A stretch of DNA of 32,331 bases from Candidatus Methanoperedens sp. GTDB lineage: Archaea > Halobacteriota > Methanosarcinia > Methanosarcinales > Methanoperedenaceae. The stretch spans positions 1 through 32,331 of the forward strand of contig JAPZAV010000020.1 in assembly GCA_027460465.1 (NCBI GenBank), in the 5' to 3' direction. Below, in pieces: positions 1 through 32,331 of the stretch. The notes under the pieces are model-generated. The model did no database searches. It was not told the origin of the DNA and saw only the letters and a list, made by a program, of their open reading frames with translations. Position 1 is the stretch's first letter; each line of letters opens with the position of its first letter. The position numbers and the translations under genes were made by a program.

Positions 1-138
1 TTAGAACAGGAGCGATTCTATGCTGAACGTCGCGGAAGGATTATCAAGTTCAAGCGAGATGATTCTGAGATTTTTAAGATAATTGGGGAGGGGTTGAAAA
101 ATCTGGAGAGTCAATCCAACGGTTTATTGACGCCATAG
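1..138 (+). CDS. C-terminal fragment of an unknown protein
   Basis: An open frame enters from the left edge and ends at TAG 136-138, giving 45 residues. The fragment is rich in Arg, Lys and Glu (it contains RRGRIIKFKRDDSE) and looks like a charged helical C-terminus. No family is recognised. It lies upstream of the TRAM gene with about 150 nt between them, and that gap holds its own TATA-like box, so it is probably a separate transcription unit. The start lies outside the window. Confidence 0.5.
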   Translation, partial: LEQERFYAERRGRIIKFKRDDSEIFKIIGEGLKNLESQSNGLLTP

Positions 139-164
139 GTAAGATACAATGTTTTCTACAAAGG

Positions 165-173
165 CTTTATATA
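165..173 (+). promoter_or_regulatory. TATA-like box for the TRAM/zinc-knuckle operon
   Basis: The sequence ctttatata is a good archaeal TATA match. Transcription would start near 195, leaving a leader of about 95 nt before the TTG start at 291. That is long for an archaeal mRNA here and leaves room for post-transcriptional control. The position is inferred from sequence only. Confidence 0.45.
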
Positions 174-290
174 TGAACAGGTTGTATTGAGATCATATCA
201 GTTAGCTTATAGGGTAAGTGATAGATTCAGGGAATCCCCATCTGTAATTACTTTTTTAGGTAGATTGATTAAATAAACAGAGGAAAAAGA

Positions 291-503
291 TTGTTTACAG
301 AAAAAGATAGAAATTCTCCTGTCTCAGCGGGCGATATCCACAAAGTCGCAATTGAGGGCATTGCCAGAGAGGGAGATGGTATCGCGCGTATACAGGGTTT
401 TGTGATCTTTGTGCCTGGCACGAAGGTCGGAGACAGTGTAACGGTAAAGATTGAGCGGGTGCTGCGAAAATTTGCAATCGCGACCCTTGCTGAAAAGAAC
501 TAA
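291..503 (+). CDS. Small TRAM-domain RNA-binding protein
   Basis: This is a 70-residue protein that is almost entirely one TRAM domain (about residues 17-68). It has the typical pattern of VAIEGIAREGDGIARIQGF followed by an FVPGT turn and a VKIERV strand. Stand-alone TRAM proteins of archaea bind RNA, and in methanogens related proteins act as cold-responsive RNA chaperones; that role is inferred here. The start is TTG, chosen because AGAGG lies 7 nt upstream and no ATG precedes the domain. Only 18 nt separate it from the next gene, an RGG/zinc protein, so the two are probably co-transcribed as an RNA-binding pair. Confidence 0.85.
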   Translation: MFTEKDRNSPVSAGDIHKVAIEGIAREGDGIARIQGFVIFVPGTKVGDSVTVKIERVLRKFAIATLAEKN

Positions 504-521
504 ATCAACGGAGAAATATAA

Positions 522-704
522 ATGAATTACGAAAGAAGAGGCGGCTTCCGCGGTGGAAGAGGCAATTTTGGAGGACCAAGAGAGATGCATAAGGCGACCT
601 GTGCAGACTGTCATCAGGAAACTGAAGTACCCTTCAAGCCATCAGGCGATAGACCTGTCTACTGCAGAGAATGCTACCAGAACCATAAACCAAAGAGATA
701 TTAA
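522..704 (+). CDS. RGG-rich CxxC-x17-CxxC zinc-binding small protein
   Basis: This is a 60-residue protein. Residues 5-18 are rich in Arg and Gly (RRGGFRGGRGNFGG), like the RGG boxes of RNA-binding proteins. The rest carries CADC and CREC separated by exactly 17 residues, the spacing that defines the CxxC-x17-CxxC small zinc-binding family. Binding of one zinc by the four cysteines is expected. GGAG lies upstream of the ATG. The gene follows the TRAM gene closely, which supports a joint RNA-related role, but the function of the family is not established. Confidence 0.8.
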   Translation: MNYERRGGFRGGRGNFGGPREMHKATCADCHQETEVPFKPSGDRPVYCRECYQNHKPKRY

Positions 705-743
705 TATTTCCAGTATCGCTTATATCAATTCATAAAAATTAAA

Positions 744-775
744 ACGGGCGCAGATATAACAATATCGCTGCCCGT
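744..775. terminator. Hairpin between convergent genes
   Basis: An inverted repeat has outer arms ACGGGC/GCCCGT and inner arms GATAT/ATATC, with a small internal loop and an AACA-type apex. It lies between the stop at 704 (plus strand) and the stop at 785 (minus strand). A T-run follows on the plus side and an A-rich (T on the minus strand) tract on the other. This fits a bidirectional transcription terminator. Confidence 0.6.
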
Positions 776-784
776 AAACTCTTT

Positions 785-1228
785 TTATCTTACATTCCCT
801 TTTACCAGAGTTGCTACTTTCCTTCCGAACTGCCTGCACCTCTCAAGTCCAGCCTCATCAGGTTTTTCCTTTATAAGAAGCCCGTCCACGGTCTTCATCC
901 CGTAACCCTTCAGCCTGTTCGTTATCAGATCCACAACTTCTGGAGACCATCCGTACGAACAAAAAGCAGCTCCGACTTTGTCCTTCAGTTCCAGCCCTTT
1001 CATCTTCTCAATAAAGACCTCAAGCGCGGGCATGATCTCATGATGGTAAGTCCCTGAACCAAGAACCAGTCCATCGATGTCATTGATCATTTCGAGTTTA
1101 GCTTCATGGACGTGAGATACCATGACCTCCATACCCTCTGCCCTCACTCCATCGGCTATCGCACCTGACATGAGTTCTGTATTGTGCGTCGCAGAATCGT
1201 ATATTATCACCACTTTTGCCATATGCAT
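785..1228 (-). CDS. Flavodoxin (FprA-type flavodoxin domain)
   Basis: This is a single flavodoxin domain of about 147 residues, resembling the C-terminal half of FprA flavoproteins. Visible features are VVIIYDSATHNTE (the FMN phosphate loop), GSGTYHHEIMP, and CSYGWSPE near the isoalloxazine site. It is an FMN one-electron carrier of the cytoplasm. It is the last gene of the operon, 9 nt after the IscU-flavoprotein gene. GTG 1231, ATG 1228 and ATG 1222 are all possible starts. GAGGAG at 1239-1234 is best placed for ATG 1228. Context suggests it passes electrons to or from the neighbouring flavoprotein; this is inference. Confidence 0.85.
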   Translation of the reverse strand: MHMAKVVIIYDSATHNTELMSGAIADGVRAEGMEVMVSHVHEAKLEMINDIDGLVLGSGTYHHEIMPALEVFIEKMKGLELKDKVGAAFCSYGWSPEVVDLITNRLKGYGMKTVDGLLIKEKPDEAGLERCRQFGRKVATLVKGNVR

Positions 1229-1237
1229 CACTTCTCC

Positions 1238-2572
1238 TCACAGCCAATAAGGTTTTCGAAGCTGTGTATATGCATTATGCGCCACGATGAGACCGTGAGC
1301 TATTGCCACAACTGTGAACTGCACCTCTGACGCCACATCCCCGATCGCATAGATGCCATCCATGCTTGTCTTCTGGGATCTATCTGTCTTGATGTACCCC
1401 TTTTCCGTCAGCTCGATCCCGAGCTTCTGAAAGATCTCGGTGTTCGGGGTCAGCCCCACCGCAAGGACGATTGCATCCACGGTCATCTGGAGCTGTTCAT
1501 CCTCTTTTATGTTCCGCATAACAGCTCTCTCTACCTTTTCCGTCCCTGCTATCTCAAGAAGTTCGGTATTATACAGGATTTTCACCTTATCCAGTGTTTT
1601 CAGATGCTCGATCTTATGCGGCACTGCACTCAACTCATCGCGCCTGTGCGCAATTGTGATGAGATCTGCAGTATCTGCAATGCTCAGTGCGGCATCCACA
1701 GCAGAGTTCCCGCCTCCTATGATGAGGACGCGCTTTCCATGGAATTCCTCAGGGTTTCTTACAAGATAATACACTCCTCTACCGTTCTTGCTGAACTTCT
1801 CTTCTCCCTTGACACCTGCCTGTGAAGGAGAAGTGCCTGTTGCTATTACCACGATCCTTCCCCTGTACTCTCCATCCTCTGTAATAACTTTATTATCCTG
1901 TGTGATCTCGCTCACACGTTCCTTCTTAAGATCCACTTTTAACCTCTTTGCATCATTCAACCATGTATCTATCAAATCCTGGCATGTTGTTTTTTCGCAT
2001 AATCCAGGAAAGTTCTCTATCATCTTGGTCGGACAGAGCCATGAGAGAATCCCTCCCCAGCTGGAGGCTTCAAAGATGGCAGTCTTGAGTCCCCTGTACG
2101 CGCACAATATTCCCGTACTCATACCCCCGGGTCCGCCGCCCACGATAACCACGTCATAATCATATTTTTCAGCTTCAAGTTTGGCCTTCTCTTCTTTTTT
2201 GGTCATGTAATCCTGGATCGCTGCATGAAGAGCGTCTGCGGCAAGGTTGGAGCAGTGCATCTTTATTGGAGGCAAACCTCCGAGTTCGTCTGCCACGTCC
2301 CCACGCGTGATTTTAAGAGCTTCCTCAAGAGTTTTTCCTTTTGCCATTTCCGTGATCATGCTGCTTGTTGCGATCGCAGAGCCGCACCCGAAGGTCTTGA
2401 ATTTCACATCCTTCAGTACATTGCCCTCGACCTTTATCTGGATCTCCATAAGGTCTCCGCAGACCGGGTTCCCGACCCTTCCTGTTCCATCAGCTTCCTT
2501 GATCTCCCCGACATTTCGAGGGTTCCTGAAATGTTCCATCACTTTTTCTGAATATTCGAATTGTTCATCCAT
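1238..2572 (-). CDS. IscU scaffold fused to a TrxR-like flavoprotein lacking CxxC
   Basis: Numbering follows the longer form that begins at GTG 2581. Residues 10-127 are an IscU/NifU-N scaffold with its three cluster-binding cysteines: C41 (NPVCGD), C66 (FGCGSA) and C110 (MHCSN). After a charged linker, residues 142-447 form a thioredoxin-reductase-like flavoprotein. It has the FAD loop GGGPGG (148-153), ATGT, the NAD(P)H loop GGGNSA (289-294) with HRR (312-314), and a C-terminal GDV FAD motif. The redox CxxC that thioredoxin reductase carries just before the second nucleotide loop is absent; that stretch (268-284) has no Cys. Cys183, Cys195 and Cys200 follow the GG motif near the flavin. The family without CxxC includes ferredoxin-NADP reductases, so reduction of the nascent cluster or of a small carrier is likely. 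ATG 2572 is chosen because AGGTG lies 6 nt upstream. Confidence 0.9.
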   Translation of the reverse strand: MDEQFEYSEKVMEHFRNPRNVGEIKEADGTGRVGNPVCGDLMEIQIKVEGNVLKDVKFKTFGCGSAIATSSMITEMAKGKTLEEALKITRGDVADELGGLPPIKMHCSNLAADALHAAIQDYMTKKEEKAKLEAEKYDYDVVIVGGGPGGMSTGILCAYRGLKTAIFEASSWGGILSWLCPTKMIENFPGLCEKTTCQDLIDTWLNDAKRLKVDLKKERVSEITQDNKVITEDGEYRGRIVVIATGTSPSQAGVKGEEKFSKNGRGVYYLVRNPEEFHGKRVLIIGGGNSAVDAALSIADTADLITIAHRRDELSAVPHKIEHLKTLDKVKILYNTELLEIAGTEKVERAVMRNIKEDEQLQMTVDAIVLAVGLTPNTEIFQKLGIELTEKGYIKTDRSQKTSMDGIYAIGDVASEVQFTVVAIAHGLIVAHNAYTQLRKPYWL

Positions 2573-2581
2573 TTTCTTCAC

Positions 2582-3745
2582 CTATTTTTTCGGATAAAGA
2601 GGCGATAATGCCCTCAGCCTGGATACAACCTCTGGTACTGATTCGATAACATGATCAACATCTTCATCTGTGCTGGATTTGCCAAGCGTGAGCAGAAGTG
2701 AGCCGTGCGCCTCTTCATGCCTCAATCCCATTGCTATGAGCACATGCGAGGGCTCAAGGGTTTTTGTTGAGCATGCAGAGCCTGTGCTCGCAGTTATCCC
2801 CATATCATTTAACTGCAGTATGATGCTCTCCCCTTCGATGAAGCTGAATCTGAAACTTGCATTGTTGGGCAGCCGCTTTGTCCTGTGACCCGTGAGATAG
2901 GAATATTCTATTTTCAAGAGATTATCGATCAGCCTGTCGCGCAGTCTGATGAGGTGCGCACCTTCATCCACCATCTCTTTCCGGGCGAGTTCTGCAGCTT
3001 TGCCCATACCCACTATGAAAGGAATATTCTCAGAGCCGCTTCTCATCCCGAATTCCTGCCCTCCTCCCAGCATAAAAGGCATGATCCTGACGCCCTGCTT
3101 AATATAAAGTGCTCCCGCACCCTTTGGACCACCCATATCATTGGAGGAAATGGAAAGAAGATCTATATGCTCATCTTCCACATTGACAGGTACTTTTCCG
3201 ACGGCAGCTGTCCCATCCACATGGAACAGGATCTTCTTATCTGAGGCGATCTCGCCTATCTCCTTTATCGGCTGCACGGTTCCCACTTCCCCATTCGCGT
3301 ACATAACAGAGATCAGAATGGTTTTGTCTGTTATTGTATTTTTTATTTGCTCTGCACTGACAAGACCGTCCCTGTCCACAGGTATGTGTGTGATCTCAAA
3401 ACCGCTTTTCTGCAGGTCCTTCAGGGGATTCATCACTGACATATGCTCCACAGAAGTTGTTATGATGTGATTACCCTTATCCTTGTACCGCATCGCTGCA
3501 CCGCGAAGCGCCAGATTGTTCGACTCGGTGGCACCTGACGTGAATATGATGCTTTTCGGGCCTGGAGCGTCCACCAGGTCTGCAACATGCCCCCGTGCTG
3601 CTTCAAGTTCCCTTCTGGCTTTTCTTCCGGCCGAATGTAAGGAGGAGGGATTCCCGATTTCCTTATCAAAATATGGCATCATCGCTTCAATCACCCTCGC
3701 ATCCACAGGTGATGCAGAGCCGTGATCCATGTAAACCTGCCTCAT
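2582..3745 (-). CDS. NifS/IscS-like protein without the PLP lysine
   Basis: This is a fold-type I aminotransferase relative of the NifS/IscS class, about 387 residues from ATG 3745. That start has AGAGG 5 nt upstream and gives MRQVYMDHGSASP, the usual family N-terminus. Conserved parts include SGATESNN, the SVEHMSV histidine, HVD, GGPKGAGALY, RSGSEN and the cysteine loop STGSACSTK. At the site where active enzymes have His-Lys before the GPKG motif, the codons read AAT GAT (Asn-Asp), so the lysine that forms the Schiff base is missing. The PLP-contacting Gln after HVD is Ala, and the substrate Arg of the SIRFSLG motif is Leu. Archaeoglobus fulgidus IscS is known to have Asp at this lysine position. 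It probably supports Fe-S assembly as a structural or cluster-binding partner of IscU rather than as an ordinary desulfurase. Confidence 0.88.
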   Translation of the reverse strand: MRQVYMDHGSASPVDARVIEAMMPYFDKEIGNPSSLHSAGRKARRELEAARGHVADLVDAPGPKSIIFTSGATESNNLALRGAAMRYKDKGNHIITTSVEHMSVMNPLKDLQKSGFEITHIPVDRDGLVSAEQIKNTITDKTILISVMYANGEVGTVQPIKEIGEIASDKKILFHVDGTAAVGKVPVNVEDEHIDLLSISSNDMGGPKGAGALYIKQGVRIMPFMLGGGQEFGMRSGSENIPFIVGMGKAAELARKEMVDEGAHLIRLRDRLIDNLLKIEYSYLTGHRTKRLPNNASFRFSFIEGESIILQLNDMGITASTGSACSTKTLEPSHVLIAMGLRHEEAHGSLLLTLGKSSTDEDVDHVIESVPEVVSRLRALSPLYPKK

Positions 3746-3755
3746 TTTTTCCTCT

Positions 3756-3917
3756 TTAAATGCGTCTGTCTCTGCCTTCAGGTCCTTCACATTCAGGTAT
3801 GTAGCATGTGGCATCGATAAAAGCGCATGCTTCTTTGCACGAAGGACATCTTTCAGGCGGTATTGGTCCGCCCTCGAACTGATACCCGCACATCGAACAT
3901 TTCCATTGAATCTTCAT
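3756..3917 (-). CDS. Small rubredoxin-like iron protein
   Basis: This is a 53-residue protein from ATG 3917 to TAA 3756, with a GAGAAG ribosome site upstream. It carries WKCSMCGYQFEG and ERCPSCKEAC, giving the two CxxC knuckles (C7/C10 and C24/C27) of a rubredoxin-type Fe(SCys)4 site. Three further cysteines (C31, C38, C43) lie in a DATCYIPEC tail of the type seen in small archaeal rubredoxin-like proteins. It starts 8 nt after the DsrE-like stop and ends 10 nt before the NifS-like start, so it belongs to the operon. A role as one-electron carrier for the neighbouring flavoproteins is inferred. Confidence 0.85.
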   Translation of the reverse strand: MKIQWKCSMCGYQFEGGPIPPERCPSCKEACAFIDATCYIPECEGPEGRDRRI

Positions 3918-3925
3918 AACTTCTC

Positions 3926-4285
3926 TTAAAACCACATGGTTCCGTCTGCATCAAGTACAAGATCATTGAGCGTTGCTGCCCCGACTATCTCAGCTGTCTG
4001 GACAAAATCTCCTTTTGCAAGATCGATGAGCTGACAGCTCTGTTCGCAGACCATGAGTTTCACTCCCGCTTTTACTGCCTGATCCATTATTTCTTTTAAT
4101 GATGGAAAATTTCCCATCTTTATTTTTTCAGCGTTCCCTTTTTTCACCACTGTAATTCCCATTCCAAGGAAATATACGATTGCATCTATTCCCATTGCTT
4201 TTGCGGTCTGTGCCAGGATAAATGGCGAATACAGACGTTCCGGTGTATTTATTCCACTCGTTTGCACATAAAGTAACGTTGCCAT
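3926..4285 (-). CDS. DsrE/DsrF-like sulfur-carrier family protein
   Basis: This is a 119-residue protein with a DsrE-type alpha/beta fold: an N-terminal MATLLYVQTS strand, an FGMGI-like turn (FLGMGIT), and the conserved cysteine region VCEQSCQLI (C80 and C84). DsrE/TusD relatives pass persulfide sulfur between proteins on a conserved cysteine. Here it is the first gene of the operon, with GGAGG just upstream of the ATG. That position suggests it supplies or receives sulfur for the rubredoxin/IscS-like/IscU proteins downstream. Direct evidence for the sulfur partner is lacking. Confidence 0.82.
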   Translation of the reverse strand: MATLLYVQTSGINTPERLYSPFILAQTAKAMGIDAIVYFLGMGITVVKKGNAEKIKMGNFPSLKEIMDQAVKAGVKLMVCEQSCQLIDLAKGDFVQTAEIVGAATLNDLVLDADGTMWF

Positions 4286-4452
4286 GCGGCCTCCATTGTA
4301 TTATTAGGGCTTATTCCAATATAAAGCATGGTCATTGGATAAATATTATTCCAGATTCAGTTCTATTTCACTTGATTTATAAGTTTCTTAGAAATCACCA
4401 TCTGGAGCATACTGTTATAAATCAATATGCTTCGCCATATGTTTTTCAGTTA

Positions 4453-4463
4453 AATTTATATAC
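4453..4463 (+). promoter_or_regulatory. TATA-like box for MC1
   Basis: An aatttatatac stretch lies in the AT-rich gap between the divergent DsrE-like operon and MC1. It predicts a start near 4486 and a leader of about 30 nt before ATG 4517. The 230-nt gap 4286-4516 must also hold the promoter of the minus-strand operon, which is not clearly resolved. Confidence 0.5.
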
Positions 4464-4516
4464 TATTATGAGAAATTAAAATACGAGACAACGAATCGTT
4501 GTCGGGGTATCAAAAT

Positions 4517-4807
4517 ATGGCGAAAACAAGAAATTATGTAGTAAGGGATAAGAATGGAAAAGAGACTGGAGTTTTTACAGGAAACCAGCCTCGACAGGCA
4601 GCATTAAAAGCAGCCAACCGTAGCAAAGGAACGAAATCGAAACCCATTGAAATAAGATTAAGAGAGAGAGGATCAAAAAAAGTCCATGTATATAAAGGAT
4701 GGAAAGAAGTTGTCCCTGCTCCTGAGAACAAACCAAAATGGATGCCTGATAAGATTAATAAACCCAATGTGAAGAAAGTGGGGATAGAAAAACTCAAAAA
4801 AATTTAA
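4517..4807 (+). CDS. Chromosomal protein MC1
   Basis: This is a 96-residue basic protein that matches the MC1 family along its whole length: TRNYVVRDKNGKETGVFTG, QPRQAALKAANR, RLRERGSKKVHVYKGWKE and WMPDKINKP. MC1 is an abundant monomeric, non-histone DNA-bending protein that compacts the chromosome of Methanosarcinales and halophiles. The ATG at 4517 gives the usual MAKTRNY start; an upstream TTG at 4499 is less likely. It is a single gene with its own TATA-like box upstream and a T-rich tract downstream. It is the best marker of lineage in the window. Confidence 0.95.
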   Translation: MAKTRNYVVRDKNGKETGVFTGNQPRQAALKAANRSKGTKSKPIEIRLRERGSKKVHVYKGWKEVVPAPENKPKWMPDKINKPNVKKVGIEKLKKI

Positions 4808-4814
4808 TCTGGGC

Positions 4815-4842
4815 TTTTTTATTTTTATTTTTTTAAGGAAGT
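4815..4842 (+). terminator. T-rich terminator after MC1
   Basis: Runs of T (ctttttt, then ttttt and ttttttt blocks broken by single A) begin a few bases after the MC1 stop. Archaeal RNA polymerase stops at such oligo-T tracts without needing a hairpin. Confidence 0.6.
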
Positions 4843-4845
4843 TTT

Positions 4846-4853
4846 ATAAGCAT
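4846..4853 (+). promoter_or_regulatory. TATA-like box before a small membrane ORF
   Basis: The sequence tttataag sits right after the MC1 terminator and about 30 nt before the ATG at 4882, the right distance for a very short leader. Confidence 0.35.
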
Positions 4854-4881
4854 TGAGTTCTCTTTTCTGTCTGGTGATCTG

Positions 4882-4992
4882 ATGAGTTCGTCAATGTTGC
4901 TGATGGGTTACATTGCCTGGGCATGTATAGCAGTTACGGGTTTAGTGATGTCCGCTTTGCTTTTGCCTGCGTTTTTCGCAACCCTCGTCTGA
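4882..4992 (+). CDS. Possible 36-residue membrane protein
   Basis: An open frame from ATG 4882 to TGA 4990-4992 encodes 36 residues that are almost wholly hydrophobic, starting MSSSMLLMGYIAWAC and ending PAFFATLV. That is enough for one transmembrane helix. GGTGA lies 4 nt before the ATG and a TATA-like box lies about 30 nt before it. No family is recognised. It stands alone between MC1 and the convergent tRNA-Arg. Expression signals make it more credible than a random ORF, but without homologues it stays tentative. Confidence 0.4.
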   Translation: MSSSMLLMGYIAWACIAVTGLVMSALLLPAFFATLV

Positions 4993-5012
4993 CCATTCTG
5001 CAGTACTTTAAT

Positions 5013-5086
5013 CGGGCTCGCCGGGATTTGAACCCGGGTCATAGGCTCCGGAGGCCCATGTACTGTCCGGACTATACTACGAGCCC
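5013..5086 (-). tRNA. tRNA-Arg (anticodon CCG)
   Basis: The minus strand folds as a complete cloverleaf: acceptor GGGCTCG/CGAGCCC, D stem GTAT/GTAC, anticodon stem TGGGC/GCCTA with loop CTCCGGA, and T stem CCGGG/CCCGG with loop TTCAAAT. The anticodon CCG (5051-5049) reads CGG, arginine. The discriminator is G at 5013 and the 3' CCA is not encoded. No intron is present. The MEKHLA gene ends only 23 nt upstream on the same strand. Confidence 0.95.
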
Positions 5087-5109
5087 GCACCTGATCAAAA
5101 ATCATGGTA

Positions 5110-5598
5110 TCACAGATATGTCCAGTGACTGAAGGTCGCGGCCTGGCCTGCAGATCTTCCATTTGCATCAAGGATATTCCAGACCGTGGCCTGTTCGATC
5201 AGGAAGCGGCGGCCGCTTCTGGAGATCCGCACGCCTCGATAGGTATCGATGAACCCATTATGCGTGACCTGTGCTAAAAATCTCGCTCGTTCTTCGCGGT
5301 TGACAGGCTCTGCCGTGAGTCGCGAAGGAATACTCGTGAATTCATCCCAGGTCATCTCCCACAGTTCAAGTGCCGTCTGATTGCCATAGTTCAGGATTGG
5401 ATCTTCCTGGGTTCCATGTGAGAGAACTGCGAACTTTACTTTAAACAGCGCCTTAACGCGCTGTTCTGGTGAACCTTCCTGAGAGATCAGATCCATGCCT
5501 GTCCAGTATCTATAGCTGTCAAGCAGGTTCAGAACGTGCTCGATCAGAAGCGGGTCATCAAGCAGTAGCGGCATAGAAGCATCAGTCCTGAAATTCAT
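5110..5598 (-). CDS. MEKHLA-domain PAS-like protein
   Basis: This is a 162-residue protein matching the MEKHLA family, a PAS-related domain found mainly in bacteria and plants. The signature parts are HVLNLLDSYRYWTG, ILNYGNQTALELWEMTW, PSRLTAEP, NREERARFLAQV, GVRISRSGRRFLIEQ and a final WTYL. A sensory or ligand-binding role is likely but unproven. The ATG lies 9 nt after the stop of the membrane regulator, with no clear ribosome site. The gene is visibly more GC-rich than the AT-rich genes upstream and abuts tRNA-Arg, which suggests transfer from bacteria. Confidence 0.85.
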   Translation of the reverse strand: MNFRTDASMPLLLDDPLLIEHVLNLLDSYRYWTGMDLISQEGSPEQRVKALFKVKFAVLSHGTQEDPILNYGNQTALELWEMTWDEFTSIPSRLTAEPVNREERARFLAQVTHNGFIDTYRGVRISRSGRRFLIEQATVWNILDANGRSAGQAATFSHWTYL

Positions 5599-5607
5599 GA
5601 ATAATTT

Positions 5608-6759
5608 TTACTTCTTGGGTACCATTCGTATGATATTCTCTTTTCCTTTTCTTATTTTGAGAATCCGTCCATCTTCTTTCATCTTGGCAAGTACTATGCT
5701 TATCTTGGACTTTGAAAGTCCACTTTCCTTTACAATCTCGGACTGATAAGCCTGCCCTCCAAATTTGATGAGATACTTTTCTATCATTTCCTCATCATCC
5801 AGAATTTCTCTCGTCAGATCAGGAAAAGGTGCCACTATGGTCTCACGGACAGCAGAATCTTTCACAGCAGTGCTATCATCAAAAGTCTGATATATTGGTT
5901 TAATTTCGGCACTGCCCATATGACCTGAGGACTGATCTGGTTTTTCAGTTTGCATCTTTTCCACCCAAGAACCTGATGGCTGAGTTCCAGTCTTATCTAT
6001 CATATCAGTGTTATTTTTTCTGCTGTTTGCTGGATGACGTCTTTTTATCCAGAATACAAATATGGTGCCTGAAATAAGCATGAAAGCTATGAAAAGGACA
6101 TTTACTGATGGCGGTGATTCCACGACGCTTGTTTCATTGCGCGAGAGCACAATGGAAGGTTCTCCTTTCCCGAAGCTTTGATAATAAGATCCATCCCATA
6201 TCAATCTGTTTCCTACACTCTTGTCAAATCTGGGAGTTACATTCTGGTAGGTGTAACCTTCAGGCATTTTTATAACAAGTACATTATCCGAGGAAGGCAC
6301 CATTCCTTCAGAAAAAGCATCTCCAATTAAAATCTGTGACGAATTTGTGAGCGAGAAATTCTTCCACTCAAAACTGTAACGAATGATGCGATACGCATTT
6401 GGCATGCTTTTGAACACATCATAGGAAACATTGAAATTCTCTATGCTCATACTACGGTTGGAGTAATTAGCCGCTGATTGTAATGTTTTATTAAGACTAT
6501 TCCTGAACTCTGTGATATCTTTTTTCTGGCTGAAATTGGCCGGATCTTTCATAAAGAACTCCCATTCATTTATTTCAGACTGAGTGGCGAATGGCTTATG
6601 TTTTTCCACGATCCAGAACGCATTTCCGCTTTCATTGATCTCTATTGTGAATATTGTCTGGTCTGTCAACAGTCCAGTCTGAGCTCCTGCTATCTGTCCA
6701 CAGAGCATTAGAAAAATAAATATAAGGATTGCCCTCATTAGTATAGCAGAGGACGGCAT
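5608..6759 (-). CDS. Membrane-tethered winged-helix regulator
   Basis: The 383-residue protein has an N-terminal signal or anchor segment (about 8-26), a large outside domain with several Asn-X-Ser/Thr sites (about 27-215), and a transmembrane helix at about 219-238 followed by KRRH. A polar linker and a C-terminal winged helix (about 315-380) complete it; the latter shows EMIEKYLIKFGG, SEIVKESGLSKSKISIVLAK and a basic wing. The layout is that of archaeal one-component membrane regulators, in which an outside signal is passed to a DNA-binding domain inside. The ligand is unknown. It follows the exported Ig-like protein gene by 43 nt and precedes MEKHLA by 9 nt. ATG 6738 (MRAILIFIF) is an alternative start. 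Confidence 0.8.
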   Translation of the reverse strand: MPSSAILMRAILIFIFLMLCGQIAGAQTGLLTDQTIFTIEINESGNAFWIVEKHKPFATQSEINEWEFFMKDPANFSQKKDITEFRNSLNKTLQSAANYSNRSMSIENFNVSYDVFKSMPNAYRIIRYSFEWKNFSLTNSSQILIGDAFSEGMVPSSDNVLVIKMPEGYTYQNVTPRFDKSVGNRLIWDGSYYQSFGKGEPSIVLSRNETSVVESPPSVNVLFIAFMLISGTIFVFWIKRRHPANSRKNNTDMIDKTGTQPSGSWVEKMQTEKPDQSSGHMGSAEIKPIYQTFDDSTAVKDSAVRETIVAPFPDLTREILDDEEMIEKYLIKFGGQAYQSEIVKESGLSKSKISIVLAKMKEDGRILKIRKGKENIIRMVPKK

Positions 6760-6802
6760 CAGTAATAAGATTTACTATGAATTATACTGAATTATTATCT
6801 GC

Positions 6803-7936
6803 TCAATTTTCGTTCTTTTCAATTTCTGGTTGATCGTACTTTACCTCTTCTTTCCTGGTTGAGATTGCACTCATTTTATCCAGATCATCTATTCCAGATA
6901 TGTTTTCAAATTCTCTGCTGAGATTATCATTTCCGAGCTTTTCTTTTGAGAATATCGCGATTTCTTTTGCAAATTTGTTATAATTCTTCGCATCTCTTTG
7001 AGCCTGTTTCAGGGCAGCTGCATACTCTTCTACAGTGATATTACCTGCTTCAAACTCTAGCCTTAAAGAATCAAGTGTAGTCTGAAGCCTGTTCATATCT
7101 TCTTTCATGCTTTCAAGCTTCTTTGCAATCAATTCTTCAGTGTCTTCATTTTTTGATACATGGTATTCGAACAAGCGTATTCGGATCTCAGTTATGTGGT
7201 CCTCAAGTCCGTTATCTAAAATATCGAAGATGCTGCCACCGTTCCCCTCTATATTGTTCACGTTCACATACCATCTGAATTCAATCTGCGAATCTGAATC
7301 ACTGCCTTTGAAGATCATAGTATGGAGCCCGGTGTTTTTTCCATCCCAGATCTGGGTGTAAGAAGAGGTATTTCCGCTTGTGACACCAACCACTGGCGAG
7401 CCATCTAATGTCCATGAATTCATCATCATCCCTCTCGACATTGTGACCGAATATTCTATGCTCCTGCTCTGTGTGTTATCTATATAAATGGTGTCAATAA
7501 CCTGCGGGTACCATGATAGAATCGTTGCTCTTTTCTTTTCTGGATTTTTGTCTTGCACTGAAATGTGCCATGTTAACGTCTGCGTATGCCCATTGATGTT
7601 TGAGCCATTGACAGAAACACTGTGCATCCCTTGATCATCGAAGCTATAAGTTTGCGTTTCTGAATTAACTTTACTGGAATGACCATTCATTATCCAGAGC
7701 CATGCAGTTATGGGTTGGTCAGAAGTTACATTGAACCTTACTATATCTCCTGTATTCACAGAAAAAGTCAAAGCATCATCGTTGGTCTTGCTATTGCTCC
7801 AGGTGACTATCTTTGGAGGTTTTTCCTCTATCCCGGGAATATCAGCGTGCTTCCAGAACTCAAACATGGAGGCGCTGCCGGAAATAGACAGTACAATCGT
7901 CAAAAGAAATATCGCGATTATCGCGAGAGACTTCAT
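6803..7936 (-). CDS. Exported Ig-like/PKD protein with coiled-coil tail
   Basis: This is a 377-residue protein with a clear signal peptide (MKSLAIIAIFLLTIVLS, about 1-23). Two Ig-like or PKD-like beta domains follow (about 42-127 and 135-228), each ending in a TWHISV or RWYVNV strand. A charged helical segment with coiled-coil character runs from about 245 to 345, and an acidic C-terminus closes it. There is no second hydrophobic helix, so it is probably secreted or bound at the surface. Its place upstream of the membrane-tethered regulator suggests that it binds or modulates that sensor. No precise family is recognised. Confidence 0.7.
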   Translation of the reverse strand: MKSLAIIAIFLLTIVLSISGSASMFEFWKHADIPGIEEKPPKIVTWSNSKTNDDALTFSVNTGDIVRFNVTSDQPITAWLWIMNGHSSKVNSETQTYSFDDQGMHSVSVNGSNINGHTQTLTWHISVQDKNPEKKRATILSWYPQVIDTIYIDNTQSRSIEYSVTMSRGMMMNSWTLDGSPVVGVTSGNTSSYTQIWDGKNTGLHTMIFKGSDSDSQIEFRWYVNVNNIEGNGGSIFDILDNGLEDHITEIRIRLFEYHVSKNEDTEELIAKKLESMKEDMNRLQTTLDSLRLEFEAGNITVEEYAAALKQAQRDAKNYNKFAKEIAIFSKEKLGNDNLSREFENISGIDDLDKMSAISTRKEEVKYDQPEIEKNEN

Positions 7937-8189
7937 AATATTAGTGATACAATCATTAATAACATAAATCTAATGAAGGTTTCTAATAATCTTAAATAGT
8001 TCTAATGGTTCATAATGGTTTATTATAGTTCATGAATGGATAAAAAAACATTCATTACCATATTACATATTATTTCATGAAAAAAATAATTCTAAAACCT
8101 CTTTTTGATAAAATAAAAAATTTCCAGGCTATTAATTAAAATATAAATATTAATAATTCAGTTAAACCAGATTTAATGTTTTCTTGTTA
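7937..8189. other. AT-rich intergenic region with one hairpin
   Basis: These 253 bases hold no convincing gene. Near-repeats of taatggttcataatggttt type precede an inverted repeat with 7-bp arms ATGAATG (8032-8038) and CATTCAT (8049-8055) around an A-rich loop. The promoter of the exported-protein gene must lie at the left side (TATA-like tttatgtt on the minus strand near 7972). The rest lies downstream of the RAD55-like gene. Confidence 0.4.
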
Positions 8190-8879
8190 TCATCCTATCC
8201 TTATATTGGCTCCATCGATTTCATATTCAAGCCAGGGGGTTGTTTTTTGCGATAGACCTGATACCCTTATGAAATTTCTATCATTCTCTACTTTAACTTC
8301 TATTATCCCGTCAAATAATTGATTTAAAGTACCAACTGCCAGGATATCATGTACCCCGCTTTCCATTACATATATTCCAAGACCTCTCATTGCTTTTATG
8401 CGCCCTGTAAAAACGTGAAGAAATTTGAACACGGTCTTGATATTGGAATACATCAAAAGCGCAGAAAGCGAATTGATGTTGAGCTGGATATTCTTGACAT
8501 TTTTTCTTATAAAGAACCTGTCAAAAAGCTGGCTGATTTTTATCCCTATCAAAGTCAGATCAACAGGGCTGTTTGCTATTTTGATTATTTCATCTTCGTC
8601 AGCTTCACCGCCGATCATCCTTGTGGTGCAATCAACTATCCCGATTCTGGATGCCGGAAGATTCAATTTGTTCTCTCTGAACCATTCCAGTACTCGTGTT
8701 CCAGGCTCATAGGTGTTCACCGATATTACTGCATTTTCATGTTTGGATGCACTGTTGTACATCATATGGTTCAAAATTACGTTCTTTCCGCTCATCGGGG
8801 GACCGATCAATAAGATGTTAGATCCTTTTTTTATTCCGCCGTTCATTAATTCATCCAGTTTCTTGATTCCTATTTCCAT
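8190..8879 (-). CDS. Degenerate RAD55/KaiC-type ATPase
   Basis: This is a 229-residue RecA-fold protein of the archaeal RAD55/KaiC-like group. It opens MEIGIKKLDELMNGGIKKGS, typical of this family, then has the P-loop GPPMSGKN (26-33) and VNTYEPGTRVLEWF. The P-loop ends in Asn where Ser or Thr is normal. The Walker B strand (about VDLTLIGI) lacks the usual acidic pair, so hydrolysis may be lost. Such proteins often act in signalling or motility control in archaea. ATG 8879 is chosen because GGAGGT lies 7 nt upstream. It stands alone between two long AT-rich gaps. Confidence 0.75.
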   Translation of the reverse strand: MEIGIKKLDELMNGGIKKGSNILLIGPPMSGKNVILNHMMYNSASKHENAVISVNTYEPGTRVLEWFRENKLNLPASRIGIVDCTTRMIGGEADEDEIIKIANSPVDLTLIGIKISQLFDRFFIRKNVKNIQLNINSLSALLMYSNIKTVFKFLHVFTGRIKAMRGLGIYVMESGVHDILAVGTLNQLFDGIIEVKVENDRNFIRVSGLSQKTTPWLEYEIDGANIRIG

Positions 8880-9193
8880 TCTAATAACCTCCACATTTAG
8901 ATGATTGAGGAAGAACAGACAAATGTTTACAGGTATTTCCAGGGGACATTGTTATTATAAACATAATCTACATAATAATAACCATATGTCAGTTCTTATT
9001 ATAAAAACTCCGATGATTTTTACAGTTTTTTCTGGTTTTCAACGTATATAACGATTTATTTGCGTTTTTTAACGTACATGATTGTTTATTAATTCATTCA
9101 AAGCTGTATTATCCCGTCTCAAATTTATGAATGGTATGATGACTATATATCATCGTATGATTAAGGGACTGGAAAATAAAAAAGAGAAATAAT
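8880..9193. other. AT-rich intergenic region with repeats
   Basis: No gene is seen. A minus-strand TATA-like box (ttattataaac at 8952-8962) could serve the RAD55-like gene. Two similar blocks occur at about 9039-9062 (aacgtatataacgattta) and 9071-9092 (aacgtacatgattgttta). A 23-bp palindrome lies at 9135-9157 with arms TATGATGA and TCATCGTA, one position mismatched, spaced by CTATATA. The palindrome could be an operator, but nothing shows which gene it controls. Confidence 0.4.
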
Positions 9194-9952
9194 TCAATAT
9201 CTTGCCAGCGTGATAAAGCCAGTGTGGCCAACCCTTGCAGTTGACGGGCGTGTTCCCCTTTCAGTAAAAGAAATTTCACGCTCTATGGTTTCTATTGTTC
9301 TGACTTCTGCAAACCCTGTCTCTTCAATTGCCTTCCTGGCTTCTTTAGTCTGCTCAAAAAAAGGCGAATATACAGCAAGAAATCCCCCGGGATAAAGGAC
9401 CTCAGGCGCATAAGGGATAACATGTGCGGCATCGAGAGTATCCAATGTTATCACATCGAATTTCTCATCCAGGTTCCTGATCTCTTCCACTATATCCCCG
9501 CTGCGCAGTTCCACACCTGAAAGACCTGCGAGAGCTATATTCTTCTTTGCAATCTCGATAAAGTCCTCTCTTTGCTCATACGATATGACTTTTTCAGCAA
9601 TTCCGCCCAGATATATAGCAAGAATCCCTGAACCAGTACCTGCATCAAGCACATGATCAGAAGAACATAGTCCTGTGCCAGAAATAATTGTTCCGATATC
9701 TTTCGGCATCATTGGTGCACCGCTTCGTTTTGCATGCGCAAAGAAATCAGGTGCCCTTGGTTTCTGGACGATGAACTCGATCCCCAGATGAGAACTTATC
9801 CTGTCGCCGAAGGACTTTGTCTCCAGTTCTTCGAGATCCAGAATACCAAGGTCGGTATGCAGCTTGCCTTTCTGCATAACGAAATATTCTTTCATTTTTC
9901 CTTCATGGAATGTTTTTAAAAGTACCGGGAAATCCATCATCTCTCCGTTCAT
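9194..9952 (-). CDS. trmI: tRNA (adenine-57/58-N1) methyltransferase TrmI
   Basis: This is a 252-residue class I methyltransferase of the archaeal TrmI type. A small N-terminal beta domain (about 1-60) is followed by PRAPDFFAHAKRSGAPMMPKDIGTI. The SAM loop is DAGTGSGILA (about 103-112), then YEQREDF, ITLDTLDA (the adenine-pocket motif), and the C-terminal TERGTRPSTARVGHTGF signature. The enzyme makes 1-methyladenosine at position 58, and in archaea often also 57, of the tRNA T-loop. It is divergent from the small acidic-tailed gene at 9991. The ATG at 9952 follows an AT-rich start region. Confidence 0.92.
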   Translation of the reverse strand: MNGEMMDFPVLLKTFHEGKMKEYFVMQKGKLHTDLGILDLEELETKSFGDRISSHLGIEFIVQKPRAPDFFAHAKRSGAPMMPKDIGTIISGTGLCSSDHVLDAGTGSGILAIYLGGIAEKVISYEQREDFIEIAKKNIALAGLSGVELRSGDIVEEIRNLDEKFDVITLDTLDAAHVIPYAPEVLYPGGFLAVYSPFFEQTKEARKAIEETGFAEVRTIETIEREISFTERGTRPSTARVGHTGFITLARY

Positions 9953-9990
9953 CTAATATATAACCTGATATAAGAATATAAGTGGTTGGT

Positions 9991-10356
9991 ATGGAATACA
10001 TCAATATCAAGGATAAAAAATATTCGCTTAAGATCCTGAAGCTACTGACAGGTCAGGAAGAACTGGATATCGAATCAATACAGGAGAATATTCTTATTAT
10101 TGCTGCAGCCGTGGACGTGCCTGATAGATTACCCTATCTCATTGAAACCATCAAGTCCCTGGAGATAGAAGACCTGGAGAAATTCAGGTTCGTTTTGCTG
10201 AGGGTTCAAATTGATTCCCAGCTGCATATGAATGAAGATCTGGAAATGTATCAGAAGCGTCTTTATGTTGCGCAGGTGATGGAAAAATTACTCTATGGAG
10301 AGATCTTTCTTGAAGAAGGGGAAAAGGATAATGATGAAGAAGAGGAGAACGATTGA
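9991..10356 (+). CDS. Unrecognised small acidic-tailed protein
   Basis: A 121-residue protein starts MEYINIKDKKYSLKILKLL and continues as mostly helical sequence, ending in a strongly acidic tail (EEGEKDNDEEEEND). No family is recognised. It is divergent from trmI across about 40 nt. A GTG at 9982 would add three residues; ATG 9991 is preferred. Clean codon use and a defined fold-like pattern support it as a real gene. The acidic tail hints at a protein or RNA partner, but nothing firm can be said. Confidence 0.7.
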   Translation: MEYINIKDKKYSLKILKLLTGQEELDIESIQENILIIAAAVDVPDRLPYLIETIKSLEIEDLEKFRFVLLRVQIDSQLHMNEDLEMYQKRLYVAQVMEKLLYGEIFLEEGEKDNDEEEEND

Positions 10357-10435
10357 ACACTCGATTTTTCATTTATTTCTCAATCATATTGTGCATGCCA
10401 ACCGTTTTGCAGATTTCAAAGAAAAAAGGTTATAT

Positions 10436-10443
10436 CTTATATA
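10436..10443 (+). promoter_or_regulatory. TATA box of the aminotransferase gene
   Basis: cttatata is centred about 28 nt before ATG 10468, which places the transcript start at or next to the start codon. The mRNA is probably leaderless; no ribosome site precedes the ATG. Confidence 0.5.
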
Positions 10444-10467
10444 CAATAAACAACATTCTGGGCTTGG

Positions 10468-11619
10468 ATGTATGCAGATAGGATAAATTCGTTACCCCCA
10501 TATTTATTTGCAACTATTGACAGGGCAAAACAGGAAGCCATCAGAAAAGGTATCGATGTTATCAACCTTAGCATTGGCGATCCAGATCTGCCCACTCCCA
10601 GGCATATAGTGGAAGCGATGAGAAACTCGGTTGAGAAACCTGAGAGACATCGCTATCCCTCTTATGAAGGGATGCTCTCCTTCAGGGAAGCTGCAGCGAA
10701 CTGGTACAGAAAGACCATGAACGTGGAACTCGATCCTGAAGATGAAGTTCTCACACTCATTGGCTCAAAAGAAGGCATAGCCCATATTCCACTCGCATTC
10801 CTGAACCCGGGTGATATCTCGCTTGTGCCTGATCCTGCGTATCCCGTGTACAGCATCGGGTCCATTCTTGCAGACGGCAGACCTTTCAAGATGCCGCTTC
10901 TTGATGAAAATGATTTTCTTCCAGAACTTGAGTCCATACCTTCTGATATTGCAAAAAAAGCAAAGCTGCTTTTCATCAATTATCCAAATAATCCCACGTC
11001 TGCAACAGCCTCATTGAAATTCTTTGAGGAGGTTGTGGACTTTGCAAATGAGAACGAGATCCTTGTTATCCACGATAATGCTTATTCAGAGATGACCTTT
11101 AATGGTTACAAAGCTCCCAGTTTTCTTAACGTCAGTGGTGCAAAGGAAGTGGGCATAGAGACTCACTCGCTCTCAAAGACATATAATATGACTGGATGGA
11201 GGATTGGTTTTGCTGTGGGGAATCGTGATATAATCGCAGGTCTTGGAAAGGTAAAAACAAACGTGGATTCGGGCGCATTCGAGGCTGTTCAGGAAGCAGG
11301 AATTGCAGCTCTTAACGGGCCCCAGGATTGTGTCAGTGAGATGAACAATGTATATAAGGAGAGAAGGGATGCTCTGATTGCGGGATTGAAAGAACTGGGG
11401 CTCGAAGTGAGACTTCCCAGGGCAACGTTCTATGTATGGGTGCATGTGAATGGAAAATCATTGGATTTCACAAAAGCATTGCTTGAAAAGGCAGGGATAG
11501 TGACCACGCCCGGTGTGGGATTTGGTGAATACGGTGAAGGCTATGTTCGATTTGCTCTGACGCAGCCAGCAGCACGAATAAAGGAAGCCGTTGATCGGAT
11601 GCGCAGGCTTGACATCTGA
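10468..11619 (+). CDS. dapL: LL-diaminopimelate aminotransferase-type enzyme
   Basis: This is a 383-residue class I/II aminotransferase. It has [26 protein letters not shown], the NYPNNPTSA substrate loop (about 171-179), the D203/Y206 cofactor contacts ([11 protein letters not shown]), and the Schiff-base lysine K237 in [18 protein letters not shown]-terminal RFALT arginine is also present. This subset of archaeal aminotransferases includes DapL, which converts tetrahydrodipicolinate to LL-diaminopimelate for lysine. Closely related enzymes use aspartate or aromatic amino acids, so the substrate is likely but not certain. It is transcribed alone. Confidence 0.78.
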
Positions 11620-11746
11620 ATTCTAATGAAAAATCATCTGAAATTAATTGTACTTTAGAAAAGTCTATTTAGGATAAGTTAAAATCATGAAGGAATATGC
11701 ATTTGAATAGAAACTCTTTTGATTACCTCTGTCATGGGAGTGTGTG

Positions 11747-12661
11747 ATGGAAATCGAGCAGATACTGGTTGAGCGTGTGGAACTTGTGGATTCGGAAATG
11801 CCTGAACTACTTTTTGAAATTAAACCACCTGAGCTTGCTGCTGCAGTTGCTTATGCGATAGAATCAAAAGGAAAACGCATACGTCCTGCTCTTGTGACAC
11901 TTGCCTGCGAAGCGGTAGGTGGAACAGCAAGGGATGCAAGCTTTGCTGCGGCATCTATTGAATTAATCCACTCATCATCTCTTGTTCTTGATGATGTTAT
12001 AGATAAATCTGAAAAAAGAAGGGGAAAGTACACGATTCACAAAATGTGGGGTACTGATATGGCTCTCCTTACGGTTCAGATACTTGCAGCGCTATCGCTC
12101 AGGATCGCTGCTCGCGACCCGAGGTTAATACGTGCCATAGCAGATTCTCTCTTCTGCATGGGCGAAGGGGAAGCAATGGAACTTGTGGATTATGCCAAGG
12201 ATAAAAAGAGCTATCTTGACCTTGCGTTCAGGAAGACAGGGTCGCTTTTCGGTTCAGCGGCAGAAGTGGGAGCTGTGGTAGGAGGGGGAGATGAAAGTCA
12301 GATCAAGAATCTCTCACAGTTCGGAAAGCATATTGGCATTGCCTTCCAGATCAGGGATGATATTCTGGATTGTATCTCAAGTGAAGAAGACCTTGGCAAA
12401 CCTGTAAAAAAGGACCTTTTTATGGGAAGACCGTCTATTGTGATCCTTGATGCGTTAAATTCGGGTATTTCGCTTGAGCGAATGATGAAATGCAATAACG
12501 GAGAGCTCATGCACCTGGTCTCTGATTCAATAGACTATGCAGACAGAATAGCGCATGAAGAGCTTGAGCTTGCAAAAGACAACATTGAAACGCTTGACGA
12601 TGGTTTTGCAAAAAGAAAGCTCATAGAACTGGGTGAGTACATAATCCATCGAAGTAAATAA
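11747..12661 (+). CDS. Polyprenyl diphosphate synthase
   Basis: This is a 304-residue trans-prenyltransferase. The first Asp-rich motif is LVLDDVIDKSEKRRGK (DDxxD) and the second is FQIRDDILD. GKRIRPAL and KTGSLF are also in place. The enzyme elongates isoprenoid diphosphates. The fifth residue before the first motif is Ser (in HSSSLVLDD), where C20-producing archaeal enzymes usually have a bulky aromatic. A longer product, for example a quinone side chain, is therefore plausible. ATG 11747 fits GGGAG 6 nt upstream better than GTG 11744. The stop lies 2 nt before the next gene, so the two are one operon. Confidence 0.88.
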   Translation: MEIEQILVERVELVDSEMPELLFEIKPPELAAAVAYAIESKGKRIRPALVTLACEAVGGTARDASFAAASIELIHSSSLVLDDVIDKSEKRRGKYTIHKMWGTDMALLTVQILAALSLRIAARDPRLIRAIADSLFCMGEGEAMELVDYAKDKKSYLDLAFRKTGSLFGSAAEVGAVVGGGDESQIKNLSQFGKHIGIAFQIRDDILDCISSEEDLGKPVKKDLFMGRPSIVILDALNSGISLERMMKCNNGELMHLVSDSIDYADRIAHEELELAKDNIETLDDGFAKRKLIELGEYIIHRSK

Positions 12662-12663
12662 TC

Positions 12664-13689
12664 ATGGAGAGCTACAGTACAGGTTCCTTTTTTAATTATC
12701 TCGCTGACGGATGCCGCCTCTGCAATAAAGGGGCAAAAATGGTTCTTTTCGTTACAGGACTCTGCGGCAGAAATTGCTTTTACTGCCCGGTTTCGAATGA
12801 AAAACGGGAAAAGGACATAGTATATGCAAATGAAACGCGTGTGGAAAAAGATGAAGATTTGATAGAAGCGGCAGCATCAATGGATGCTCTGGGAACAGGT
12901 ATAACGGGCGGAGAGCCTCTGCTGCGGCTTGATCGGGTGATCCATTATATGAGACTTTTGAAGAACAGGTTTGGAGACTCGCATCATATTCATCTGTATA
13001 CCTCTCTGGCTCCTGACAAAACGGTGCTCGAATCATTGAAGAGCGCCGGACTTGACGAGATCAGATTTCATCCCCCTCATCACCTGTGGAAAGATATGGG
13101 AAGCTCAGGATACCGTGACTCTGTGAAATGGGCAGATGAACTCGGTATTTCCACAGGGATTGAGATCCCGGCCATATCCTCTGATCTGGGCAGCATTTTA
13201 TCTTTACTGAATGAAGTTGGAGGTTTCTTGAACCTGAACGAACTTGAGTTCTCTGAAACAAATGCTGAAAAGCTTAAGAAACTCGGTTACGAGCCTGTTG
13301 ATGATGTCTCATCTGCTGCCTCAGGAAGCAGAGAGCTGGCAGAGGCATTGAACTGGGATAAACTACACTTCTGTTCATCACGCTTCAAGGATGCTGTCCA
13401 GCTCAGAGAAAGGCTGAAACGCATTGCTGGAAGAGCTGTTCGCGATTTTGATGAGATAACAGAAGATGGAACGCTTGTGTATGGAGTTATCAATGGCGAT
13501 GCCAGCGGGATTTTGATCGAGGCAGGGGTCACAGATGATATGTATTCTTTATCGAATGGTGCCACACACACAGCCTGGTGGATCGCTTCTGATCTTGCAG
13601 ATGAGTTGAAAGAAGTGGGTCACAGTGTTTCTGTTATCGAGCGGTATCCTATGAAAAATGGACTGGTTGTCGAAATGACGCCGCTTTAA
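12664..13689 (+). CDS. Radical SAM protein of the COG2108 type
   Basis: This is a 341-residue radical SAM enzyme of a pyruvate-formate-lyase-activase-like archaeal group. It begins with a CRLC knuckle (C17/C20), then GAKMVLFVTGLCGRNCFYC gives the CX3CX2C cluster motif (C34, C38, C41), followed by the GGEPLLR SAM motif. The C-terminal 80 residues form a separate small domain. The substrate is unknown. Tight coupling to the polyprenyl synthase (2-nt gap, no separate ribosome site) suggests a linked lipid or quinone pathway; that is inference from context only. Confidence 0.8.
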   Translation: MESYSTGSFFNYLADGCRLCNKGAKMVLFVTGLCGRNCFYCPVSNEKREKDIVYANETRVEKDEDLIEAAASMDALGTGITGGEPLLRLDRVIHYMRLLKNRFGDSHHIHLYTSLAPDKTVLESLKSAGLDEIRFHPPHHLWKDMGSSGYRDSVKWADELGISTGIEIPAISSDLGSILSLLNEVGGFLNLNELEFSETNAEKLKKLGYEPVDDVSSAASGSRELAEALNWDKLHFCSSRFKDAVQLRERLKRIAGRAVRDFDEITEDGTLVYGVINGDASGILIEAGVTDDMYSLSNGATHTAWWIASDLADELKEVGHSVSVIERYPMKNGLVVEMTPL

Positions 13690-13698
13690 CAATGCAAA

Positions 13699-13708
13699 GG
13701 TATAAACT
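13699..13708 (+). promoter_or_regulatory. TATA-like box of the DUF2551 gene
   Basis: ggtataaact is centred about 29 nt before GTG 13733, so the transcript is probably leaderless or nearly so. Confidence 0.4.
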
Positions 13709-13732
13709 CTTGAAATTTAATAGTGGAAAACG

Positions 13733-14047
13733 GTGGTTCGACTGAGCGCTGACGGAAATGAGAAGATTAAGGAAAGATTAACAAAATACCTCACAAGGGA
13801 TGAGAACGGTATCAGGAGATCCGTTCTTAAATTATTCCTGACGAGTAAACCCTATACCACACAGGAGGTCTTTGATCATCTTATTAAAGAAGGTTTTGAT
13901 GTTAACTACCGGGGAGTTTCAGCCATGGTCGGTCTCATGAATACAAGGCTTGGCATTTTGAGGATAGATGTAAAAGGTGATCATAATGTCTATTCTCTAA
14001 AATTTGAATATAAGAATGCTTTAAAATTGATAATGGATAACTATTGA
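13733..14047 (+). CDS. DUF2551 archaeal protein
   Basis: This 104-residue protein matches the archaeal DUF2551 family in its core: ENGIRRSVLKLFL, TTQEVFDHL, GFDVNYRGVSAMVGLMNTRLGILRIDVKGDHNVYSLK (described in parts). The pattern of short helices with a final beta hairpin is winged-helix-like, so DNA or RNA binding is plausible, but the family has no proven role. The start is GTG 13733. It is convergent with the QueD-like gene, whose stop lies 6 nt away. Confidence 0.85.
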   Translation: MVRLSADGNEKIKERLTKYLTRDENGIRRSVLKLFLTSKPYTTQEVFDHLIKEGFDVNYRGVSAMVGLMNTRLGILRIDVKGDHNVYSLKFEYKNALKLIMDNY

Positions 14048-14053
14048 TCCACA

Positions 14054-14533
14054 TTACATCTCAAATTCACAGCCTGCCCCCTGACCTATTCCCTCATCCA
14101 GCCTTACATGGATTTTTTTCACGTTATCCGCTCCATTCGATTTCAATGCCTCTGCAATTCCAGAAGTAAAATACTTGCAGAGATCTTCTGCGCTCACAGA
14201 TCGTGTGGGAAGAAGCACCACATCTTCCAGTGGCAAAACATAGCGCTGTCTGCTCCCGATGATCTCGATCGACATGCCGTCGCCTTTCTGTATCCTGAGG
14301 CGGGGATCTTTTTCAGCGATCATGACCTTATGGTCAAGTCTATCACAGAGCTCGTTCACTATTCCCTTCACCTTTTCAAAATCAATGATAAACTCGCCCA
14401 CCTGTTCGCCCTCGATCCGCACGCTGATGGCATAGGTATGACCATGAAGGCATCCGCATTTTGGATGCTCCGGGATAAAATGGCATGATGAGAACCGTAA
14501 TTTAGCCATCCATCCATCGATTTCAATGAACAT
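14054..14533 (-). CDS. QueD/PTPS-family 6-carboxytetrahydropterin synthase-like
   Basis: This is a 159-residue T-fold enzyme. The zinc histidines are H18 (SSCHF), H30 and H32 (CLHGHTY). The catalytic Cys C26 makes the CxxxHGH motif of QueD-type enzymes, and LDHKV (D67, H68) plus the C-terminal DEGIGQGAG loop complete the site. The likely reaction is formation of 6-carboxytetrahydropterin from dihydroneopterin triphosphate, the second step toward the preQ0 needed for archaeosine in tRNA. A pterin-synthase role cannot be excluded. The other queuosine/archaeosine genes are not in the window. Confidence 0.85.
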   Translation of the reverse strand: MFIEIDGWMAKLRFSSCHFIPEHPKCGCLHGHTYAISVRIEGEQVGEFIIDFEKVKGIVNELCDRLDHKVMIAEKDPRLRIQKGDGMSIEIIGSRQRYVLPLEDVVLLPTRSVSAEDLCKYFTSGIAEALKSNGADNVKKIHVRLDEGIGQGAGCEFEM

Positions 14534-14598
14534 GAACCTGGCATAATTACCTCAGGGAGCATAATCCTTTGCCTGTTACTTTCAGCCTGCTTGCATTT

Positions 14599-14607
14599 CT
14601 TATATAT
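14599..14607 (+). promoter_or_regulatory. TATA box of the nreA operon
   Basis: cttatatat is centred about 28 nt before ATG 14631, favouring a leaderless transcript that starts at that ATG rather than the upstream ATG at 14610. Confidence 0.5.
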
Positions 14608-14630
14608 CCATGCATGTCATTAATCTGCAT

Positions 14631-15887
14631 ATGCAAAGTCCGGATTCGTTGTTTCAGGGCAACAGCGATGGGCTCTGCATCCTCTGCAGAGGCTCAAAAT
14701 TATTATGCGGCAAGGAGAGATGCCCGGTGCTTGTAAAATTCTATTCGAATGTAAAAGTCAGGTCTCTCACAGAAAGCCTGAACATAGACGGCTCCTCACC
14801 ACCTGGAGTATTCGTAGGGAGGATAGGGTATCCATATGTATCTGTTGGTCCTCTGATCCCTCCATCGCATGGGGATACAAGGCTTCTTGACACACCTGAG
14901 ATGTGGATTGGAAAGAGCATAGACGAGATCGTGGATTTCAGATCCCAGCTTGTAAGAGGAAAACATACTGTCCACATAAAGCAGCTCGACGGCAGCAGAA
15001 TCATCGAAGCCACACGCGAGATGGCACTCTGTTCATCCCCGGTTGATGTTGAGGCAGAGTTCCTGAAAAAACCGAGTGCAAGGCTTGTGCTTGATGATGA
15101 GGTCCAGCCTTTCGGTCCGACTGCACCCCTGAAAAAAATAGATGTCGGGAGCGTGAAATTTAACCAGAGAATAGAAAAAGCATATTATGATACCGACCTC
15201 AGGGCAAAGGATGCAGTTCTTGGATTGTATAAGGACGGGATCCTGGTCTCGGGTATCCAGAAAGCTTTCAGCGTCGGTGCATTTGGAGAAGGTAAAGCGC
15301 GCTGTTTTGTGCCCACGAGATGGAGCATCACTGCAATCGACAGCATGATTTCTGAGAATCTGATGAAGAAGATGAAGGATTTCCCATTGATCAACGAATA
15401 CCTGGTTTTTGAATCCTGGCAGCTCGATAACAGGTTCGTGGTTCTGATGATGCCGCGTTCCTGGAGCTATGAGCTTATTGAGGCATGGTATCCAAATACT
15501 GTGTGGAACCCGTTCGGAAAAGATGTGGCGATAATGTCATCCTCTGAAGGATATGACGGCAGGAGCGCATATGCAGAGATAGGAGGATGTTACTATGCTG
15601 CCAGGCTTGCGGTGAATGAATATCTCGTAAAAGAGAAGCGACAGGCTCGCGTGGTGATATTGAGGGAAGCGCATCCAGGTTACATAATGCCTGTGGGAGT
15701 CTGGAACGTGAGGGAGAACGTCAGGGCTGCGTTGAAAAGCATTCCCGGGAGATTCCACTCATTGAACGATGCATTTGAGTACATCTCAACCAGGCTTGTT
15801 ATTCCAGAGCAGCGCTGGATAAAGGAGAGCACGGTATTGAAAGATACTTTATTCCAGAAAGGGCTGGAGGATTTCTTGAGTGCATGA
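14631..15887 (+). CDS. nreA: DNA repair protein NreA
   Basis: This is a 418-residue protein of the archaeal Nre family. The N-terminal zinc finger is built from C16, C19, C26 and C31 (CILC...CGKERC). Nre_N follows (GPLIPPSHGDTRLLDTPEMW and neighbours), and then Nre_C (RWSITAIDSMIS, SEGYDGRSAYAEIGGCYYAARLAVNEYL). The last residues, QKGLEDFL (from Q409), fit the PIP box by which NreA binds PCNA. Nre proteins act in DNA damage repair in archaea. The ATG at 14631 is chosen from the TATA distance. The stop overlaps the start of an SPL-type radical SAM gene, so the two are translationally coupled. Confidence 0.93.
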   Translation: MQSPDSLFQGNSDGLCILCRGSKLLCGKERCPVLVKFYSNVKVRSLTESLNIDGSSPPGVFVGRIGYPYVSVGPLIPPSHGDTRLLDTPEMWIGKSIDEIVDFRSQLVRGKHTVHIKQLDGSRIIEATREMALCSSPVDVEAEFLKKPSARLVLDDEVQPFGPTAPLKKIDVGSVKFNQRIEKAYYDTDLRAKDAVLGLYKDGILVSGIQKAFSVGAFGEGKARCFVPTRWSITAIDSMISENLMKKMKDFPLINEYLVFESWQLDNRFVVLMMPRSWSYELIEAWYPNTVWNPFGKDVAIMSSSEGYDGRSAYAEIGGCYYAARLAVNEYLVKEKRQARVVILREAHPGYIMPVGVWNVRENVRAALKSIPGRFHSLNDAFEYISTRLVIPEQRWIKESTVLKDTLFQKGLEDFLSA

Positions 15888-16681
15888 TAAAAGAGATAAA
15901 AGTAAAAACCGCGCTTTCTCCGTCACTGCTTCCAGGTCTGGATTACGCCCTCAATCCATACAGGGGCTGTGCACATGACTGCGTCTATTGCTATGCTCCA
16001 TCTGTTCTCCACTGGTATAAAGGGAAATGGGGCGAGGATGTTGAGGTAAAGGTAAATTTGCCCCGCATCCTTTCAAAGGAGGTGCGGACAAAAAAGAAAG
16101 GGATTGTAGGACTCGGTACGGTAACAGATCCCTACCAGCCTGCTGAAGGAAAATATGAGATAACGCGAAGGTGTCTTGAACTCCTGCTGATGCACGGATT
16201 TCCCGTATGCATCCAGACAAAATCCTCACTTGTGCGAAGAGATATTGATCTTCTGAGGCGTTTTCCCGGGATCGAGGTAGGTATCACGCTCACGACGCTT
16301 GACGACAGCGTGAGGCAGACGATGGAACCCGGGTCTTCTAGTGTGGAAGAGAGGCTGCGTGTGCTTGAGGAACTCAGAGAAAATGGAATAAATACCTGGG
16401 TTTTCCTTGGACCTGTGATGCCTTATATCACTGATATTGAGGCGCTGATCGATGCTATTGCGGATGTGAAGCCTGGATATGTGCTTGTGGACAGGCTGAG
16501 GTTGAAGGAGGGAGTGAGAGAACGTGTTTCTGAGTTTGTCAGGGGATTTGATCCAGGGCTGGTTCGTGAATATGAGAGCATCTTTGATGGAGATGAGGAT
16601 TATTATCTCAAGATTCTTGAGATGGTGATAAAGAAGTGTGAAGAGAAGGGATTGAGGTGCGAGATGAACAGACTCTGGTGA
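15884..16681 (+). CDS. SPL-family radical SAM protein
   Basis: This is a 265-residue radical SAM protein of the spore photoproduct lyase-like (SplB/COG1533) family. NPYRGCAHDCVYC carries the cluster cysteines C29, C33 and C36. GLGTVTDPYQPAE, TKSSLVRRDIDLL and GITLTTLD are typical family blocks. True photoproduct lyases are longer and have an extra hydrogen-donor Cys, which is not obvious here, so the reaction is unknown. It overlaps nreA by 4 bases (ATGA). This suggests a joint role in DNA or nucleotide damage handling; the inference rests on coupling alone. Confidence 0.82.
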   Translation: MIKEIKVKTALSPSLLPGLDYALNPYRGCAHDCVYCYAPSVLHWYKGKWGEDVEVKVNLPRILSKEVRTKKKGIVGLGTVTDPYQPAEGKYEITRRCLELLLMHGFPVCIQTKSSLVRRDIDLLRRFPGIEVGITLTTLDDSVRQTMEPGSSSVEERLRVLEELRENGINTWVFLGPVMPYITDIEALIDAIADVKPGYVLVDRLRLKEGVRERVSEFVRGFDPGLVREYESIFDGDEDYYLKILEMVIKKCEEKGLRCEMNRLW

Positions 16682-16751
16682 AAGATTCAGGTGGTATTTG
16701 AGTGGATCTGTATCGAATAAAGTCTGAGTAAAGTTTAAGTAAAATAACGAT

Positions 16752-16826
16752 CTAATGATAGATTAGCGAGTAAGTCCTGTGGAAATAGTGATGTACCTTG
16801 AGGTGCATGTATTCCAAGTACACAGG
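16752..16826. repeat. Inverted repeats downstream of the DUF3800 gene
   Basis: A short palindrome CTAAT-gatag-ATTAG lies at 16752-16766. A larger structure follows, with CCTGTG (16776-16781) pairing with CACAGG (16821-16826) around an inner GTACCTTG/CAAGTAC stem. Both lie between two convergent genes (stops at 16681 and 16848). They could serve as a terminator or mark the edge of the accessory pair. No protein is encoded in the gap. Confidence 0.3.
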
Positions 16827-16847
16827 GTTCGCTTTTCTATTCTTTTA

Positions 16848-17444
16848 TCATAACTGTTGTAAGACCTTAATCCGATCCTTGATAAGATCGAAGTATCTGC
16901 TATCCCCAGATTCATATTTGCGGAAGATAGCACCAGCGATAAAATCAGCAGCTTGAAGGCATTGGTTATACATTGAGTTCTCATGGGTTATATCCACTTT
17001 AAAGGTAGTATTTTGCTTTATATGCTCATCAAAGTCGGCTCTGATAACTTTATTGCTAATTCTTTTATCAACAATCAGCTTTGAATGAGTAGTATTTCCA
17101 TAGGGAAGGCAGCACATGAGATAACCCACGATAAAATTGTAAATCTTCTGTTTATGGTTATATCTGACAGGATTTACATGTTTTTTATCCAAGACTATAT
17201 AGGCAATTTCAACGGGTTCATTGGCTATGCAGGTAAGGATTTTTTCTCTGATGAATTCGTTGGATTTGTTGAACTTAATCTCTGGCAGTTCCTTGAGTTT
17301 TTTCTTTAGCTTTCTTTGCCTGATCTTCTTGATGCATCTTTCGATATGCAAAGGCGTTTTTGTTATGAGTAACGCGATTACAATATATTTTGATGAGTTT
17401 GGATCAAAACCAAGATCCCCGCTTTCGTCAAGATATATATGCAC
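16848..17444 (-). CDS. DUF3800 protein
   Basis: This is a 198-residue protein of the DUF3800 family. It begins MHIYLDESGDLGF, with the conserved acidic DES pair. It then has KSNEFIREKIL, LIVDKRIS, and ends with NQCLQAADFIAGAIFRKYE. The acidic residues, together with the late QAADF aspartate, resemble an RNase H-like metal site, so nuclease activity is possible. DUF3800 proteins are common in accessory and phage-related DNA. The gene lies 14 nt after the ribbon-helix-helix gene, so they form a two-gene unit. The base composition is AT-rich compared with the flanking nreA operon. Confidence 0.85.
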   Translation of the reverse strand: MHIYLDESGDLGFDPNSSKYIVIALLITKTPLHIERCIKKIRQRKLKKKLKELPEIKFNKSNEFIREKILTCIANEPVEIAYIVLDKKHVNPVRYNHKQKIYNFIVGYLMCCLPYGNTTHSKLIVDKRISNKVIRADFDEHIKQNTTFKVDITHENSMYNQCLQAADFIAGAIFRKYESGDSRYFDLIKDRIKVLQQL

Positions 17445-17458
17445 TTAATCACTCTCGA

Positions 17459-17905
17459 TTACTTTGACTTTTCAACAATTTCCTTTGCAGCTTCCTGCAT
17501 TCCTTTTTGGAACTCAGAACTAACGATAAATTCAATTTTTGTTCCAATTTCTGGATATCTTGTTATGTCGAATAAATTATTAATTAGCATTTCATTTGGA
17601 ACTGGCCGACTATGAACGATATAATATAATCGCTCAGCCCTGTTTGCATCCAGATGCGCTATTTCCTCCAACTCCGGTAATTCGAGCTCATCTACATTTT
17701 TAATTACAAATTCATATCCTTTCTTGAAATCATTACTCCGTTTCTGTTTGACTTTTGCTATAATCTTTTCAAGATTTTCTGCCGTCCTTTGTTTTAAGTA
17801 CTGTTCAATACAATCCCTTGTTACTGCTGACCAATTCACTTCGGTTAGTTCATCCATTCGTTTCGCCAGTTCATCTGGAATGCCAACGGTTATATTTTTA
17901 GTCAT
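17459..17905 (-). CDS. Ribbon-helix-helix protein with helical tail
   Basis: This is a 148-residue protein. Residues 1-42 (MTKNITVGIPDELAKRMDEL, then WSAVTRDCIEQYL) form a ribbon-helix-helix domain of the CopG/Arc type, as in many antitoxins. The rest is charged and mostly helical, with no recognised family. It is the first gene of a pair with DUF3800. Antitoxin-like autoregulation and binding to the DUF3800 partner is the simplest model, but the long C-terminal part is not typical of a plain antitoxin. Confidence 0.75.
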   Translation of the reverse strand: MTKNITVGIPDELAKRMDELTEVNWSAVTRDCIEQYLKQRTAENLEKIIAKVKQKRSNDFKKGYEFVIKNVDELELPELEEIAHLDANRAERLYYIVHSRPVPNEMLINNLFDITRYPEIGTKIEFIVSSEFQKGMQEAAKEIVEKSK

Positions 17906-18561
17906 ATCTCTTTCACATAATTCTGTATAATATGTATCAAAATATAAAGCTTTCTGTGTAAACTGTGATATCAGATAAATATTCTGCGCATATTTTCAGA
18001 TTGAAAAAACGCTCTCGGACTCTTATCGCCTATACGAGCATGAGAACGCCCATCGTCTTCAGTCACGGTATACCTCGGACGATGCACGAGGCCTGTATAT
18101 ACTATTTTTCAGGAACATACAGAATTATCTCCTGTTATGTTCGTATTTACTGCGAGCTGAAATATACTTCTCCACAACGTCCCAACAATTACCGACAGAA
18201 CCGAGGTGGGTGCCTATAGATGTCCCCACACCGTTCCCTTAAGTGAGGGATTTCTTTTCTGAGAACTTCCCTTGTAATGCCTTTAATCTTCTTTGCAATA
18301 AAACTGATGGAATATTTCAGAGGGGTATTTTATGTTCTGATTCTCGCTTCAGCCAGAAACGCAGCGTCACCGATCTTTCATCTGTATTTGGGTGAAAACA
18401 CCGTGCAGTCCGTAAGCAGCGATCCAGTATGCAGCTATCTTCTGTTTACCGTTCCTTCCATAATCCTGCAGCAATGGCAAAGTGAAACTAAGATCATCAG
18501 CGCAGAGTATATGTGTTCGCTGAGACCTAAAGAACCGCAGATTTCAATGGAGTCTTTGATT
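17906..18561. other. Gene-poor region with a decayed IS and hairpins
   Basis: This stretch lies between the ribbon-helix-helix gene and the TyrRS start and holds no intact gene. Its middle is a decayed IS200-type transposase on the minus strand. Left of it are short hairpins, such as CCTCG/CGAGG at about 18088-18070, that may be the remains of the element's end. Bases 18321-18546 are open on the plus strand but show no family resemblance and precede the true TyrRS start. Confidence 0.5.
18125..18320 (-). pseudogene. Remnant of an IS200/IS605-type TnpA transposase
   Basis: The minus strand encodes a recognisable TnpA C-terminal half in broken frames. One frame reads LKYSISFIAKKIKG, then ITREVLRKEIPHLRERC. 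A neighbouring frame gives WGHL, a stop at a likely former Trp, then AP. The last frame reads GSVGNCWDVVEKYISA and ends KYEHNRR-stop at 18125. IS200-type transposases normally end WGGHLWAPSYFVxxVGNV...VVxxYIExQ, so the order fits. At least one frameshift and one nonsense change show it is dead. The N-terminal HxH half is not recognisable. Confidence 0.75.
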
Positions 18562-19521
18562 ATGGACAGATTGGCGCTGGTCACACGGAATACAGATGAA
18601 ATAGTCACACCAGAAGAGCTCGAGGCACTGCTCAGTTCTGACAGCACATGCTCAGCTTACGTCGGATACGAACCAAGCGGAAAAATCCACATGGGCCATG
18701 TGCTCACTGTGAATAAGCTCCTTGACCTGCAGCAGGCAGGTTTCAAGATCACTGTGCTCCTTGCTGATATCCATGCTTATCTGAACGAAAAAGGTACGAT
18801 GGAAGAAGTGAAAAAGATCGCGGATTACAACAGGAGATGCTTTATAGCGCTCGGGCTTGATGAAAAGAACACAGATTTTGTGCTCGGGTCATCGTACCAG
18901 CTTGAGCCTGATTACATGATGGACGTGCTGAAGCTTGCGCGGAGCACCACGCTGAACAGGGCAAGACGCAGTATGGACGAGGTGAGCAGGGATGCTGAGA
19001 ACCCAAAGGTGTCGCAGATGATCTATCCACTGATGCAGGCGCTGGACATCGCCCACCTGAGGGTCAAAGTTGCGGTTGGAGGTATTGACCAGAGAAAGAT
19101 CCACATGCTTGCAAGGGAAGGACTCCCTGAGCTAGGCTACAGCGCGCCTGTCTGCATACATACGCCCATTCTGCTCGGTCTGGACGGGAAAAAGATGTCA
19201 TCAAGCAAAGGCAATTATATCTCTGTGGATGATTCGCCAGAAGATATCAGGAAGAAAATGAAAGGTGCTTTCTGTGTGGAAGGCGAGGTCAGGGATAACC
19301 CTGTGCTGAGCCTCTTCAAATACCATATCATGCCGCGCTATCCTGAAATAGCAGTAAAGCGCCCTGAGAAATATGGAGGAGATCTGCATTACTCAGGTTA
19401 TGAGGCGATTGAGGCTGATTTTGCAGCCCGCAGGCTCCATCCGATGGATCTTAAATCTGCGGCTTCTGAATATATGAACCAGATACTTGAGCCTGTGAGG
19501 AGGCTGATGCAGGAAAAATGA
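18562..19521 (+). CDS. tyrS: Tyrosyl-tRNA synthetase
   Basis: This is a 319-residue class I synthetase of the archaeal/eukaryotic TyrRS type. It has YVGYEPSGKIHMGH (HIGH-like motif at 43-46), YPLMQALDIAHL, GGIDQRKIHMLARE and KMSSS at 211-215. It joins tyrosine to tRNA-Tyr in the cytoplasm. ATG 18562 is chosen because it gives the usual family N-terminus and GGAG lies 9 nt upstream. The frame stays open to 18277, but the extra residues do not resemble any synthetase. Its stop overlaps the next start by 4 bases (ATGA). Confidence 0.96.
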   Translation: MDRLALVTRNTDEIVTPEELEALLSSDSTCSAYVGYEPSGKIHMGHVLTVNKLLDLQQAGFKITVLLADIHAYLNEKGTMEEVKKIADYNRRCFIALGLDEKNTDFVLGSSYQLEPDYMMDVLKLARSTTLNRARRSMDEVSRDAENPKVSQMIYPLMQALDIAHLRVKVAVGGIDQRKIHMLAREGLPELGYSAPVCIHTPILLGLDGKKMSSSKGNYISVDDSPEDIRKKMKGAFCVEGEVRDNPVLSLFKYHIMPRYPEIAVKRPEKYGGDLHYSGYEAIEADFAARRLHPMDLKSAASEYMNQILEPVRRLMQEK

Positions 19522-19808
19522 TCACACACATAGTTCTTTTTAAACTGCTTGACCGCAGCCAGCGCAATATTGAAAAGACCAGGAATGTGCTTCTGAGCAT
19601 GGAAGGTAAAGTCCCTCAGTTGCGCCATCTTGAAGTCGGAGTTGATGTCACTAATTCAGAGCGCTCATATGACATTGCCCTTGTAACAGAATTTGATTCG
19701 ATCGGCGATCTTCATACATATCAAAACCATCCTTTTCATATTGAGGTAGCAAAATATATAAATTCTGTAAAGGAGTCCTCGGTAGCCGTGGATTATGAAT
19801 CGGGATAG
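19518..19808 (+). CDS. Dabb (stress-responsive A/B barrel) protein
   Basis: This is a 96-residue protein with the dimeric alpha/beta barrel (Dabb) pattern: MITHIVLFKLLD, EGKVPQLRHLEVGVDV, DIALVTEFDSIGDLHTYQNHP and HIEVAKYI. Such proteins form small dimeric barrels of varied or unknown activity. It overlaps tyrS by 4 bases, so it is co-expressed with it, and its stop faces the tsr3 stop head-on. No active-site residue can be singled out. Confidence 0.85.
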   Translation: MITHIVLFKLLDRSQRNIEKTRNVLLSMEGKVPQLRHLEVGVDVTNSERSYDIALVTEFDSIGDLHTYQNHPFHIEVAKYINSVKESSVAVDYESG

Positions 19809-19809
19809 T

Positions 19810-20313
19810 TCAAACCATATACTCTCCCTGAATCTGCACAATCTCGCTGCTGTCCTTTGCCTCTGAGTATCTCTCCAGAGGCTCGAGGTTCAGTTCCAGG
19901 AAAGTCTGCCCCCACTTGAACTTGCCCAGGATGAGTGCAGCCTGTTCTTTTTCCCCAAGTATGTACAGCGCCGCAGCAAATGCCTCGACCGTGCTGAGCC
20001 TGAAAGGTCTCCCAAAGTTCACGGGGTTGGCTGCAAGCAGGAAAGGCAGTGCTCTGTGCTTCAGCCTGAGTCTTTGAAGTGCGGGAAACACGCGTTCTAC
20101 CTCTTCCCATGAACAATCGAGCCCAACGATCCCGCGGCCTGGATCATCCCGGGGCGAAAGTGCCTGCTCTGCGAATGGATCAAGGAGTACGGCGTTCTTC
20201 GGGAGCGTCCCGGGTGATCCATGCAGCACAGCGAGACCGAACCTTGCGATTTTTTTCCCTGAGCATTTTTTTGGATCGCACTGGCGGGCATGATAGATAT
20301 GCAAAGAGATCAT
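19810..20313 (-). CDS. tsr3: rRNA aminocarboxypropyltransferase Tsr3 (DUF367)
   Basis: This is a 167-residue protein of the Tsr3/DUF367 family. Visible blocks are [44 protein letters not shown] and [14 protein letters not shown]. Tsr3 moves the aminocarboxypropyl group of SAM onto a modified uridine of small-subunit rRNA, late in ribosome maturation. ATG 20313 gives the usual family N-terminus with AAGGCG just upstream; a TTG at 20352 would add 13 unconserved residues. It shares a divergent promoter region with the OsmC gene. Confidence 0.92.
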
Positions 20314-20369
20314 GCGCCTTAAATGACGATCCGGGCTTATTATTATTTTCAATGCTTTTGGAAGTTAAC

Positions 20370-20382
20370 AGCGTATAAATAG
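20370..20382. promoter_or_regulatory. Shared divergent TATA region of tsr3 and osmC
   Basis: gcgtataaatag reads as a TATA box toward OsmC (start codon 20431, leader about 30 nt). Its complement, atttatacg, fits the same role toward tsr3 with a leader of about 40 nt. Confidence 0.4.
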
Positions 20383-20430
20383 AAAACTATAAAGCATCCA
20401 TGGATAAATTCTTTCTGTTCTGGTGATCCA

Positions 20431-20862
20431 ATGGAACAGGATAAATGGCTGTATCATAATGCTCTGAAGTGGAAGGGCGAGAAGAAAGCTGATCTTCGAA
20501 TGCTGGAGAGCGGACAGGAAATAGAAGTCGCGACACCGCCTGAGTTCGGAGGTCATGAAGGCATAATAAGCCCGCAGGATCTTTTCGTGGCATCCGCAAA
20601 CGCATGTTTCATGACAACGCTTCTTGGCACTGTGAAGAACATGGGAGTGGAGCTTGTATCATATGAATCTGAAGCTGAGGGGATACTTGAGACAGTTGAT
20701 AATCTGAAAATATTCACAAAAATAATTATAAAACCCAGGATAAAAGCAAAGGAGACCGAAGATAAGATCAGGCTGATCCTCAACCATGCAGAGAAGCGAT
20801 GCCTCGTGGTCAATTCGATGAAGACGCAGGTTACGGTCGAACCAGAGATAGAGAGCGTCTAA
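20431..20862 (+). CDS. OsmC-family peroxidase-like protein
   Basis: This is a 143-residue OsmC-fold protein. The two family cysteines are C59 in ASANACFMTTLL and C124 in EKRCLVVNSM. The central GGHEGIISPQDLFVAS block is typical. OsmC/Ohr proteins reduce organic hydroperoxides with a pair of thiols, so a defence role against oxidative stress is likely. The ATG has GGTGAT just upstream. It is followed by the HesB-like gene with a gap of 60 nt that has its own TATA-like box. Confidence 0.88.
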   Translation: MEQDKWLYHNALKWKGEKKADLRMLESGQEIEVATPPEFGGHEGIISPQDLFVASANACFMTTLLGTVKNMGVELVSYESEAEGILETVDNLKIFTKIIIKPRIKAKETEDKIRLILNHAEKRCLVVNSMKTQVTVEPEIESV

Positions 20863-20887
20863 AGTTTTTCATCTATACGATAGAAGC

Positions 20888-20898
20888 TTTTTTATTTA
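20888..20898 (+). promoter_or_regulatory. TATA-like box of the HesB-like gene
   Basis: ctttttttatttat is centred about 29 nt before ATG 20923, and no ribosome site precedes the ATG, so the mRNA is probably leaderless. Confidence 0.4.
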
Positions 20899-20922
20899 TC
20901 AGAGCTTATTCTGGAATATTCA

Positions 20923-21192
20923 ATGGACAAACTTTCTATAGACGATAAGGCTATCGAGTTCATAAAAAAAGCCCTTGAAAAAGAAAAAGCGCCTGCGATG
21001 CGTCTATTCATAAGCGGCGGCGGATGCTGCAAGCTTTTTGAGATCGCACCTGTAAGAAAAGCGCTTGCTGGAGATATTACGTATAACCGGTGTGGAATCA
21101 GGGTATACGTTGAAAAACAGATCGCTGATAATGCAGGTTCGATAGAGATCAAATTCGATGAAAAGAAAGGTCTGAGTATAGATTTTAAATAA
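20923..21192 (+). CDS. HesB/IscA-like protein with a CC motif
   Basis: This is an 89-residue protein related to the HesB/IscA fold, with MRLFISGGGCCKLFEIAP (C35, C36) and NRCGIRVYVEK (C57). Classical IscA has one Cys at the first site and CxC at the C-terminus; here the C-terminal pair is missing. The layout fits the HesB-like (seleno)protein group, some members of which have selenocysteine beside the Cys. Here both codons are TGC (cysteine). It may bind Fe-S clusters or a metal; the exact role is not known. Confidence 0.8.
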   Translation: MDKLSIDDKAIEFIKKALEKEKAPAMRLFISGGGCCKLFEIAPVRKALAGDITYNRCGIRVYVEKQIADNAGSIEIKFDEKKGLSIDFK

Positions 21193-21248
21193 ATTGAGAA
21201 AGCTTTAAATAAAATTAATTCGTAATAGTTCGAACAAAGGAGAAGAGG

Positions 21249-22451
21249 ATGATAGGTATTTCAAAACTGTACTGCGGTACCGTGGAACCTTCTGATGCGC
21301 TCAGGTACGGGCGGGAATCTGGCAGGCTTCCTTCGCATTTATTGCAGTTCTCAAAAGATAAAAAACCCGTGGTGGTATGGAACATGGGGAGGCGGTGCAA
21401 TCTGCACTGCGTGCACTGTTATGCCAGATCAAAGGATATTGAATATAAAAATGAGCTGACCACACAGCAGGGAAAAGAGCTGATAGATGATCTGGCACAG
21501 TTCGGCTCACCTGTGATCCTTTTTTCCGGAGGCGAGCCGCTCATGCGCCCGGATCTTCCCGAGCTTGCGCAGTATGCAAGGTCAAAAGGGATGCGCGCTG
21601 TGATATCCACGAACGGCACGCTCATAGATAAAGAGATGGCAAAGACGCTCAGGGAAATAGGGCTTTCTTATGTTGGCGTTTCTCTGGATGGGATGAGAGA
21701 TACGAATGATGAGTTCAGAGGGGTCAATGGTGCGTTCGACCTCGCCCTGCAGGGTATGCGCAACTGTATTGAGGAAGGCATCAAAGTGGGCCTGCGCTTT
21801 ACCATGAATAGAAGGAACGTGAAGGATATCCCCGCGATCTTTGATCTTCTGGAAAAAGAAAAGATCCCGCGCGTCTGCTTTTACCATCTTGTGTACACAG
21901 GTCGGGGATCAAAACTGGTTAAAGAAGATCTCTCGCATGAAGAGAGCAGGAAGACGCTGGATCTTATAATGGAAAGGACAAAGGCAGCACATGACAGGGG
22001 GTTCCAGATGGAGGTGCTGACGGTTGATAACCACTGCGACGGTCCCTATATCTATTTCCGACTGCTAAAAGAAGACCCGGAGCGCGCAGCAGAGGTGTTC
22101 GAGCTTCTGGCGATGAACCAGGGCAATTCTTCAGGCATCGGTATTGCCTGCGTTTCATGGGACGGTTCTGTGCACGCTGACCAGTTCTGGAGGCATTATT
22201 CCTTCGGCAATGTGAAAGAAAGGAAATTCAGCGAGATCTGGACAGATACAGGCGACAGTCTTATGGCTGGGCTCAAGAACAGGAAGCAGCTCATAAAAGC
22301 CAGCGCTGACAGGTGCGCGCGGTGCAAATGGTTCGATATCTGCAACGGGAATTTCCGCGTGCGTGCGGAGGCGATATACGGTAATGTCTGGGCAGATGAT
22401 CCTGCATGCTATCTTACAGGAGAAGAGATCGGGTATGATGAACGTTCATGA
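21249..22451 (+). CDS. ahbC: AhbC-like radical SAM enzyme of alternative heme synthesis
   Basis: This is a 400-residue radical SAM/SPASM protein. The opening MIGISKLYCGTVEPSDALRY and SHLLQFSKDKKPVVVWNM is characteristic of the AhbC branch. Cluster cysteines are C50, C54 and C57 (RRCNLHCVHC), then FSGGEPLMRPDL. The C-terminal SPASM region has CVSWDGSVHADQFWRHYSFGN and CARCKWFDIC with more Cys. AhbC converts 12,18-didecarboxysiroheme to Fe-coproporphyrin III in archaea and sulfate reducers. AhbD is the closest alternative. A ribosome site (GGAG, then AGAGG) precedes the ATG. Its 3' end overlaps the convergent nucleotidyltransferase-like gene by 6 bases. Confidence 0.85.
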   Translation: MIGISKLYCGTVEPSDALRYGRESGRLPSHLLQFSKDKKPVVVWNMGRRCNLHCVHCYARSKDIEYKNELTTQQGKELIDDLAQFGSPVILFSGGEPLMRPDLPELAQYARSKGMRAVISTNGTLIDKEMAKTLREIGLSYVGVSLDGMRDTNDEFRGVNGAFDLALQGMRNCIEEGIKVGLRFTMNRRNVKDIPAIFDLLEKEKIPRVCFYHLVYTGRGSKLVKEDLSHEESRKTLDLIMERTKAAHDRGFQMEVLTVDNHCDGPYIYFRLLKEDPERAAEVFELLAMNQGNSSGIGIACVSWDGSVHADQFWRHYSFGNVKERKFSEIWTDTGDSLMAGLKNRKQLIKASADRCARCKWFDICNGNFRVRAEAIYGNVWADDPACYLTGEEIGYDERS

Positions 22452-23372
22452 GCTTTTCTCAAGCAGCGTGAGCGAACGTATCCATTCTCCTTTCGGTTCT
22501 CTCGATGTCCCCACTACGAGCCGCTTCATATTTCCCACCACTTCCACCATTCCACGGGCTTCTATGATCTCGCCCACCAGCCCCTGCCCTGCATATGTAT
22601 GGGTGTAGGAAAGCACATATCTTATCTCAGGATGTTCGACTTTATAGATCGCAGGGCTGTCGAATGAAAAATCGGCATTTGTGACCAATGCTTCCACGGT
22701 CATGTAACCCGCATCCATGCCCCGCATGCATGGAGCGATCTCCTTCCAGTCCCTCACATAGAGGAGATCGAAATAGGTTCCATCCACCATCCCTCTGTTC
22801 CCCTTCCTCTGCTCGTGCAAAAGGAATTCCTCAAACGAAAGTTCAGGTCTGCGCTTATTGTATATCTCATGCCACATCTCATCGCTGATCTCTGTGATCT
22901 GGCCTTTTCCTTTCTTTGCATTCGCGATGATATCACGTGCTGTGAACCATGAACTTCCGTATACGATGAAATCAATATCAGACGAATCATTCTGAAGTCC
23001 AACAAGATGCGAGCCAGTCACCCCCATCTTCTCAAGCTGCACTTTTTTCTGAAGAGCCCTGACTATTATCCTGATTTTTTCCCTGTCTTTCATCACAAGA
23101 GGAAGCCTTTCATCTGGAGCAAGTATCTCTTTGACCCTGTCCCACGGAACTACATGTACATCTTTCACCCACTCAGGGCGCATCGACCTCATGAACCTGA
23201 ACGCATCATCGAAGTCTAATTTTCGGTACTTTTTATCCACTCCTCTTGATCCATGAGGATCAGGGACATATCTCAGGACTGAGCGAATACCATTGTCATG
23301 GCAGTAATCAGCGACCGCAAATATCCAGTCCTCATCAGTGATTATGAAATCACGCAGCCTGGTTCCTGGCAT
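22446..23372 (-). CDS. Archaeal nucleotidyltransferase-like protein
   Basis: This is a 308-residue protein. Residues near the centre, GVTGSHLVGLQNDSSDIDFIVYG, carry the GS...D-x-D pattern of the polymerase-beta-like nucleotidyltransferase fold. The N-terminal 110 residues (RDFIITDEDWIFAVADYC and following) form a separate conserved archaeal domain. The C-terminal 90 residues form a beta-rich segment. The substrate is unknown. ATG 23372 is preferred to GTG 23378 because a TATA box is centred 26 nt upstream, implying a leaderless start. Confidence 0.72.
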   Translation of the reverse strand: MPGTRLRDFIITDEDWIFAVADYCHDNGIRSVLRYVPDPHGSRGVDKKYRKLDFDDAFRFMRSMRPEWVKDVHVVPWDRVKEILAPDERLPLVMKDREKIRIIVRALQKKVQLEKMGVTGSHLVGLQNDSSDIDFIVYGSSWFTARDIIANAKKGKGQITEISDEMWHEIYNKRRPELSFEEFLLHEQRKGNRGMVDGTYFDLLYVRDWKEIAPCMRGMDAGYMTVEALVTNADFSFDSPAIYKVEHPEIRYVLSYTHTYAGQGLVGEIIEARGMVEVVGNMKRLVVGTSREPKGEWIRSLTLLEKSS

Positions 23373-23392
23373 GATCACTCGTAGGGCCCGGA

Positions 23393-23404
23393 TTTATATA
23401 AATA
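23393..23404 (-). promoter_or_regulatory. TATA box of the nucleotidyltransferase-like gene
   Basis: tatttatataaa on the minus strand is centred about 26 nt from ATG 23372, consistent with a leaderless transcript. Confidence 0.5.
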
Positions 23405-23426
23405 GTATGTTTCAAAAGGCACAATC

Positions 23427-24485
23427 CTAGGCATAAACTATTTTCCCGCCGTCATAGCCAAGAATCGTGACTACAGGTACCAGACTCAATACTAACGTCA
23501 GGTAAATGTAGTTCAGGCTTGTTGCTGCCAGAACATCTGGATTCAGAGTTCGCCATACAAAACATGCAGTGATGACAGCGATCAGAACTGCAGTAAATAT
23601 TATTTTCCTTACAAAAACTCCGGTCATTTTCCCTTCGTAAGTGACTTTCCAGGAAAAAAGCCCGGAGAGTCCGGCAAAAGGAGCAGCTAAAAACCCCAGG
23701 ACAAGCATATAGTATGATGCTATTTCAAAAGGAACTTTGCCCGTGAAAACGTATAGAAAAGCTAGTAGAGAAACAGCAATAGAGTAAGCTATTGAAAAAT
23801 GAACCAGTATCGGATGAAGGTGTGACTCCCCCAGTTTCAGGAAGAGTTCCTGTCCGAGAGATTTTTCCTTGCCCAATTCTCCCACGATATGGAATTTTAT
23901 CAATATCTCTTCGCTGTGAGGCGCGCCTTCCATACTCTCTGTCAGATCAATCCCTGCAAAGTGTTTACCTGCATGAATCCCATTTTTCCAGAGTTGACTG
24001 TTTGAAACGTCATAGACTTTTCCTTTGAAGGTTGTGTATGCTGGCTTTCCTGCTTTTCCGTCGTATTCTTTCAATTCCTGGATTGTGAAGCGCATCTCCC
24101 CTCCCATCCTGCGCGCAATGGCATAGCGAATGGTACGTGCCAGCAGGCTGCTGTTCACATGTTTCTTGATCAGATAGTCCTGTGCGCCTGCTCTTACCGC
24201 CCTGATCGCAAGGGTCTCATCATCAAGACCGGTCAATACCACGATCGGTATTCCAGTCGCTTGCGCAAGCGTTTTGGTAAAAGTATTAAAGCCCCTGCTG
24301 TCAGGCAGATTGAGATCCAGCAGAACCACATCAATCCCTTTTTTGGCAAGGCGTTCAAGTCCAATCGAAAGCCTTTCTTTCCACTCCACATCAAAAGAAA
24401 AATCCTTTGCTTCAGCCAGCATTTCCTCTATAAATACAGCGTCTGCCGGGTTATCTTCGATCAGTAATACTTTGATATGTTCCAT
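23427..24485 (-). CDS. Receiver, cytochrome-b5-like and DUF2231 membrane fusion
   Basis: Numbering follows the form from GTG 24494. Residues 6-130 are a response-regulator receiver with acidic pocket E13/D14, phospho-acceptor D60 (LLDLNLPDS), T88 and K110. Residues 135-207 resemble a cytochrome b5-like heme/steroid-binding domain (FTIQELKEYDGKAGKPAY, KGKVYDVS, WKNGIHAGKHFAG), with H178 and H193 (APHSEE) as possible heme ligands. Residues 224-350 are a DUF2231 domain starting HLHPILVHFSIAYSIAV, with four hydrophobic helices. It links phosphorelay input to a membrane heme-like module. The ATG at 24485 has GGTGA 5 nt upstream and follows the receiver gene by 1 nt. It is the last gene of a kinase operon. 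Confidence 0.85.
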   Translation of the reverse strand: MEHIKVLLIEDNPADAVFIEEMLAEAKDFSFDVEWKERLSIGLERLAKKGIDVVLLDLNLPDSRGFNTFTKTLAQATGIPIVVLTGLDDETLAIRAVRAGAQDYLIKKHVNSSLLARTIRYAIARRMGGEMRFTIQELKEYDGKAGKPAYTTFKGKVYDVSNSQLWKNGIHAGKHFAGIDLTESMEGAPHSEEILIKFHIVGELGKEKSLGQELFLKLGESHLHPILVHFSIAYSIAVSLLAFLYVFTGKVPFEIASYYMLVLGFLAAPFAGLSGLFSWKVTYEGKMTGVFVRKIIFTAVLIAVITACFVWRTLNPDVLAATSLNYIYLTLVLSLVPVVTILGYDGGKIVYA

Positions 24486-24486
24486 T

Positions 24487-24918
24487 TCATTCACCCGGTG
24501 GAAGTTTCACAACCGTGAACCAGAAATTCATGGTAGCCTTCACTACCGCTATAAACCGGTCCAGGTCCTTTGGCTTGATGATGTAGCAGTTAGCATGAAG
24601 ATCATAACTCCTGAGGATGTCCTGTTCTGCACCTGAAACCGTAAAGATCAACACCGGGATACGTTTCAGGTCAGGGTCATTCTTGATCTCTTCCAGTACC
24701 TTCTGGCCCTTTTTCCTGGGCAGGTTCAGGTCTAACAGGATAAGATCAGGTCTGGGCGAGTGGGCATACTTACTTTCCCGGCGCACGAAAGCCATCGCTT
24801 CCACGCCATCCATCACCACGGATAGATTGGTGGGCACCTGGCTTTCCTTGAGCGCTTCCATCATCAGGCTCACAAAGCTCTGGTTGTCCTCAACCAGCAA
24901 AATCTCAAAGCCTTTCAT
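24487..24918 (-). CDS. Stand-alone response-regulator receiver
   Basis: This is a 143-residue single receiver domain of the Rcp1-like type. It has ILLVEDNQSF (acidic pocket), phospho-acceptor Asp in LILLDLNLPRKKG, VLIFTVSG (switch Thr/Ser) and IIKPKDL (Lys). There is no output domain, so it passes phosphate or docks with partners. It overlaps the kinase gene by 4 bases (ATGA at 24918-24915) and leads straight into the receiver-membrane fusion. Phosphate from the kinase could go to either receiver. Confidence 0.92.
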   Translation of the reverse strand: MKGFEILLVEDNQSFVSLMMEALKESQVPTNLSVVMDGVEAMAFVRRESKYAHSPRPDLILLDLNLPRKKGQKVLEEIKNDPDLKRIPVLIFTVSGAEQDILRSYDLHANCYIIKPKDLDRFIAVVKATMNFWFTVVKLPPGE

Positions 24919-27311
24919 GGTTTATCAATCCCCGTATTTAAATACGAGGTCTTTATCTCTCTCGCTGGTATTGTGAAGTGGAATGTGGAGCCCCTGCCCT
25001 GTTCAGATTTAATCCAGATCCTGCCGCCATGGCGCTCCACGATCTTCTTACAGATCGCAAGACCAACACCCGTGCCCGGATACTCTGCGCTTGTGTGTTC
25101 GCGCTGGAACATTTTGAAGATATGCTCCATGAATTCAGGAGCTATGCCTATCCCGTTATCCTGCACAGAAAAAAACCATTCATTTCCGCTCTGACTGGCG
25201 GATACATGAACACTGGGCTTTTCCTTTGTGAATTTGATCGCGTTGCTTATGAGGTTTTGAAATAGCTGAGCCATCTGGGAAGAATCAGCCATTACCTCAG
25301 GCAGAGGGTCGTGCGTCACCAGAGCTTTACTTTCCTCAATAGCCACCTTCAGATTAGCCAGTGCCTGATTCAATACGTTTTCGCAATCGGTCATCTGGAA
25401 TGGTTTAGCGCGTGTACTGACCCGTGAATATGCAAGCAGATCTTCGATCATTTGCTGCATCCTGGTCGCCCCATCCACTATGAAGCCGATGAACTGATCA
25501 GCTTTGGAATCCAGTTCTCCTTTATAGCGTTTTGCCAGAAGCTGGCTGAAATTTGCCACAGTGCGCAGCGGTTCCTGAAGGTCGTGAGAGGCAGCATATG
25601 CAAACTGCTCCAGATCCTTATTTGAGCGCTCCAATTCAATCATAGTCTGTTTCAATTTTTCCTCTGCACTCTTGCGCTCTGTGACATCTCTGATTATGCC
25701 GCTATAAAGTCTTCTTTTTTCAGTTTTCCAGCTGGATAGGGAAAGCTCCAGAGGAAATTCACTGCCGTCATTTCTCATTCCGATCAATCCAACCGTTTTT
25801 CCTATAATGCGTGTCTCGCCTGTGGAATTGACACGCTCCACTCCCTTTTTGTGGGCATCCCAATATCTTTCAGGCATTATTATGGTAAGTGGTTTACCCA
25901 GAGCTTCCTCTTCAGTATAGCCAAAGACTGTCTGTGCACCTTTATTCCATGAAATAATATTGTCACCACTATCTGCAGAAATAATTGCATCAGTTGCTGC
26001 CTGCGTTATTGAACGGAATTTTATCTCAGACTCACGCAGCGCCTCCTCTGCCCGTTTGCGTTCAGTTGAGTCTATGACAGAGACCAGTACCTTCGACCAT
26101 CTTGCCTCATGCTCCGGAGCCATAGACCATCTTAAAGCAATATTCTTTTTCTCACCTGTCAAAGTTCGATTGACGGCTTCTATTTCAAATCTGGGCTTTC
26201 CTTCAGCGATGGAAATAAGTTCTTCTCTGAATGCTTCATCAGACGCTTCACCAAAGACTATTCTTAAAGAACTCAGAAGCTCTTCCTTGCTTTTGGCTTT
26301 GTATAACTCCAGCGTGGCCTTATTTACATCAACTACCTTCACCATTCTTGCGCAGTTGATGACATCTTCAGGATTGCTGCTAAAATATGTTCTGAAGTCT
26401 TTCACTCCCGAGACACGCAAACTGTCAATGTGCTTTTTAATTTCCGAGAAATCTTCTTCCCAGAGGGAATTTGGAGAATCCTCAAATAGACTGCGATATC
26501 GTTTTTCACTTTCAAGAAGAGCCTCTTCTGCCCGTTTGCGTTCGGTGATGTCCTGTGTAAGCTCCACCATCTGGATGATCTTTCCTTCATCGTCCTTTAT
26601 CGGCGCCGTGGTGAGCTGGAAATACCTCTTCTCGCCATTGATGATTTCTGCGAAGGATTCGCCCCGCTCTATCTCTCCGCTGCGCAGTGTGCAGAGAGCA
26701 GAGCATTCCTTCTCCGGCTCCGTAAGGTCGTAGAGCTCATGGCACAGCTTACCCTTTAGCTCCTCGATGGGCCCGAACCACCCCTGCCATATATCATTTG
26801 CCCAGATGAGCCTGGCATCAGAATCCAGGAGAGAGAGCCCGGCTCCTATGCCATGAACGATGCTATCGAGCTTCTCCTTCTCTGCCATTAATTCTCGCTC
26901 TGCCCGCTTGCGCTCGGTTATGTCCACCGCCATCCCCTCGTAACCTGCAAGTCTTCCGCTTGAATCTCGAAGTGCACGGACGTTCTCTGAAACCCATATC
27001 TTACTGCCGCCCTTGCGGCGAACCGGGTTTTCGAAGCCGGTCACGATTCCATTTTCCTTCATCAGACGAATGAATTCCTGCCTGCGCTCCGGATCTATGA
27101 AGAATTGTCTGGCATCAGTTACTTCAGCCATAAGTTCCCCTGGTGAGCTGTAGCCGAGCATGCGGGCAAGCGCAGGGTTTATCGCAAGGAAATGACCATC
27201 GGGCGTGGTCTGGAAAATACCTTCTACTGCATTTTCAAAAATGCCTCTGTATCTTGCCTCAGCTTCCCGAAGTGCTTCTTCTGTCTTTTTTTCCTTATCT
27301 TCGTGATTCAT
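24915..27311 (-). CDS. Multi-PAS sensor histidine kinase
   Basis: This is a 798-residue soluble kinase. Four PAS segments lie at about 15-135, 145-258, 268-420 and 425-548, each closed by a DITERKRAE-type linker. The dimerisation domain has the phospho-acceptor H576 in AYAASHDLQEPLRTVANF. The ATPase domain has an N box (LISNAIKF, 687-694), DNGIGI (718-723) and GTGVGLAICK (746-755). There is no transmembrane helix. The second PAS has C190, C203 and C207 (LCHEL and KECSALC), a trio that could hold metal or act as a thiol sensor. A TATA box centred about 25 nt before the ATG suggests a leaderless mRNA for the three-gene operon. Confidence 0.94.
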   Translation of the reverse strand: MNHEDKEKKTEEALREAEARYRGIFENAVEGIFQTTPDGHFLAINPALARMLGYSSPGELMAEVTDARQFFIDPERRQEFIRLMKENGIVTGFENPVRRKGGSKIWVSENVRALRDSSGRLAGYEGMAVDITERKRAERELMAEKEKLDSIVHGIGAGLSLLDSDARLIWANDIWQGWFGPIEELKGKLCHELYDLTEPEKECSALCTLRSGEIERGESFAEIINGEKRYFQLTTAPIKDDEGKIIQMVELTQDITERKRAEEALLESEKRYRSLFEDSPNSLWEEDFSEIKKHIDSLRVSGVKDFRTYFSSNPEDVINCARMVKVVDVNKATLELYKAKSKEELLSSLRIVFGEASDEAFREELISIAEGKPRFEIEAVNRTLTGEKKNIALRWSMAPEHEARWSKVLVSVIDSTERKRAEEALRESEIKFRSITQAATDAIISADSGDNIISWNKGAQTVFGYTEEEALGKPLTIIMPERYWDAHKKGVERVNSTGETRIIGKTVGLIGMRNDGSEFPLELSLSSWKTEKRRLYSGIIRDVTERKSAEEKLKQTMIELERSNKDLEQFAYAASHDLQEPLRTVANFSQLLAKRYKGELDSKADQFIGFIVDGATRMQQMIEDLLAYSRVSTRAKPFQMTDCENVLNQALANLKVAIEESKALVTHDPLPEVMADSSQMAQLFQNLISNAIKFTKEKPSVHVSASQSGNEWFFSVQDNGIGIAPEFMEHIFKMFQREHTSAEYPGTGVGLAICKKIVERHGGRIWIKSEQGRGSTFHFTIPAREIKTSYLNTGIDKP

Positions 27312-27331
27312 TTTTCTAAATTGAAATTCAC

Positions 27332-27340
27332 TTTATATCC
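27332..27340 (-). promoter_or_regulatory. TATA box of the kinase operon
   Basis: gatataaag on the minus strand is centred about 25 nt from ATG 27311. No ribosome site precedes the ATG. Confidence 0.5.
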
Positions 27341-27465
27341 TGTTGCCCACTTTCACACAATAAAATATACTAATTAATCGTGTTATTTAATCATTAAACT
27401 GATTTGTATATATACGTGTTGCTCTTCTTTATTTCTCGCAGGAAATTGGGAATTTTTGACCGCCA

Positions 27466-27651
27466 TTAAAAAAGTTTATTAGATTTTCCATTTGATCCTC
27501 TGATCAGATGGTTGGCAATCGCAGCATCGGTAGTTGGCACTCCTGTGATATCAATGATAACCACAGCGGCCTGAGTATCCATGATGCTTTTCAGAAGTTG
27601 CGCAATGATCATGCTTTCTGCACGCTTGCGCTTGGCTTCTGCTTTCTCTAA
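27466..27651 (-). pseudogene. Remnant of an STAS (RsbR-like) regulator
   Basis: The minus strand is open for 61 codons. It starts with LEKAEAKRKRAES, the linker type that joins PAS domains, and jumps directly to AQLLKSIMDTQAAVVIIDI, then TGVPTTDAAIANHLIR. The latter is the core of an STAS domain of RsbR-type regulators (compare the usual IDITGVPxVDT pattern). Most of the STAS N-terminal half and everything upstream is missing, and the C-terminus is replaced by unrelated residues. It is best read as a deleted remnant, whose 5' end is cut off by the adjoining repeat element. Confidence 0.65.
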
Positions 27652-27794
27652 TTATAGTTAAGAACCTAATCTATGTTACTTATTCAATGTCCGCTTTGCG
27701 CTCTTGGCGTGCTTTGCGGTGTTTGATTTTGATCACCGCAGAGGGCGCAAAGGACGCAAAGATAAGTTCCAAACATTCAGTTCTCAACTATAAT
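27651..27794. mobile_element. MITE-like element with 15-bp terminal inverted repeats
   Basis: The left end is attatagttaagaac (27651-27665) and the right end is gttctcaactataat (27780-27794); they are reverse complements with one mismatch. Inside is a long imperfect hairpin of two 28-nt arms (27694-27721 and 27734-27761), rich in the CTTTGCG/CGCAAAG motif, around a 12-nt loop. The 144-bp element encodes nothing. Size, terminal repeats and internal hairpin fit a miniature inverted-repeat transposable element. It abuts the STAS remnant, so insertion may have helped to disrupt that gene. Confidence 0.7.
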
Positions 27795-27813
27795 GGACGG
27801 GTTCGGCTCGACT

Positions 27814-29757
27814 TCAAACCATTGAGCTGAATAAAAGTCTTGACATTATCGTTGTTATTGTGAACACAAGAATCGATATCGGTAGCATCTGTCCGATATC
27901 GTACATGAGTTGAGGTCTGTCCCCGCCGTATTCTATTCCTCCAGCAAACCTCGCAAGGATTATCACCAGAATGACCATATAGACCCCCACGACCAGCAGA
28001 AATACATCAGGCGGTATGCTCTGTGTCGTAGAAGTGCCTGCCTGTTTCATTATGCCCCCGATATTGAACTCTTCGGGCAAAAGTTTTGTTTCTTTTGAGA
28101 TATTGATCAGGATCTTCTGAATCACCTCTGATAATGCAAGGGTAACTCCACCTATCAGGGGAGCAAAGATCATTGCGGTTGACCTCATTGTAGAGGTCAC
28201 ATCGTATAGAGACCTTTTGATATTCGCCTCCACTTCCTGCAGCTCTTTCAGGTGCTCTGCAAGCTTTATTATCGCCATCCCGGAAGCCTCATGGCTCTTA
28301 TGAACGCTCTCTGTGAAAAGCCTCATGGTGGTATGCACCCTTTCAGAATAAACATCTTTGAATGCACCGAATTCCTCATGGAAGATAGCACCGTGAAGGG
28401 TTGTTCTTATGCTTGTGAGATTTTTTGCCACATCTGCAAAGACCTCCCCTATCTTTGAACCTTTCATTGTATGGGAGGTATGTGAAAAAGCAACCTCTGC
28501 AGACCTGCCTTCCGAGATCCTTCTTCCAAGGATGAAGAGGGCATCTGAGAACTCATATTCTATCTGCTTTATCCCATCGCGTATCTTCTTGTAGGGTGCA
28601 TATACTCCTAGACAGAATATCGTGATCATGGCTGTTATTGCCCATACGACAGGAAAAGTCGGTGGTATCAGTCCTGACATGGCTTCGCGCGAGATTATGC
28701 CCAGGGGATTTCCTAAATAGAGGAGGATATAGCCTGAGAAACCGATAATTATGCCCGAGATGACTATCAAAATGATAATTATCTTTCTTTTAGTCCCTGT
28801 ATTTGAGAGTTCAGGATGTTTATCGGATATAGTGGGAGGGGCAAAGGCTGCAGGTCTCTGGAGCAGAATATACTCGGAATACAGGAAAGTGACAAGTGGA
28901 AGCAGGATATCGTAAACCAGAAACAACGTTAGTGTGTCTATTCTCACACCCACTATAGTAACTGCAGGGACAAGTGCCACAAGCGCAAGAGGAATCAGTA
29001 TAAATATGGAGTAAAGGACGTATGTGGGAGTCTTGAGCTTTGCAGCAAACCCATCCATCATTGTCTTTGTTCCTTCAAGGACGATATCGAGTGATTTGTT
29101 CAATGTCATTATTCTCTGCGCCTCATCAGGCTCGTTTACCGAGCTCTTTACGAGATGCAGTGAACGCTTGAAATACTCGCTATTCCTGCCCCACAGGTTC
29201 GCGAATGTGATAAGCGCATCATCCATGCTGCTGTACACACGGATATGTATGTCCCAGATAAGCTTTTTCAGGTCTCTGGCTAATGGTCTGGTAGAATTTT
29301 CTGCAGCAAAGCTGATCGCCCTTTCCATATTCGGCACTAATTTCATGGCCATCACAATATAGCTCTGGATCTCAGGGATATCTCCAAGTGAGCGTATCTT
29401 CATGAATCTTGCATGGATCTTTGGATATTCGCTGAGATATACCATTATTGCAAGAGGCACAAAACCGGTGCATACAGCTGCAACCAATAAGGAAGATCTC
29501 TCGTATCTCGCCACACTGAAAAGCACTGCATCAAGACCGAGCAGGAGAACCAGGGATACAAAGAACCCTGAATAAGCTAAAACCTGTATTTCCCAGGGTT
29601 CTATGTCAAAGCCTGTAAAGTTCAGGGCATCCAGAAGTTCTCTGCTTACTGTTTTTTCGCTTTTTCTCTTGTGTTTCTCTATGTTGCCAGCAAGCCAGCT
29701 GAAATTTTTTACTGAACTCTTGCATGCGCTGCAGTACCAGTTTTGATATTCGCTCAT
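27814..29757 (-). CDS. TadC/GspF-like pilus membrane platform protein
   Basis: This is a 647-residue membrane protein of the archaeal type II secretion F/TadC class. Two T2SSF-type cytoplasmic parts (about 110-230 and 395-540) alternate with hydrophobic segments at about 55-110, 240-300, 325-390, 555-575, 590-615 and 625-645. This gives the duplicated form usual for archaeal pilus and archaellum platforms. The N-terminus begins with a CSAC pair (C9, C12). It lies 4 nt after its ATPase gene. Together they would form the motor of a type IV pilus-like structure; the pilins are not in the window. Confidence 0.88.
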   Translation of the reverse strand: MSEYQNWYCSACKSSVKNFSWLAGNIEKHKRKSEKTVSRELLDALNFTGFDIEPWEIQVLAYSGFFVSLVLLLGLDAVLFSVARYERSSLLVAAVCTGFVPLAIMVYLSEYPKIHARFMKIRSLGDIPEIQSYIVMAMKLVPNMERAISFAAENSTRPLARDLKKLIWDIHIRVYSSMDDALITFANLWGRNSEYFKRSLHLVKSSVNEPDEAQRIMTLNKSLDIVLEGTKTMMDGFAAKLKTPTYVLYSIFILIPLALVALVPAVTIVGVRIDTLTLFLVYDILLPLVTFLYSEYILLQRPAAFAPPTISDKHPELSNTGTKRKIIIILIVISGIIIGFSGYILLYLGNPLGIISREAMSGLIPPTFPVVWAITAMITIFCLGVYAPYKKIRDGIKQIEYEFSDALFILGRRISEGRSAEVAFSHTSHTMKGSKIGEVFADVAKNLTSIRTTLHGAIFHEEFGAFKDVYSERVHTTMRLFTESVHKSHEASGMAIIKLAEHLKELQEVEANIKRSLYDVTSTMRSTAMIFAPLIGGVTLALSEVIQKILINISKETKLLPEEFNIGGIMKQAGTSTTQSIPPDVFLLVVGVYMVILVIILARFAGGIEYGGDRPQLMYDIGQMLPISILVFTITTIMSRLLFSSMV

Positions 29758-29761
29758 GATC

Positions 29762-31990
29762 CTACTTGTTCTTTTCTACAAAATCCCCGTACCACTCGAT
29801 CCACTTATCATACACTTCCTGATACTTTACCTTTCCATTCTCATCCTGCTCCTTATCCAGGTAATACCAGAACATGTTGTTTGCTTTGCCCACCATGTCA
29901 ACTTCCATAAATGCAGGATGCTCCTTACCTGCATTGGCAATGGTCTCTTTGATCATTGCCCTCATCTTGATATTGAGAGATGCTTCATCCACGTCCAGCC
30001 CCCATTTTTGGGCAATTCTATTCACAAGCTCTGACTGCCCCTTATCCAGTATATCAGTGGGCACAATTCTATCCTGCGCGGCATCAAAAACCATAATTTC
30101 GTTGAAGATATCATCTGCACCTGGACGCTCCCCCCAGTCACCTCCAGTTACCTCTGCTATCTGCACCACTCTTTTTTTCTTTCTCATCGTGCCGCTGATC
30201 CTCACGTTCTGGCAGATGACCACAGCATCGGTTGCTCTAAAAGATGCAACGGGAACGCCAAGACTGTTCACGATGCGCTCAAAAACAGCTCTCGTGGAAG
30301 CGCCGTGTATCGTTCCTACCACTGAGTTACCTGCAGTGCCGACCTGCATGGCTTCGTACAGAACTTTCACTTCAGGACCTCTTACCTCGCCCAGGACCAG
30401 GGTTGAGTTCCCCATTCTGAGAGCGGCTCTGAGAGCGGTTTCTGGGTTGATCTCAGCCCCGATCCCTCCTACAGAGGATTTAGTCCTCATCCCCTGGATC
30501 TTCCAGCCAAGCTTCTGAAGCGTCTCTATCGGCAACTCAGGAGTATCTTCGATCGTGAGTATCCTGTATTTCTGGGGCATTTCAAGCAGCATGGCAGCAA
30601 GTAAAGAGGTCTTACCTGAACCTACCCCGCCTGAAACCAGAATAGAAGAATGACCATCTATCAGAAAACTCAGCAGTCCCGCAGCCAGAGGTGAGATCGA
30701 CCCTGCATTGATGAGCTTCGGGAGAGTCCATGGATTCCTGGCATGCTTTCTGAAGGCATATGCCATCCCTCCTGCCGCCAGAGGGTCGCCTATGACAGAG
30801 ACGCGGGTCTTGAACTCAGCGAGGTCCATATCAAGAACAGGATTTGCCTCACCAAATGGTCTCCCGCTGATCGCCCTGAACCGTGTTATCATGGAGTCAA
30901 TATCGTCCTGGGATAAGTAGATGTTGGAGAGGCATTCTTCCCCATCCACAACTATGTGTATCGGATTTATATCAGAAGGCGCGTTCACATAGACATCTGT
31001 GACGCGCTCATCAGAGAGCACATCCTCCAGGATCCCAAGCCCTGTGGTATATTTTGCGATTATATCTGAGAAGTTATTTATATCATCTGGTGCAAGCTTT
31101 ACATTTCTCTCCCGCGCCTCCTCTGAAAGCAATCTTTTCCCGAGCCTTCTGAAATATTCTCTTGAATTGGCAGGGTCAGAGAAATTCAGGTCTTTCGGTC
31201 TATGCCTCATCAGCCTTTTCCTTACTGCCTCTATGATCTCCAGCTCTTTCGGGCGCATGTTGTATTCCACTGGTATTGCAAAGTACAGGCTTTCAGGTCT
31301 ATCCGTGAGTTCGTAGATCGTTATCTGCATGACCCTGCCGCCCGGTCTTTGCACCTCGTATCCCTCAAGGAATTTTGTGTTCTGGGGCGGAGAGGTATAT
31401 ATCACGGAAGAAGAAAAAGGCGGTCTTACAAGTGATTTTATGACCTTTTCATAATAAAATGAAGCAGGTCTGTGGGTTTTGATCCGACCAGAAAGTTCAG
31501 GGACGCAGTCTGCCATTTTTTCCAGTATCTGGATGAAATCAGTCCTCCCTGAGTTCGGATCCGAAGATTCCACCGGATTCTGTGATGTTTCTATTTTTGC
31601 TCTGAGGTCAAGATAAGCCTGCACAGGGTCTGATATGCTTTTACTTATGATCGATACTATCTCTTCCTTCCACTGAGCGCGATTTCCTTCTTCCTCTCTG
31701 CAGATCTCTGCATCACTGTATACAGCGATGCTGTCTATGAACCTTGCGAGCAGATACAGAAACTCAAGGTTCTCCATTTCGTAATCTCTTTCGTATAAAT
31801 GGGACAGAACAAGCCGATCCACAACAGGTTCAGAGATCAGGATCTGGAAAATATTTTCCCTGCACTTCGGATCTGTGATTGTTGAACTGCCCATTCTGCA
31901 GTTCCTGCAATCAAGGATTATGGCTCTCTGCGTCTTCGATATTCGTGCCTTATATGAACAGATATCTCTTGTTTCTTTTTTTCTCCCCAT
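29762..31990 (-). CDS. TadA/GspE-like pilus assembly ATPase
   Basis: This is a 742-residue secretion ATPase of the archaeal type II/IV family. The N-terminal 50 residues carry C11, C28, C31 and C43, a likely metal knuckle not typical of bacterial GspE. Residues about 300-420 are the N-domain (SDERVTDVYVNAP and following). The P-loop is GGVGSGKT (454-461), the Asp box is ILTIEDTPEL (477-486), Walker B is LVLGEVRG (531-538), and the His box is GTIHGAS (559-565). It powers assembly of a pilus or pseudopilus. It is the first gene of the pair, with no strong ribosome site before ATG 31990. Confidence 0.92.
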   Translation of the reverse strand: MGRKKETRDICSYKARISKTQRAIILDCRNCRMGSSTITDPKCRENIFQILISEPVVDRLVLSHLYERDYEMENLEFLYLLARFIDSIAVYSDAEICREEEGNRAQWKEEIVSIISKSISDPVQAYLDLRAKIETSQNPVESSDPNSGRTDFIQILEKMADCVPELSGRIKTHRPASFYYEKVIKSLVRPPFSSSVIYTSPPQNTKFLEGYEVQRPGGRVMQITIYELTDRPESLYFAIPVEYNMRPKELEIIEAVRKRLMRHRPKDLNFSDPANSREYFRRLGKRLLSEEARERNVKLAPDDINNFSDIIAKYTTGLGILEDVLSDERVTDVYVNAPSDINPIHIVVDGEECLSNIYLSQDDIDSMITRFRAISGRPFGEANPVLDMDLAEFKTRVSVIGDPLAAGGMAYAFRKHARNPWTLPKLINAGSISPLAAGLLSFLIDGHSSILVSGGVGSGKTSLLAAMLLEMPQKYRILTIEDTPELPIETLQKLGWKIQGMRTKSSVGGIGAEINPETALRAALRMGNSTLVLGEVRGPEVKVLYEAMQVGTAGNSVVGTIHGASTRAVFERIVNSLGVPVASFRATDAVVICQNVRISGTMRKKKRVVQIAEVTGGDWGERPGADDIFNEIMVFDAAQDRIVPTDILDKGQSELVNRIAQKWGLDVDEASLNIKMRAMIKETIANAGKEHPAFMEVDMVGKANNMFWYYLDKEQDENGKVKYQEVYDKWIEWYGDFVEKNK

Positions 31991-32331
31991 TAATTTTTTG
32001 ATGGCGTCAACTATTGAAGCTGTATCGAAGTTTATTTTATTTGATTCTCTGGGCAGTGGATTTTCTGTTACAGCTTACCACCACTTTTTACTTTATCTGA
32101 AATAGACATCAATCCCAGAGTTCATGTCATGTATATTAAATATTCCTCAAATGAAAGTGTAAGCATGCATAGAAAAATTTATTAATAATCGAATTCACCA
32201 TCGCCAATCCCTATATCCTTGACGAGCAGTACTCTGGCTCCGGCTCCACGCCAGCCCAGACCTCAGTCATCACGCCTGGCGCCAGTGTGCCAAAGGAAGC
32301 ACCGTACGTCCCTGCAATCGCGGCGCTCGCG
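31991..32331. other. Right-edge region with ambiguous partial ORFs
   Basis: Bases 31991-32172 are AT-rich and hold no clear gene; they should contain the promoter of the ATPase gene. From about 32190 the base composition becomes GC-rich. The plus strand is open from 32173 to the window end (EFTIANPYILDEQYSGSGS, then a Ser/Thr/Pro-rich stretch). The minus strand is also open up to about 32216 (APGVMTEVWAGVEPEPEYC, then a stop). Neither reading has a clear start or family, so the coding strand is not decided. Confidence 0.3.

Follow-up and report, generated by a model that had tools for sequence, protein, structure and literature searches.

In IscS of E. coli, Lys206 holds PLP through a Schiff base with His205 as its neighbour, Gln183 and Asn155 lie near the O3' of PLP, and Arg354 binds the substrate carboxylate. 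The IscS of Archaeoglobus fulgidus (PDB 4eb5, 4eb7 and 4hvk) has an Asp, D199, at the position of the catalytic Lys. According to the passages of PMC7585200 and PMC9769115 that cite Marinoni 2012 and Pagnier 2015, this protein is without desulfurase activity and its Cys is a ligand to the IscU cluster; PMC9769115 describes a [2Fe-2S] cluster in the complex that is bound by Cys321 of IscS together with three Cys of IscU. A figure legend of the same paper shows PLP in complex 4EB5, in line with non-covalent binding. In Methanosarcina acetivorans, IscS1 (MA0808) also lacks the catalytic Lys and also adjoins IscU, and it has been cited as similar to A. fulgidus IscS, with the loop STGSACFS (PMC7585200). 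In mitochondria, FDXR and FDX2 give the electrons that reduce the persulfide on ISCU2 (PMC8617193). For the Fe-S clusters of anaerobic archaea, both cysteine and sulfide come into question as the source of sulfur.

A further Lys-less IscS-like gene lies in a genome of Candidatus Methanoperedens, within a stretch of 32,331 nucleotides that was analysed whole (the window). It is the third gene of a run read entirely from the minus strand, in the order DsrE-like, rubredoxin-like, IscS, IscU-reductase and flavodoxin:

4286 to 4498, no strand assigned: intergenic region that separates the operon from a divergently read MC1 chromatin-protein gene, with TATA-like stretches read directly; putative promoter
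3926 to 4285, minus strand: DsrE-like small protein, first gene of the operon (Pfam DsrE, 62.7 bits)
3756 to 3917, minus strand: rubredoxin-like protein of 53 residues between DsrE and IscS (RUBY_RBDX, 29.7 bits, cut-off 26.5)
2582 to 3745, minus strand: Lys-less IscS-like coding sequence of 387 residues, ATG at 3745 and stop at 2582, by translation and alignments
1238 to 2581, minus strand: IscU-reductase fusion (Pfam NifU_N, 168 bits; Pyr_redox_2, 147 bits)
785 to 1231, minus strand: flavodoxin, last gene of the run (Pfam Flavodoxin_1, 58 bits)

The first-pass annotation of this DNA had placed the IscS-like coding sequence exactly, leaving its strand unstated. A second in-frame ATG at 3814 overlaps the small gene upstream, and homologues begin at 3745. 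Homologues of the rubredoxin-like protein occur in many Methanoperedens loci, and the flavodoxin is adjacent in only some relatives. Elsewhere on the minus strand of the window, ORFs of 647 residues (27814-29757) and 377 residues (6803-7936) have no Pfam match, the former adjoining a T2SS/T4P-type ATPase gene at 29762-31990.

The IscS-like protein has the class V aminotransferase fold (Pfam Aminotran_5, 241 bits), and its translation contains the motif SISSNDMGGPKG. Its residues were mapped by pairwise alignment to E. coli IscS from MG1655:

3142 to 3140, minus strand: N202, codon AAT, aligned to E. coli His205
3139 to 3137, minus strand: D203, codon GAT, aligned to E. coli Lys206
3208 to 3206, minus strand: A180, aligned to E. 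coli Gln183
2773 to 2771, minus strand: C325 of the loop, aligned to E. coli Cys328 and kept
2695 to 2693, minus strand: L351, aligned to E. coli Arg354

The translation, the codons and the alignment thus bear out what had been read from the letters, namely Asn-Asp at the His-Lys site with GAT as the codon of the lost Lys, Ala for Gln, Leu for the substrate-carboxylate Arg, and a retained catalytic-loop Cys. A change beyond that list is Gly (G152) at E. coli Asn155; Thr76 (T73), His104 (H101), Asp180 (D177) and Ser203 (S200) are kept, and Thr243 is a Ser (S238). The protein is like the E. coli IscS and NifS desulfurases in its fold, its loop Cys, most of its PLP contacts and its adjacency to IscU, but unlike E. 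coli IscS in that Lys206, His205, Gln183, Asn155 and Arg354 are all replaced. Of the features that define a PLP-dependent cysteine desulfurase, the Lys of the internal aldimine (D203) and the Arg for the substrate carboxylate (L351) are absent and the catalytic Cys on a mobile loop (C325) is present, and the NCBIfam equivalog cut-offs are reached neither for IscS (436 vs 643.2 bits) nor for NifS (493 vs 530.75 bits). The Asn-Asp pair, the Ala for Gln and the hydrophobic residue for Arg are instead those of a Lys-less IscS of the A. fulgidus type. With A. fulgidus IscS it shares Asn-Asp, Gln to Ala, Arg to Leu, the loop Cys, an adjacent IscU, an upstream DsrE and membership of one clade; it differs in sequence (58% identity) and in having Gly where A. 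fulgidus keeps the equivalent of Asn155, and the A. fulgidus IscU, unlike that of Methanoperedens, is not fused to a reductase.

The predicted structure agrees with this assignment in that the best PDB match of the model is 4eb7_A, with 4eb7 and 4hvk on top (TM 0.93-0.95), the nearest solved proteins being 4eb5, the A. fulgidus IscS, and 4r5f, the D199K mutant of that protein. The model has a pLDDT of 90.9, and the only stretch below 50 is the Cys-bearing loop 324-330, as would be expected of a mobile loop. When 47 sequences of the Asn-Asp (ND) type were compared with 27 Lys-containing ones, the strict differences fell at positions 149, 152, 176, 180, 202 and 203, plus 351, all seven at or adjoining the PLP/substrate site; T329, beside the loop Cys, differs too. 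At position 351 all Lys types have Arg, whereas 46 of the 47 ND proteins have a Leu, Val, Met or Ala; the equivalent of Gln183 is lost in 47/47 ND proteins. All 47 keep the residues that match Thr76, His104 and Asp180, 44 keep the one that matches Ser203, and position 243 is Thr or Ser in all 47. No replacement Lys, which the first-pass annotation had named as an observation that would undo its reading, was found at the PLP site when the conserved lysines of these two sets were checked. Only two lysines are conserved in the ND type: K109, which roughly every second normal enzyme has as well, and K328, which follows the loop Cys by three residues. Since other PLP-pocket residues persist, the pocket is altered, not lost: as judged from the alignment, it is changed selectively, at the covalent bond, in the side chains that approach the hydroxyl of PLP and at the substrate anchor, and is not abandoned. 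Hence, of the earlier reading, a changed role with the Cys kept stands, whereas the idea that the cofactor site as a whole is lost does not, given that the equivalents of Thr76, His104, Asp180, Ser203 and Thr243 are 94-100% kept.

The spread of this type was followed with a subfamily profile scan over one genome per species, which gave 339 relatives; the loci were counted among the best 80 of these. Among these best 80 of 339, Asn stands at the 202 position in 80/80 loci, Asp at the 203 position in 78/80 (with one Gly and one Asn), Lys in 0/80, and the equivalent of loop Cys325 in 80/80. The hosts of the same best 80 of 339 are Methanoperedens, ANME-2, other Methanosarcinales, Bathyarchaeota, Hadarchaeota, Archaeoglobi, Sifarchaeum and Borrarchaeum, with one Thermoplasmata MAG and one Actinomycetota MAG. 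The Actinomycetota MAG (L108) has an ND IscS with IscU, nested among archaeal sequences, by gene transfer or binning error. A tree of 85 rows unites the ND proteins in a single clade of 47 rows (support 100/99) that spans Methanoperedens, ANME-2, Archaeoglobi, Bathyarchaeota, Hadarchaeota and other groups and includes A. fulgidus IscS, so that the suggested likeness to that protein and the idea of an archaeal subfamily both held up. An ND codon motif was found in 27/295 genomes of one phylum-wide sample, one of the 27 being a chance match outside IscS, and a reversed control pattern gave no match. The ND gene has a dN/dS below about 0.13 (dN 0.07-0.20 vs a saturated dS of at least 1.1), and purifying selection on it equals in strength that on the Lys-containing paralogue. 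The ND family is old and archaeal, and the loss of the Lys is always kept. Two further IscS-like groups with changed active sites were seen in archaea outside the Methanosarcinales, one with Tyr-Lys and Pro for the stacking His (L160-L164), the other with His-Lys and with Asn replacing the stacking His as well as the PLP Asp (L154-L156).

A second Lys-less lineage, HT, has His-Thr at the site, the loop STGSACFS and a retained Arg, and forms a separate clade, found in Methanosarcinaceae-like genomes (L183-L185). Its IscU is also extended, with another kind of extension than the Methanoperedens fusion. The STGSACFS motif suggests that MA0808 belongs to this lineage, and because the loop motif of M. 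acetivorans IscS1 equals that of a separate clade, its likeness to A. fulgidus IscS is probably convergent. The Methanoperedens protein was also considered as a member of the IscS1 type and rejected, as the HT clade stands apart in the tree. In the HT loci (L183-L185, L206 and L207), Asp replaces the PLP-stacking His and IscU has an extra C-terminal domain; at L207, Thi4-like and polyferredoxin genes lie near the HT-type IscS.

The neighbourhood of the ND gene is conserved to differing degrees. Among the best 80 of 339 relatives, IscU lies downstream of the ND IscS in 72 of the 78 loci with enough sequence, and the Cys/Asp/Cys/His/Cys cluster site of IscU is kept in 72-73 of 73 relatives. DsrE lies upstream in 54/79 loci of the same best 80 of 339 (Methanoperedenaceae 21/23, ANME-2/Methanosarcinales 15/15, others 18/41), vs 0/25 contexts of Lys-containing or other-type IscS. 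Genome-wide, at E<=1e-10, DsrE was found in 23/33 ND carriers and 0/12 non-carriers. The loci in these linkage counts are related, so that the counts are not independent, and linkage is not interaction. In an A. fulgidus genome whose IscS is identical to the crystallised protein at 379/380 positions, both IscS copies stand directly after DsrE and before IscU. The small protein matches Pfam DsrE and has a conserved Cys80, as expected of the DsrE/DsrF-like family, this Cys being invariant in 55/55 linked homologues; the NCBIfam cut-off for the DsrE2 sulfur carrier is not reached (48 vs 210 bits). DsrE cannot be obligatory, since it is not adjacent in 25/79 loci (best 80 of 339) and about a third of the ND genomes tested, several of them incomplete MAGs, show no close DsrE. 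Literature searches on IscS with DsrE in archaea gave nothing relevant, the original A. fulgidus papers lying outside their reach. The A. fulgidus lesion was already known; the neighbourhood of the ND IscS seems to be undescribed. The IscU beside the ND IscS of Candidatus Sifarchaeum (L110, 4650-6248, plus strand) has an intein-like insertion exactly before a cluster-ligand Cys (GNPV | CVTPETL...HN | CGDLM).

In Methanoperedens, the partner IscU is itself unusual. Residues 9-130 of the fusion are a full IscU (TIGR03419, above cut-off) with the C, D, C, H, C scaffold site kept, and residues of about 142-440 form a FAD/NAD(P) domain of the thioredoxin-reductase fold. This domain is like thioredoxin reductase and the ferredoxin-NADP reductases of the same fold in its overall shape and its FAD/NAD(P) motifs, but it is joined to IscU, and alignment with solved thioredoxin reductases places Cys-free residues where these have the CxxC. 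Because the CxxC is missing, the domain is by this defining feature not a thioredoxin reductase, and it does not reach the cut-off of TIGR01292 (227 vs 343 bits). It has instead a Cys (C183) in a three-residue insertion, invariant in 16 relatives. Among the best 80 of 339, the fusion is present in 35 Methanosarcinales loci (Methanoperedens and ANME-2) and in 0/41 others, and where an IscU adjoins a Lys-containing or other-type IscS (25 contexts), it is never fused to a reductase. The model of the fusion has a pTM of 0.51, low interdomain confidence and an unreliable loop at 176-195. No relevant report came up in literature searches for fusions of IscU or NifU with thioredoxin reductase. As the simplest inference from the gene fusion, the reductase domain would supply electrons to the IscU to which it is joined.

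Some ND carriers have no other enzyme of this family. Five single-contig Archaeoglobaceae genomes have the ND type only, with no other IscS/SufS homologue at E<=1e-12, and therefore no cysteine desulfuration by the IscS/SufS family takes place there. A second IscS-type gene was likewise not found in 12/31 other ND genomes, several of which are MAGs of unknown completeness. In Methanoperedens genomes both types are common, and the Lys-containing IscS has its own standalone IscU elsewhere (L002); since this pair is kept, the Methanoperedens cell does not depend on the ND unit for its sulfur. A small HTH gene with a similar start (MKPHC/MRPPC...) adjoins both the Methanoperedens gene for the Lys-containing IscS and the Archaeoglobus ND iscSU (L002/L210, from the genome of the window, C153; also L212 and L214), pointing to a possible common regulator of Fe-S assembly.

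From the lesion, the clade, its selection, the linkage and the fold, we infer a biochemical activity, a sulfur route and an electron route. The Methanoperedens protein is likely a non-desulfurase with the IscS fold, of the kind known from A. fulgidus, that serves only the adjacent IscU, as a cluster ligand, a sulfur relay or both. Without the Schiff-base Lys and the carboxylate Arg, normal removal of sulfur from cysteine would be impossible. An (IscS)2(IscU)2 complex probably still forms, and the ND IscS probably holds PLP without a covalent bond, in a structural capacity. Cys325 on its mobile loop would reach the site on IscU, where it could serve the cluster as a temporary ligand, passively take up sulfur and pass it on, or do both. 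The most likely source of this sulfur would be either free sulfide or the DsrE-like protein, a possible sulfur carrier, through a persulfide on its Cys80. The reductase domain of the IscU fusion in Methanoperedens and ANME-2 may give electrons on site, either reducing sulfane sulfur to sulfide or coupling clusters. The proposed electron source for persulfide reduction on IscU resembles that of the mitochondrial ISC core (NFS1-ISCU2 with FDX2/FDXR), which differs in having an active desulfurase and a separate ferredoxin and reductase rather than a flavoprotein covalently joined to IscU.

The two forms of this non-desulfurase role differ in what Cys325 does. It is quite possible, if short of an even chance, that the protein is purely a ligand donor, as the first-pass annotation had it, so that inorganic sulfide is the source, Cys325 only completes the IscU cluster, and DsrE and the reductase serve otherwise; the A. 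fulgidus complex of PMC9769115, in which Cys321 of IscS shares the cluster with three Cys of IscU, speaks for it, and the Methanoperedens pair keeps all the residues needed. However, a pure ligand role leaves unexplained both the clade-specific DsrE linkage (54/79 loci, best 80 of 339, vs 0/25) and the IscU-reductase fusion. A sulfur relay with the adjacent DsrE would fit the gene order at least as well, and the clade-specific linkage leans towards a relay, short of proof. We put forward, tentatively, a desulfurase-free ISC system in which DsrE carries sulfane sulfur to a Lys-less IscS and hands it to the loop Cys, this IscS being only a docking platform and relay, IscU assembles the cluster, and the fused reductase delivers electrons in Methanoperedens and ANME-2; in A. 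fulgidus the system would be the same but for the fusion.

Other readings fare worse. That the protein still works as a desulfurase in some uncommon way, with Asp203 or a different group acting for Lys or with turnover of non-covalent PLP, is in keeping with the retention of most PLP-pocket residues and with the title of PDB 4hvk, 'an unusual L-cysteine desulfurase', but it is very unlikely, as the substrate-carboxylate Arg is lost in 46/47 and Gln183 in 47/47 clade members, the Asp itself gives way to Gly or Asn in two loci (best 80 of 339), and a later A. fulgidus paper, by its title as cited in PMC7585200, reports no desulfurase activity. The common presence of both types in Methanoperedens genomes would suit a regulatory role, in which the protein is a pseudoenzyme partner of the active, Lys-containing enzyme of the same cell; yet each type there has its own adjacent IscU, the Archaeoglobaceae genomes have no Lys-containing partner and 12/31 other genomes show no second IscS-type gene, so that such pairing is very unlikely and, given the ND-only genomes, not general. 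An origin of the lesion in faulty sequencing or assembly, or in decay of the gene, has a negligible chance: nothing was found in its favour, and it was rejected because the lesion is common to 80 loci of different genomes, with the residues conserved in 78-80 of 80 (best 80 of 339), and dN/dS is low.

These results suggest that ND archaea assemble clusters at this unit without cysteine desulfuration. The Lys-less IscS of A. fulgidus, which looked like an isolated oddity, is now a member of an old, selected clade spread across several archaeal phyla; the DsrE-like protein is a specific candidate for a component that assembly in vitro has lacked, and the fusion of IscU to a reductase points to a specific electron donor.
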